Shown one piece after another: positions 1-64,000 of a DNA stretch of 64,000 nt. Numbering within the stretch: the first letter of the stretch is position 1; each line of letters starts with the position of its first letter. Source of the stretch: Gammaproteobacteria bacterium. Lineage in GTDB: Bacteria > Pseudomonadota > Gammaproteobacteria > Pseudomonadales > Azotimanducaceae. The translations under genes and the position numbers were made by a program. The stretch spans positions 1 to 64,000 of the forward strand of contig JAAXKB010000002.1 in assembly GCA_012269545.1 (NCBI GenBank), read 5' to 3'. The notes beneath the pieces were generated by a model. The model had not been told where the DNA came from and did no database searches. It saw nothing but the letters and a program-made list of their open reading frames with translations.

Positions 1-534
1 AATCACGGCGCAGACCCGGCACCGTCTATTGATGAAACGCCACTGGATTATTGCTTTCGGCCTGGCGTGCGGCTGGATTTTCGTCATTACGAAGACGGCT
101 ATCTCGTCAGCGCTGCGGACATCGAAGCCGAGCTAGCGCGCATTGATCACGATCTGCAGCCGCTGGACATTGTGCTGGTGAATACCCGGGCAGGATCCGT
201 TTATGCCGAGCCGGGTTATGTGGATGCGGGTTGCGGTATGGGTCGCGAGGCGACCCTGTATCTCACCGAACGCGGCGTTCGGGTGGTAGGTACCGACGCT
301 TGGTCATGGGACGCGCCATTTAATCACACCGCCAAGAAATGGGCCAAAAATCCGGATCCCAGCATGATTTGGGAAGGCCACAAAGCCGGCCGGGAAATCC
401 CCTATTGGCAGATGGAAAAGCTGCACAATCTGGAGGCGCTGCCCGATCACGGTTTCACCGTTGCCTGTTTCCCCGTAAAAATCGCCAACGCCAGTGCTGG
501 CTGGACGCGCTGTGTGGCTCTGATTAACGACTAG
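1..534 (+). CDS. Cyclase family protein (kynurenine formamidase-like), 5'-truncated by window edge
   Basis: Frame is open from base 1 (NHGADPAPSIDETPLDYCFRPGVRLDF...); cyclase-like motif DAGCGMGREATLYL and GTDAWSWD. Confidence 0.75.
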   Translation, partial: NHGADPAPSIDETPLDYCFRPGVRLDFRHYEDGYLVSAADIEAELARIDHDLQPLDIVLVNTRAGSVYAEPGYVDAGCGMGREATLYLTERGVRVVGTDAWSWDAPFNHTAKKWAKNPDPSMIWEGHKAGREIPYWQMEKLHNLEALPDHGFTVACFPVKIANASAGWTRCVALIND

Positions 535-2342
535 GCCGGTTTGCGACGCCGGAACCCCCAGACAACCAGGTAGGCAATCGCCAACAGCGGTATCAACACA
601 ATCAAAGCCACACTCGCTAGCAGCCCGGGGCGGTTACGCATACCCTTACTGAATACCGTCTGACGTTGATCGTACTCGGGCGCCACCGGTAACACGCCAC
701 GCGCCTCGGCCCATGCATCGTAAGACGCCCGCATGGCGTCAAAGCGCGCAGGCTCCGACTTACTCAGATCACGCGTTTCGGCAGGGTCCGCTCGCAGGTT
801 AAAGAGCTGCCAATCGGGACTGTCGCCATAGCGATTAAAGACCAGCTTGTAATCGCCCTGAAACCACGCCTCGTTACCCCCAAGTTCGTATCCGAAGCCT
901 TCATCCTCGCCGCGCACCTGCGGCTGGTTTTCCGCCAATACCGGTACGAGCGTCTTACCTGCAAAGTCGTTGGAGGTTTGTACGCCCGCCAGACCAAGCA
1001 CCGTAGGCACGATGTCAGGCGCCCAACCCAGCGCATGACTTACACCGCCAATCTGTGATGTGACGTTTTGTCCGTCGTGCGACCCGCTGATCACCAAGGG
1101 CACCCGCAGCCCGCCTTCACCGGCAAAAAATTTGTACCAAGCCAGCGGTCCAACAGCTGCGCTCGCCCAAGCAGGCCCAATGTCGTGATAACTGTCGCGC
1201 TCACCTAGCGTATCGCTGTCGGTGTTGTAGCCAGCCCAGCGCATCCAGATTGCAAACGGCTCAAGCGGCGCATCTGCCCGGTTCCCCAAAGCCCGTGTTG
1301 CTAGAGAGCCTTCTGCGCCATTGTCCGACAGGAAGATAAAGATCGTGTTATCCAACTCACCTATGCTGTCGATGTGATCCACTAAGCGTCCAATATGATG
1401 ATCCATAGCGTCTACCATGCCGGCATAGACAGCCATTCCTCGGGCTTCGAAGGCCTGCTGTTCTGGCGTCAGGCTTTCCCAATCTGGCGTGGTGGGCATG
1501 GGCAGGCCCTGCAATGCGCTGGGTAAAATGCCTGTTTCAGCCAAACCTTGGCTGCGCGCTGCGCGTAGCGCGTGCCAGCCGTCGGCGTAAGTTTTTAGAT
1601 ACTTGTCACGGAAAGCAGCCGGGGCCTGCACCGGAATGTGTACCGCCTGAAATGCGACATAGGCAAAAAAGGGCTTTTGCGCATCCTCGTCTGTGCCAAT
1701 GTACTCAATAGCCTTATCCACAAGATATTCTGATGAATAGAAGTCTTCTGGGAGAGTCGTTGGCTCACCGTCCTCATACCAGTTTGCCTCGGCATAAATC
1801 GGCAGGTACGAACGTTGCCGCCAATTGTCCGCGCCGGTATCTGCCAACATCAACGTGCGATCAAAACCGCGCTGGCTGGGTCGCTCACCATCGGCGAAGC
1901 CCAAATGCCACTTACCCGTCATCATTGTTCGATAGCCCGCCTTTTGCAGCATTTCGGCAATCGTGGGCACGCTGGTATCCAGCACACCTTGATAAGCCGG
2001 CGCGTGGGCTTGCTCATCGGGAATGGCCTCTGGAATATTCGCAACACCTACCGTATGGCTGTCCAAACCCGTCATCAGCATGGCGCGAGTTGGCGCGCAG
2101 GACGCAGCCACGTGAAAATTGGAAAAACGCATGCCCGAGGCGGCCAAACGGTCAATGTTAGGCGTGTGAATTTCACTACCATAGGAGCCGAGATCCGCAA
2201 ATCCTAGGTCATCTGCCAACAACAACACGATGTTTGGGGCACGAGTTGCTGCGGTATCTGCCAGGGCGAAAGCAGGCCAGAGCACGACCAAGCTAAGAGC
2301 GCCGAGCAGTGCGTTGCGCCATGTATTTCTGTGATAACCCAT
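531..2342 (-). CDS. Arylsulfatase, signal peptide plus C-terminal TM segment
   Basis: NIVLLLADDLGFADLGSYG and C-x-P-x-R formylglycine motif (CAPTRAMLMTG); ATG at 2342 precedes a signal peptide (ORF track start 2393 is upstream). Confidence 0.9.
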   Translation of the reverse strand: MGYHRNTWRNALLGALSLVVLWPAFALADTAATRAPNIVLLLADDLGFADLGSYGSEIHTPNIDRLAASGMRFSNFHVAASCAPTRAMLMTGLDSHTVGVANIPEAIPDEQAHAPAYQGVLDTSVPTIAEMLQKAGYRTMMTGKWHLGFADGERPSQRGFDRTLMLADTGADNWRQRSYLPIYAEANWYEDGEPTTLPEDFYSSEYLVDKAIEYIGTDEDAQKPFFAYVAFQAVHIPVQAPAAFRDKYLKTYADGWHALRAARSQGLAETGILPSALQGLPMPTTPDWESLTPEQQAFEARGMAVYAGMVDAMDHHIGRLVDHIDSIGELDNTIFIFLSDNGAEGSLATRALGNRADAPLEPFAIWMRWAGYNTDSDTLGERDSYHDIGPAWASAAVGPLAWYKFFAGEGGLRVPLVISGSHDGQNVTSQIGGVSHALGWAPDIVPTVLGLAGVQTSNDFAGKTLVPVLAENQPQVRGEDEGFGYELGGNEAWFQGDYKLVFNRYGDSPDWQLFNLRADPAETRDLSKSEPARFDAMRASYDAWAEARGVLPVAPEYDQRQTVFSKGMRNRPGLLASVALIVLIPLLAIAYLVVWGFRRRKPA

Positions 2343-2480
2343 GATTTCGGCCTCTTTAACGTGGTTGCTAATCGGTGGACTCAATTTTGACAAAGCGAAG
2401 ATCTAATGTCTCCCATTAGGTCATGCCATCAAACATCGGTCGTTGCTGGCATACTGCGCTGTGAAGATTGAGGAGTGAAC

Positions 2481-3713
2481 ATGTTTGATTTGCCGCAGCG
2501 CGCACTAGATGTTGCCGAACAAGTGGAAAATTTTTTCCAGCAGCGGGTACTGCCAAACAACAAACTGTGGGAGCAACAGGCCCGCGCCGGGCAGGCCATA
2601 CCAGAAATTCAGCAAACGTTGCGCAAGGAGGCAAAAGCCTTGGGCCTATGGAATATGGCACTGCCTCGGCTGGCCGCGGACGAACCGGGCATGCGCTTGT
2701 CCAATCTGGAATTCACAGCGGTTGCGGAAATTTTAGGCCGCTTGGAATGGGGCTCGCATGTCTTTAACTGCAACGCCCCGGACGTCCCGAACATGGAGCT
2801 GCTGCAACTTTTTGGCAGTGACGAGCAAAAGCAGCAGTGGCTGCAACCCTTGCTGGAGGGCGAAATCGGATCGGCCTTCGCCATGACTGAGCCCCATGCC
2901 GCTTCTTCTGACCCAGCCAATTTGGAAACTCGTATTGAGCAGGACGGTGATGAGTTTGTGGTGAATGGCCGCAAGTGGTTTGCCTCCAACGGTTCGCACG
3001 CCAACTGCGAGCTGCTGATTTTGGTGGGCGTCACGAATCCAGAAGGTCAGAAATCTCAGCGCCAGTCGCTGCTGCTGATTCCCAGACACACGCCGGGTAT
3101 CAACGTAATCAGAAATTTGCCCGTGTTCGATCATTTTTCCGAAACCAACCTGCATCCGGAACTGGAGTTCAACAACGTTCGAGTGCCTGCGAGCAATCTG
3201 CTGGGCGATGCAGGAGCAGGCTTTGCCATAGGACAAGCCCGCTTAGGGCCGGCGCGACTTCATCACTGTATGCGAGCGATTGGCGAGTGCGAGGTGCTGA
3301 TCAGCCTGATGGTGAGGCGATCGCAAAGCCGAAGCACGTTTGGGAAACGTATCGACGAATACAGCTCCACCCAAGCGGCGATCAGCCTGTCGCGCATTGA
3401 ACTGGATCAATGCCGCTTGCTGGTGCAGAAAGCCGCGCACTTACTGGACACGGTGGGCAACAAGGCGGCCCGCAAGGAAATATCCATGATCAAGGTGGCT
3501 GTCGCCAAGGTCTATCAGGACATCGCCGATCGCTGCATCCAGCTATATGGCGCGCGAGGAGTTACCGGCGACACGCCAGCAGCCCGGGCGTTCGGCAAGG
3601 CAAGAGCCTTTCGCATTTACGACGGACCCGACGAGGTCCATCTGCAAACCATCGCACGGCTAGAGGCGAACGAGCAGAGCCTTGCTGGTCTGGAGCACTA
3701 TTTGCACGAATGA
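2481..3713 (+). CDS. Acyl-CoA dehydrogenase family protein
   Basis: FAMTEPHAASSDPANLET, QLYGARGVTGDTPAARAFGKARAFRIYDGPDEVH; GAGGAG RBS just before ATG 2481. Confidence 0.9.
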   Translation: MFDLPQRALDVAEQVENFFQQRVLPNNKLWEQQARAGQAIPEIQQTLRKEAKALGLWNMALPRLAADEPGMRLSNLEFTAVAEILGRLEWGSHVFNCNAPDVPNMELLQLFGSDEQKQQWLQPLLEGEIGSAFAMTEPHAASSDPANLETRIEQDGDEFVVNGRKWFASNGSHANCELLILVGVTNPEGQKSQRQSLLLIPRHTPGINVIRNLPVFDHFSETNLHPELEFNNVRVPASNLLGDAGAGFAIGQARLGPARLHHCMRAIGECEVLISLMVRRSQSRSTFGKRIDEYSSTQAAISLSRIELDQCRLLVQKAAHLLDTVGNKAARKEISMIKVAVAKVYQDIADRCIQLYGARGVTGDTPAARAFGKARAFRIYDGPDEVHLQTIARLEANEQSLAGLEHYLHE

Positions 3714-3714
3714 C

Positions 3715-4683
3715 TCAGGCGTACGCCATGCCCTGAGCTTCGGTGTACAGGCTGTAAATCGACTGAGATCCCGTCATAAACAGCCGGTTACGATTGGCTC
3801 CGCCAAAACACACATTCGAGATGCCTTCCGGTGTGTGTATCGCCCCTATTTTATCGCCGTTGGGCGCAAACACCTGCACTCCGTCCTCCTCGGCACCAGC
3901 CCAACCAGCACTGCTCCAGACGTTGCCGTCTTCGTCAACTCTGAAACCATCGGGTATCGCGTTGCCCAAATCGCAGAACACCCGATGGCCCGCTAGGGTA
4001 TTGGTATCCGTCACATCGAAGGCGTGTATCTGACGGGGGTGGCCGGGTTTGTGCGAAACCCCGGTGTCGCTCACGTAAAGGGTTTTATAATCTGGCGAAA
4101 AAGCCAGGCCATTGGGTTTTTCTAGGGTTTCATCTGCTACTGTCACCCGACCGGACTGGCCGTCTATCCGATAGACCCTCGTGGGCAACTCAAGCTCGCC
4201 CTTATTTCCTTCGTAGTGCCCCAAACTACCGTAGCCCGGATCCGTAAACCAAATGCTGCCATCCGGATGCACGACCACGTCATTAGGGGCGTTGAGCCGC
4301 TTGCCCTCGAAAGCATCCAAGAGCACGGTAATGGACCCATCAATTTCGGTTCGCGTGACCCGACGTCCGTGCTCACACGTGACTAGGCGACCCTGTCGAT
4401 CTCGGGTGTTGCCATTGGCATAGTTCGCGCCTTGCCGAAAAACGCTCGCGGAACCGTCTATGGCAGACCACCCCATAATACGGTCGTTAGGAATATCGCT
4501 GAACAGCAGGCGCTGTTGATCACCAAACCATACAGGACCCTCGGCCCATCGCGCGCCGGTCCACAGACGCTCTAGGGCAGCACTGCCGAGTACGTAGGGA
4601 GCAAAGCGCGAATCCAATACTTCAATCGCAGGGTCGGGATAACGCACCGGCTGGTTCCAATCACGATCTAGCAAAAAATCCAT
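3715..4683 (-). CDS. SMP-30/gluconolactonase family protein
   Basis: EGPVWFGDQQRLLFSDIPNDRI, NAPNDVVVHPDGSIWFTDPGYG. Confidence 0.9.
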   Translation of the reverse strand: MDFLLDRDWNQPVRYPDPAIEVLDSRFAPYVLGSAALERLWTGARWAEGPVWFGDQQRLLFSDIPNDRIMGWSAIDGSASVFRQGANYANGNTRDRQGRLVTCEHGRRVTRTEIDGSITVLLDAFEGKRLNAPNDVVVHPDGSIWFTDPGYGSLGHYEGNKGELELPTRVYRIDGQSGRVTVADETLEKPNGLAFSPDYKTLYVSDTGVSHKPGHPRQIHAFDVTDTNTLAGHRVFCDLGNAIPDGFRVDEDGNVWSSAGWAGAEEDGVQVFAPNGDKIGAIHTPEGISNVCFGGANRNRLFMTGSQSIYSLYTEAQGMAYA

Positions 4684-4813
4684 GCCTCAATTCCTCTTTG
4701 TTACCTGTACGAGACCTTAGTCGCAGACCCACAAGATTCCTTATCGCTGCATCTTCCCGGCTCCGCTAACATACTCCGCTACGCCCAAAGACAGCAATTT
4801 GAACAGGCCTGTA

Positions 4814-5557
4814 ATGCTCAGTGAAGAAGAAAAATTTCGTTTCGATCTGCAAGGTTATCTGGTGATACGCGGTGTGCTCAACAAAACAGAGTGTACAGCC
4901 CTCGCCGAGTTCAGCGATAGCGTCTGGCCGCGACAACCCACAGATGACGCGTTCCGCCGCACCGCAAACATCAGTCGGTGGGGACCACAATTTCTCAACT
5001 TGATGGATCACCCCAAGGTCCTGCCCTATTTGGTCGAGCTGATCGGACCTAGACTGCGCGCTGATCACGATTACTGCATTTTCATGCAGCCCGGAGCATC
5101 GGGACAAGACATCCACGGCGGGCCCATGCGCTACGAGAGCGATCATTGGTACCACTATCAAGATGGGGTGATACGCAACGGGCTGATGGTTGCCACGTGG
5201 GTACTGAACGACGCGTCGCCCGGTGACGGCGGCTTTGTTTGCATTCCCGGCAGTCATAAAACGAATTTTATTCGTTCGGTGCCAGCCGCGGTGCTCAAAC
5301 AAACTCAGCGACCGGATTATGTCATTCAACCTGAGCTACGCGCTGGCGACGTGTTGATTTTTACGGAAGCACTGATCCACGGCACCGCCCAGTGGACGGG
5401 CGAGCAAGAACGCCGAGCATTGCTTTACAAATACAGTCCGCCTCATTCCAGTTGGGCCAAAGTCCCATACGATCTGAATGACTACCCCGACGCAACTGTC
5501 CAGCAGCAACGCCTGATGGCACCGCCATCTGTCGAAGACCATCACAAGGTCATTTGA
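4814..5557 (+). CDS. Phytanoyl-CoA dioxygenase (PhyH) family protein
   Basis: FDLQGYLVIRGVL..., PGDGGFVCIPGSHKTNF, HGTAQWTGEQERRALLYKYSP; ATG at 4814 preferred over TTG 4799. Confidence 0.85.
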   Translation: MLSEEEKFRFDLQGYLVIRGVLNKTECTALAEFSDSVWPRQPTDDAFRRTANISRWGPQFLNLMDHPKVLPYLVELIGPRLRADHDYCIFMQPGASGQDIHGGPMRYESDHWYHYQDGVIRNGLMVATWVLNDASPGDGGFVCIPGSHKTNFIRSVPAAVLKQTQRPDYVIQPELRAGDVLIFTEALIHGTAQWTGEQERRALLYKYSPPHSSWAKVPYDLNDYPDATVQQQRLMAPPSVEDHHKVI

Positions 5558-5561
5558 TCAT

Positions 5562-6800
5562 TTGGGAGTTCGCAACGTGCACAAAAAACATGCCCTGACT
5601 TTTGTCACGATCACGGTGTTTTTGGATACCGTTGGCTTCGGCATCATCGTTCCCATCCTGCCGGAGTTTCTCGTTCTGATCGGCAACATTTCCTTGTCCG
5701 AGGCATCCGCGCTAAGCGGGTATTTGATTTTCAGTTACGCGGCAACAAACTTCTTGTTCGCGCCTCTGCTGGGCAACCTTAGCGATGCCTATGGGCGCAA
5801 ACCTCTCTTAGTCTTGTCACTATTCGTCTACGGGGCCGCCTATCTTTTGTCGGGCTTTGCGACCGCTCTGTGGGTGTTGTTTCTTGGCCGGTTATTGACA
5901 GGCATCACAAGTGCCACCTACGCCATTGCCAATGCTCTGATTGCCGATGTGAGCACCCCTGAGGACAAGGCGCAAAACTTTGGCCTGATGGGTGTGGCCT
6001 TTGGTCTGGGCTTCATCATCGGCCCGGCTCTGGGCGGCATCATCGGTGCTTGGGAGGTGCGCGCACCGTTTTTCATTGCAGCCGGTTTGGCGTTCGCGAA
6101 TACACTTTACGGGTTGTTGTTTTTCCGCGAAACCTTGGCCCCTGAAAATCGCAGACCCTTTGAATTAAAACGCGCCAGTCCCTTGGGCTCACTTCGCCAA
6201 CTGCGCAAGTATCCCCTGCTGATCGGTCTGATTTTCGCTGTGTTCTTGAACAACATTGGCCACCACATTTGGCCCGCGAACTGGAACTTTTACACCATTG
6301 AGAGGTTCGCGTGGACACCCTTGGACGTCGGCTTATCCATGGCCTTCGTTGGCGTGACATCAGTGGCGGTACAAGGTGGATTGCTGCGCATCGTGATCCC
6401 AAAGTTTGGCCCGGTGCGCTGCGCTTACTTTGGCATTGCCGCCACCATCGCAGCCTTTGTTGGCGTCGCCACCGCAGGCAGCTCTTGGGCTCTATACTTT
6501 TGGTGCGGGGTGTCTTCCCTTGGCGGGTTGGCAGGACCGTCGATTAACAGCATTTTGTCCAATCAGGTGGCAGCGGATAGCCAAGGCGAGTTGCAGGGTA
6601 TTATGGCCAGCGTGAGCAGTGTGGCGATGATCATAGGTCCCCTGCTGTTAACGCAGACTTTTACCTATTTCACGTCGGCCAGCGCGCCAATTTACTTACC
6701 CGGCGGCGCATTTTGGGTGTCGGCACTGCTCACCGCATTGGCGCTGATCATTTTTTATCAACAAATTCGGCGCTTACCAAATCCGGGGGGCACCACATAG
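5562..6800 (+). CDS. MFS transporter, TetA-like
   Basis: Multi-TM protein; FLDTVGFGIIVPILPEFL, GNLSDAYGRKPLL, GRLLTGITSATYAIANALIADVSTPEDKAQNFGLMG. Confidence 0.85.
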   Translation: MGVRNVHKKHALTFVTITVFLDTVGFGIIVPILPEFLVLIGNISLSEASALSGYLIFSYAATNFLFAPLLGNLSDAYGRKPLLVLSLFVYGAAYLLSGFATALWVLFLGRLLTGITSATYAIANALIADVSTPEDKAQNFGLMGVAFGLGFIIGPALGGIIGAWEVRAPFFIAAGLAFANTLYGLLFFRETLAPENRRPFELKRASPLGSLRQLRKYPLLIGLIFAVFLNNIGHHIWPANWNFYTIERFAWTPLDVGLSMAFVGVTSVAVQGGLLRIVIPKFGPVRCAYFGIAATIAAFVGVATAGSSWALYFWCGVSSLGGLAGPSINSILSNQVAADSQGELQGIMASVSSVAMIIGPLLLTQTFTYFTSASAPIYLPGGAFWVSALLTALALIIFYQQIRRLPNPGGTT

Positions 6801-6811
6801 GGTGACACTTT

Positions 6812-7591
6812 ATGGATATCGTAAAGCACAACGAAATCGCTTGGGACAAACAGTCCAGTGACGGTGAAAGTCCTTGGGTACAACCCGTGGGATCCGCTGA
6901 GATTGCCGCCGCACGCAGAGGTAACTGGCGGGTCATTTTGACCCCCACCAAGACAGTTCCCGAGCATTGGTTCGATGACATTGGTGGCAAAGATGTACTG
7001 GGGTTAGCATCCGGTGGAGGACAGCAGGTGCCTATCTTTGCCGCCGCCGGCGCTCGGGCAACAAGCTTCGACAATTCACCCCAACAGCTCGCAAAAGACC
7101 GTCTGGTGGCCGAGCGCGATAACTTGAACATCCATTGCGAGCAGGGCGATATGGCTGATTTGTCCCGATTCGAAGATGAGAGTTTTGATCTCATCTTTCA
7201 CCCGGTATCGAACGTGTTTTCCCAGCATATTCTGCCAGTTTGGCAACACTGTGCGCGGCTGTTACGGCCTGGCGGACGCTTGCTCAGCGGTTTCATGAAC
7301 CCGGATTTTTTCTTATTTGATCACGAAGCGTTAGACGCAGGCGGCCCCAAGGAGGTTCGGTTTGCATTGCCGTATGCCGATATTGAGAGCCTGACTGAAC
7401 GGCAGATCATGGAACGGCAACAGCGCGGAGAGGCACTGGAGTTCTCCCACAGTCTGGAATCGCAGATTGGTGGTCAGTTGGACGCCGGACTGTTACTCGC
7501 AGGGTTTTACGAAGACCATTGGGATACCCAAGCAACCCCATTAAATGCTTATATGCCCACCTCTATGGCAACCTTGGCAATCAAGCCCTAA
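6812..7591 (+). CDS. Class I SAM-dependent methyltransferase
   Basis: GKDVLGLASGGGQQVPIFAAAGARATSFDNSPQQL; ARLLRPGGRLLSGFMNP. Confidence 0.85.
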   Translation: MDIVKHNEIAWDKQSSDGESPWVQPVGSAEIAAARRGNWRVILTPTKTVPEHWFDDIGGKDVLGLASGGGQQVPIFAAAGARATSFDNSPQQLAKDRLVAERDNLNIHCEQGDMADLSRFEDESFDLIFHPVSNVFSQHILPVWQHCARLLRPGGRLLSGFMNPDFFLFDHEALDAGGPKEVRFALPYADIESLTERQIMERQQRGEALEFSHSLESQIGGQLDAGLLLAGFYEDHWDTQATPLNAYMPTSMATLAIKP

Positions 7592-7633
7592 GTCATCTTC
7601 CAGACGTCACGTTTACCCTTACAAGGAATCACA

Positions 7634-8380
7634 ATGGATCTAGGATTACAGAACAAAAACATCATCGTTACTGGCGGCACACGGGGCATTGGCCTTGCGG
7701 CAGCGGCAGCATGTGCAGCGGAAGGAGCCAACATCTCCATTTGTGGCCGCACCCAAGACAGCCTAGACGCAGCCACCGCAGCCCTAGCCACTCACGGCAC
7801 GCAGATACACGGCGCGATTTGCGATATCGCCGACGCCGAGCAAATCAAAACCTACATTGCTGCCGCCGAAGCCGCATTAGGCGGCATCGATGGTTTGGTC
7901 AACAACCCCAGCGGCTTTGGCAACACCGATGACGAAGACAGTTGGGCAAGAAGCATGGACATCGATGTGATGGGCGTCGTGCGCTGCACCTGGGCGGCAA
8001 CCGAAGCCCTTAAGGCCAGCAAGGGCGCCATCGTCAATGTATCTTCGATCTCCGGTATTGGCGCATCCGCCGGTTCCGCCGCCTACGGCGCAGTCAAGGC
8101 AGCGGTTATCCAGATGACTCAAACCCACGCCAAAAATATGGCCGGGGATCATATTCGGGTGAACTGCGTGGCACCGGGTTCCATCGAGTTTCCCGGTGGC
8201 GTTTGGGATCAGGCGAAACAGCATATGCCTGCCATGTATGACGGTGCGTTGGCGAGTATTCCCTTTGGCCGAATGGGTGAGCCCGAAGAAGTCGGCGAGG
8301 TGATCGCCTTTTTGCTGTCAGCCCGAGCCTACTGGATAACCGGCCAGACCGTGTCCATTGACGGTGGTCAGAACCTCTAA
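7634..8380 (+). CDS. SDR family oxidoreductase
   Basis: TGGTRGIG cofactor motif, NNPSGFG, Y-x3-K (YGAVK), C-terminal GQTVSIDGGQNL. Confidence 0.9.
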   Translation: MDLGLQNKNIIVTGGTRGIGLAAAAACAAEGANISICGRTQDSLDAATAALATHGTQIHGAICDIADAEQIKTYIAAAEAALGGIDGLVNNPSGFGNTDDEDSWARSMDIDVMGVVRCTWAATEALKASKGAIVNVSSISGIGASAGSAAYGAVKAAVIQMTQTHAKNMAGDHIRVNCVAPGSIEFPGGVWDQAKQHMPAMYDGALASIPFGRMGEPEEVGEVIAFLLSARAYWITGQTVSIDGGQNL

Positions 8381-8387
8381 ACGAACA

Positions 8388-8411
8388 GCGTGCCCGCTCG
8401 AGCGGGCACGC
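8388..8411. terminator. Perfect inverted repeat between convergent genes, probable bidirectional terminator
   Basis: gcgtgcccgct-cg-agcgggcacgc, 11-bp stem; weak T tract. Confidence 0.5.
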
Positions 8412-8427
8412 CGCTTTGTGGTGTCGC

Positions 8428-9318
8428 CTAGCTGTTCTTCCCTGGCGGCCACAACATCAACATAGGCGTGCGCTTCATGTACGCCTGATATTCGGGATCG
8501 TTGCCCCAACGCTTGTTACCACGCCCTTCCAGCATGCGCACACCGCTGATCGCTGTCAGCAAAACCACCACCCAGATAAGCGAAAACAGCAAATAGATTT
8601 GGTTGCCCTGCAAAACTGGGATAGCAATAACAGCGATGCCCGCCCACAACAAAATTTCACCGAAATAGTTGGGGTGACGTGACCACGCCCACAGTCCCGT
8701 CGTGATAAAGGCATCGGCGTTTGCCGGATCCGCACGAAACGCGGTTTTTTGCCTGTCGGCGATGACCTCAATGGCAAATCCAGCAATCCACATAACCAGC
8801 CCTACATAAAACGCCAGCTCCGGGGCGACGGTAATACCGGATGTGATGGCACCCAAGCCTGCGCTGACCGTGACGAAAACCCATGCACCCTGCAGAGTCC
8901 AGGTCATGAAGAAGGTCGGAAAAGACACCTTGATGCTGCGAAAACGCCGGTCTTCTCCGGCCTTTTGGATACGGAAAAACAAAAACGGTCCGAGCCGCAG
9001 TGCCCAAATCAGCACCAAGCCCACAATAACGAGGGAACGAATATCAAAGGCCCCGCTGAGATAACAGGCCGCCAGCACCAGCACGATATAGGTCAAACTG
9101 CCCGTGAGATCGAAAAAGTGCTCGGTCTGGGCAAACCACGCGTGAATAAAGATCAGCCACTGCACGCCAAAGGCGAAAACACCACACCAAACGAACACTG
9201 ATACGCCGTCGTACAAAGCGCCTTGGTCCGCCCCAGCCCAAGCAACGGCGCTTGCCAGCACTATGGCACCGATGCTCCCCAATATTCCGATAATCCACTG
9301 CTGCATTTTCCCTCCCAT
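8428..9318 (-). CDS. DUF1295 / steroid 5-alpha-reductase-like membrane protein
   Basis: Multi-TM; FFMTWTLQGAWVFV, GLWAWSRHPNYFGEILLWAG. Confidence 0.85.
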   Translation of the reverse strand: MGGKMQQWIIGILGSIGAIVLASAVAWAGADQGALYDGVSVFVWCGVFAFGVQWLIFIHAWFAQTEHFFDLTGSLTYIVLVLAACYLSGAFDIRSLVIVGLVLIWALRLGPFLFFRIQKAGEDRRFRSIKVSFPTFFMTWTLQGAWVFVTVSAGLGAITSGITVAPELAFYVGLVMWIAGFAIEVIADRQKTAFRADPANADAFITTGLWAWSRHPNYFGEILLWAGIAVIAIPVLQGNQIYLLFSLIWVVVLLTAISGVRMLEGRGNKRWGNDPEYQAYMKRTPMLMLWPPGKNS

Positions 9319-9323
9319 GCTTT

Positions 9324-9980
9324 TTATTTATTCGTTGTCTGCGTCTCGCCCAGCGTTGGCCAAACCTCTCCCGAATTGCCTTCTTGCCACTGCGGAAACT
9401 TGCCCATCACGCCGACAAACAGCGGATCCGCCAACCAACAGTCGAGCCATTGGCGAACTCGCTGACGGGGCTGTGCATCAAACCACCGGCGATCTACTGA
9501 AGCAAACTGACGTACAAAGGGCATCACGGCAAGGTCCAAAAATTGGGGCGCGTCGCCCAAGAGATAATTTGAGTACTGCAGCTTCCGCTCAAAATCATCC
9601 AGACACTTAGCCGCCTGCTCACGATAGTAGTGCTGGGGATGCGCAGACTCTGGTCGATGATATTTGTAGGCGTCCAGAGACGGCTTGAACGCCGCATCAA
9701 AACCCTGAGCCAACCGCATCTGCTCAGTTCGGGTGGCTTGACTAAACCACGTGTCGTCTGACGCCAACGCCCAGCACATAACATCTAGGCTTTCGTCGAT
9801 CACGCGCCCCTCGTCGGTCAGCAAAACCGGCACCGTGCCTTTTGGTGATAGCTTCATCATGCTCGGCGGTTTATCACGCAGCAACACCTCCCGCAGCTCT
9901 ACCCTAATGCCCTGACTGCTGAGGGCCATGCGCGCTCGCATGGCATAGGGGCAGCGTCTAAAACTGTAAAGAATCGCCAT
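9324..9980 (-). CDS. Glutathione S-transferase family protein
   Basis: MAILYSFRRCPYAMRARMAL thioredoxin-fold N-terminus, KGTVPVLLTDEGRVIDESLDVMCW. Confidence 0.9.
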   Translation of the reverse strand: MAILYSFRRCPYAMRARMALSSQGIRVELREVLLRDKPPSMMKLSPKGTVPVLLTDEGRVIDESLDVMCWALASDDTWFSQATRTEQMRLAQGFDAAFKPSLDAYKYHRPESAHPQHYYREQAAKCLDDFERKLQYSNYLLGDAPQFLDLAVMPFVRQFASVDRRWFDAQPRQRVRQWLDCWLADPLFVGVMGKFPQWQEGNSGEVWPTLGETQTTNK

Positions 9981-9983
9981 TGG

Positions 9984-10415
9984 TCAGGACTGCTTGTCCA
10001 CACTTGGGAGACCCGAGATATTTTCCGCCCAAGCCACCTTAGACTGCGCCCATACCTCAGATTTTGGCGGCAACTGGGCTATTTCGGCCAGCAACCCCGT
10101 GCGAATACCCAGCATACGCTCGCCTTTTGCAACATCGTCAACCACCGACGTCGCATAGATATGAGAACCGCAATCGGCGCAGAAACTCAGCTCTCGACGA
10201 TTACCGCTGTCACCCACCTTGAAATAGGGTTTGGGCTCACCCTTGAGTAATGTGAACTGGGCTTCTTTGACTTGCACGATGCTGCGATATGGGCCCCCGG
10301 ACATTTTCTGACAGTCCGTACAGTGACATATCACCACTCGATTGGGGTTCGCTTGGGCCTCAAAAACAATGGCTCCGCAATGGCAGGAACCGTTAAGCAT
10401 CATAGAATCGGACAT
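9984..10415 (-). CDS. GFA family (glutathione-dependent formaldehyde-activating-like) protein
   Basis: GSCHCGAIVFEA, ICHCTDCQKMSGGPYRS, FCADCGSHIYA zinc motifs. Confidence 0.9.
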   Translation of the reverse strand: MSDSMMLNGSCHCGAIVFEAQANPNRVVICHCTDCQKMSGGPYRSIVQVKEAQFTLLKGEPKPYFKVGDSGNRRELSFCADCGSHIYATSVVDDVAKGERMLGIRTGLLAEIAQLPPKSEVWAQSKVAWAENISGLPSVDKQS

Positions 10416-10627
10416 CCGCTCTTTCTCATCGGGCTGGAGATTCAACTTTCGGGCATGCGAGAGCTCGGATCAAGAGGCGACATTCACGCGGCATAGCGAT
10501 TCAGGTTTCGTCATCTAGCCCTCGCCTAAGGCTCAAGACCACGGTATCTTTCCTATCGAACAATCAAACGAAGCGATCAACGCCTTTCGTCGATTCGCTC
10601 ATTAACACGCAGTAAATAGGTGGACCC

Positions 10628-11077
10628 ATGATTCGTAGCACAATGATTTTCGCTCTGTTGTTCAGTTTCGCCAGCGCCAGCTGGGCTGATGAACGCACGC
10701 AAAAAACCATCGAGGCACGACAAGGCTTACTCAAAGTCGTCGCTCAGTACTTCGGACCCATAGTCGGCATGGCCAAGGGGCAGATCCCCTTCGATGCCGC
10801 GCTGATCGAAAAAAATGCGGGCAAAGTCGCTGAGCTTGCTCCCATGATTACCGATCTGTTCGCCCAGGACACCAGCGCCAGCGACTATGCGACTGAGGCC
10901 AAGGCTGACATCTGGGCTGACTACGAGGACTTCAGCGCCAAGGCCGCGACCACGACAGAACGTGCAAACGCGCTCGTTGCCGCAACGGCAGAAGGTCGCG
11001 GCGCGACCATGAAAGCTTTTGGCGCCTTGGGCTCTTCCTGCAAAAGCTGCCACGACAGCTATCGCGAAAAAAAATAA
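10628..11077 (+). CDS. Cytochrome c'
   Basis: Signal peptide; four-helix protein with C-terminal heme site CKSCHDSYREKK. Confidence 0.9.
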   Translation: MIRSTMIFALLFSFASASWADERTQKTIEARQGLLKVVAQYFGPIVGMAKGQIPFDAALIEKNAGKVAELAPMITDLFAQDTSASDYATEAKADIWADYEDFSAKAATTTERANALVAATAEGRGATMKAFGALGSSCKSCHDSYREKK

Positions 11078-11086
11078 TCGATCTCA

Positions 11087-11779
11087 ATGCAGTCAGACCA
11101 GCGCCCCCAACTGATTTGGGACCTGCCACTGCGACTGTGGCATTGGGCACTGGTGGTCTGTTTGGCGGGCAGCTGGGTGACCGCTGAGGCGGGCTTTGAC
11201 TGGACCACGACGCATTTTTATTTTGGTTACTCGGCCTTGGCCCTCGTGTTGTTCAGGCTGGCTTGGGGGATGCTGGGTACGTTCCATTCGCGCTACACAT
11301 CCTTTCTTGCTTCGCCGAAAACGGTAATTGCCTATCTGCGAAGAAAAAACCCGTCCGAACCCGCACGCGGACACAATCCGATCGGTGGATGGTCCAGCAT
11401 CATCGTTGTGGTGCTGGTCGGCCTTCAGGCCAGCAGCGGATTATTTATCAGCGACGATATCTTCTACGCCGGCCCCTACAACAGTGTCGTCAATACCAGC
11501 ACAGCCGATTGGCTGGCGGGCTGGCATCACCGGCTCTTTACCCTGATTCAATTCACTGTGCTGCTGCACATCCTTGCGGTCAGCTGGTACACCTGGGGTA
11601 AGAAAGAGGGCCTGATTCAGGCCATGTTTCACGGCAGGAAAATGCTTCCAAGGGGGAGTACGGAGGAAGCGGTTAGCGAAGATCGAGGGCTACGCGCCTT
11701 GCTGCTTTTGATCATCGCCGCTGCTCTTGTCGCGACGCTCGTGTACCTGGCGCCCGTGCCGGAATACGAGTTTTACTAA
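11087..11779 (+). CDS. Cytochrome b561 family protein
   Basis: IWDLPLRLWHWALVV, FRLAWGMLGTFHSRY, multi-TM. Confidence 0.85.
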   Translation: MQSDQRPQLIWDLPLRLWHWALVVCLAGSWVTAEAGFDWTTTHFYFGYSALALVLFRLAWGMLGTFHSRYTSFLASPKTVIAYLRRKNPSEPARGHNPIGGWSSIIVVVLVGLQASSGLFISDDIFYAGPYNSVVNTSTADWLAGWHHRLFTLIQFTVLLHILAVSWYTWGKKEGLIQAMFHGRKMLPRGSTEEAVSEDRGLRALLLLIIAAALVATLVYLAPVPEYEFY

Positions 11780-12447
11780 GCTAACAGAAACGTTTTCAGG
11801 GCATTTAAACTCGCAAACCGGTAACGAGCCCGGTCGAAGTTCTGACTGACGGTAAACGGATGACTTACTGCAGCGCAATCAATGCCAGCCGCCACCGCCG
11901 CGCGCAGGCCGCGTTCTGAATCTTCTATCACCAAGGCTTGCGTCGGTTCGATATCAAAACGGTTGAGAGCTAACAGGTAAGGCTCGGGATCGGGCTTACT
12001 GTGCTGGTAGTGAGATCTCTTAAGAACAAAGTCCATATGCTCAACGAGTCGGGGCGTGCGCTCGGTCACCGGGTAACCGTTTAGACCGTGGATCAAGTCG
12101 AAATCCTTGTCCCGAGATGTGGTCACGATGGCCAGTTTGAAATGGCGCGCCAGCTCCGCGACGACCTCATCGGCCCCGGCAATTTCGATCGGGTTCGCCT
12201 GCAATAACCGCTGATAGGCCGCGTCTCTAGCGTCGCGCAGTGCGTCAACAGCGGCCTCATCACAGCCTGCAGCACGCGCCAAAGCCCATGGATCCGCGCC
12301 ATAGGCCATGCCTTTGAGGTAATCGGCCTCCGCAAGATCAATGCCTAACGTCGCCAATTGTTCCTGTATCGCCTGCAGATACAGGTGTTCTGTGTTCACC
12401 AACACCCCATCGTGATCGAAGAGCAAATGGGTGTAGGAGACGCCCAA
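11776..12447 (-). CDS. HAD family hydrolase
   Basis: LLFDHDGVLVNTE; KPDPEPYLLAL; VIEDSERGLRAAVAAG. Confidence 0.9.
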   Translation of the reverse strand: MGVSYTHLLFDHDGVLVNTEHLYLQAIQEQLATLGIDLAEADYLKGMAYGADPWALARAAGCDEAAVDALRDARDAAYQRLLQANPIEIAGADEVVAELARHFKLAIVTTSRDKDFDLIHGLNGYPVTERTPRLVEHMDFVLKRSHYQHSKPDPEPYLLALNRFDIEPTQALVIEDSERGLRAAVAAGIDCAAVSHPFTVSQNFDRARYRFASLNALKTFLLA

Positions 12448-12455
12448 TGTTTACT

Positions 12456-13433
12456 CTAGGCTACTTTGTAGCGATCGATTTGGATGTCTTCTTCGCCAAT
12501 ATCGGAATAGTTATCGGTGACGCGGCCCCGGATGTATTCCTGCCAAGAAAAGGCTCGGTAACGAGGCGCTTCCGCTACACCTAGCCATGGTTCCACCACA
12601 GCGTCCACCTTGGGCTGGTAAAAGAATGGAATGCTAAATCGGCCCGATGGATTGGTCACAGGAACCACACGGTGCACGCCAGCAGAACAACGGTCATTAG
12701 TCCAAACTTGCAAAATGTCACCAATGTTCACAACGATCGCGCCGTCTAACGGCGGCACATCGATCCAGCCATCAGCCCGCGACAGGGCCTGCAGCCCGCC
12801 AGCGTTATCTTGCAGCAGCAGAGTAATAGCGCCTGGATCGGTGTGGTGATGCAGAGCCATATCACCCAAGGGAGTGACGGACTCACGCTCTTGGGCGGGC
12901 ACAGGATCATTGGCAGGATAAAAATTCAACCGAGCCGCGCTGGTGTGCGCGGCGCCGAAACCCTGATCCATCGTAGTATCCACCGCACTTTCCGGCAGAC
13001 CGAGACCTGCAAGCACCATGCGCATGGTCGATTCCGACAGTTCTGTAAACGCCGAAAAAAAGTCCGTTAATGCTGGTCGAAAGGTTTTGGGCTGATCGGG
13101 CCAACGCGTGTGTCTGAGTGGATTTCGCGAAATATGCCCACCGGCTTTGAAGTCGAATACCTCTTTCTGATCCCGGCGTTGCTTGGTCAACTCGCGGTCG
13201 TAATAGCCCAGCGGATTTTCCGCGTCACGGTAAACCGCGGTTTTTTGCTCTCTCGGTAGGGCAAAGAAATCTGCGGCTGCTTCAAATACTGCCGAAATTT
13301 GCGCATCGCAACCGTGATTCGTGAGCAGAAAAAAACCATGATCCTCACAGGCTTCAACCAAGGCTGCTCGATCAATCGCGTCCAGACCGCCGTCTCTGAA
13401 CGACTGCAAATCAATGACTGGAATGTTCTCCAT
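12456..13433 (-). CDS. Isopenicillin N synthase-like 2OG-Fe(II) oxygenase
   Basis: IPVIDLQSF, HHHTDPGAITLLLQDNAGGLQ, NDRCSAGVHRVV, GRFSIPFF. Confidence 0.9.
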   Translation of the reverse strand: MENIPVIDLQSFRDGGLDAIDRAALVEACEDHGFFLLTNHGCDAQISAVFEAAADFFALPREQKTAVYRDAENPLGYYDRELTKQRRDQKEVFDFKAGGHISRNPLRHTRWPDQPKTFRPALTDFFSAFTELSESTMRMVLAGLGLPESAVDTTMDQGFGAAHTSAARLNFYPANDPVPAQERESVTPLGDMALHHHTDPGAITLLLQDNAGGLQALSRADGWIDVPPLDGAIVVNIGDILQVWTNDRCSAGVHRVVPVTNPSGRFSIPFFYQPKVDAVVEPWLGVAEAPRYRAFSWQEYIRGRVTDNYSDIGEEDIQIDRYKVA

Positions 13434-13493
13434 GACTCTCTCCGATAAAGTACGGGCTGAATTCAGGCTTGTTTACGCCCGGGCAATGCGATG

Positions 13494-14144
13494 TTACGTC
13501 GATCCACGACGAATGCACATGCGTGAGACGGCGGCTTTTCCTTGCCCCCCATCGTCTGCGGGTTCAGCAATCAGGCCCGCAAACTCGTCCAAGACATCAA
13601 ATGCCACGCCAACTGCTTTCAATTGCATTGATAACTCGTCTGCTGTCACGCGAAAACGTTGGTTCGATGGCCCCGAAATTTGCTCCGGACCCGCCCACTG
13701 CAGATGTTCTTCGACAATTAAAATTCCGCCGGGGGTTAGGCCATGCAATAAGCTGGGCACCAGCCCGGGCGCAACAAAGCGGAACATAATAATCAGTGCG
13801 TAGCTGTTCTGGGGCACCGGATCTCGCGCTGCTAGGACGTCTCTGCACTGCCAATTCACTCGGGCATGCTGGGCTGTCGCAGCGTTCGCCGCATACGCAA
13901 TAGCCGTTGCAGACACGTCCACGGCGTCCACAGCATAGCCCTTTGCGGAAAGATACAGACTATTACGCCCTCGCCCGCATGCGACATCTAGCGCGCGCCC
14001 GCGAGGCTGAATCAATCCATCATCATGCAGTTGCTTAAGATAGGCGCTTGGCCATAAGCGGGCAGCATATATGCCGTCACGATAACGCTGATCCCAGCGT
14101 TGCCGGTCTGTAACCGCTATCGAGCTTTTTTCGTGCGTTCCCAT
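13494..14144 (-). CDS. Class I SAM-dependent methyltransferase (TehB-like)
   Basis: RALDVACGRGRNSLYLSAKGYAVDAVDVS. Confidence 0.85.
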   Translation of the reverse strand: MGTHEKSSIAVTDRQRWDQRYRDGIYAARLWPSAYLKQLHDDGLIQPRGRALDVACGRGRNSLYLSAKGYAVDAVDVSATAIAYAANAATAQHARVNWQCRDVLAARDPVPQNSYALIIMFRFVAPGLVPSLLHGLTPGGILIVEEHLQWAGPEQISGPSNQRFRVTADELSMQLKAVGVAFDVLDEFAGLIAEPADDGGQGKAAVSRMCIRRGST

Positions 14145-14234
14145 AGCGCCACTTTAACCCATGAGAGACGCAGGATGGTTGCATGGATGCACAGGAGCAG
14201 CTAGCGTTATCGCCTTTTTCGTAGGCACAAGCTT

Positions 14235-14636
14235 TTGGAATCCAGCACCGACCAAACCCGTCTCGATCGCGCCGCTATCTGGCTTTCTGGTTTGTGCCTG
14301 ATCCACTGCCTAGCCGTACCTGCCGCCTTCCTTTTAGCACCGCCCGTATCTGCCTGGCTGAACGCTACCGAAACGCAAACACATTGGGTGTTGTTCGGCC
14401 TCGCCGCGCCCATCAGCGCTATTGCACTTTTTCGAGGCTACACCCGACAACCCAACGCGCTGACGGTCTCTTTGGGCATCCTCGGGTTGGCGCTGATGCT
14501 ACTTGGCGTGGCCCATGTTTTTGGCGAAGATCTGGAACTCATTCTGACCACAGCCGGCGTAATGTTGGTAATGATAGCCCACATTCGGAACTTACATGCC
14601 GGGCACGACCATACAAAGGCGGCTGGCGAACACTGA
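14235..14636 (+). CDS. MerC-domain membrane protein
   Basis: SGLCLIHCLAVPAAFLL MerC-type CxxxC TM1 motif; C-terminal HAGHDH. Confidence 0.75.
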   Translation: MESSTDQTRLDRAAIWLSGLCLIHCLAVPAAFLLAPPVSAWLNATETQTHWVLFGLAAPISAIALFRGYTRQPNALTVSLGILGLALMLLGVAHVFGEDLELILTTAGVMLVMIAHIRNLHAGHDHTKAAGEH

Positions 14637-14669
14637 AACCAATCATTTCGACTCCTTTGAGAGAGCATC

Positions 14670-15623
14670 ATGAAATACGACAATATCCTGCAAACCATCG
14701 GCAACACGCCTGTCGTTAAACTGAACCGTATCGCCCCTGACCACGTCGACATGTACGTGAAGGTCGAGTCCTTCAACCCGATGGCCTCAGTCAAAGACCG
14801 GCTGGCCTATGCCATTATTAAGGACGCCCGGGACAGCGGCGCCCTCCAACCGGGTCAAACCGTTATTGAGGCCACAAGCGGCAATACGGGTATTGCGCTG
14901 GCAATGGTGTGTGCGGTTATGGGACATCCCTTCGTCGCCACCATGGTTGAAACGTTTTCCATTGAGCGGCGCAAAGTTATGCGCGCGCTGGGTGCTAAAG
15001 TTATTCTCACCCCGGCGGCTGAGCGCGGCTCTGGCATGGTGGCCCGCGCAGAAGAACTGGCCGCAGAACATGGCTGGTTTATGGCCCAACAATTCCAAAA
15101 TACGGCGAACCCTGACTATCACGCCAGCACAACGGGTCCTGAGATTTTGCAGGACTTTGCCGGAGAGCGTCTGGACTACTGGGTCACCGGCTGGGGTACT
15201 GGCGGAACCCTGTCAGGCGCTGGCCGCACGCTCAAAGCCGCGCGGCCGACGATTCAAATTGTCGCGGCTGAACCGGAACAAGCTGCCTTGTTGTCCGGTG
15301 GCGAATGGTCACCTCACAAAATTCAGGGATGGACTCCAGACTTTATTCCAGACGTATTGGACCGGGACATTACTGACCACATTGTGCCGGTCAATGAAGA
15401 CGAATCCATGGCCTGCGCCCTGCGTTTGGCGAAGGAAGAGGGCATCTTTGTTGGCATCTCTGCAGGCGGCACCTTAAGCGCATCGCTAAAAATTGCGGAA
15501 CAAGCAGAACCCGGTAGCGTTATGGTCACGATGCTGGCGGACACGGCCGAGCGCTATCTTTCGACGCCGCTGTTCGCAGACATCAACGAAGGTTCAGACG
15601 ACGACTGGCTGTCGCAGCAGTAG
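14670..15623 (+). CDS. Cysteine synthase (O-acetylserine sulfhydrylase)
   Basis: IGNTPVVKLN, ASVKDRLA lysine motif, EATSGNTGIALA, GWGTGGTLSGAG. Confidence 0.9.
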   Translation: MKYDNILQTIGNTPVVKLNRIAPDHVDMYVKVESFNPMASVKDRLAYAIIKDARDSGALQPGQTVIEATSGNTGIALAMVCAVMGHPFVATMVETFSIERRKVMRALGAKVILTPAAERGSGMVARAEELAAEHGWFMAQQFQNTANPDYHASTTGPEILQDFAGERLDYWVTGWGTGGTLSGAGRTLKAARPTIQIVAAEPEQAALLSGGEWSPHKIQGWTPDFIPDVLDRDITDHIVPVNEDESMACALRLAKEEGIFVGISAGGTLSASLKIAEQAEPGSVMVTMLADTAERYLSTPLFADINEGSDDDWLSQQ

Positions 15624-15642
15624 CTGAATCTCAATAGCGCGG

Positions 15643-16239
15643 CTAACTCGGTGAGAGCAGTCGCGTTGCAACGGCCCGGGTGGATCGCGTCAGCTCTCTC
15701 CGAGCGATGAACCGCTGCATCGCAGATGGGTCGGGTTCACGGGAAGTTTCCCAAGACGTGAAGTCTGGGTACCACGTCAGCAAGTGTAAGACGCATTCTT
15801 GGGAGTCCGGCAGCGTTTGTGCCGGGGCGAATAAACCCATGGGTTCTGCGCTGTAAGCTTCTGCGCCTTCGAAGGTTTTCCATGCAGCACTCGATAGCTC
15901 TACCGCTTCAGCAACGTGCTCGAAGGGCAACCAAAAATCTCTGAAGACGTACACGCCTGCGCGCGTCAATGGCGCTGTTGATTGAGGACGTGCAGTGGCT
16001 TTGAGCACCCAAACTGCTTCGACTTCACAGTCATCGAACGGCTTGAAGCCATCACCGGATTCACTGTGCGCGCTGATGACGATGAGTTGATTTGCCGCCA
16101 GGCCAAATACCCCCTGCCAAATGCCCCACAAATCCGCCGCTTGATTCGTCGAGTAATCGTCGCGCAGGGTCTGTTCCGGTTCGCGCAAGTCTTGACTGGG
16201 AAAACTGAGCACTCGCTTAGTGAAATATTGGTCGCTCAC
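15643..16239 (-). CDS. Hypothetical protein
   Basis: 198-aa ORF with plausible codon usage, adjacent and co-oriented with the downstream-numbered flavoprotein gene; no family recognised. Confidence 0.7.
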   Translation of the reverse strand: MSDQYFTKRVLSFPSQDLREPEQTLRDDYSTNQAADLWGIWQGVFGLAANQLIVISAHSESGDGFKPFDDCEVEAVWVLKATARPQSTAPLTRAGVYVFRDFWLPFEHVAEAVELSSAAWKTFEGAEAYSAEPMGLFAPAQTLPDSQECVLHLLTWYPDFTSWETSREPDPSAMQRFIARRELTRSTRAVATRLLSPS

Positions 16240-16277
16240 AGAAGCCTCCTAGTCGACACGTTGCTTGGTCAATCGAA

Positions 16278-17438
16278 TCATCTCAGCATCGCTGGATAGT
16301 CGAGTTCGGCGCCCCACAACACTTGGGCAACGCTGGCATAACGGGACTCATTGACGAAACCGTGGTGGCGCAGCGTCTCCATGTCCCGATTAATTCGGTC
16401 CAGTGGATGGCCCCGTTCAGTCATCGTGGTGCCCGCGATATTACCCATCAAACGCACCACTTCCGCCGATGTTTGTACTGCATGCGTGCCCGCCAGATAT
16501 AAATCTGCCCGATGCTCAGAGCTCGGTTCTAGGCTTTCCAAGGCTCGTTGCCAAGTGATTTCCAACGCGTTGTAAAACATCAAACGCGCCGACCGGTAAG
16601 ACGCCAGCGCCCGACCAAAGTGACCCTGCGCCATATGTTTTTCCGTCAGCTTGCTCGCTCCGCCGCCTGGAGTTTTGCGCGTCACCAAAAGAGCTACTTC
16701 ATCAATGGCGCGCTTGGCCAAGCTCAGTGCGACAGGCACATAGGTTGCAAAAACGATACGCGACGGACACTGGTACAGAGCGCCTTGGTAATAGTGATTT
16801 ACCGGCGAGTCTGGCTGCGCTGGCGGGACAACCTGTAGCGAAGGCACCTTAACGTGATCAACCAGCACATCGTTGCTGCCGGAGCCGCGCATCCCCAAGG
16901 TATCCCAGTTGTCCTGCACCTCGCAGTCACGAATGGCAATTACCGCATTATGCATCTCTCCGTCCAACAGGACCGGCGACATAATCCACTCGGCAAAGTT
17001 ACAACCACTGACAAAGCGTTGCGTACCCCAAATTTCAACGCCGCCGTCCACGCGCTTGCCCTGCAAAGGAGTATGACCGCTCGCTGCAACCAGCCGGTCT
17101 GGCCGATCAGCCCACAGTGCCTCTACTAATTCGGCCGGCCATTTTGCCGCCATCAGCTTGGCCGCGTTGAATACCATAACGTGCCATGCCGCCGCCGTAT
17201 CGCTTGCAGCAATTTCTTCACATACTGCCGCACAGGTCATTGGATTAACTTCATCACCACCCAGACCCGATGGCAGAAACAGACGGGGCACTCGCGCTTC
17301 CACTATGGCAGCAAAACTATCCTCGTGGAGTCTGCTGGCCTGCTCAGACCAATCGGAATGCCGAGCCAGTCGGTCTTGCACTGCAGCAACACGCGCCAAA
17401 GCCTGCTGCTGTTCTGATATCTGGCGCTGTGCTGTCAC
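16278..17438 (-). CDS. Acyl-CoA dehydrogenase-fold flavoprotein (group D flavin monooxygenase-like)
   Basis: LFLPSGLGGDEVNPMTCAAVCEEIAASDTAAAWHVMV; ACAD-like domain without canonical catalytic context. Confidence 0.75.
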   Translation of the reverse strand: MTAQRQISEQQQALARVAAVQDRLARHSDWSEQASRLHEDSFAAIVEARVPRLFLPSGLGGDEVNPMTCAAVCEEIAASDTAAAWHVMVFNAAKLMAAKWPAELVEALWADRPDRLVAASGHTPLQGKRVDGGVEIWGTQRFVSGCNFAEWIMSPVLLDGEMHNAVIAIRDCEVQDNWDTLGMRGSGSNDVLVDHVKVPSLQVVPPAQPDSPVNHYYQGALYQCPSRIVFATYVPVALSLAKRAIDEVALLVTRKTPGGGASKLTEKHMAQGHFGRALASYRSARLMFYNALEITWQRALESLEPSSEHRADLYLAGTHAVQTSAEVVRLMGNIAGTTMTERGHPLDRINRDMETLRHHGFVNESRYASVAQVLWGAELDYPAMLR

Positions 17439-17791
17439 CGCAATCTCCCTGACTAATTCCCTGCCAAGACTATCAGCGACGTCTCGGTCATGCGATGCAC
17501 AGAACTCGGAAAAATTTAAGCCGAACTAACCGTCGCTAAGACACTGACTTTTAACGTTTTTCACAATTTGAAACAAATTGGTCATGATCTGACTCTTTTC
17601 TTCGTCTGAAACTTCTGTATTCTTGCAATCCTCACCAGCCGGAGCTGTACATGCATACAGTAATTTTCCTCGGCAGGGCAATTGCATTTATGCATCGTTA
17701 GCTCGGCTGGTTGAGACCACTCACCGCCCTTTCGACCCTTCGCTTGCGATGCCTTACCCAGTGGCGTTGCGTGATCCAAAAGCACTAAGCA

Positions 17792-18640
17792 TCACGGCTC
17801 AGGAAAGCTGGGTAACTCTGCGATCCACGGATACGACGCATCTCCTACCGCGAGAAATTCTGGGTTCAACAAACTGTCCTTCGTGTTGTATGCCAGTACA
17901 GCGCCGTCTGACGTAAACACGCTGCCCCCTGCTGCGGTCAGCACAGCTTGAGCAGCGCCAATATCCCATTCACTGGTAGGACCCAAGCGCGGATAAATGT
18001 CTGCTCCTCCCTCTGCTAAGACGCACAGTTTTAGGGAACTTCCGACAGGCGTTCGCTCGCAGGCAGCAAAGCGCGCCTCAATCTCGCCCAAATAACCCTC
18101 TAACCGCTCGCCACCGTGGTTGCGGCTCGCCACAACTCGAATCGGCCCTTGGCGATCACGTTGCCGCTGGACCCGCAACGTTCGCGACTCTCCCTTGTGC
18201 ACCACATAGGCCCGCTGACTCGGATCGCTTTGCCGGACATCACCGATGTACACCTTATCCTGAACTGGGACGCCAACAATGCCAAAGACGGGTTCGCTGC
18301 CGTCGATCAGTGCGATATTGACCGTGAACTCGCCGTTACGATTGACGAATTCCTTGGTGCCATCCAGCGGATCCACTAGCCAGTAGCGCTGCCATGCCGC
18401 GCGTTCAGCAAATGGCGGTGGTGCAGACTCTTCGGAGATGATCGGGATCTGCGGACTCAGGGCTTGCAAACCCGCTACGATCTCTCGATGCGCGGCCAAA
18501 TCTGCTTGGGTTAGCGGTGATTCGTCATTCTTTCTTTGTATCTCGAAATCCGTGCTATACACCTCGAGAATTGCAGCACCTGCCTTTTCGACAATTGCAA
18601 TTAATTCAACAATCCAATCCTGCGATATCGCATCAGCCAT
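17792..18640 (-). CDS. cysQ: 3'(2'),5'-bisphosphate nucleotidase
   Basis: WLVDPLDGTKEFVNRNGEFTVNIAL inositol monophosphatase-family motif; SEWDIGAAQAVL. Confidence 0.9.
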   Translation of the reverse strand: MADAISQDWIVELIAIVEKAGAAILEVYSTDFEIQRKNDESPLTQADLAAHREIVAGLQALSPQIPIISEESAPPPFAERAAWQRYWLVDPLDGTKEFVNRNGEFTVNIALIDGSEPVFGIVGVPVQDKVYIGDVRQSDPSQRAYVVHKGESRTLRVQRQRDRQGPIRVVASRNHGGERLEGYLGEIEARFAACERTPVGSSLKLCVLAEGGADIYPRLGPTSEWDIGAAQAVLTAAGGSVFTSDGAVLAYNTKDSLLNPEFLAVGDASYPWIAELPSFPEP

Positions 18641-18667
18641 TTTATTTCCCACTGGTCGGTATGGCGC

Positions 18668-19228
18668 TCATTCGCTGCCATCTTGCAACGCCCGCCGCAA
18701 CTGCGGCAAGCACAAGGTCAAGGCAGCGATCGCGCGAGCCTCGTAAAACGCTTCATGGGCCAATAACTCATTGATTTGAGACAATGGCCACCGCACCAAC
18801 TCAGGAGGTTCTGGTTCATCGCCTGGAATATCATGCGGGTATAGGTCCCTAGCCATTAACACGTTAATCGTAAAACCCATATGCCCTGGCGCGATGCTCA
18901 GTCGTTTGACGAAACGGACATCGCGGGCGCCAAAACCAGCCTCTTCGGCCAGTTCGCGGACAGCAGCATCTTCAAGCGCCTCTCCCGGATCCGCCGCACC
19001 CTTGGGCAAAGTCAACTGAAATTCGTGGAAACCCGCAGCGTATTCGCGGATCAGCAATAATTCGTCTTTATCGTTAACCGCAACAACAATGACGCCTTGT
19101 TCGCCCACGGCAGGTAATCGTTCATATATCCGTTCAACTCCATTACTGAAGGTCAAGTGCATGGCTTCAATGGTAAAAAAACGGCTTTGCGCCAATACTT
19201 CAGTCTTGCGAATGGTGGGCAACGGCAT
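18668..19228 (-). CDS. nudE: ADP compounds hydrolase NudE
   Basis: Nudix box GAADPGEALEDAAVRELAEEAGFGA; synteny with yrfG-hslR-hslO. Confidence 0.9.
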   Translation of the reverse strand: MPLPTIRKTEVLAQSRFFTIEAMHLTFSNGVERIYERLPAVGEQGVIVVAVNDKDELLLIREYAAGFHEFQLTLPKGAADPGEALEDAAVRELAEEAGFGARDVRFVKRLSIAPGHMGFTINVLMARDLYPHDIPGDEPEPPELVRWPLSQINELLAHEAFYEARAIAALTLCLPQLRRALQDGSE

Positions 19229-19365
19229 CGGAATTAAATCTCCAGTCTTGCAGCGTAGCGGTTAGTATAGGCTTCATTGCTTCATCACGGCGGTTTTTTG
19301 ATCAGCGCTTTTCGATCCACCGGGCCGTTTTTTGGTGAGGCGCCTCCTTCAATGATTTAAGTCAC

Positions 19366-20049
19366 ATGAATTTAAAGCCTAATTTTTCGCCGGTTCCATG
19401 GCAAAGCATCGACACCGTATTGCTCGATATGGACGGAACGATATTGGACCTGAATTACGACAATCGGATTTTTGGGCATTTACTGCCCACCGCCTACGCC
19501 AAGCAAAACAACCTGTCTGTGCAGGCTGCGCAAGATTACTTGCACAGTCACATGATGAACCTTTTGGGCACAATGGACTTTTATCGTCTCGACTATTGGC
19601 GAGATTTTGCCGGCATGGATGTGGTCGAGTTGCATGAACAAGCGGCGGAGCTCATTTGCTTTCTGCCCGGCGCCGACACATTTTTAGCGCAATTAACGCG
19701 CTGCAAAAAACGCGTGTTAATCGTGACCAATGCCGATCGTCAATCCTTCGCCATCAAAGACAGAGCGTTGAGTTTGACTGCACGGGTTGACCAAGTGATA
19801 TCCAGCCACGACTACGGCGTGCCAAAGGAGAACGATACATTTTGGCAAATCCTGGTCGAACGAACCCTGCTAGACCCTGCGCGCACGCTATTCATCGATG
19901 ACACGCAACGTGTGCTTGATGCAGCCAAGCGGTTTGGCATCGCGAAAACCCTAGCAGTTGCCTATCCGGATACCCAAAGACCGGCTCGAGAGACTAAGGG
20001 ACACCAAAGCTTTCACCACTACGATCAATTGCTGCCCGGTCTGCTGTGA
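19366..20049 (+). CDS. yrfG: HAD-family GMP/IMP nucleotidase YrfG-like
   Basis: VLLDMDGTILDLNYDN; FIDDTQRVLDAAKRFG; synteny. Confidence 0.85.
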   Translation: MNLKPNFSPVPWQSIDTVLLDMDGTILDLNYDNRIFGHLLPTAYAKQNNLSVQAAQDYLHSHMMNLLGTMDFYRLDYWRDFAGMDVVELHEQAAELICFLPGADTFLAQLTRCKKRVLIVTNADRQSFAIKDRALSLTARVDQVISSHDYGVPKENDTFWQILVERTLLDPARTLFIDDTQRVLDAAKRFGIAKTLAVAYPDTQRPARETKGHQSFHHYDQLLPGLL

Positions 20050-20453
20050 GCGGAACCCGTATTGACCGCTGGCTCTGGGCGGCACGTTTTTTTAAGACGC
20101 GGTCGCTCGCCAAAAAAGCAGTCGAAGGCGGGAAAGTCCAGGTGGAAAATCAGCGCGCGAAACCGTCAAAGGAACTGCAGATCAATCAAACATTGCAGAT
20201 TCGCCGGGGCGAGACTACTCAAACCGTTGTCGTAAGAGCACTGTCAGAGCAGCGGGGACCGGCGGCACAGGCGCAAACGCTTTATGAGGAAACTGCCGAA
20301 AGCATTGAGTTGCGAGAGTCACACAGAAGCAGCAGACGTATGGAGCGTGCTGGACTTACAGTGCCCAGCGGCCGTCCCGATAAAAAAGACCGTCGCGCCT
20401 TAGCTCAGCTGCGTGACTTAGATAAAAATTGGCGGCAGGCTCCCGAGGAATAA
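20046..20453 (+). CDS. hslR: Heat shock protein 15 (S4 RNA-binding)
   Basis: RIDRWLWAARFFKTRSLAKKAVEGGKVQVE; overlaps yrfG stop by 4 nt. Confidence 0.9.
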   Translation: MSGTRIDRWLWAARFFKTRSLAKKAVEGGKVQVENQRAKPSKELQINQTLQIRRGETTQTVVVRALSEQRGPAAQAQTLYEETAESIELRESHRSSRRMERAGLTVPSGRPDKKDRRALAQLRDLDKNWRQAPEE

Positions 20454-20479
20454 CGCCCATTTACTGGAACCGCACTTTT

Positions 20480-21421
20480 ATGGATCACCTATATCGCTTT
20501 AGTTTCACCAACCTGCCCATACGCGGCCAGTGGGTGCGGTTGCAATCGACCCTAGAGGCAGCGGGTCAATATCGGGCCTATCCCGCTCAAGTCAGTCAGC
20601 TGCTGGGCCAAATGCTCGCAACGGTTGCTATGGTCGCAGACAACCTGAAATTCTCCGGCGCAGTAGCCATGCAGTCCCAGGGCAATGGCGCGCTGCGACG
20701 GTCCCTTGCAGAGTGCCGGAATCACACGAACTTGCGCGGCATCATGCACCTGACTGACGACGCCAGCTTTCCCCAGAGCAATAGTAATGGCAGCAACCAC
20801 GACATCGGCGCGTGGCTAAGCCGAGGGCAGCTGGCTCTCACGTTGATACCGGATGAGGAAACCGGCATGCAGCCCTATCAGGGCTTGGTTGCACTTGAGA
20901 AGCAAGACCTCGCCAGCTGCTTAGAGGACTACTTTGCGCGCTCCGAACAACTCGATACCCGCCTTCACTTTGCAAACAATACCGAAACACAAGGCCGCTG
21001 CGTGACCGGCTTATTGCTGCAGCGGTTGCCCAATCATCCAGACGCTTCCGAGGCGGACCGCGAAGCGGCCCAAGACGCCTGGGAAACATTGACTGCGCTG
21101 TCGGCTACCGTTACCAGCACCGAGTTAGGCGAACTGGATGTGCAAACCCTGCTGCTTAGACTGTTTCACGAATACCCCTGTGTGCTACAGCCGCCAAAGA
21201 GTCTGTCCTACCAGTGCACCTGTAACAGTGATAGAACCGACAGCACGCTGATGATGCTGGGCAAAAATGACTTAAGCACCTTGCTATTGGAGCAAGGAGA
21301 GATCACAGTCGACTGTGAGTTTTGTGGACACCGCTATGCCTATGATGGCGGTGCCGTAGCTCGTTTAATCGAACAGATCGACGAGTTAGCGCAGGCAAAA
21401 AAGGAAAAACCGCTGCATTAA
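20480..21421 (+). CDS. hslO: Redox-regulated chaperone Hsp33
   Basis: MDHLYRFSFTNLPIRGQWVRL; CxC...CxxC redox zinc site (QCTCNSD...DCEFCGHRY); ATG 20480 preferred. Confidence 0.95.
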   Translation: MDHLYRFSFTNLPIRGQWVRLQSTLEAAGQYRAYPAQVSQLLGQMLATVAMVADNLKFSGAVAMQSQGNGALRRSLAECRNHTNLRGIMHLTDDASFPQSNSNGSNHDIGAWLSRGQLALTLIPDEETGMQPYQGLVALEKQDLASCLEDYFARSEQLDTRLHFANNTETQGRCVTGLLLQRLPNHPDASEADREAAQDAWETLTALSATVTSTELGELDVQTLLLRLFHEYPCVLQPPKSLSYQCTCNSDRTDSTLMMLGKNDLSTLLLEQGEITVDCEFCGHRYAYDGGAVARLIEQIDELAQAKKEKPLH

Positions 21422-21549
21422 ATCCGTCGGTATGGCCTTCGTTTTACGCCTAGGCAAGCAACATATGCCCAGATTTCTCTCATTCATCAAACCGCTTTCT
21501 CTGGCATAATCGCCGCCCTTAAAAACTAGATTTCAGCAACAAAAACACT

Positions 21550-23082
21550 ATGACTAACAATACCCTGATCGATCTCTCCAGCGCGGGCCTTGCCGAGCAA
21601 GCAGTCACCCGGGGAGAAGGAAAATTCGCCAGCAATGGCGCCATTGTCGTTGAAACTGGAGCGCGCACTGGTCGCTCGCCAAAGGATCGTTTTATTGTCG
21701 ACGAGCCCTCTACGTCCGAATCCATCGATTGGGGTGATATCAATCAACCCATCGCAGCAGAAGTTTTCGATCATCTTTGGGATCGTGTTCAGGTTCATGT
21801 TGGCGAAAGGGAAACGTTTCTGTCGCATCTCCATGTCGGTGCAGACCCTGAGCATTATTTGCCTATCGAAGTGACTACCGAATACGCGTGGCACGGTTTA
21901 TTCGGCAGGTCACTCTTTATCACTCCGGACCACTACAACCCGCACAACAAAGAAGTGTGGCAGGTGGTCAATGCGCCGACTTTCATCTGTGAGCCCGAGC
22001 GCGATGGGACCAACAGCGACGGTACGGTGATGATTAATTTCGCCCAGCGCAAAGTTCTCATTGCGGGCATGCGCTACGCCGGTGAGATGAAGAAGTCCAT
22101 GTTCTCTGTTCTGAATTTTTTGCTGCCGGAGAAGGATGTTCTTCCCATGCACTGCTCTGCAAATGCCGGCGCCAACAAAGACGTGACCCTGTTTTTCGGC
22201 CTGTCGGGCACTGGTAAAACCACTCTGTCAGCAGATCCAGATCGCCTGCTCATTGGCGACGACGAACACGGTTGGGGCAAGGATACGGTCTTTAACTTCG
22301 AGGGCGGTTGCTACGCCAAATGCATTGATTTGACGCGCAAAAACGAACCGGTCATTTATGACGCCATTCGCTTTGGTGCCATCGTTGAGAACGTTGTTAT
22401 TGACGAGCAGCGCGATCCTGACTATGCCAATAGTTCACTCACCGAAAATACCCGCGCCTGCTACCCTCGAAGCAACATCGAAGCCAAGGTGCCCGAAAAT
22501 CGTGCCGGCGAGCCCAACAACATCATCTTTTTGACCTGCGATGTTAGCGGTGTGCTCCCCCCTGTTTCGATCCTCAGCAAACAAGCGGCGGCTTACCACT
22601 TTCTGTCCGGTTACACCGCAGCCGTGGGCTCCACCGAGATAGGCTCAACGGAAGCTTATAAAGCAACGTTCTCCACTTGCTTTGGCGCACCATTCTTCCC
22701 CAGACCAGCCGGCGTCTATGCCGACTTACTGATCAAACGGATTGAGGAATTCGGGTCTAGAGTTTATCTGGTCAACACGGGCTGGACCGGTGGGGGTTAT
22801 GGCGTCGGCGAACGCTTTAATATCCCAACAACACGCGCCATTATCGCGGCCGTGCAAAACGGAGCCCTTGTTGATGCAGAGACAATCCACTTGCCCGGGT
22901 TGAACCTTGATATTCCGCGCTCTGTGCCCGACGTGGATTCCAATCTGCTCAATCCACGTGATACTTGGGCCGACAAAGACGCCTACGATTCTGCCGCTGC
23001 CAGTCTTATCGCAAAGTTCGAGGAGAACTTTATGCGGTTTAACGTCGAGCCCAGTATCGTTGCTGCCGGTCCTACTGCATAA
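21550..23082 (+). CDS. pckA: Phosphoenolpyruvate carboxykinase (ATP)
   Basis: [28 protein letters not shown]. Confidence 0.97.
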
Positions 23083-23176
23083 CGCGGTCAAGTGACAGTG
23101 CGGAATTGATCGAGATTGCCCAATGGGTCTCGGTCGATAGCTGCGGTAAACACATCAATGGAGGCTGGAACCCACG

Positions 23177-24724
23177 ATGCAGCTGGACGAGGCCACGCGT
23201 AACGTATTAGCGATGCCCGATATTGGGCTCGATCAATTGATTCGCGGCATCGAGAAAGAGAGCCTGCGAGTACGCCCTGACGGTTCGCTGTCCCAGCAAC
23301 CCCACCCAAGAGCTTTGGGATCGGCACTGACCCACAGAGCTATCACGACGGACTTTTCAGAGGCTCAGCTTGAACTCATTACCGGCATTCATCCCAGCCC
23401 TGAGGGTGTCCTCAAAGAGCTTTCCGACATTCATGTCTTTGTACTGAAAAATATGGGCGAGGAGTTGATTTGGCCTAACAGCATGCCCTGTATTTTGGCT
23501 GCGGATCAGGAAAAAATTCCGTTGGGCCAATACGGCAGCTCCAATATTGCGCAAGCTAAGACAGTCTATCGTCGGGGGCTGGGCAATCGTTATGGACGCC
23601 TGATGCAAACCATTTCCGGCATTCACTACAACTTTTCAATACCCGATGTACTTTGGGAGGCCTTGGGCAAAACCACTCAAGACAGTCGTACAGAAGCCTA
23701 CTTTGGTCTGATCCGGAATTTTCGGCGCTGGTCCTGGCTGCTACTGTATTTATTCGGAGCCGCGCCTGCCGTCTGCCGCTCCTTTGTCCTAGGCACAGAT
23801 CACAAGTTAGAGCCTTTTAGCGAGGGAACTTACTACCTACCTCATGCCACCAGTTTGCGTATGGGCCGATTGGGCTATCAAAGTGAAGCGCAAAGCGCTT
23901 TGGATATCTCTTACAACTCGGTTGCAGATTACTCACGCTCAATGCGGATAGGGTTGACCGAGAGCTATCCAGACTACAGCGCCATTGTTCCGGCAGAGGA
24001 TGGCGAATACCCCCAATTGAACGATGCCGTGCTGCAAATCGAAAACGAATTCTACGGCACCATTCGGCCCAAACGGACAACCCGAAGCGGCGAGCGTCCA
24101 CTATCGGCGCTGAATGAGCGCGGCGTGGAGTACGTCGAAGTGCGATGCGTTGATCTCAACCCGTTTGAGCCGTTGGGCATCAATGCGGAACAAATTCGAT
24201 TCATGGATACTTTTTTGGTCCTCTGCCTGCTGGCGGATTCGCCAGCGGATTCTGCAGAATCAAGAGCCAGCCTCGGTCGTAACCAGACACGGGTTGTCGA
24301 AAGAGGTCGTGAGCCAGGGCTCCAGCTGGAAGCGGGGTCTGGCCTGATTGGCCTTGCCGACTGGGGATACAAACTGCTCGATGCCTGTGCACCTATTGCG
24401 ACGGCCCTAGATCAGGCCAATGGCGACTCAACGCACCGGTATCGCGACAGCTTAGAACAACAGCGCGACAAATTAGCACGGCCTCAGCTTACGCCCTCGG
24501 CGAAAGTAATCGCTGCGATGGCTATGCAAGGTTCATTTTTCAAACACACCATGGATCAAGCCGAGCAGGTCAAAGAACAGCTCGCAGGTACTCCAATCGC
24601 AGACACAATCTTGCGCGAGTTGGAGCAGGAGTCAGCAGCGTCACTGCTGCGTCAGGCAGAGATCGAAAAGGCGGATACTCAACCCTTCTCTGAATTTTTG
24701 GAAGAGTATCTTGCCTTGCCGTAG
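23177..24724 (+). CDS. gshA: Glutamate-cysteine ligase
   Basis: GIEKESLRV, TTDFSEAQLELIT, QTISGIHYNFS, YVEVRCVDLNPFEPLGI. Confidence 0.95.
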   Translation: MQLDEATRNVLAMPDIGLDQLIRGIEKESLRVRPDGSLSQQPHPRALGSALTHRAITTDFSEAQLELITGIHPSPEGVLKELSDIHVFVLKNMGEELIWPNSMPCILAADQEKIPLGQYGSSNIAQAKTVYRRGLGNRYGRLMQTISGIHYNFSIPDVLWEALGKTTQDSRTEAYFGLIRNFRRWSWLLLYLFGAAPAVCRSFVLGTDHKLEPFSEGTYYLPHATSLRMGRLGYQSEAQSALDISYNSVADYSRSMRIGLTESYPDYSAIVPAEDGEYPQLNDAVLQIENEFYGTIRPKRTTRSGERPLSALNERGVEYVEVRCVDLNPFEPLGINAEQIRFMDTFLVLCLLADSPADSAESRASLGRNQTRVVERGREPGLQLEAGSGLIGLADWGYKLLDACAPIATALDQANGDSTHRYRDSLEQQRDKLARPQLTPSAKVIAAMAMQGSFFKHTMDQAEQVKEQLAGTPIADTILRELEQESAASLLRQAEIEKADTQPFSEFLEEYLALP

Positions 24725-24759
24725 CCACTAGTCATGCCTATAAGCAAAAGGGATGTCTG

Positions 24760-25401
24760 ATGAATTTTCTGGCTCATTGCGCCTTGGCTCAGGACGCTAG
24801 CGACTGCTGGACTGGTGGTCATGCAATGCGCGGCGGCTTGCTAGCCGGGGCAATTCTCGCGGACTTCGGTAAGGGACGCATAGACACCCGCTTACCTTTG
24901 GAGCTACAGGCAGGCATCCGCTTGCACCGAAGAATTGACGCATTTACAAACCAACATGAGCTGATTCGCAGCACCTGTGCTGCTTTTCCCGCAGACCTTC
25001 GGCGCTACGCGCCTATCTTTATCGACATCCTAGGCGATTACTATTTATCCCAAATGTGGGATATCTACTACACCGAGCCGCGAACACAGTTCAGTCAGCG
25101 CTGCTACCACGCCTGCGCAACCTATGCCGATCACTTGGATCCCGCCAGGGCAGCGCAGCTGCAGAAATTCCTGCAGTACATGCGCAGCACTGATCTGCTG
25201 GCTAACTATCACGACTGGGAACATGTCGAGCGCGGCCTGCACTCGGTGCTGAGGCGGCTAGGAAGAACTTCTCTCTACAACGCAGTTTGCATCGCAACCG
25301 CTGCACAACGAGATTCAGGTGAACGCGCTTTCCGCTTATACTTCAGTGATCTTCGAGACCAGTTACCTACTTGGGTAACCCTTGCGACTGCCGCCACCTA
25401 G
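24760..25401 (+). CDS. acpH: Acyl carrier protein phosphodiesterase
   Basis: MNFLAHCALA, GAILADFGKGRI, GIRLHRRIDAFTNQH. Confidence 0.9.
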   Translation: MNFLAHCALAQDASDCWTGGHAMRGGLLAGAILADFGKGRIDTRLPLELQAGIRLHRRIDAFTNQHELIRSTCAAFPADLRRYAPIFIDILGDYYLSQMWDIYYTEPRTQFSQRCYHACATYADHLDPARAAQLQKFLQYMRSTDLLANYHDWEHVERGLHSVLRRLGRTSLYNAVCIATAAQRDSGERAFRLYFSDLRDQLPTWVTLATAAT

Positions 25402-25435
25402 TGACGGCCCCATTTAACGAATAGCGAGAAAACTT

Positions 25436-26410
25436 TTGAAAGCGGTACTTTGCGAAGCATTCGGGCCAGCCGAAACACTGGTGTTAGCCGAGGTGGACTC
25501 ACCGGCTCTGAAAGCAGGCCACGTCATTGTGGATATCCAGTCGTGCGCGTTGAATTTCCCCGACGTGCTTATGGTGGAGGGTAAGTATCAATCGCTTCCC
25601 CCCTTCCCCTTTACGCCGGGTGGTGAGTTCGCCGGCAAAATAAGCCAAGTCGCACCAGACGTGACGCAATGGCAGGTCGGAGACGATGTCTTCGCCGCCT
25701 GCGGGCACGGGGCCTTGGCAGAACAAATTAGCGTTCCCGCCGGCGCGCTGAGAGCCAAACCTTCGGGCATGAGCTTCGCGAAAGCGTCAGGCATCAGCAC
25801 CACCTATGGCACCTCCTATTACGCTTTGAAACAACGCGCTGATTTGCAGCCCGGAGAAACCCTGCTGGTGCTGGGAGCAGCTGGTGGTGTCGGCCTCGCT
25901 GCTGTGGAACTTGGTAAGGCCATGGGCGCAAGGGTTATTGCTGCTGCCTCCAGCCCAGAAAAACTCGAAGTCGCTCGGCAGGCTGGGGCCGATGACTTAA
26001 TCGACTACAGCGATGGCGAACTCAAGGAAAAGGTTAAGGCCTTAACCAATGGGCAAGGCGCTGATGTTATCTATGACCCGGTGGGTGGCCCACTGTTTGA
26101 TCAGTGTATGCGCTGCATCAATTGGAACGGTCGTGTGCTGGTGGTAGGTTTTGTCGGCGGTGACATCCCGAAAGTGCCAACCAACCTTGCGCTGCTGAAG
26201 AACTGTCAGATTGTAGGGGTGTTTTACGGCGCGTTTTCAGGACGTTTTCCAGCTGATAACGAACAAAACTTTGCAGAACTTATCGACATGTTCGCTGCTG
26301 GTAAATTGCAGGCAATCGTTGGTGCTGAGTATCCGCTGAGCGACTACGTCGAAGCGCTGAACTGCCTGTCCCAGCGCCGAGCAGTGGGCAAAATCGTGGT
26401 GAATGTCTGA
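25436..26410 (+). CDS. NADPH:quinone oxidoreductase family protein
   Basis: MKAVLCEAFGPAETL (TTG start), VLGAAGGVGLAAVELGKAMGARVIAAASS. Confidence 0.9.
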   Translation: MKAVLCEAFGPAETLVLAEVDSPALKAGHVIVDIQSCALNFPDVLMVEGKYQSLPPFPFTPGGEFAGKISQVAPDVTQWQVGDDVFAACGHGALAEQISVPAGALRAKPSGMSFAKASGISTTYGTSYYALKQRADLQPGETLLVLGAAGGVGLAAVELGKAMGARVIAAASSPEKLEVARQAGADDLIDYSDGELKEKVKALTNGQGADVIYDPVGGPLFDQCMRCINWNGRVLVVGFVGGDIPKVPTNLALLKNCQIVGVFYGAFSGRFPADNEQNFAELIDMFAAGKLQAIVGAEYPLSDYVEALNCLSQRRAVGKIVVNV

Positions 26411-26898
26411 TGAGAAATAGTTTGAGGACAGAGCAATGGGCCACATGGATTTGCCTGGGTGCCGGCGGAATCTTATGTATTGGCCTGCTGGTCGAATTTG
26501 CTCTGGGTCTGGCCCCATGCCCTTTGTGCATGATGCAGCGCATTTGGTTTGCGTTAACAGGCATCGTCGCTTGGATTGGCCTGTATCATAATCCTCGATG
26601 GGGCATTTACCCCTTAGTTAGCGCCCTATGCGCCCTAGTCGGCGGGGGGTTCGCCATACGGCAACTCTGGTTACAAAGTCTGCCGCCAGAGCAGGTGCCA
26701 AGCTGTGGGCCAGATTTGTCCTACATGATTGATGCCTTTCCGCTAAGTGACCTGATAGCCGCCATGACGTCAGGCACCGGGGATTGCGCGGTGGTACACG
26801 ACGTTATTCCGTTAATGAGCATTGCGGGCTGGGCCTTGATTGGCTTTAGCCTGCTGTTTTTTGCCAGCGTCATGCAGCTGCGCCAAAGCCTACGATAG
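26410..26898 (+). CDS. dsbB: Disulfide bond formation protein DsbB
   Basis: CPLCMMQR CxxC, periplasmic C-C pair, 4 TM; TGATG junction with preceding gene. Confidence 0.9.
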   Translation: MRNSLRTEQWATWICLGAGGILCIGLLVEFALGLAPCPLCMMQRIWFALTGIVAWIGLYHNPRWGIYPLVSALCALVGGGFAIRQLWLQSLPPEQVPSCGPDLSYMIDAFPLSDLIAAMTSGTGDCAVVHDVIPLMSIAGWALIGFSLLFFASVMQLRQSLR

Positions 26899-27027
26899 GC
26901 AACGTCTAAAACGGGGCACCACCGCTACTGGTGCCACCCCCGCATACACTGCTATATTTCCCACCCTTTTCAGTTGGGCGACGTCGGCTTCTGTAACCCT
27001 CCGACAAGCCTCGGGTTTTGGATCACT

Positions 27028-27771
27028 ATGGCAGATCTCCACATTTTGGTTGCGAACAGCAAGGGCGGATGCGGCAAAACAACAGTCGCCACCAACCTTG
27101 CGACAGCCTACGCAAATGCCGGCTTACGGGTTGGCTTGTACGATTGCGACCCGCAGGCCAGCGCCCGACACTGGGCGGAAACGCGCAGCGAAGATCTCTG
27201 CCCTGTCGATCTATACTTTTGCCCAGCCCCCCAAAAAATCGAGCCCGCAAAAACGCAGGACTATGACGTTTGCGTCTACGACTCCGCGCCGGGCCTAGCC
27301 ACCAAACCGACGTCGCAGTCAGACTTCGAAGCCCTGCTTAAGCTAAGCGGCGTGATCGTCGTGCCCATGTTGTCTTCCGCCTGGGATATTCAAGCCGGTG
27401 AGCACTTCATCGCGCAGCTGATGACCCAGCGTGTCTGGCGGGCGCGGCCTCGACCGATAGCTGTCGTCAGCAATCGGGTGAATGGCAACGTGACCAGCCA
27501 ACAACTGCAACATTTTTTAAGCTGTTCCAATGTGCCCGCCGTGGCCGAGTTTCGCGAATCACCCATCTATGCGGACGCCGGTGACAGCGGCCAAGGCGTG
27601 ATGGAGATGAAACAGAATCGTGCAGCTCGCAAGGAGTTCAAGGCTTGGCGTTTGTTGATGAGCTGGATCACGGAAAATGCCAACAGCCACATCAGAACCC
27701 GGCTTCCTGCAGCGCCGTTGGCCGCCCCCCGAGTCACTGGTATCGTGCGAAACAGCGAAAAGCAGGGATAG
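27028..27771 (+). CDS. ParA/MinD family ATPase, no parB neighbour
   Basis: Deviant Walker A NSKGGCGKTTVATNLA, DCDPQASARHW; ATG 27028 preferred. Confidence 0.85.
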   Translation: MADLHILVANSKGGCGKTTVATNLATAYANAGLRVGLYDCDPQASARHWAETRSEDLCPVDLYFCPAPQKIEPAKTQDYDVCVYDSAPGLATKPTSQSDFEALLKLSGVIVVPMLSSAWDIQAGEHFIAQLMTQRVWRARPRPIAVVSNRVNGNVTSQQLQHFLSCSNVPAVAEFRESPIYADAGDSGQGVMEMKQNRAARKEFKAWRLLMSWITENANSHIRTRLPAAPLAAPRVTGIVRNSEKQG

Positions 27772-27829
27772 GCCCAGCGATACTTGCTTTTGAATCGGCT
27801 CTTTGCCCTAACCGCTGACCCAACTACTC

Positions 27830-30753
<2,924 letters not shown>

Positions 30754-30866
30754 GCAAGCAGCATCCGACCAGCAGGATTTCGGCCCGGCCAATCACAAGA
30801 ACAGGACAGCCGGTAAAAATCGGTGCTACAATTTTTGGCTTAGATTTTACATTCTGGAGAAGGTTC

Positions 30867-31193
30867 ATGAGCGACAACATCGTGCATACAAGCGATGACG
30901 GTTTCGAAGCAGACGTACTCGGCGCGGATAAGCCGGTGCTCGTCGATTATTGGGCCGAGTGGTGCGGTCCCTGCAAAATGATTGCGCCGATTCTTGATGA
31001 AATTGCAGGCGAGTATGCTGACCGGCTGAAAATCTGCAAACTCGACATTGATGCCAATCAGGGGACGCCCCCTAAATACGGCATTCGAGGTATTCCCACG
31101 CTGATGCTGTTTAAGAACGGTGAAGTCGAAGCAACCAAGGTTGGCGCCCTGAGCAAATCCCAGCTGCAGGCGTTTCTCGACAGCAACATCTGA
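30867..31193 (+). CDS. trxA: Thioredoxin
   Basis: [38 protein letters not shown]. Confidence 0.97.
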
Positions 31194-31202
31194 CACATTC
31201 GA

Positions 31203-31235
31203 GCGGCACAAGACTGGGGTTTTGTGCCGGCTTTT
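31203..31235 (+). terminator. Rho-independent terminator after trxA
   Basis: cggcacaa...ttgtgccg 8-bp stem followed by gctttt. Confidence 0.7.
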
Positions 31236-31426
31236 CAGCGCCGCTAATGGCCGGAATATTCGCCTTGACCCGGGGCATGAAACCTCTACACTCAATGTTT
31301 CTGACCTTTGAGAGATTCGAGATCCACACTCGATTTAAGTCAGAAACGCTTTCTCACTTCAAATCCCATCGCGCTACATTGTTAGGCGATTACTAACCTA
31401 ATCAAATGGTTCTCATCCCTATGGCT

Positions 31427-32683
31427 ATGCACCTATCAGACCTAAAACGTAAACCCGTCGCTGAGCTCCTCGATACCGCCAGGGAAATGGGGCTTGAAAA
31501 CGTCGGTCGATCCCGCAAGCAAGAGGTTATCGCCGCTATTGTTCGCAAACTGTCCAAGAATGGTGAGGACATCTACGGAGAGGGCACGCTTGAGATTTTG
31601 CAGGATGGCTTTGGCTTCTTGCGTTCGGCAGACAGCTCTTATCTGGCAGGGCCCGATGATATCTATGTGTCTCCCAGCCAAGTACGACGTTTTAACTTGC
31701 GTACAGGCGACAGCATTGCTGGCAAGATCCGGCCTCCCAAGGACGGTGAACGCTATTTCGCGCTGCTCAAGGTTGACGAGATTAACTTCAGCGAAGTCAA
31801 CAGCAAAACTCACAAAGTTCTCTTTGAAAACCTCACGCCTCTGTTCCCGGATGAACGCCTGCAACTGGAGCGCGGCAACGGCAGTACAGAAGACCTGACG
31901 GCGCGTATCGTTGATCTCGTTGCGCCGATCGGCAAAGGCCAACGTGCTCTTGTCGTTTCACCACCCAAGGCCGGTAAGACGCTGGTTCTGCAAAACATCG
32001 CTCAGTCCATTGTTGCGAACAACCCTGAGGTGGTCCTCATCGTTCTGTTGATTGATGAACGCCCGGAAGAAGTCACCGAAATGCAACGATCGGTGCGTGG
32101 TGAAGTTGTCGCCTCTACGTTTGACGAACCCCCTTCACGCCACGTTCAAGTTGCCGAGATGGTGATAGAAAAAGCCAAGCGTTTGGTTGAACACAAAAAA
32201 GACGTCGTCATTCTGCTGGATTCGATCACTCGACTAGCCCGTGCCTACAACACTATCGTGCCCTCATCGGGCAAAGTACTGACCGGTGGCGTCGACGCGC
32301 ACGCGTTAGAACGACCCAAGCGTTTCTTTGGTGCAGCCCGCAACGTCGAGGAAGGTGGCAGCCTGACCATCGTCGCGACGGCACTGATCGATACCGGTTC
32401 AAAAATGGATGAGGTGATCTACGAGGAGTTTAAGGGCACAGGCAATCAGGAGCTCCACTTGGAGCGCAAAATTGCTGAAAAACGCGTCTACCCTGCAATC
32501 AATATTCGGCGATCAGCCACCCGCCGCGAAGAATTGTTGATGTCCGAAGAAGAAATTCAGCGCGTCTGGATATTGCGCAAATTGCTGCACGATATGGATG
32601 ACATCGCAGCCATCGAATTCATCTTGGATAAGCTCAAGGAAACCAAAACCAACGATGAATTTTTCAACTCAATGCGGCGATAG
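31427..32683 (+). CDS. rho: Transcription termination factor Rho
   Basis: [71 protein letters not shown]. Confidence 0.97.
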
Positions 32684-33856
32684 TCTCGTCTCTGCATTGG
32701 CGCCCTGCAAAACCAACTGACCCAACTCGCCAGCAATCAGTTGGTGCAGTTCATCAGCCCCGTCGTTCAGGCTAGCATCGGCTTGCAAACTTTCTTGTGC
32801 AGACATCAGATAGCGTCTGGCCTGACTCAGTTGATTATCAGCACGCAGCAGCCGCGCCAACGCTAACAGTAGTTCAGGATCCTCGGGATGCGCCTTTAGC
32901 AGCTTCATGCTGTCTTCAACCGTACTTTTTAGTGGTCTTGCGGTGCCCAGCAAACCAAGGCGCCTTACCAATGCCGGCCGCCATACTTTAGCCAAGACGT
33001 GCAGCAGCAGCTCCCGGGCTTGCACCTCACCGCCAGCCTGAACAAGAGAAGCGACCCAAAGATCCAATGTTTTGGGGTCATCGCGCCAGAGTTTGGGCAG
33101 ACCCTTGAGCCCCGCTTGCCAGTCTGCCGTTTCACCGTCGTTACCGGCAACACTGTCTGCCATCGCCTTGCCTGCCCGGAGCAGTGCCATTTGCGGACGG
33201 AAAACTTCGGATTTAAGCACGCCGTATTTTTCAACTTGTGGCCAATGGGCAGCAAGCGCACTCCAACGATGAAGACTTGCTAAGCTCCAAGCATAGAGGC
33301 CTGCCCATTGCGTGGAGGGGGGCTGGCCGCTCAAGCGATCAATGGCCTCGGCGAACGCACCCGCTTCTATTTGCCATCGCGCAACGCTGACCTGGAGTTC
33401 TGGGAGCAGATCGGGGTGTTCTGCGCCTATCTGATCAACCAAGGCCGTCAACGCTTTACCATCTCCACTTTGCACTAGGTAACGAGCGGTAATCAGTGCA
33501 TGGTCAAGCTGACGATGAGGTTCAATCGATATGCCATCCAAGGCTTGCACAGCATTGCGCCAATCACCGGCAAAGGCGGCCAGAACTGCTCGACGCCAGC
33601 CCCCACTCGCTTTGCTTTGTTGCCTTGAGACGCGCCATTTGCCGAGCAAACCAAGGCTTTGCAGTAGGCGCCGAGCAGTATAGTTGGCAGCGTAGACCAC
33701 CGTCAGGACGGCCAGAAGCGTGAGGAATGTGGCCGCAATGCTGCTTTCAAAAACCAGATCGCCGGCACGGACCATCACGTAGCCGGGATCTTGCAGCAAG
33801 GTCGCGCCTGCTAACGCCCCAGCAATCGCTGCCAGAAATACCCACAGCCACTTCAT
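32669..33856 (-). CDS. hemY: HemY-like TPR membrane protein
   Basis: N-terminal 2 [22 protein letters not shown]; position next to hemX. Confidence 0.9.
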
Positions 33857-34926
33857 CAGAGCGATCCCATTAGCTGGCTTAACGCGTCCAATGAACCGGT
33901 TATTTTAGGTAGCGGCGTTGACAGCGGCTCCTCTGCCAAAAGCGAAATTTGGTCTAAAAACGACTGAAGCTGAGGATCAGATGCCGGTGCCAATCGTAAG
34001 GCCGCAAGCCGCGCTTGTTCCAAACTTAACTGATATGCATCATCCTGCCGGCGTAGCACCGCGAGTTGCGCGCGCTCTAGAGCTGCGATAACGGTGCGTC
34101 GCGCAGCCAAAATCTCCGCCGGGCCAAAACCACGATCTGATGCTTGTGTAGCTTCATCCTGTGCGAATGATGAGAGGTCTGTTATGCGCACGAATTTTTC
34201 CAGCTCAGCGGCTATGGCCGTTAGGGTTGAGGCCGCTTGGGCTTCATCTTTTGCTTCTTTAGGGATTTCAAAGCTCAAACCGCTGCGTAAGCTGGGAACA
34301 TTCTGCGCGAGAGCGCCCAGCCGCAAGTAGATCCCTTGGACATCGATACGTTGCACACGCTGTAGTGCCAACACTTCTTGAGCTAATGCAGATCGTACGG
34401 GCAGCAGATCGTATTCGTCTTTTTCGGCGCCTTTCTGGATCGCTACCAACACACCGTCGGCGCGCTGCAACGTTTTCAGCGAGGCATTGATATCGCCCTC
34501 AAACTGCAGCCAATGGTTTGCCATGCGCAACAAAAACGCGGCTTCCGCCATTCGCCACTGACGAGGTGTCGTTGGTTTTGCCGCTCTGACTTCTGCTAGG
34601 CTATCGGCCACAGCGTTTTCCAACGTACCCTGAACTTCCTGAGCCTCTTGCCGCAAGTCTGCGGCCAAATCCGTGAAGGCGCGCCGATTTTCCGCCAACG
34701 ATGTATCCATCTCAGCGAGCACGCGCTGCTCCAACGCGTCAATGGCTTGCTGAGTCTTGTACGCCTGAGTGGCGAATGGCTGCAAATAGATCAGCGTGTA
34801 GCCAAGATAGCCTGCCAGCAGCATCGCGAGCAAACTCATCACCGAGGCGGCGAGTACAGCACCGCGGCTTTGGGCCCGGTTGGGTGTGGCGCCGCCGCTT
34901 TCAGAGCCCGTTGGGTTATCCGCCAT
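33856..34926 (-). CDS. hemX: HemX-like (uroporphyrinogen-III C-methyltransferase-annotated) membrane protein
   Basis: Single TM then coiled coil; EAAFLLRMANHWLQFEGDINASLKTLQRAD; operon position. Confidence 0.9.
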   Translation of the reverse strand: MADNPTGSESGGATPNRAQSRGAVLAASVMSLLAMLLAGYLGYTLIYLQPFATQAYKTQQAIDALEQRVLAEMDTSLAENRRAFTDLAADLRQEAQEVQGTLENAVADSLAEVRAAKPTTPRQWRMAEAAFLLRMANHWLQFEGDINASLKTLQRADGVLVAIQKGAEKDEYDLLPVRSALAQEVLALQRVQRIDVQGIYLRLGALAQNVPSLRSGLSFEIPKEAKDEAQAASTLTAIAAELEKFVRITDLSSFAQDEATQASDRGFGPAEILAARRTVIAALERAQLAVLRRQDDAYQLSLEQARLAALRLAPASDPQLQSFLDQISLLAEEPLSTPLPKITGSLDALSQLMGSL

Positions 34927-35632
34927 GATCTATCCTTGCGCAAATTTCCTGAGTCGTCTGAAGGTCAAAAGCCTCGCATACCAACGGGTCCGTCCACCCT
35001 AGGCCACGCGCATAGATTGCTATCCTCTCCGAAGAAGCAACGAGCGTTGTTTTTTTCCGATCTATTTTCAACGCTTCAACACCGGCGTCTACCTGCTGCA
35101 GCCCATGAATGGAGCCGACCCATATCGCTTCAAAAGAAACCTGCGGCGCTAGGGCGGGTAATCGGCCCTCTCGGCGGTACAGATTATAGCGAATCAGATT
35201 GCATCGACCCGACAAGGATTGCTCTACCAACTCACGGCCTCCCTCACCGGTCAGCAACCAAACAGTCTGCTCTGGCCGCAACGCCCTGATTTCCGGCATG
35301 GCCAAAAGACCTTCCGAATTGGCTGGGTCAGCAACACGAACGGTCAGGGAACCATGTTGGATTAATCCTGCGGCCGTAGCTGGACCTATGGCAAGCGCCA
35401 CAGCACCACCATGCGCAGGTTTAAAGTAGTTCGCTAGGTAGGCAGAGACCGCATGCTGGGACAGCGCGATGATCAGATCCGGTCGCTCACTTGGCATGGC
35501 GTGGGGCAGCAAGAGGTTGTCAATCCGAGTGACTGGCTCGCAGACCGCCTTGTGACCCATTGTCGCCAGCAATGCAGATAGGCGAGCGGCGCTCGGTTCG
35601 GAATAGGTAATCCAGTGTGTCATGTCATGCAA
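34916..35632 (-). CDS. hemD: Uroporphyrinogen-III synthase
   Basis: Between hemC and hemX; GPATAAGLIQHG, WLLTGEGGRELVEQSL. Confidence 0.9.
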   Translation of the reverse strand: MHDMTHWITYSEPSAARLSALLATMGHKAVCEPVTRIDNLLLPHAMPSERPDLIIALSQHAVSAYLANYFKPAHGGAVALAIGPATAAGLIQHGSLTVRVADPANSEGLLAMPEIRALRPEQTVWLLTGEGGRELVEQSLSGRCNLIRYNLYRREGRLPALAPQVSFEAIWVGSIHGLQQVDAGVEALKIDRKKTTLVASSERIAIYARGLGWTDPLVCEAFDLQTTQEICARIDHGG

Positions 35633-35686
35633 CGTTTAAGCGTGTCGCAATCAAGCAACAAGGCGCACGCCGACGTCAAGAGATGT

Positions 35687-36601
35687 TCAGCCGCGGCGGG
35701 CGCTATCGAGAATAGATTGAGCGCCATGATCCAGCAGTTCGGCCACCAAGCGATGCGCTAAAGCGCTAGGGTCGGAACCGTGACCCTCCGCACGCAAGAT
35801 CGCGCGCCCATCCGGTTGAGCAACCAAAGCCCGCATATGAATCACGCCTTTAACATCCGCAGTCGCATAGGCCGCGACAGGCAGCGCGCAATCCGCACCG
35901 AGGCCCGCACTAATGCCCCGTTCCGCTTCCACGCAGCGTGCGACATCTTTGTTGCGAAGCTTTTCGAGAAACGCCTCCACCGGACTATTACTCAAGATCT
36001 CTATCCCCAGCGCACCTTGTCCTGGAGCCGGCAAACAGTCCTCTACGGCCAATGGGTGGGCATCGCCTCGCTCTATGCCGAGCCTCGACAGACCAGCTTG
36101 AGCTAGTACGATGGCATCGAACTCTCCGCTGTCCAGTTTGCTCAGCCGGGTTTGAACATTGCCGCGGATACTTTCTACCCGCAGATCAGGCCGGTGCGCC
36201 AGCAACTGCGCCCGGCGGCGAGGGCTTGAGGAGCCGACCTTGGCGTTTTTAGGCAGTTGATCAATACCACCCGGAGAACCCAAAAGGACATCACGGACAT
36301 CTTCACGAAATCCAATGAGAGGCAGACTGAAGCCCTCTGGCAAGAAAGCTGGCAAATCTTTAACCGAGTGCACGGCTAGATCCGCACGGCCTTCTAACAT
36401 GGCCACTTCCAGCTCCTTAATAAACAGACCCTTGCCGCCAATTTCTTTTAAGGGGGCGTTGAGCCATTGGTCACCCTTGGTCGTCATGCCGAGCAGTTTA
36501 ACGTCCAATCCCGGATGGGCTTCCATCAGACGGTCTCGAACGAAATTCGCCTGCCAGAGCGCCAAAGCACTCTCGCGCGTTGCTATGGTGATTTGGTTCA
36601 T
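35687..36601 (-). CDS. hemC: Hydroxymethylbilane synthase
   Basis: IATRESALALWQANFVRDRL, KDLPAFLPEGFSL, GSSSPRRRAQLLAHRPDL, PAPGQGALGIE. Confidence 0.97.
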   Translation of the reverse strand: MNQITIATRESALALWQANFVRDRLMEAHPGLDVKLLGMTTKGDQWLNAPLKEIGGKGLFIKELEVAMLEGRADLAVHSVKDLPAFLPEGFSLPLIGFREDVRDVLLGSPGGIDQLPKNAKVGSSSPRRRAQLLAHRPDLRVESIRGNVQTRLSKLDSGEFDAIVLAQAGLSRLGIERGDAHPLAVEDCLPAPGQGALGIEILSNSPVEAFLEKLRNKDVARCVEAERGISAGLGADCALPVAAYATADVKGVIHMRALVAQPDGRAILRAEGHGSDPSALAHRLVAELLDHGAQSILDSARRG

Positions 36602-36810
36602 TACATTAACCCTGGAATTGCCAATAGCGCAAAGCCTGCTGCATCAAAAAAGCTGAGACCCGATGCCGGTCGCACGACCAGCATATTCGCAACCGTTATT
36701 GCCAGCCCGGCCAAGATCAATCCAAGCTGGCCGCCCGAGATGAAGTCTGGGGCAACTATGGGTGTTTTTCGCTCGCGTTTGTCGTGAAGATCACTGCTTT
36801 TTTCGATCAA
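36601..36810 (-). CDS. Small membrane-like ORF upstream of hemC; possibly an N-terminal remnant of an AlgZ-type kinase
   Basis: 69 aa from TTG; hydrophobic GGQLGLILAGLAITVANMLVV; TAATG junction with hemC; occupies algZ-algR syntenic position. Confidence 0.45.
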   Translation of the reverse strand: MIEKSSDLHDKRERKTPIVAPDFISGGQLGLILAGLAITVANMLVVRPASGLSFFDAAGFALLAIPGLM

Positions 36811-36924
36811 ACCTTTAGAGCTCCCAAAATAGAACCACCAGTCAATAACTTAGATTGCTATACTGCGCTCTCCGTCAAACCTAACTGCTTGGCAGTGTAT
36901 TACTTCTGAGAAGGTCCAAATACA

Positions 36925-38334
36925 ATGGAAAACTCAACCGGCCAAACACCCTTTGCCGCGGAAGGCAGCTCGCTGAGAGGCCGCTTCAGCGAGGCCACAG
37001 ACGAATTTGTGCAGGTCTTTACAGCGTCAATCGATTTTGACCGTCGACTTTATCGCGAGGATATCGCGGGGTCTATTGCCCACGCGACCATGTTGGAAAC
37101 AATCAATGTTTTGACCCCCGCGGAACTCGATCAAATCGTGATTGGCCTACAGACTATCCAAAAAGAAATTGAAGGTGGGAACCTCCAATGGCGTGTGGAC
37201 CTTGAAGATGTGCACATGAACATAGAGCACCGCTTAATCGAGTTAATTGGCGACACCGGAAAGAAACTGCATACCGGCCGTTCACGCAACGACCAAGTGG
37301 CCACCGACATCCGTTTGCATTTGCGGTCCGCAATAGATGGTTTGGTTGAACAACAAGGGCTGCTGCTGACGGCCTTGGCCAATTTGGCCGAAGCCAATGC
37401 AGATACCATCATGCCCGGCTTCACCCACCTCCAAGCAGCCCAACCCATCACGTTTGGCCACCATCTTATGGCCTGGTTTGAGATGCTGCACCGCGATCGC
37501 GACCGACTACTGGACTGTCGCAAGCGCCTCAATCAACTCCCGCTTGGAGCAGCGGCACTCGCAGGGAGCCCATACACACCCGATCGCGCCTTGGTTGCCG
37601 AACTGCTTGGGTTTGAGGGCGTCTGCGCAAATTCCCTGGACGCCGTCAGCGACCGTGATTTCGCTATTGAATTTTGCGCGGTTGCAGCCTTGTCGGTGAC
37701 GCACATGTCTCGCTGGTGCGAGGAAATGGTCTTGTGGTCATCCCAGCAGTTCAATTTCATTGCCTTGCCAGATCGCTTTTGCACCGGTTCGAGCATCATG
37801 CCCCAGAAGAAGAACCCAGACGTCCCGGAACTCATTCGAGGCAAAACGGGGAGAGTGAACGGTCATTTAATCTCGCTTCTTACCTTGATGAAAAGCCAGC
37901 CGCTGGCTTACAACAAGGACAATCAGGAAGACAAAGAACCTCTGTTCGATGCCATTGATACGCTAGGCCACTGTTTAACAGCACTGATTGGTATGGTCCC
38001 CAATATCAAAGCCAATAAAGAGATCATGTTAGAGGCCACCCTGAAGGGTTTTACGACCGCCACAGACTTGGCAGATTATCTGGTACGCAAGAGTATGCCG
38101 TTTCGTGACGCTCACGAGTTGGTTGGGCGAGCGGTGCAGCTGGCCGTTAGCGAGGGCAAAGGGTTGGAAGAACTGAGCGTAGAAGAGCTGAATGGCCCGG
38201 GCCAAAACGTGATCGAGCCAGATATCTATGACGTGCTGACGCTGAAGGGCTCTATCGCTTCACGTGACCACGCGGGCGGTACGGCGCCAAATCAGGTCCG
38301 ACAGGCCATTGCGCGGGCGCGGGCAACGATCTGA
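36925..38334 (+). CDS. argH: Argininosuccinate lyase
   Basis: [41 protein letters not shown]. Confidence 0.97.
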
Positions 38335-38405
38335 ATCCCAATTGCTTCGAGCACCGGCTGCAGAAATAGAAAAAGGAAAGTTGGTTGACCGTTACACCTG
38401 AGCTA

Positions 38406-39689
38406 ATGAACGCTACTGCGGCTACGTACCGAAACGGTACCTTGTATGTTGAAGACACCCCGCTGGCAGAAATCGCTGATGCGGTGGGCACGCCGGTTTA
38501 TGTCTATTCAAGTGACATGCTAAAAAGCCAGTATGCAAAGCTGGACAGCGCCTTGGGCTCGCTCCCCCATCAACTGCACTACGCCGTCAAAGCCAATTCG
38601 ACGCTGGCTATTTTGAAGACGTTTGCTGAGCTTGGCGCAGGCTTTGATATTGTGTCCGGTGGTGAGCTCAGCCGCGTATTAGCCGCCGGCGGCAACCCAG
38701 AGAGCGTCGTATTTTCTGGCGTCGGTAAGTCTGTGGAAGAAATTGATTTCGCGTTAAAGACTGGCATCGAATGTTTTAATGTTGAAAGCAACAGCGAACT
38801 CATACGCATCAGTGAACGAGCTGAAATACTCGGGAAAGTAGCCCCGGTCGCCTTGCGAATTAACCCTAACGTTGATCCTAAGACCCACCCCTACATCTCA
38901 ACGGGGTTAAAAGAGAACAAGTTTGGTATTTCTCAGGAAACCGCCTTAGCCCTTTACCAGAGAGCCGATGCTGACCAAAACTTGCGTGTGCGAGGGGTTG
39001 CCTGCCACATTGGCTCCCAGATCAGCGATTCCGCGCCTCTATTCGATGCGCTGGATCAGTTACTGGCATTGGTCGACCAAGTCGCTATGCATGGCATCCA
39101 GTTAACGGATATCGATTTGGGGGGCGGCTTTGGCGTGACCTACGAGAACGAAGCACCGTTTGATGTGGATGCTTGGGGGGCAACAGTGACCGAGCGTTTA
39201 GCCCATCGCGGGCTGACCGTATCTGTTGAACCCGGCCGCTTCCTCACCGCTAATGCTGGAGTCCTTTTGAGCCGAGTCGAGTATTTGAAGCCCGCAAACG
39301 GGACGACTACTGATGGCGTCGATGCCGATGAAGCGGGTAAAAATTTCGCCATTATGGACGCGGCGATGAACGATTTATTGCGTCCTTCGCTATATCAGGC
39401 TTGGCACGGGGTACTGAACGTGCGGGAGCAATCATCCAGCCAAGCCAGAACTTGGGACTTGGTTGGGCCAATCTGTGAATCCGGCGATTGGCTGGCCAAG
39501 AACCGAACGCTAAGCCTGAGTGAGGGTGACTTGCTGGCTATTCTGAGCACCGGTGCCTACGGTTCTTCGTTGTCATCCAACTACAACACCCGCAACCGCG
39601 CAGCGGAGGTGGTGGTAAGCGGCGACCGTTTTCGGGTTGTCAGACGCCGGGAGAGCCTCCAAGATCAACTGTCGACTGAAATTCTTTAA
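38406..39689 (+). CDS. lysA: Diaminopimelate decarboxylase
   Basis: YAVKANSTLAILKTFAELGAGFDIVSGGEL, GACHIGSQ-like ACHIGSQISD, GPICESGDWLAKNR. Confidence 0.97.
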   Translation: MNATAATYRNGTLYVEDTPLAEIADAVGTPVYVYSSDMLKSQYAKLDSALGSLPHQLHYAVKANSTLAILKTFAELGAGFDIVSGGELSRVLAAGGNPESVVFSGVGKSVEEIDFALKTGIECFNVESNSELIRISERAEILGKVAPVALRINPNVDPKTHPYISTGLKENKFGISQETALALYQRADADQNLRVRGVACHIGSQISDSAPLFDALDQLLALVDQVAMHGIQLTDIDLGGGFGVTYENEAPFDVDAWGATVTERLAHRGLTVSVEPGRFLTANAGVLLSRVEYLKPANGTTTDGVDADEAGKNFAIMDAAMNDLLRPSLYQAWHGVLNVREQSSSQARTWDLVGPICESGDWLAKNRTLSLSEGDLLAILSTGAYGSSLSSNYNTRNRAAEVVVSGDRFRVVRRRESLQDQLSTEIL

Positions 39690-39698
39690 GCAAAAGCC

Positions 39699-40538
39699 AT
39701 GATCAACTTCAGTAAAATGCACAGCCTAGGCAATGATTTCATGGTAATCGATGCAATCAGCGACGCTGTGACGCTGAAGCCTGAGCACATTGCCGAATGG
39801 GGCGACCGCCAACGTGGCATTGGTTTTGATCAACTTCTCATGGTCGCGCCGCCTAGCTCTCCAGACTGTGACTTCGACTTTTTGATTTTTAATGCTGATG
39901 GTGGTGAAGCAGAGCAGTGCGGAAACGGCACGCGTTGTATCACCGATTTTGTTCACCGTCGCGGGCTTACCCAACAAACTCAGCTGAGCTGGCGCTCAAG
40001 GGGTGGTGTTGTGCGCACAGCGATCCACGATGACGGCATGATCGAAACTTGGTTACCAGAACCTCAATTCCAGCACGATGCAGTGCCTTTTACGCACGAG
40101 GATGCTGGCGATCCGCTGGGGCATTGCGTGGTGTTGCAAACGCAGTACGGCGAGTTTCAGATTATTCCGGTTTCCATGGGCAACCCGCATGGTATCGTTT
40201 TTGTTGATGATGTGATCGGGCTGGATGTCGCTGCTATTGGACACGAATTGTCGCACCACGACGCGTTTCCAGAGCGCGCCAACATTGGCTTTTGTCAAAT
40301 TGTTAACAAAGGGTTTATTCGCCTGCGCGTTTTTGAAAGAGGTGCGTCAGAAACCCTTGCCTGTGGCAGTGGTGCCAGCGCCGCAGTAGCCGCGGGGTGC
40401 CGCACCAACCAACTCAACAGCAAAGTCAAAGTATCCTTACCGGGTGGGAAGCTTCGGGTGGAATGGCCTTGCGGCAAAGGACCGATCAAACTCGTCGGTG
40501 ATTCTACCTTCGTTTACAACGGACAACTGGAGATCTGA
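39699..40538 (+). CDS. dapF: Diaminopimelate epimerase
   Basis: FSKMHSLGNDFMVID, NADGGEAEQCGNGTRC, ETLACGSGASAA. Confidence 0.97.
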   Translation: MINFSKMHSLGNDFMVIDAISDAVTLKPEHIAEWGDRQRGIGFDQLLMVAPPSSPDCDFDFLIFNADGGEAEQCGNGTRCITDFVHRRGLTQQTQLSWRSRGGVVRTAIHDDGMIETWLPEPQFQHDAVPFTHEDAGDPLGHCVVLQTQYGEFQIIPVSMGNPHGIVFVDDVIGLDVAAIGHELSHHDAFPERANIGFCQIVNKGFIRLRVFERGASETLACGSGASAAVAAGCRTNQLNSKVKVSLPGGKLRVEWPCGKGPIKLVGDSTFVYNGQLEI

Positions 40539-40552
40539 GGGGCACCAATAAG

Positions 40553-41248
40553 ATGAGCATTGAGAAGTTTACCGGTTCAACCAAGGCAACCCCGCCAAGT
40601 GACCAGTCAGTGCTGGATTTTCTGCGTCAATCGCCGGACTTTTTTTTGCGTCACCCGAGCGCGCTTTCCGAGCTCAGTTTGCCTCATGAATCCGGCGAAG
40701 CGGTATCCCTGATTGAACGTCAAATCGATATTCTGCGCGAGCGTAACGTCACCATGCGCAAACGCATGAACGAGCTCCTGCAGGCGGCCAGAGTCAACGA
40801 CGAGATTTTTGCGAAAACGCGATCGCTCAATCTTGCCTTGCTCGAAGTCAACAGTTGGCCAGAACTGAATGAGGTGCTGGCCACCCATGTGCTGGTGGAT
40901 TTCGAAGCTGATTTCGTTTGCGCACATCTCTGCGGCGCAGATCTGGCGCTCGCGCTTGATCATATTCAGCACCACATGCAGCAAATGCCTCTGGAGCATT
41001 TGCACAGTAAAACCAGCGCACTTTGCATCTCACTGCGCCGGGAGGAACTCACCCAAATGTTTCCGTTGTCCGATCACAACGACAGCGGCAGCGCGGCAAT
41101 TTTGAATCTGGCCCTGATAAACGGTACTGGAGCATTGTGCATTGGCAGCCGTGATACCGGGCGCTTTGCGAAAGATATGGACACGTTGTTCGTAACCTAT
41201 ATTGCAGACATTGTCGCCAAGGTCATGAATCGTTTAGCTACGCCATGA
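40553..41248 (+). CDS. DUF484 family protein
   Basis: VLDFLRQSPDFFLRHPSALSELSLPHESGEAVSLIERQIDILRERN; between dapF and xerC. Confidence 0.95.
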   Translation: MSIEKFTGSTKATPPSDQSVLDFLRQSPDFFLRHPSALSELSLPHESGEAVSLIERQIDILRERNVTMRKRMNELLQAARVNDEIFAKTRSLNLALLEVNSWPELNEVLATHVLVDFEADFVCAHLCGADLALALDHIQHHMQQMPLEHLHSKTSALCISLRREELTQMFPLSDHNDSGSAAILNLALINGTGALCIGSRDTGRFAKDMDTLFVTYIADIVAKVMNRLATP

Positions 41249-42183
41249 CAGAGGCCGCTGATTCGAATACACACTGGATTACAGCCTATCTGCTGCATTT
41301 GGATCAGCAGCGCAACTACTCTGATCGCACCCTGAACGCCTATCGCCGGGACTTGAATCGTTTCGTCGCATGGCTTGATTCGGAAGCCTGTGCCGCGACC
41401 GCACAGGATGTTTCACGGTATGTTGCCCAAATGAAACGTCAAGGGTTGGCGCATAGCAGCATTCAGCGCAACCTTTCTGCTATCCGCAGTTTTTACGGTT
41501 TCTTGCTTAAGCAGGGCGCAGTCGGAGCCAATCCTGCAGCGGTCAGCCGCGGCCCAAAGCATAAAAGACGGTTGCCCAAAGTTCTGGACACCGATCAAGC
41601 GGCACAGCTGCTCAACTTTGACGCCGGTTCCCCACAGACGTTGCGCGATAAAGCTCTGCTTGAGCTTTTCTATGGCAGTGGTTTGCGGCTCAGCGAGGTC
41701 GCCGGATTGCGGCGATCGGATCTGGACCTGAATCAGGGCATGGTGAAGGTCTTGGGCAAGGGCAGCAAGGAACGCGTAGTACCACTCGGCCGACTATGTG
41801 TTGAGGCCATTGACCAGTGGGTTAAGACACTGTCCGCCGATCGCACTGATTGGCTATTTCCAGGCCGTCACGGCAACAGTATCTCACCGCGAACGGTCCA
41901 GAATCGCCTCAAAAGCGTCGCTGCCCAGCAGCTTGGCGATGACAGCTTGCATCCGCATATGCTGCGACATACGTATGCTACACACATGCTGGAATCGTCC
42001 GGTGACTTGCGCGGCATTCAAGAGCTCTTGGGCCACAGCGACATTGCCACCACGCAAATTTACACCCACCTTGATTTTCAGCATCTGGCGCGAGTTTACG
42101 ATAAGGCCCATCCCAGAGCCCTTGCGGGGAACGGCAAGGATATTGACAGGGAATCGGGTGTCAGCAACACGGAAACGCCCTAA
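41245..42183 (+). CDS. xerC: Site-specific tyrosine recombinase XerC
   Basis: Tyrosine recombinase motifs GSGLRLSEVAGL, HMLRHTYATHMLESSGDLRGIQELLGH, TQIYTHLDF. Confidence 0.95.
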   Translation: MTEAADSNTHWITAYLLHLDQQRNYSDRTLNAYRRDLNRFVAWLDSEACAATAQDVSRYVAQMKRQGLAHSSIQRNLSAIRSFYGFLLKQGAVGANPAAVSRGPKHKRRLPKVLDTDQAAQLLNFDAGSPQTLRDKALLELFYGSGLRLSEVAGLRRSDLDLNQGMVKVLGKGSKERVVPLGRLCVEAIDQWVKTLSADRTDWLFPGRHGNSISPRTVQNRLKSVAAQQLGDDSLHPHMLRHTYATHMLESSGDLRGIQELLGHSDIATTQIYTHLDFQHLARVYDKAHPRALAGNGKDIDRESGVSNTETP

Positions 42184-42920
42184 TGTTGGTGAATCAAAAA
42201 AAGCGCATCGAGTTGATTACGTTTGATCTGGACAATACGCTCTGGGATGTCACTCAAACGATCATTCGGGCGGAACAATCGCTGCGCCAGTGGATGCAAG
42301 AAAACACCTCGGACGCTCTCGCCATTTACGCATCGGACGCTGTTGACGGCATACGCCAAGGTGTCTTGAATCAGTTCCCAGAAAAACGTCATGACCTGTC
42401 GTTCCTGCGCACACAGGTGCTCTATCAATGCATGTTGGAATCTGGGCTTGAAGAGGTTGATGCCCTCAGCGCCGCATCACGGGCATTCGACGTGTTTTTC
42501 CTCGGCCGTAATCAAGTGGTGTTTTATGACGGGGCGCTGGAGGTCCTGCAAAACCTTAGTCAACGGTACCGTCTCTTTGCGCTGACCAACGGCAACGCCA
42601 ACATTGATCGCGTCGGCATCGGCGGATACTTCGAAGGCGCTGTCAGCAGTGCTGACGTTGGCGCAAGCAAACCCGATCTGAAAATGTTTCACGCGGTACT
42701 CAACCGCGCCGGAGTTGCTGCAAACCGGGCCGTACACATTGGTGATCACCTGTCGGATGACATATTGGGGGCTAACAACGCCGGCATGCTATCGATTTGG
42801 TATAATCACAATGGCGCGTTTACCAACGATTCCGCTTCTGCGCCTTCCGGCGAGGTGCATAAGCTCAGCGAACTGCCCGAGAGCATTGAAAGTCTTATCC
42901 CAAACTTCATCCAAGAATGA
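42183..42920 (+). CDS. HAD-IA family hydrolase (YigB-like)
   Basis: ITFDLDNTLWDV; FALTNGNANIDRVGIGGYF; HIGDHLSDDILGANNAGM. Confidence 0.9.
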   Translation: MLVNQKKRIELITFDLDNTLWDVTQTIIRAEQSLRQWMQENTSDALAIYASDAVDGIRQGVLNQFPEKRHDLSFLRTQVLYQCMLESGLEEVDALSAASRAFDVFFLGRNQVVFYDGALEVLQNLSQRYRLFALTNGNANIDRVGIGGYFEGAVSSADVGASKPDLKMFHAVLNRAGVAANRAVHIGDHLSDDILGANNAGMLSIWYNHNGAFTNDSASAPSGEVHKLSELPESIESLIPNFIQE

Positions 42921-42946
42921 ATCAGTCGATCGGACGAGGCGGAGGA

Positions 42947-44326
42947 CTACCGGGCGGCTAAGCTTTCCACCAGATAGGCCTTCACCGCGTCGATCTCGCA
43001 AGGCAGCGACTGGCGGCGCATGGGTAAGCCGTCAAGGGCTTGTAGCGTCGGGTGGGTTGGCAGAACTCCCGTGGCCTCATTCACCGCCTCTGGGAATTTT
43101 GCCGGATGAGCAGTTCCAACAACTACGATGCCTGCATCAGGACTCGCCTCATTTTTTTCGAGCAATGCATGTGCGGCGTAGTAGCCAACCGCAGTATGTG
43201 GGTCCAATACATAGCCGAACTGTTGATAGACATCGCGCATCGCTTTCAAGGTCTGCTCGCGGGTAACCGCCACACTGGTCATCAATGCTTCTTCCGGCGG
43301 CGCACCGATACTGGCTTCGCCATTTGCGGCGAAGTCCTGCATGAATTGCGTCAGTCGCTGACTATCCTGATCGAAGTAGTAGTAGAGAAAGCGTTCAAAA
43401 TTGCTCGCGACCTGAATGTCCATTGCAGGAGACAGAGTTTGATGAACGTCTCCTCTGGAATAACTGCCCGTCGCGAAAAACCGGGCCAAGATGTCGTTTT
43501 CGTTGGTGGCGACCAACAAATGGCGTATCGGGAACCCCATGCGTTGAGCAAGGTAGGCGGCAAAGACATTGCCGAAGTTACCGGTGGGAACGCAAAACGT
43601 CGAAGCTTGCGATCCGCGCAGACTTGCGTATCCGTAGTAGACGATTTGCGCCAACACGCGGGCCCAGTTTACTGAATTAACGGCACCCAGCTGATATTTT
43701 GCTTTGTAGTCAGCGTCCGCAAAGACCGTTTTCATAATGTTCTGACAGTCGTCAAAACTGCCCTCTAATTCGATGCAGTGCACGTTCTCGTCCGCAACCG
43801 TCGTCATTTGCAGTTCCTGCAAGGGGCTTACCCGCCCCTTAGGATACATAATGAAAATATCAACGTTGCGCTGGCCGCGTACGCCGTCGATAGCCGCACT
43901 GCCGGTGTCGCCACTGGTCGCACCAAGAATGTTCAGCCGCTGACCACGCTCGCCCAAAACATGCTCGAAGAGCTTGCCCAACAGCTGCAGCGCGACATCT
44001 TTGAAAGCCAGCGTCGGACCGTGAAAGAGCTCGAGAATAATCAAATCATCCAGTTGCTCCATGCCAACCACGTCGTCGTGATCAAAGCTGGCGTAAGACT
44101 CTGCTACTAGGCGTTTCAAGGTTTCAGGTTCAATGTCGTCAATGAACAATGGCATGATCTGTTGCGCGAGCTCGACAAAACTCAGACCCTGCCAATCAGC
44201 CAACCGCGAGCGCACGTCGGGAATAGTCTCTGGGATCAATAGCCCATTATCCGATGCAAGACCCATCAGCAGGGCATCACTGAATCCTACGCCCGATACC
44301 CGCCCACGGGTGCTTTTATATCTCAT
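42947..44326 (-). CDS. thrC: Threonine synthase
   Basis: MRYKSTRG, HGPTLAFKDVALQLLG, GATSGDTGSAAIDG, VPTGNFGNVFAAYLA. Confidence 0.95.
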   Translation of the reverse strand: MRYKSTRGRVSGVGFSDALLMGLASDNGLLIPETIPDVRSRLADWQGLSFVELAQQIMPLFIDDIEPETLKRLVAESYASFDHDDVVGMEQLDDLIILELFHGPTLAFKDVALQLLGKLFEHVLGERGQRLNILGATSGDTGSAAIDGVRGQRNVDIFIMYPKGRVSPLQELQMTTVADENVHCIELEGSFDDCQNIMKTVFADADYKAKYQLGAVNSVNWARVLAQIVYYGYASLRGSQASTFCVPTGNFGNVFAAYLAQRMGFPIRHLLVATNENDILARFFATGSYSRGDVHQTLSPAMDIQVASNFERFLYYYFDQDSQRLTQFMQDFAANGEASIGAPPEEALMTSVAVTREQTLKAMRDVYQQFGYVLDPHTAVGYYAAHALLEKNEASPDAGIVVVGTAHPAKFPEAVNEATGVLPTHPTLQALDGLPMRRQSLPCEIDAVKAYLVESLAAR

Positions 44327-44410
44327 GACAACTCAATAAAACCGTTCGACGATTCGCTAGTTTAAACGTTCAATTGCGGGATAGGACAAAAAGTTAAATT
44401 TTTAGAACGC

Positions 44411-44435
44411 AAAAAGCCGCCCGAAGGCGGCTTTT
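44411..44435 (-). terminator. Rho-independent terminator downstream of amtB
   Basis: aaaaagccgcccgaaggcggctttt, GC stem flanked by A and T runs (works on either strand). Confidence 0.85.
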
Positions 44436-44478
44436 CACTCGTAAGCGCGAGTTTCCGCGCTACCAATCGCTATGAGCC

Positions 44479-45693
44479 CTACTTGGAGAACTCAGGGTAT
44501 GCAACGATGCCAATCTCAGCAGCGTCCGCGCCTACCATCTGATCTTCTTCCGACAGACGAATGCCGAAAATCATCTTGATTACAAACCACACTACCAAGG
44601 CAGCGGCGAAGGTAAAGCCAAGAATCACGCCTAAGCCAGTAAGCTGTCCTGCCAGAGTAGCGCCATCGGTGGTAATCAGTACCGCCATCAAGCCCCAAAT
44701 GCCGCAAGTGCCGTGAACCGAAATCGCTCCCACCGGATCATCGATACGCATTTTGTCCAGCGCAACAATAGACAGCACGACTAGCAGACCACCAACCGCG
44801 CCAATCAGCATGGACTCAATGTTCGTGCCAGATAGCGGTTCTGCGGTAATGGAGACCAAGCCTGCGAGTGCGCCGTTCAGCGCCATAGTCAAGTCTGCCT
44901 TGCCAAACAAGGTGCGGGCGAGGATCAGCGCGGCGATCAAGCCGCCTGCGGCCGCCATGTTGGTGTTCACAAACACTTGCGCTACCGCGTTCGCTTCATC
45001 AATGTTACTCAGCTTCAACTCAGAACCGCCATTGAAGCCAAACCAGCCGAACCACAGAATAAACATGCCAAGCGTTGCAAGGGGCATATTAGAGCCCTGA
45101 ATCGGGTTCACTTCTCCGTTGGGGCCGTATTTGCCTTGACGAGGGCCGAGCAGTAACACTCCTGCTAAGGCTGCAGCCGCGCCACACATGTGAACGATGC
45201 CTGATCCAGCAAAATCAATAAAGCCTGCATCAGACAAAAAACCACCGCCCCAGCTCCAGCTTCCTTGCAGAGGGTAAATAAACCCTGTCATTACCACTGC
45301 AAATAGCAAGAAAGACCAAAGCTTCATGCGCTCAGCAACGGCGCCAGAGATAATCGACATTGCCGTCGCAACGAATACGACTTGAAAGAAGAAGTCTGAT
45401 CTGGCGCTGTAATACACTTCTCCACCAGAGGCTAGGACCTCATCCACTGTGTTTTCCGGGCCGATCAGCAATCCTTCGCCTCCATACATGATGGAGTAGC
45501 CCACAAGCAAATACATAACGCACGCTACTGCGAACAACGCAACATTCTTTGTAAGAATCTCAGAGGTGTTTTTGCTGCGCACCATCCCTGCTTCGAGCAT
45601 TGCAAAGCCGGGTGCCATGAACATCACGAGAACCCCCATGATGAGAAAGTAGAACGTGTCTACCGCGTAACTGAGTTGAACTAGATCTTCCAC
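44479..45693 (-). CDS. amtB: Ammonium transporter (copy 1)
   Basis: MFMAPGFAMLEAGMVRSKNT, DFAGSGIVHMCGAAAALAG, ISVHGTCGIWGLMAV; GTG start. Confidence 0.95.
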   Translation of the reverse strand: MEDLVQLSYAVDTFYFLIMGVLVMFMAPGFAMLEAGMVRSKNTSEILTKNVALFAVACVMYLLVGYSIMYGGEGLLIGPENTVDEVLASGGEVYYSARSDFFFQVVFVATAMSIISGAVAERMKLWSFLLFAVVMTGFIYPLQGSWSWGGGFLSDAGFIDFAGSGIVHMCGAAAALAGVLLLGPRQGKYGPNGEVNPIQGSNMPLATLGMFILWFGWFGFNGGSELKLSNIDEANAVAQVFVNTNMAAAGGLIAALILARTLFGKADLTMALNGALAGLVSITAEPLSGTNIESMLIGAVGGLLVVLSIVALDKMRIDDPVGAISVHGTCGIWGLMAVLITTDGATLAGQLTGLGVILGFTFAAALVVWFVIKMIFGIRLSEEDQMVGADAAEIGIVAYPEFSK

Positions 45694-45841
45694 CGAATCT
45701 CTCCGTTTGAATTATTGGATACCGTTCGCCTCACTAAGCTGCTGCGTACTGCGCGGCCCCTTGTGAGGACTTGTTAATTAAGAGCCAAATAAGCTGGGCG
45801 CGGCCATACCAATGACCGCACCGCAGATTCTTGGATTCCGA

Positions 45842-47053
45842 CTAGTTGTCGAATTCTGGGTATGCGCTGATACCTACCTCGGATGAATCCAGTCCAGCAA
45901 GCTCTTCTTCTTCTGAAACTCGAATTCCCATCACCATCTTGATGACGAACCAGACGACCAAGGAGGCCACAAAGGTGAATCCCAAAATGGCTCCGAGGCC
46001 CGTTAACTGCCCTTGCAAAGTCGCGTCTTCGCTGGTGATCAATACTGCCAAAAGGCCCCAGATACCGCAGGTTCCGTGAACGGAAATAGCTCCAACGGGA
46101 TCGTCGATCTTAGCTTTATCGAGTCCGATCAAGGACAAGACGACTAACACCCCACCGATAGCACCGATGAGCATCGACTCGGCGTGGGTTCCAGAGAGAG
46201 GTTCGGCGGTAATCGAGACAAGGCCCGCCAAGGCACCATTGAGAGCCATCGTTATGTCTGCCTTTCCAAAAAAGATCTGCGACATCAACAGTGCGGCAAC
46301 AGCCCCACAAGCGGCAGCCATATTCGTGTTTACAAATACTTGAGCTACCGCATTCGCTTCATCAATGTTGCTAAGCTTCAGCTCCGAACCGCCGTTGAAA
46401 CCGAACCATCCGAACCAAAGTATGAACATTCCCAGCGTTGCTAAAGGCATATTACAACCGGGAATCGGCGTTATCGATCCGTCCTCGTTGTACTTACCTG
46501 ATCGCGGACCAAGAAGTAAGACGCCTGCAAGAGCCGCCGCCGCGCCGCACATATGAACTATTCCCGATCCTGCAAAATCGACAAAACCTGCGTCAGAGAG
46601 GAACCCGCCGCCCCAGCTCCAGCTACCTTGAATCGGGTAAATGACGCCAGTCATTATCACGGCGAAAAGAAGAAACGCCCAAACCTTCATTCTCTCCGCG
46701 ACGGCGCCGGAAATAATAGACATGGCTGTCGCGACGAAAACAACTTGAAAGAAGAAATCTGACTTGCCGGAATAGTAAGTCTCGCCGCCTGAAGCAAGCA
46801 CCTCCTCCACAGTGTTATCAGGACTTAGCAGCATGCCTCCTGCGTACATCAGGTCGTAACCAACCAAGATATACATAATACAAGCGATCGAAAACAGTCC
46901 GATATTTTTTACCAAAATGCCGGACGTGTTTTTAGATCTCACCATACCTGCTTCTAACATTGCGAAGCCGGGCGCCATAAACATCACCATGGCCCCCATA
47001 ACTAGGAAGTAGAACGTATCTACCGCGTAACTTAACTGAATTAGATCTTCCAC
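45842..47053 (-). CDS. amtB: Ammonium transporter (copy 2, glnK-linked)
   Basis: Close paralog of copy 1; 24 nt downstream of glnK; GTG start. Confidence 0.95.
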   Translation of the reverse strand: [403 protein letters not shown]

Positions 47054-47077
47054 AATCTTTACTCCAAATTTACTGGG

Positions 47078-47425
<348 letters not shown>

Positions 47426-47477
47426 CTAAACGTTAGGGACTTCCAGATCGTCCTAGCGACCCGGCACCGATTTGATG

Positions 47478-47579
47478 TGGAAGATCAAATGCGTTTCGCA
47501 TTGAAATTTTCTACGAATCGGGCTGCGATAGATACCTTTAAGCATCAATCCCAACAGAAACGTTTTAATTGATCTTCCA
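47478..47579 (-). other. Putative structured 5' leader of glnK (inverted repeat-closed)
   Basis: 11-bp perfect inverted repeat tggaagatcaa (47478-47488) / ttgatcttcca (47569-47579), with internal hairpin aatgcg-ttt-cgcatt (47488-47502). Confidence 0.5.
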
Positions 47580-47602
47580 AAACACGGTCCCATCGACGGT
47601 AA

Positions 47603-47618
47603 AGCAAAAGGCATGCCT
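47603..47618 (-). promoter_or_regulatory. Sigma-54 (-24/-12) promoter upstream of glnK
   Basis: Minus strand aGGCATGcctttTGCt: GG-N10-GC; compare consensus TGGCACG-N4-TTGCW. Confidence 0.7.
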
Positions 47619-47788
47619 ATTTTTCGTGTCGCCGTCTGATTGACGCCAAGTTGGACAAAAACGCCCATATTCGTAAAAACTTCAACGCTTATTGTCGGTG
47701 ATGAGCACCTATCTGCCCCTTGAAACGCATGTTTGCGCGCAAGAATCAGGCGGCGGCGCCCGAAAAGAGGGCACTCGCTCCGATCTAA

Positions 47789-47835
47789 CGCCTCAGCTTG
47801 GTGCACATTGGCCATCACCGCACCGCATTCGGGCA
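47789..47835. promoter_or_regulatory. Two candidate NtrC binding sites
   Basis: cGCctcagcttGGTGCa (47789-47805) and cGCACCgcattcgGgCa (47819-47835), centres 30 bp apart; each has one intact and one degenerate half-site. Confidence 0.35.
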
Positions 47836-47950
47836 AATGCTCACAGACTTGGGAGTATTTTGTGCTTGGTTGGACTTGATGATTCAGTAGACTTAAAAGC
47901 CTTAACGCAAAATAGACGTATGCTCAAAAAACGCTGCAACAGGAATCTTC

Positions 47951-48232
47951 ATGCATTTAGACCCGTTCACCACCATACTTCGGCCCATTATGCAGTTGCT
48001 GGATCAAACGCTGCCTAAGAATTTGGCCGACTCCCTAAAGGCCGATATCGAAGATAAGGCTCAGAGCTTATTCAAGCAGATGGCACTGGTGCCAAAACAT
48101 GAGTTTGAAGCGCAAGAAGCTCTGCTACAGACCTTGGAAGCACATATTGAAGCCCTCGAAAAGCGTTTGTCTCAGCTCGAGAAATCATCCGCTAACAAGT
48201 CACACCTAGGCGCTGACAACGTCGAGGGCTGA
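47951..48232 (+). CDS. ubiK: Ubiquinone biosynthesis accessory factor UbiK (YqiC/BMFP)
   Basis: Short protein with C-terminal coiled coil; MALVPKHEFEAQEALLQTLEAHIEALEKRLSQLE. Confidence 0.85.
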   Translation: MHLDPFTTILRPIMQLLDQTLPKNLADSLKADIEDKAQSLFKQMALVPKHEFEAQEALLQTLEAHIEALEKRLSQLEKSSANKSHLGADNVEG

Positions 48233-48243
48233 TTGGCCGATCC

Positions 48244-49851
48244 ATGAATCGCAGCGCCTGTGTCCTCAGCCGAACGGCCTACGGATTAGAAACGCACCTT
48301 GTTCATGTGGAGTGTCATCTGAGCGGCGGTTTGCCAGGTACCACGATTGTGGGATTAGCCGAGGGAGCCGTCCGGGAAGCCCGAGATCGAGTGAAAAGCG
48401 CCATTCGCAGCAGCGGTTTTAGCTATCCCGTCGGCCATATCACGATTAATCTCGCGCCGAGCCATTTAAGCAAGTCGGGCAGCGGCTTCGACCTACCCAT
48501 CGCTATCGCCATATTGGCCGCCAGCGATCAGTTGCCCAGCGACGCGCTGGAGCAAACAGAATTCATTGGAGAGCTGGGGCTATTCGGCGAGCTGCGCAAG
48601 GCTCACAATGTGCTGACAAGTGCTGCGTCCTGTTATCAACGCGGGCATCGCCTGTTTCTGCCTCAGGCAAACGGCCATGAAGTTCGTCTGATCGCCAGCG
48701 ATACCTTTTGGACCGCAGCCAGCCTGTTGGAGGTCGCTGAAATGCTCTGCGGCAAAAGACAGAAACCGCCCGCACTGGTTAGAGCGATAGAGGCAGGTGA
48801 CGAAAAACACCGCCAAACTTTCGAGCAGATTATCGGTCAGTATCTTGCCAAGCGCGCGCTGACCATCGCCGCTGCGGGAGGGCATCACATGCTGATGATT
48901 GGCCCCCCGGGAACGGGCAAGACCATGTTAGCGCAATGTTTAGCTGGCTTGCTTCCGGACCTTGACCAACAACGGGTACTGGAAGTTGCGACGGTATACT
49001 CTGCCTACGGTAGCGAGCGAAAACACTATCGAAGACCGCCCCTGAGAAGCCCTCACCACTCCATCAGTCCAGCGGCGATGGGGGGTGGCGGACAAACCCC
49101 AACACCCGATGAAATCTCGCTATCCCACTGTGGTGTGCTATTTCTCGACGAACTGCCTCATTTTAAGCCATCGGCACTGGACTTGCTCCGTGAGCCCATC
49201 GAAACCGGCGAAATTGCCATCGCAAGAGCCAGTTACAGGACATCATTTCCCTGTCGTTTCCAACTGATTGCCGCGATGAATCCCTGCCCGGCGGGCCGCA
49301 CCTGCAAAGAGCACACATGCCGTTGTACCTCCAGTCAGGTGCAGCGTTACCAAAGCAGAGTTTCAGGGCCACTGCTGGACCGCATTGATCTCCACGTACC
49401 GGTGCCAGAACTGGATCAGCAAACCATGTTGAACCTAGAGGAAGAGAAGCCGGAAGACTCCGGCGGCATGAGTTGGGAGGAAGCACGGCAAACCATCGTT
49501 CGTGCCCAGGAACGCCAGACCGCTCGGCAAGGTTGCTTAAACGCTCACATGCATACACAGGACCTGATACGTAGAATGCAGCAGGCAGACCTAGACACCT
49601 CTTATTTAACGCGCATCACAGAGCACTTTGAGTTATCCATGCGCAATTACCACAAGCTGTGGCGCATCGCGTTGACTCTGGCTGACCTTGCGTGGGTAGG
49701 GGAAAATAAGGAACTCACGGAGTTTAACGGCTCCAGTGATGAGCTCCATGTAAAAGAGAGTCATCTTTTGGAAGCGTTGAGCTTCAGGGCAATGCAGTGG
49801 AGTGGGCGCTACGCAACCATCACTTGGTCATCCTTTTTCAGGACCGGATGA
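48244..49851 (+). CDS. comM: YifB/ComM family Mg chelatase-like AAA+ ATPase
   Basis: HLSGGLPGTTIVGLAEGAVREARDRVKSAI, GPPGTGKTMLA, MNPCPAGRTCKEHTCRCTSSQVQRYQSRVSGPLLDRIDLHVPV. Confidence 0.95.
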   Translation: MNRSACVLSRTAYGLETHLVHVECHLSGGLPGTTIVGLAEGAVREARDRVKSAIRSSGFSYPVGHITINLAPSHLSKSGSGFDLPIAIAILAASDQLPSDALEQTEFIGELGLFGELRKAHNVLTSAASCYQRGHRLFLPQANGHEVRLIASDTFWTAASLLEVAEMLCGKRQKPPALVRAIEAGDEKHRQTFEQIIGQYLAKRALTIAAAGGHHMLMIGPPGTGKTMLAQCLAGLLPDLDQQRVLEVATVYSAYGSERKHYRRPPLRSPHHSISPAAMGGGGQTPTPDEISLSHCGVLFLDELPHFKPSALDLLREPIETGEIAIARASYRTSFPCRFQLIAAMNPCPAGRTCKEHTCRCTSSQVQRYQSRVSGPLLDRIDLHVPVPELDQQTMLNLEEEKPEDSGGMSWEEARQTIVRAQERQTARQGCLNAHMHTQDLIRRMQQADLDTSYLTRITEHFELSMRNYHKLWRIALTLADLAWVGENKELTEFNGSSDELHVKESHLLEALSFRAMQWSGRYATITWSSFFRTG

Positions 49852-49869
49852 GCCTCGACGCGTAAGGAA

Positions 49870-49891
49870 AGGGCTCCCGAAGGAGCCCTTG
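49870..49891. terminator. Bidirectional terminator between comM and the TorF porin
   Basis: aagggctcc-cga-aggagccctt perfect stem-loop between convergent genes. Confidence 0.7.
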
Positions 49892-49915
49892 GAGGGAGTG
49901 TCTAATAAGACCTTC

Positions 49916-50551
49916 TTAGAAGGATTTACCGATTGAAAGAACGACGGCCTCGCCCTCAGCATCGGAACCCGCAGCGCCTTCTAGCTCATCGCTCGGAAAG
50001 ATGATCGCTACACCGAGATCGATCTCTGAAACCGTGGTGCCATAACCCAGCTCAAAATAATCGCCATCGAAATCGTCACCGAACGTCCCGTAGGTGCCAT
50101 AGAACCCTTTACCGAGATCGATCGAGATGTCTAGGAAGTCATAGTCTTCCCCACCATTACCGTCCCATTCGCCAATGGAATAACCGATGGATACTGGGCC
50201 GTAACCGACGCTGAGGTTCACTTCTTCGTAGGTTTCATCCCAATCATCCGTGTAGTAGTAGCCGGTAAATCCTACACCGACTGACACGTCGCCGATGTCC
50301 ATACCATATCCGGCGTACAGGTCGTATTCGAGACCATCACCGACGTCTGCGGTCCACGCCCCTACATAGAAACCGCTTTCTTCGTAGTCGATTCCAGCGC
50401 TGGCAGAGGAATTCTTTTGATAAATGCCTCGATAGTAATATTCAGAAACGTAACCAATGTTGTACGAAACGTCTGCGCTAGCGACTGTCGTTACGCCAAG
50501 TGACCCCGCAGCAATGGCGGCGGCGGAAAAGAGTTTAGTGAGTGTTTTCAT
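49916..50551 (-). CDS. TorF family putative porin
   Basis: Signal peptide MKTLTKLFSAAAIAAGSLGVTTVASA, VSYNIGYVSEYYYRGI, beta-rich repeats, C-terminal F; ATG 50551 (ORF track extension to 50731 crosses the sigma-54 site). Confidence 0.85.
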   Translation of the reverse strand: MKTLTKLFSAAAIAAGSLGVTTVASADVSYNIGYVSEYYYRGIYQKNSSASAGIDYEESGFYVGAWTADVGDGLEYDLYAGYGMDIGDVSVGVGFTGYYYTDDWDETYEEVNLSVGYGPVSIGYSIGEWDGNGGEDYDFLDISIDLGKGFYGTYGTFGDDFDGDYFELGYGTTVSEIDLGVAIIFPSDELEGAAGSDAEGEAVVLSIGKSF

Positions 50552-50655
50552 CGTCTCTCCTGACAATTCGAAAATAGTGAATGGGAACTGGTGTTCTCCT
50601 TTTTCAGCGTCAACCGCGATTCTCATTGACCCGCCTGTTTCGCTGACCCATACGA

Positions 50656-50672
50656 AGCAACAAGCGGGCCAA
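50656..50672 (-). promoter_or_regulatory. Sigma-54 (-24/-12) promoter upstream of TorF porin
   Basis: Minus strand TTGGCCCGcttgTTGCT, GG-N10-GC, near-exact to YTGGCACG-N4-TTGCW. Confidence 0.75.
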
Positions 50673-50827
50673 CTTTTAATATAAATCGCAGCAAGCAAGC
50701 GAAGCGCGCTTAACCAACTGTTTTTATGCAATATTTTCGATAGATCGGGGCGAGGTGACGACGTGAGGACGGGGCCGCCTCGCGTAAAGATGCGGGAATT
50801 GCCTACTTAAAGTGCGCAAAAGTGAGC

Positions 50828-50852
50828 GCGGCGCCCAATTATGGTGCGCCGC
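50828..50852. promoter_or_regulatory. GC-rich inverted repeat: terminator of the cytochrome c gene or NtrC-like site
   Basis: gcggcgc-ccaattatggt-gcgccgc; contains intact GGTGC half-site. Confidence 0.35.
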
Positions 50853-50968
50853 TCCATCTCAGTGCTCATGAGGAAAGGTAGCCTTGGCAATACGGAGCGA
50901 TTTCCAAGGCTTGGTGATGCAGCGAACTTGATCGATTCGAAACCGGGCGGACAAAATCCTGCAGCGCG

Positions 50969-51376
50969 CTACTGGGCAGCGTCGACCATGTAGATGACCG
51001 CATCGCTCAGCTCATCATCAGAGCAGGACATGCAAAGGCCCTTCGCAGGCATGGCGTTAATGCCGTTGAGGGTGCTTGCCATCAACGTATCCATACCCTT
51101 GGAGATTCGAGGAGCCCAAGCGGCATTATCAGCAAATGTGGGTGCGCCACCGATGCCCATGGCGTGACACGTTGCACAATAGGTATCGTAAACCTCTGCC
51201 CCGCTTAGCGGAGCCGCAGGTGCCGTCACTACCGCAACCTCCTCAACTGCTGCACGATTAACGGTTCCATAGGGCTGCAGGCGCGCGTCGATCTCGTCGT
51301 CGCTACCAGGCGGCACGGCGTTGGCAGACAAGGCAAGCAACAGGGTTGAAGCAATAGCGATGAATCTCAGTCTCAA
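50969..51376 (-). CDS. Cytochrome c5 family protein
   Basis: Signal peptide; YDTYCATCHAMGIGGAP heme site; MPAKGLCMSCSDDELSDAVIYMV. Confidence 0.9.
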   Translation of the reverse strand: MRLRFIAIASTLLLALSANAVPPGSDDEIDARLQPYGTVNRAAVEEVAVVTAPAAPLSGAEVYDTYCATCHAMGIGGAPTFADNAAWAPRISKGMDTLMASTLNGINAMPAKGLCMSCSDDELSDAVIYMVDAAQ

Positions 51377-51513
51377 GAGACCTCTCCTTAATTGAGCAAA
51401 TGAATGTCGTTAAGCGAACCCGACCAATGAGCCTTCATCGTGTCTTTAGGCTATGTGTCGACCTGTTCGGTGGTGTTCAGGATCAGCAGGGCCGGTCGCA
51501 GCAGATTATAGCC

Positions 51514-52683
51514 TCAGCCGCGAGTCGCGTCGAATAACTCCCGCCCGATTAGCATACGCCGAATCTCGCTGGTGCCTGCACCTATTTCGTAGAGCTTGGC
51601 ATCTCGCAGCAAACGCGCCGCTGGATAATCATTAATGTATCCGTTACCGCCAAGGGCCTGTACTGCTTGCAAAGCATGCTGGGTGGCGCGCTCTGCCGCG
51701 TACAAAATACAGCCAGCCGCATCAATACGCGTGGTGCGATCCGCATCGCAGGCTGCAGCAACGGAATAGACATAGGCACGTGCGGCGTTGGTTTCAGTAT
51801 ACATATCAGCAATTTTGGCCTGCATTAACTGAAATTCTCCAATCGGCCGGCCGAATTGCTGCCGCTCATGAACGTAGGGCATGGCAACATCCAAGGCTGC
51901 GCGACTGATGCCCAGCGCACCACCCGCCAACACAACGCGCTCATAATCCAAACCGCTCATCAAAATGCTGACGCCCTGACCCACCTTGCCGAGGATTTGC
52001 GATTTGGGAATGCGGCAGTCTTCAAAAATCAGCTCCGCTGTGTCAGAACCACGCATGCCCATTTTGTCCAGCTTCTGGCCGGTACTAAACCCAGTCATAC
52101 CCTTTTCCACCAGAAAGGCCGTAATACCCTTCGACCCTAGGGCAGGATTCACCGTGGCATAGACAACGAGCACATCAGCGCCTGGGCCATTGGTGATCCA
52201 CATTTTGTTGCCGTTGAGAATGTAATCATCGCCATCGTCCGTGGCACGCAGGCTCAAACTGACAACGTCAGAGCCTGAACCGGGCTCGCTCATGGCCAAC
52301 GCGCCAAGGAATTCTCCAGAGACCAGTTTTGGCAGATACGCTTGTCGTTGGTCAGGCGTGCCAAAACGCACAAGCTGATTCACGCACAAATTCGAGTGGG
52401 CGCCATAGGACAGGCCGACAGAGCCAGAAGCGCGACTGATTTCCTCAAGCACAATGGTATGGGCAAGGTAGCCCATGTCGACGCCGCCATATTCCGTTGG
52501 AACCGTCATGCCCAGCACGCCTAGGCCACCCAGTTTTGGCCACAGATCCCGGGGGAATTCGTTATTGCGGTCAATATCTGCGGCGCGAGGAGCCAATTCC
52601 TTAGCGCAAAAACTCGCTACGCTGTCACGCAACTGCCCGATCGTTTCACCGTGTCCAAAATCAAAGTCTGGTACCAAATGCAT
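51514..52683 (-). CDS. Acyl-CoA dehydrogenase, isovaleryl-CoA dehydrogenase-like
   Basis: [75 protein letters not shown]. Confidence 0.92.
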
Positions 52684-52867
52684 ACCTGCAGCCTCTTATA
52701 TCGCTGCTCATATAGTGCCCGAACTGCCGGGCCGCGGTCGATCATTTCAAGTCACAAATCGCGGACAACAGTTACGGCGCCACTTAAATCCACGCGCTTC
52801 GTTGGCCTGCTTTGCTGAAAGCCCTCGGGGTATGACTTCATTAACTGTACGCTCCGAGCCCGGCACG

Positions 52868-54280
52868 CTAACCAAGCCCCTGCTTTTTCACCCATTCGTG
52901 AGTCTGATTCAATGCGGTGCCGAGTTTGGCGACCAACTCGTCAATGTGACTTTCGTTGATAATCAGAGGCGGACAAATGGCAATGGAGTCGCCAAGGTTG
53001 CGTAGCACCAAACCCGCTTCGTGGCAGGCGCTGGAACAGTAGGCGCCCACCCCGTCACTGGGTGCAAAAGTCTCCCGAGGTTCGGCACGACGCACCAACT
53101 CTAGGGCAGCAATCAGGCCCTTGCCCCGCACCTCGCCTACAAGGGGATGACCGACGAATTCTTGCAGTCGCTGTTGCAGAATAGCCCCCATCTTTTCCGC
53201 GTGAGTGAACAAATCCATTTCTTCCATCAGCTCCAGATTGCGGAGCGCCACCGCGGCGCAAACTGGGTGACCGGAATACGTAAAGCCATGGGCAAAGTTT
53301 CCCAGTTCAGCGGATCGATCCGCAAACGCTTCGTACATGTATTCCGGCAACAACACAGCGCTGATCGGCAAATAAGCCGACGATAAGGCTTTGGCGATAC
53401 TCATGGTGGTGGGCCTGATATCCAGGGTTTGGGCCCCGAATGGCCTGCCGGTGCGACCGAAGCCACAAATTACCTCGTCATCAATGAACGCGATATCGTG
53501 TTTGTCCAGCACTTGCTGAATGCGCGGAAAGTAATGTTCTGGCGGCACGACAACGCCGCCGGCCCCCATAATGGGTTCAGCAATAAACGCTGCGACGGTT
53601 TCCGGTCCCTCGCGCTCAATCAAATGCTCCAGATCGTCTACCAGTCGCTGAAGGAACTCAGCCTCGGTCTCGCCGGGCAAACCCTCGCTGTAGTAATGGG
53701 GCGATGATGTATGCAGCACCCCTGGCATAGGCAAATCGAAGGCTGCATGGAATGGCGGCAAACCCGTGAGAGAACCGCTAGCGATGGTGACTCCGTGATA
53801 ACCCCGCTTACGCGAAATAATTTTTTTCTTTTCCGGCCTGCCGATCGCATTGTTGTAGTACCAGATCAATTTAATCTGCGTATCGTTTGCGTCGCTACCG
53901 GACAGACCAAAGAAAACTCGGCCCGCATCAAATGGCGCCATCTGTTTAAGTTTGTCTGCCAACAACACAGAAGGCTCGTTGGTTCTTCCTGCAAAAAGCT
54001 GAGAATAATTGAGTTTAACCATTTGCTCATAGGCAACTCGGGCCAGTTCCTCTTGACCATAGCCGATCGCGGTGCACCAAAGACCCGCCATGCCCTCTAG
54101 ATACTGTTTGCCATGGTTGTCGCGAACATAAACACCACTGGCACTCTCAAGCACCACAGGCCCTTGCTGTTGATGCAGTGCAAGATTCGTTGAGGGATGC
54201 AGCAAGTGCTGCAGGTCCATCCCCTCGACAGAATCGTTTGGATATTCGTTATGTGTTGCGAATCTTGAAACCTTGGCCAT
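52868..54280 (-). CDS. Class III aminotransferase (omega-aminotransferase type)
   Basis: FIDDEVICGFGRTGRPFGAQTLDIRPTTMSIAKALSSAYLPISAV; GYHGVTIASGSLTG. Confidence 0.92.
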   Translation of the reverse strand: MAKVSRFATHNEYPNDSVEGMDLQHLLHPSTNLALHQQQGPVVLESASGVYVRDNHGKQYLEGMAGLWCTAIGYGQEELARVAYEQMVKLNYSQLFAGRTNEPSVLLADKLKQMAPFDAGRVFFGLSGSDANDTQIKLIWYYNNAIGRPEKKKIISRKRGYHGVTIASGSLTGLPPFHAAFDLPMPGVLHTSSPHYYSEGLPGETEAEFLQRLVDDLEHLIEREGPETVAAFIAEPIMGAGGVVVPPEHYFPRIQQVLDKHDIAFIDDEVICGFGRTGRPFGAQTLDIRPTTMSIAKALSSAYLPISAVLLPEYMYEAFADRSAELGNFAHGFTYSGHPVCAAVALRNLELMEEMDLFTHAEKMGAILQQRLQEFVGHPLVGEVRGKGLIAALELVRRAEPRETFAPSDGVGAYCSSACHEAGLVLRNLGDSIAICPPLIINESHIDELVAKLGTALNQTHEWVKKQGLG

Positions 54281-54328
54281 GTCATTGCTCCTTGTCGGTA
54301 ATTTACCCGACGTCGTGATCTAACGGGA

Positions 54329-55141
54329 TCAGATCAGCGTTCGCGCGCTCAACGAAAACTCTTCCATTACCGCATCGGCGTAATCAATGCGCCCGGTCAA
54401 CTCCTGTGCTTTTCCATGGCACAACCGCAAACAGGCTTCAGCCATGTGCTCCACCGGTGTAACCCGATCTTCGTTGGTTTCATTGATCAGCTTGTGGTGC
54501 ATAACTCCGGGCGTTGCCACCAATCCAGGGGAAATCACGTTCACACCAATACCCTCATCAAACACCTCTTGCGCCAGACCCGTTGTGAAACGCTCAAGTG
54601 CTGCCTTACACATACCATAGACGGTCCCGCCTTTTCCGGGCGCAGACTTTTCCGGATGGAGCGCCGCATGCGAAGACACGTTCAAAATCCAACCTGAACC
54701 GCGCTCCCGCATGCCTGGCAATACCAGTTGTGCCAACTCGAAGGGGGCCCAAACCTGAACATCCATCATCAGCTGAAAACGTTTCTCTGGGAAATCTGCA
54801 ACGGGAATGAAATAAGTGATGGCCGCATTGTTAACTAAAATGTCGATTGCCCCGTAGGCGGCCAGTGCTGCATCGACCAGACTCTGACGGTCTTCCGCTT
54901 TTGCCAGATCTGCTTGCACGGCAATCGCTTCGCCACCAGCCGCCTTAATGTCGGCAACGGTTTGATTGATCGATCCCGGCAGATAATGATCGCCCTCACT
55001 CACGGTACGGGCCGAAACCACGACCTTGGCGCCCTCCATGGCAAAACGCCGCGCTAACGCGTCTCCAATGCCACGACTTGCCCCGGTAATGACGGCCACT
55101 TTGCCTGCCAAAACCCCTTGTTGGTTAACCAATACTGACAC
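54329..55141 (-). CDS. SDR family oxidoreductase
   Basis: ITGASRGIGDALARRFA, LVNNAAIT, YGMCKAALE. Confidence 0.92.
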   Translation of the reverse strand: MSVLVNQQGVLAGKVAVITGASRGIGDALARRFAMEGAKVVVSARTVSEGDHYLPGSINQTVADIKAAGGEAIAVQADLAKAEDRQSLVDAALAAYGAIDILVNNAAITYFIPVADFPEKRFQLMMDVQVWAPFELAQLVLPGMRERGSGWILNVSSHAALHPEKSAPGKGGTVYGMCKAALERFTTGLAQEVFDEGIGVNVISPGLVATPGVMHHKLINETNEDRVTPVEHMAEACLRLCHGKAQELTGRIDYADAVMEEFSLSARTLI

Positions 55142-55177
55142 CTCTCGCTCCCACCTTGTGCTTTGGGTTTCGTCAGA

Positions 55178-56287
55178 CTATAGCAGCCGTACGACACGAG
55201 ATCCTATGCCTGTGTAGACCTCATAAGCGATGGTCTCTGCCTGTCGCGCGACATCGTCTACCGGCAGATTTGCCCCAAAGATTTCCACCCAATCACCTTC
55301 CTTTATCGCACAGCCCGCCGCATTGGTAAGGTCCACCACCAGCGAATCCATGCTTACTCGTCCAACGATGGGAATGCGATGCCCCTGGAAGTAGACCTGC
55401 CCTCGATTCGACAACAGTCTGGGCACTCCATCCGCATAGCCAGCGCCAATTGTCGCCAGAAGAGAAGGCCCACTGACCTGATATGTGCTGCCGTAGCCAA
55501 CGCCCGCACCCGCCTCAACCTCACGTATTTGCAAAACCTGACCTTCCAATGTCGCTACGTTCGCAAGCGTTCGTTTCGCGGGAATGGACCCTCTTTCAAC
55601 ATGCGGGTTAACACCGTATAGAGCAATTCCCAATCGATCGATGTTTGCCGCAGCGTCCGCTAGGCCGCCTAGCGACACGTCATGGTCCGATAGCGCCGCT
55701 GCGCTGTTATTCACGCTCAATAACGCATCGGGAAACTGGCTGCGCAATGTTGGAACACAAGCAGCAAAACGATTCAACTGCTCTTGCCGCATAGGGTCGC
55801 TCCACTCATCTGCTCGGGCAAAGTGCGTCATAACCAACTCCAGCTGAAGAGGCGGCAGCCTCGTGAAGTCATAATCACAGGGTAAACCCAACCGATGCAT
55901 GCCCGTGTCAACATGCAAACCCGCCATCGGCAGCTCTGGTAGTTGTGACCACAGGACACACTGCTGCGGGGTGTTGAGCACCGGCGTAAGACGATGGGTT
56001 ATTAGCTCGTTTAGAGTGACCGCGGTCGCACCGGCAAGCACGTAAATCCGTGCATCTGGCAGCAAGCCGCGAAGCTCGACGCCCTCCTGCGCCACCGCTA
56101 CAAAAAAACGGCGGCAGCCTTCTCGCCACAGTCGCCGCGCGACCGGCTCGAGGCCAAGGCCGTAGGCATCGGCCTTAACGACTGCCGCGGCCTGCTCAGC
56201 AGGCAAAGACCCTGTCCCGCGTCGTCGCAGAAAATGAAAATTCTGCGCAAGCGCGCCAAGGTCAAGTTGTAGGCGTGGCGAAGTCAT
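55178..56287 (-). CDS. alr: Alanine racemase
   Basis: AAVVKADAYGLGLEPVARRL, GLHVDTGMHRLGL, GRVSMDSLVVDLTN. Confidence 0.95.
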   Translation of the reverse strand: MTSPRLQLDLGALAQNFHFLRRRGTGSLPAEQAAAVVKADAYGLGLEPVARRLWREGCRRFFVAVAQEGVELRGLLPDARIYVLAGATAVTLNELITHRLTPVLNTPQQCVLWSQLPELPMAGLHVDTGMHRLGLPCDYDFTRLPPLQLELVMTHFARADEWSDPMRQEQLNRFAACVPTLRSQFPDALLSVNNSAAALSDHDVSLGGLADAAANIDRLGIALYGVNPHVERGSIPAKRTLANVATLEGQVLQIREVEAGAGVGYGSTYQVSGPSLLATIGAGYADGVPRLLSNRGQVYFQGHRIPIVGRVSMDSLVVDLTNAAGCAIKEGDWVEIFGANLPVDDVARQAETIAYEVYTGIGSRVVRLL

Positions 56288-56308
56288 GAGGTTCAGTCTA
56301 ATCGAGCT

Positions 56309-56959
56309 TCACTGGCTGAGCGTATTGATGTAGGCGACCACATCCCGGTAATCCTCGGAATTTTTCAGCACCCCCATCATGGCTTTCATTTGCCTTCCGC
56401 CATGATCGCCTGGCGCATAGCCGCGCTTGCCTGCCGCAAAGTTTTCCAGCTGCGCAACCAAATACCAATCGTTTTGACCCGCCAAACGTGGCGCTGCCAT
56501 CATCTCCAGCCCTTGCGCTTCATCACCGTGACAGCTCGCACAAGCAACATACAAGTCCTTACCCCGATCAGTGTCTCCGCTGACTGTCTTAACAATTTTT
56601 TTGTCCGGAAAGCTCTGGACGTAGGCGATTAAATTCTCCAACGCTGCGTTCGAGGCCAACCTAGGGCCTTTCGACATAGCCGCCATTTGCCGCCCTTTGG
56701 CATCCCCCGGCGCGGTGCCTCTCGCTCCGGATTGAAAATGCTGCATCTGCTTGAGCAAGTAGAACCCGTGCTGGCCAGCAATTTTCGGTGCACTCATTGC
56801 ACGATTGCCCTGCCCCTGAGCACCATGGCAGGCGGTGCATACCGGGTACAAACTCCGCCCGGCTTCGGCATTGCCTGCCGCCGAAGCAAGCGGTATGCCG
56901 ACTGCAAAACACAGCAGAACACAGCAAAGCCTTACGGCCATTGCAGTCTTCTTGGTCAT
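56309..56959 (-). CDS. Cytochrome c4 (diheme)
   Basis: Two CxxCH sites: CTACHGAQGQGN and CASCHGDEAQGLEMMAAPRLAGQ; signal peptide. Confidence 0.92.
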   Translation of the reverse strand: MTKKTAMAVRLCCVLLCFAVGIPLASAAGNAEAGRSLYPVCTACHGAQGQGNRAMSAPKIAGQHGFYLLKQMQHFQSGARGTAPGDAKGRQMAAMSKGPRLASNAALENLIAYVQSFPDKKIVKTVSGDTDRGKDLYVACASCHGDEAQGLEMMAAPRLAGQNDWYLVAQLENFAAGKRGYAPGDHGGRQMKAMMGVLKNSEDYRDVVAYINTLSQ

Positions 56960-57098
56960 CACTGTTTCGTTTGTTCGATCTGTCGCCTTCAAGCGCCGCT
57001 CCCGACCGCATACCGTTTACGGTTTGCAAATTTTTTCTCAATACAGCCAAACTATAGACTTGTCTGATCAGCAGCGACACACCAACCCGGATCCGATT

Positions 57099-58208
57099 AT
57101 GACGAAAGTATCAACATCCTCGAACAGCGGCCGCATCGTTACGCTCATACACGACTCTGCCGTGCTTCGAGACAATCCTCTGGGTGATCCTCATCAGCGA
57201 AAACTTTCCGTGTATCTGCCGGCCGCCTACGACTTACCGCGCAACACCAATCGCCGCTATCCCACTCTCTATGACTTGGCCGGCTTTACCAGCAGCGGTT
57301 TGAGTCATCTCAACTGGCGAAATTTTGATGAAAACCTGCCGGAAAAACTGGACCGATTGATACAAACCAAACGAATGCCCCCTGTTATCGTTGTGTTTCC
57401 GGACTGCTTTACGCGGTTTGGCGGCAATCAATACATCAATTCCAGCGCCATTGGTGCATACGCCGATTATTTAAACGACGAGCTTGTCCCGTTTGTCGAT
57501 CACGAATTTCGGACGCTGCCGGACGCTCGGCACCGAGGCTGTTTCGGCAAATCATCAGGTGGCTTTGGCGCTATGCGTCTAGGTATGGCCTACCCAAATA
57601 TCTGGGGTGCGATCGCCAATCACTCTGGCGATGCGCACTTCGATTTTGTCTACGGTGCTGAATGGCCTGCGGTGCTGACGCACTTGCAGAGATTTGCAGC
57701 ACCTGTGCTAAAACCAGGCAAGACAAGGGTTAAACCGCAATCATCACCCGGGGAAGACGACGGCCGGGTAAGGCGGTTTTTAGCTCATGTTGCAAAGTGT
57801 CCACCCAATGGCGAGGAGCCTCTAACCGGCAAAGACATCATGTCATTGATGTTGATCGCCATGGCAGCAACCTATGATCCGAACCCGCACGCTCCTAACG
57901 GATTCAACCTGCCTTTTGATTTGAATACTGGTGAGCGCATCGACGCGCGTTGGCGTACTTGGCTCGCCCACGATCCGATTAATCGGGTAAGGGCCAATAA
58001 AACCCGATTAGCAAAGCTGCGCGGCATTTACATTGATTGCGGGTGGCAAGATCAGTTCCATATTCACTACGGATCGAGACAGCTGTCCATGCGGCTCCAA
58101 CAATACGGCATCACCCATCGCTACGAGGAATTTGCCGGCACGCATTCGGGTATTGATCATCGGCTAGATGTTAGCCTGCCGTTTCTCGCCAAATCGCTAA
58201 AGCCGTAA
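57099..58208 (+). CDS. Alpha/beta-hydrolase esterase (esterase D-like)
   Basis: CFGKSSGGFGAMRLGMAYP nucleophile elbow; C-terminal GTHSGIDHR; ATG 57099 preferred over 56835. Confidence 0.85.
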   Translation: MTKVSTSSNSGRIVTLIHDSAVLRDNPLGDPHQRKLSVYLPAAYDLPRNTNRRYPTLYDLAGFTSSGLSHLNWRNFDENLPEKLDRLIQTKRMPPVIVVFPDCFTRFGGNQYINSSAIGAYADYLNDELVPFVDHEFRTLPDARHRGCFGKSSGGFGAMRLGMAYPNIWGAIANHSGDAHFDFVYGAEWPAVLTHLQRFAAPVLKPGKTRVKPQSSPGEDDGRVRRFLAHVAKCPPNGEEPLTGKDIMSLMLIAMAATYDPNPHAPNGFNLPFDLNTGERIDARWRTWLAHDPINRVRANKTRLAKLRGIYIDCGWQDQFHIHYGSRQLSMRLQQYGITHRYEEFAGTHSGIDHRLDVSLPFLAKSLKP

Positions 58209-58212
58209 ACCG

Positions 58213-59226
58213 TCAGTTTTTGACAATCGTTTTACGCAGCATGACGTCAAGCTCGGTGAGTTTCTCCAGCTCTAACAGGCCCATGGCTTTCGTAACGTCG
58301 ATTTGATCATCGTGATCCAGCACACCCAGCATGGCGCGCGTAACTGGCGGTTCGGACATGAACAACTCCAGTAACCAAGCCATGGTATAACCCAGAAACA
58401 TAGGAATTGAGCGGACCCGGGTTGTACGGTCAAGCACCGCCGCTGCGCGACGGTAAAGTTCGGCGCGGGTTAGGCTCTCGGGACCCGCCAAGTCCAATCC
58501 ACCGTCAAGGCCAAGCCGGGCCGCACTGCAGATCGCATCAATCACGTCATCAGCATAAATGGGTTGCTCTAAACTGCTGGCACGAAACGTAACGGAACTT
58601 TTGAGGTTCGCGCGCTGGCTCAGCATTTTGCTCGCATAGTCCCGTTCGCCAATCACCATGGGCACGCGGAGGGTGCACGCTGGCGTAGGGCATCGGAAGA
58701 GTATTCGCTCTGCTCGCCCCTTGGACGCCAAACATGCGTTGTTAGAGTCTGGTTTTGCGCCGAGAATGGAAAGATAGGTAATATGCTCAACCGACGTATC
58801 CTTCAAAGCCCTCGAAAGTGAGGTGCAACTGGCTTCGTGAGCGGTGGCGTAGGTCGCATGCTTACTTGACTTAAGAATCCCCACGAGATGCACAGCATAC
58901 TGCGCCCCATAAGCGGCTTGAGAGAGCAACATCGTTTCCGCATAGTCGATCACTTCGATGCGTAACTGGCGCGTGGAGCTAAACACTCGGGTCAACTCCC
59001 GCTCCGCTCTGCCACTCCGTACCACCGCAGTGATCATGGCGCCTTCAGATAACAATTTACGGATCAGCCGCTGGCCGAGGTTCCCGTTGGCTCCCGTGAT
59101 GAACCATTGCTCCGGCTGCTTTTCTTCTTCAGCCTCAGACTGTTCTTTGGTGCATGATTCCTTTGCGTCGGCCGGGCCAGCAGCCACACCGTCACTCTCA
59201 ACGCCTTCCGTTTGCTCTTCAGACAT
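58213..59226 (-). CDS. NAD(P)H-binding NmrA/atypical SDR protein
   Basis: ITGANGNLGQRLIRKLLSEGAMITAVVRSG. Confidence 0.85.
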   Translation of the reverse strand: MSEEQTEGVESDGVAAGPADAKESCTKEQSEAEEEKQPEQWFITGANGNLGQRLIRKLLSEGAMITAVVRSGRAERELTRVFSSTRQLRIEVIDYAETMLLSQAAYGAQYAVHLVGILKSSKHATYATAHEASCTSLSRALKDTSVEHITYLSILGAKPDSNNACLASKGRAERILFRCPTPACTLRVPMVIGERDYASKMLSQRANLKSSVTFRASSLEQPIYADDVIDAICSAARLGLDGGLDLAGPESLTRAELYRRAAAVLDRTTRVRSIPMFLGYTMAWLLELFMSEPPVTRAMLGVLDHDDQIDVTKAMGLLELEKLTELDVMLRKTIVKN

Positions 59227-59330
59227 AGTTTCTCACCCGCGCTTGGACGGCATGGCCCTCCATTCTTGTTTAGAAGATGATACATTGAAAACTCCCGTAA
59301 GCTTCCCAGATTCGAAAGAGACCTTTGATC

Positions 59331-59798
59331 ATGCCTACGCGCCCTCAAACCCATATCAGCCAAGCGACACAATGGGTTGTCAGTATCTTGCTGCTGAGCT
59401 CGTGCGGGTCACCCTTAGGGCCAATTCCCGGTGGCAAACTCGAAGGTAACGTTTCGCCGTGGCCGGAAAATTGGGATCATGCGGAGGACTGTGAAAATGT
59501 GTTGTTAGAAACAGATCCTGCGGATCCTTACTCTGTGACCATTTGGGGCGTGGGTCTCCAAGGCGAGTTTTTTGTCGGCGCATCGTCTCGCTCGAATCAG
59601 TGGGCACGTAAAATGGAGAAAGACCCCCGAGTTGTTTTGGACGTGGACGGTCTGCTCTATCGCGCTCACGCTGAGCTTTTAACAGATCCCGCAACCGTTG
59701 AGGTCGTGACAACAAAGTTCTTCGAAAAATACGACATGGATCCGGATAACTTAGAAGGTGACGGCGCGTTCTACCGTTTAATGCCTCGACCCAAGTAA
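59331..59798 (+). CDS. Putative lipoprotein with split-barrel (PNPOx-like) fold
   Basis: Lipobox LLLSSC near N-terminus; VTIWGVGLQGEFFVGASSRSNQWARKMEKDPRVVLDVDGLLYRAHAELL. Confidence 0.65.
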   Translation: MPTRPQTHISQATQWVVSILLLSSCGSPLGPIPGGKLEGNVSPWPENWDHAEDCENVLLETDPADPYSVTIWGVGLQGEFFVGASSRSNQWARKMEKDPRVVLDVDGLLYRAHAELLTDPATVEVVTTKFFEKYDMDPDNLEGDGAFYRLMPRPK

Positions 59799-59854
59799 CG
59801 ACGGTCCTAACTCAGCACGTAAGAAGAAAACAGGGGCGCCTGATTATTTACAGC

Positions 59855-60478
59855 ATGAGTCAAGACGAAAACACCAAACCACCCCCTCCTAGCTCCTTTG
59901 GCGGCTCAATCATTAATCCGGCAAACGCTCTGACTACTGTCCGCTTACTACTTGTTCCCTTGCTGGCTTGGTATGTTGTCGGCGATCAATGGCTGCACGC
60001 TGCGGTCACCATAACGTTTGCCATCATCACCGACATCTATGACGGCAAGCTAGCGCGCCTTTACAACAGTGCATCACCTCTGGGAGGCTTTTTCGATCAC
60101 GGCACCGACGCCTTACTAGTGAGCGTCAGTGCCTGGGCTCTGGCGGAAGCTGGTCTCATCCACCCGTGGCTTTGGCCTTTCATCTTATTCGCCTTTGCGC
60201 AGTACGCATTAGACTCCAACATCCTGCAGGGACGCGTGCTGCGCACCAGTAAACTGGGCAGATACAACGGCATTGGCTATTACGTATTGGCTTGTGCCGC
60301 TATCGGCAGCCAGACGTTGGCGGTTTTGCTTGATGCGCCGCTGCAACATTGGCCGCCGCTTCAGCGAAGCCTGCAGTGGCTTGATCTAGCCATTGCGCTC
60401 GCCGCTTGGTTACTGCTAGCCAGCACGATTCTTTCCATCGGTGAACGACTGATTCACCTGTTACGCAAGGATCTTTAA
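59855..60478 (+). CDS. CDP-alcohol phosphatidyltransferase family protein
   Basis: NPANALTTVRLLLVPLLAW and DIYDGKLARLYNSASPLGGFFDHGTDA (DGx2AR-x8-Gx3Dx3D type motif). Confidence 0.85.
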   Translation: MSQDENTKPPPPSSFGGSIINPANALTTVRLLLVPLLAWYVVGDQWLHAAVTITFAIITDIYDGKLARLYNSASPLGGFFDHGTDALLVSVSAWALAEAGLIHPWLWPFILFAFAQYALDSNILQGRVLRTSKLGRYNGIGYYVLACAAIGSQTLAVLLDAPLQHWPPLQRSLQWLDLAIALAAWLLLASTILSIGERLIHLLRKDL

Positions 60479-60493
60479 GAGAACTGAAAAGAC

Positions 60494-61495
60494 TCAGGCC
60501 GCCTCTTTATCGAACAGTTCGGCGTTGGCCTTGGGCAGGAACACCACGCCGATTGCCGCATTAAACAGCACGAAGAACGTATGCATGATCAAGCTGAACA
60601 CTCCCACCTCTGGAAACTCTGGAAACAACACCGTCCAGAGCAGCAATGCGCCGGCATGAAACGGCAGCGGTAAGGCAGCTGCAAGGAAAATCACAGGTAG
60701 AAACGCCAGCATCTGACCAAAGCCCACATCGACGTTGAACAACTGCAGCGCAAAGGTATAAACCAATACGGCGCCAATCAAGTTTGGTGCTTTAAACAGC
60801 AGCAACAGCAAGTACTGTACTGGACGCGCTTCTCGAAAGGCGCGAAAGATCTGCGCGTTACGAATTCTGGGAAATTCGCCAAATACCCCGCGGAAAAACA
60901 GAATGTGAATTGGCAAATAGCAGACGGCACCGGCAAAAACGGCGGGCAAAATCAAATCCAAGCGAATCTGCGTAGACGCCTCCTGTACCAGTTCGTAGTA
61001 AATCAAAACACCAATGCCGGAGAAAAACAGCAGCTGGTAAATTTCCATCAAGCCAAGCATCACCATGGTGGACAACGCCTGCCAACCCGGCACGTCATGC
61101 CGCTTGGCCAAATAAAGGGACATGGCGCCCTTGCCCACCTGTTCGTTGACGAGAGACAAGATGTAGGCGCTGGCCCGAATGGGCAGTACTTGGGTCAATC
61201 GCAGTTGTGGCGCATTGAACCAGCGTATGGCTCGCCAAGTGGCGTGAGAATCGACGCTGAAAAAAAACAGCGAGTAAGGGATCATGACCATTAACCAAAC
61301 GGTCCAGTCTGCTTCAGAGAAGAATCGCAACAGATATTCCACCACGGTCAGGCCTTCTCGAGCAGCGGTTGCCTCTGTACGGGTATACACTAAGTAGAAG
61401 CAAAACAAGGTAACCGCCCACGTCGCCGCTTTGAATATCCAACCCTTTCCGGATTTCGACGCTGGCTGATCCGAATCGTTTTCAAGTTCCGACAT
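60494..61495 (-). CDS. Polytopic membrane protein, LPG-synthase-TM/YbhN-like
   Basis: Multiple TM segments; AYILSLVNEQVGKGAMSLYLAKRHDVPG; family assignment tentative. Confidence 0.6.
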   Translation of the reverse strand: MSELENDSDQPASKSGKGWIFKAATWAVTLFCFYLVYTRTEATAAREGLTVVEYLLRFFSEADWTVWLMVMIPYSLFFFSVDSHATWRAIRWFNAPQLRLTQVLPIRASAYILSLVNEQVGKGAMSLYLAKRHDVPGWQALSTMVMLGLMEIYQLLFFSGIGVLIYYELVQEASTQIRLDLILPAVFAGAVCYLPIHILFFRGVFGEFPRIRNAQIFRAFREARPVQYLLLLLFKAPNLIGAVLVYTFALQLFNVDVGFGQMLAFLPVIFLAAALPLPFHAGALLLWTVLFPEFPEVGVFSLIMHTFFVLFNAAIGVVFLPKANAELFDKEAA

Positions 61496-61549
61496 TTTGT
61501 CTCCGCTGTTCAATAGTCTGTTCGACTCACCCGCACGGCGAAGCGCAGG

Positions 61550-62752
61550 CTAGCCCGCTGTTGCATAGGTCATCGCTTTAAACTCATGGCTAAAGGGATG
61601 CCAGAAACCGGGCATCCGCTGGGTCAAACAGAATCCCGTCAGGTCAGCCTCTGGCGACATCCAGCTGTGAGTGCCTGCCATACCGCCCCAGTGGTATTCA
61701 CCCAAGGCGGTTCGCGGATCATCGGGCTGTAATTCGGTTTTCAGGGCGAAGCCCAAACCAAAGACCGTTCCGGGCATCGCCCACATGGGGAACGCGACCT
61801 GCACACCATCGGCCAGTTGGTTGGTGCGCATCAGCTCCAGCGTTTCAGCCCTGAGAATTCTAGCACCAGCCCACTCACCGCCGTTTACGAGCATACGCAA
61901 AAACGCGGCATAGTCGGCAACCGTGGAAACTAAACCACCGCCACCACTGAGCAGGGCACGACGCTTATTGTATTGACCTGCGTGAGAATCATCGGCTTTG
62001 TTTAAGCCCGGCTTCATGGGGTCGAATAAATCTTCAGGCGCATACATCGTGGTGAACCGATCGGCTTTTTCCTCGGGCACCCAAAAATCCGTATCCACCA
62101 TGGCCAAGGGGCCAAAGATCCGTTGACGCAAAAACGCGTCAAAGGTTTGTCCCGACAACACCTCAACCAGACGGGCGCAGACGTCTGTTGCTACCGAGTA
62201 GCGCCAGCTTGTGCCGGGTTCAAAGGCCAAGGGCAGTTTTGCCACGCGCAGACAAAATTCCTCTAAATCTAGGCTCGTGTCAGCCAGCACGTTGACTCCG
62301 CCATTCATGTAGGCCTGATCAACAATCGACGTCGGCTCGATGAACCCGTAGCTAAGGCCTGCGCTGTGACTGAGTATGTGCCGTATCGAAATCATATTTT
62401 GAGCTGGCAACGTATCCGCCACACCACTAGCGTCGGGCTTGAGAACATGAAGATCAGCAAACTCCGGCAGAAATTTGGCTAGCGCATCGTCCAAATCAAA
62501 GAGTCCTTCCTCGTGCAGCATCATCAATGCCACCGAAGTCACCAGCTTAGTATTTGAGTACATGCGAAAAATAGCGTCCTTTCGCAGTGGTGTTTTACTC
62601 TCAATATCCATGTAACCGAAGGTCTGATAGTCAACTAAATCAGTGCCTTTAAAGACGGCTGTTGCACAGCAAGAGAGAATATTTTGATCAATGTAGAACT
62701 GCATACGCCGATGCATTGCTGAAAAATCGTAGCTTGAATCGATTACGTTCAT
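61550..62752 (-). CDS. Serine hydrolase, class C beta-lactamase family
   Basis: SxxK (MYSNTKLVTSVALMML), YSVATDVCARLVE. Confidence 0.9.
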   Translation of the reverse strand: MNVIDSSYDFSAMHRRMQFYIDQNILSCCATAVFKGTDLVDYQTFGYMDIESKTPLRKDAIFRMYSNTKLVTSVALMMLHEEGLFDLDDALAKFLPEFADLHVLKPDASGVADTLPAQNMISIRHILSHSAGLSYGFIEPTSIVDQAYMNGGVNVLADTSLDLEEFCLRVAKLPLAFEPGTSWRYSVATDVCARLVEVLSGQTFDAFLRQRIFGPLAMVDTDFWVPEEKADRFTTMYAPEDLFDPMKPGLNKADDSHAGQYNKRRALLSGGGGLVSTVADYAAFLRMLVNGGEWAGARILRAETLELMRTNQLADGVQVAFPMWAMPGTVFGLGFALKTELQPDDPRTALGEYHWGGMAGTHSWMSPEADLTGFCLTQRMPGFWHPFSHEFKAMTYATAG

Positions 62753-62780
62753 AGGCTTCCTCTTCGATTAGCTGGACAAG

Positions 62781-64000
62781 TCACTGCGGCTGAACAGTAA
62801 ATTCTTCTAGCAGCTGGTAAAAACTCTCGACACCGTTGGTGATGTTGCTGACGCTAATACGCTCGTTGTTGCCATGAACTCCCGTGGCCTCCGATGCTTC
62901 GAACACGAAGGGCGAGTAACCGTAACTGGTGATACCCAAGTCTCTAAAAAAGTGTGAGTCGGTAAATCCACCAGCGACCGTGGGCACCAGCCGCGCACCA
63001 AGGCGTTCGTTAGCAATCTTTTCTATCGCTTTAAACAGCGGTGTATCTGTACGGCTGGTCGCCGGTGTAAAACCCATAATTTTTTCGATGGCTATATTCT
63101 CGTCATTGATGATGTGACGAAGCTCTTTTAAAAATTGGTCGGGGCTTTGGTCCGGCAGCAACCGGCAATCCAGTTCAGCCGATGCCTCCGCGGGGACCAC
63201 GTTAATTTTACTGCTGCCTTGCAGCCGGGTAATTGAGCAAGTATTTCTCAGCAGTGCGTGTGCGCCGGGATTCTCAAGCCGCAAACCCAACAAAAAATTA
63301 GAGTCGTTCGCCGCTTGTGCAATGTTCGCGTAACGATTGCGCTTGCCTTCGCTCTGATAAGGAGCAAGTCCTTCGAACATAGCTGCGACTGCAGGGACGA
63401 TGTTAACCGGAAAATCCGTTTCGCGGATTCGCTCTAAGGCGCGTACCAGTTGAGTGACCGATGTTGTGACCTGGGGGGCTGATCCGTGTCCGGGTCTGCC
63501 GCTCGACGTCAGTCTTAACCATAAAGGCACCTTCTGCGTCACTTCGACCATTACCGCTACGTCTTGGGCGAACCGTCGGCCAGAGCCACCTTCGTTGAGC
63601 AAATAGCCAACGTTAGAGAACAACTCGGGCCGGTTTTCCACCAACCATCCCGCTCCAAAGGCTCCCCCCGCCTCCTCATCCGCCGTCGCCATGTACCACA
63701 CGTCACGGTTGAGGGTGTGCCCACTGGCGGCTAATGCCAAGAAAGCCTGCAACTGAATAATGCCTAAACCCTTGGTGTCGATGGCGCCACGACCGTAAAT
63801 ATAGCCGTCCACCTTGTCGCCGGAGAATGGATCGACGCGCCAGTAATCGGCATTTGCGGTCACTACGTCAATGTGGTGCAACAGCACCAGGCTCGGTGCC
63901 TTGCGGCCATTGGCATCAGCGGTGCCAGGCAGTCTAGCCCACAAATTACCCCTGCCCGGTGCAGACTCCGCGGTTTCGTATTCGATACCCGCTTCATCCA
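62781..64000 (-). CDS. M20 family metallopeptidase, N-terminus beyond window
   Basis: Frame open to base 64000 (DEAGIEYETAESAPGRGNLWARLPG...); LLHHIDVV, GRGAIDTKGLGIIQL, ADEEAGGAFGAGWLVEN. Confidence 0.9.
   Translation of the reverse strand, partial: DEAGIEYETAESAPGRGNLWARLPGTADANGRKAPSLVLLHHIDVVTANADYWRVDPFSGDKVDGYIYGRGAIDTKGLGIIQLQAFLALAASGHTLNRDVWYMATADEEAGGAFGAGWLVENRPELFSNVGYLLNEGGSGRRFAQDVAVMVEVTQKVPLWLRLTSSGRPGHGSAPQVTTSVTQLVRALERIRETDFPVNIVPAVAAMFEGLAPYQSEGKRNRYANIAQAANDSNFLLGLRLENPGAHALLRNTCSITRLQGSSKINVVPAEASAELDCRLLPDQSPDQFLKELRHIINDENIAIEKIMGFTPATSRTDTPLFKAIEKIANERLGARLVPTVAGGFTDSHFFRDLGITSYGYSPFVFEASEATGVHGNNERISVSNITNGVESFYQLLEEFTVQPQ

Follow-up and report, generated by a model that had tools for sequence, protein, structure and literature searches.

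The window analysed here, a stretch of 64,000 nucleotides from a gammaproteobacterium of the family Azotimanducaceae, carries torF, a member of a porin family without a settled role, in the neighbourhood of a glnK-amtB-amtB cluster. The locus raises the question of whether torF belongs to the nitrogen starvation response and, if so, what its product would contribute. We propose that under nitrogen starvation phosphorylated NtrC, bound ~175-195 bp upstream, would activate sigma-54 RNA polymerase at the torF promoter, and that torF would be transcribed along with the glnK-amtB-amtB cluster, which has a promoter of its own. TorF, a homologue of Herbaspirillum NlmA, would form a small outer-membrane barrel of 12 strands with a strong negative charge. 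This barrel most likely makes the outer membrane more permeable to small cationic nitrogen solutes, ammonium among them; the inner-membrane Amt would thereby not be limited by supply. Taken as a whole, from the NtrC/sigma-54 starvation promoter to the raised permeability for ammonium and small cations, this proposal is probably correct. The features concerned are as follows.

50850..50866, minus strand: candidate distal NtrC site AGCACTGAGATGGAGCG, degenerate (7.8 bits)
50832..50848, minus strand: candidate proximal NtrC site CGCACCATAATTGGGCG, weak (5.8 bits)
50657..50672, minus strand: predicted sigma-54 -24/-12 promoter TTGGCCCGcttgTTGC, predicted TSS ~50645, conserved in orthologues
50552..50563, minus strand: ribosome-binding block GTCAGGAGAGAC, conserved and invariant, directly before the ATG
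49916..50551, minus strand: torF (TIGR02001 / PF09694), outer-membrane barrel of 211 aa, by profile search
47951..49851, plus strand: ubiK and yifB, between glnK and torF here
47604..47619, minus strand: second sigma-54-like promoter TAGGCATGccttTTGC, 187 nt before the glnK ATG
47078..47416, minus strand: glnK (P-II), by profile search
45842..47053, minus strand: amtB copy 1, marine subtype Amt, by profile search
44479..45693, minus strand: amtB copy 2, marine subtype Amt, by profile search

The sigma-54 element and the start codon of torF

On the minus strand, positions 50672-50657 read TTGGCCCG-cttg-TTGC (TTGGCCCGCTTGTTGC), with T as the next base. The GG-N10-GC spacing is exact, and the single mismatch to the YTGGCACG-N4-TTGC core is an A to C change in GGCAC. 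The first-pass annotation had called this a near-consensus site, and its description was accurate in sequence, strand, spacing and mismatch. The predicted TSS (~50645) is located 12 nt beyond the C of the -12 GC (C at 50657), which gives a predicted leader of ~94 nt to the torF ATG at 50551. That annotation gave a distance of about 95 nt to the ATG; the end of the -12 element itself is 105 nt from the gene. The annotation had also regarded the 5' extension of the open reading frame as unreal. Orthologues align from the ATG at 50551 and share the invariant GTCAGGAGAGAC before it; therefore, this ATG is the real start of torF. The 271-aa ORF starting from TTG at 50731, which reads through the promoter, was rejected as an artefact.

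By itself, the motif is unremarkable in the window. The torF site is the only one with at most one mismatch in the 64 kb, where 0.59 such sites are expected by chance and at least one appeared in 47 of 100 shuffles. Because this window-wide test was not significant, comparative tests were used instead. In the 2.85 Mb genome, the stricter pattern YTGGCMYRNNNNTTGCW gave eight matches, including the torF site, compared with one for the reversed pattern. A search of both strands of 50450-51000 gave no sigma-70-like promoter. Located between the promoter and the NtrC-like sites, an A-rich block (ATAAAAACAG, 50718-50727, minus strand) hardly varies among six close genomes and is possibly an IHF-type bending site.

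Conservation of the element and gene order around glnK-amtB

Among 201 genomes of the family, 76 had a TorF match; the torF neighbourhoods were retrieved, and 59 torF genes were scored. The sigma-54 matrix was our own, written from the published consensus, with controls to guard against arbitrariness, and sites of at least 11 bits were treated as strong. Such a site is present upstream of 56 of the 59 genes, nearly always 56-160 nt before the start codon. All 57 collected sites share the -24 GG, the preceding T and the TG of the -12 element, and the lineage prefers TTGGCCC, with C in place of the consensus A in 41 of the 57. When six close genomes were aligned (58% mean identity), no other position of the block AAAGTTGGCCC-(G/A)-nn-TGTTGCTT varied. 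Many genomes of the family have torF alone beside unrelated genes with the sigma-54 promoter kept, and the immediate neighbours tested of these stand-alone genes showed no nitrogen link. Position and conservation place the torF site far beyond chance, and we consider the promoter almost certainly real.

A wider sample comprised 126 TIGR02001 genes of Gammaproteobacteria sensu GTDB, which include the betaproteobacteria. A sigma-54 site of at least 11 bits was found within 300 nt in 87 of them (~70%), compared with 3% of Markov shuffles, 3% of 856 other ORF upstream regions and 4/126 on the antisense strand; the sampled genomes are related, so the percentages, not p-values, bear the argument. 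The first-pass annotation had suggested scanning related torF upstream regions with a sigma-54 matrix and had made conservation of the -24/-12 element a test of its prediction, and the family scan, in which almost all orthologous loci keep the element, bears it out. In about half of the class-wide genes (59/126), glnK directly follows torF in the same orientation, and amtB usually comes next. Because 32 of the 126 have neither the site nor the linkage, and because the promoter is mostly absent from 20 TorF genes outside the class, the TIGR02001 family is not uniformly nitrogen-regulated. In a tree of 145 TorF proteins, the promoter and glnK-link states are clustered yet spread over more than one clade. 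A single clade of sigma-54/glnK-linked TorFs was considered and is unsupported, as the labels are clustered but scattered, with 25 changes for the operon-plus-promoter group.

Several unusual arrangements were observed. Outside the class, L363, L368 and L374 have the reversed order glnK-amtB-torF with a weak or absent sigma-54 site before torF, and L361 has amtB just upstream of torF. At L103 (G393) and L123 (G285), a single ORF of 468-480 aa contains two tandem TIGR02001 matches, forming a fused double TorF, preceded by sigma-54-like sites of 12.5 and 12.8 bits, respectively.

In the window, torF is not directly upstream of glnK, because ubiK and yifB intervene on the opposite strand, whereas the two genes are adjacent in sister genera. 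The order torF-glnK-amtB occurs in same-family genera (L058, L064, L065, L074, L077, L078 and L089), and ubiK and yifB adjoin the intact block in other genera. Except for L074, these loci have a sigma-54 promoter before torF and no strong site of glnK's own in the intergenic region. In L074, torF is directly before glnK, yet no sigma-54 site was detectable before torF (best 0.4 bits). The glnK promoter of the window recurs at a similar position and in a TAGGCAC/TCGGCAC form in seven sister genomes. The simplest reading of the gene order is that an ancestral torF-glnK-amtB operon was split and that both halves were probably kept under sigma-54. The tandem amtB pair after glnK (44479-47053) is shared with the closest relatives; other members of the genus have one copy.

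Candidate NtrC sites and the Herbaspirillum precedent

The two NtrC candidates of the window score 7.8 and 5.8 bits out of 20.9 with a matrix for TGCACC-N5-GGTGCA. The pair aligns with better palindromes of sister genomes, and relatives have a stronger distal NtrC-type site (e.g. TGCACTAAAATGGTGCG) at approximately equal distance from torF. This degenerate pair is the weakest link for the window copy. NtrC-type palindromes of at least 10 bits in the 450 nt upstream accompany 78% of the family torF genes, compared with 5% of shuffles, and they mostly lie 65-120 bp farther upstream than the -24 element. Class-wide, they accompany 71% of the torF genes with a sigma-54 site and 26% of those without. 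The genome itself encodes rpoN (225.8 bits), an NtrC equivalog (707 bits, cut-off 558.6) and several other NtrC-like activators. At G000:C10:141014-144006, two activator genes on one strand match only the later part of the NtrC profile and have two strong sigma-54-like sites nearby, an arrangement suggestive of a PspF-type locus.

The nlmA-glnK-amtB operon of Herbaspirillum seropedicae depends on NtrC, and nitrogen limitation raises its expression 21-fold; NlmA was detected in membrane extracts of nitrogen-limited cells (PMC3023670). We located nlmA with the primer GlnKF1 (glnK 5' flank) in nine Herbaspirillum records readable in full; these are congeners carrying the primer site, with H. seropedicae outside the set, and the identification rests on the primer and gene order. 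The three NlmA proteins tested belong to TIGR02001 (166-171 bits), ATGGCACGGCTCCTGC or TTGGCACGGCTCCTGC is located 76-81 nt before the nlmA start, and glnK follows 15 bp after the stop. TorF and NlmA are therefore, at the level of sequence, one family under the same promoter type, and the regulation inferred for torF has an experimental precedent. The Herbaspirillum nlmA (orf1)-glnK-amtB locus resembles ours in its TIGR02001 first gene, its sigma-54 site and the presence of glnK and amtB in the regulon. However, it is one operon, whereas in the window ubiK-yifB stand between torF and glnK and each of these two genes has a sigma-54 promoter of its own; NlmA and the window TorF are only ~37% identical. 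In Caulobacter, NtrC likewise directly activates glnK and the Amt gene CCNA_01399 (AmtB family), but the report mentions no porin (PMC10274813).

The first-pass annotation had proposed nitrogen regulation without naming the NlmA precedent. The proposal is strengthened by the NtrC-type sites that usually precede the promoter, by the joining of torF to glnK-amtB in other genera and by the same-layout homologues in the NtrC-dependent, nitrogen-limitation-induced Herbaspirillum operon. Control of torF through NtrC is highly likely, and by analogy we infer the same regulation in the window organism. An nlmA-type gene of the glnK-amtB regulon is already known, and here it is split from its operon. 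What is added here is that TorF and NlmA are one family and that the link to glnK-amtB and sigma-54 spans much of the class; the literature searched contained no statement connecting TorF with NlmA and the Amt operon. Sequence comparison shows promoter conservation, regulon linkage and family membership.

The -24/-12 element might still be a chance look-alike, with torF expressed constitutively from another promoter, as the 0.59 sites expected in the window would allow. This explanation is already largely refuted and very improbable given the conserved position and sequence in orthologues, the lack of a sigma-70-like site nearby and the low antisense count. If the promoter is genuine, its activator could be a different enhancer-binding protein from NtrC, such as one that responds to carbon or stress. 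The several other NtrC-like activators in the genome and the degenerate palindromes of the window are compatible with such a regulator, but the clear TGCACC-N5-GGTGCA sites at orthologous promoters, the conserved glnK link and the NtrC dependence of the Herbaspirillum operon make it improbable.

The predicted TorF barrel and its possible cargo

The profile matches of TorF exceed the curated cut-offs of TIGR02001 (66.1 bits vs 47.15) and PF09694 (44.7 vs 24). The protein has a signal peptide and the C-terminal GKSF that also ends most orthologues. Its mature part contains 37 acidic and 4 basic residues in 186, close to the averages of 35 and 4 in 54 orthologues. AlphaFold, run with a shallow ten-sequence alignment, predicted 12 strands in a moderately confident model (pLDDT 68). 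Among the PDB structure matches, KdgM and NanC are the small barrels whose size fits (KdgM 4fqe, TM 0.57/0.68), whereas a PDB sequence search with TorF gave no match. These 12-strand monomeric porins are the closest solved barrels of similar size, but they have no detectable sequence similarity to TorF, and they carry acidic sugars whereas TorF itself is strongly acidic. Shewanella TorF, presumably the name-giver of the NCBI family, shares the family name and is an inducible outer-membrane protein, but its expression reportedly depends on TorR and TMAO rather than on sigma-54; the literature searched yielded no paper on this control.

A strongly acidic small barrel would fit a cation-permeable channel, for ammonium and other small cations, that acts with Amt. 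A function of TorF as an ammonium or small-cation channel is plausible, although we place it somewhat below an even chance. Marine proteins are often acidic. Ammonium passes ordinary porins easily, so a dedicated pore may be unneeded. A much stronger acidity of nitrogen-linked TorFs was considered and rejected, as the difference from other TorFs is slight (net charge per residue -0.106 when linked, -0.082 with neither feature). Searches of the literature yielded almost nothing under the names TorF and TIGR02001, and no transport data for TorF or any TIGR02001 member. The broader view that TorF/NlmA is a dedicated outer-membrane ammonium (small-cation) channel, a partner of Amt and GlnK and an old component of the operon across much of Gammaproteobacteria, betaproteobacteria included, is tentative.

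With the promoter and NtrC control accepted, TorF could instead conduct nitrogen compounds other than ammonium (amino acids, amines, urea or short peptides), co-regulated through nitrogen scavenging. NtrC regulons generally include organic nitrogen uptake, and BCAL3473, a different, amine-transporting porin, appears in the NtrC-regulon table of Burkholderia cenocepacia. The stand-alone torF genes that keep a sigma-54 promoter in many family genomes also indicate that proximity to Amt is not required. Against these points, torF is paired specifically and widely with glnK-amtB (59/126), which favours ammonium over organic nitrogen, and we regard the wider cargo as a serious possibility but not the favoured one. 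Alternatively, the part played by TorF at the outer membrane during nitrogen stress could be structural or in signalling rather than in transport. Such a role would agree with the lack of a transport assay for any TIGR02001 member in the literature searched and with the placement of NlmA "most probably in the periplasm" (PMC3023670). It is unlikely in view of the predicted 12-strand barrel with its KdgM/NanC-like matches and the listing of Gcw_chp domains among 12-strand outer-membrane pore-forming families (PMC4827864).

The conserved sigma-54/NtrC-type promoter and the frequent first place in an ammonium-uptake operon point to a family role in nitrogen uptake, and the poorly understood TorF channel family very probably aids cells in acquiring nitrogen when it is scarce. 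A porin family without a settled role thereby gains a well-supported regulatory context, and its function becomes directly testable in the genetically tractable Herbaspirillum. The findings suggest that the response by which cells scavenge ammonium includes the permeability of the outer membrane.
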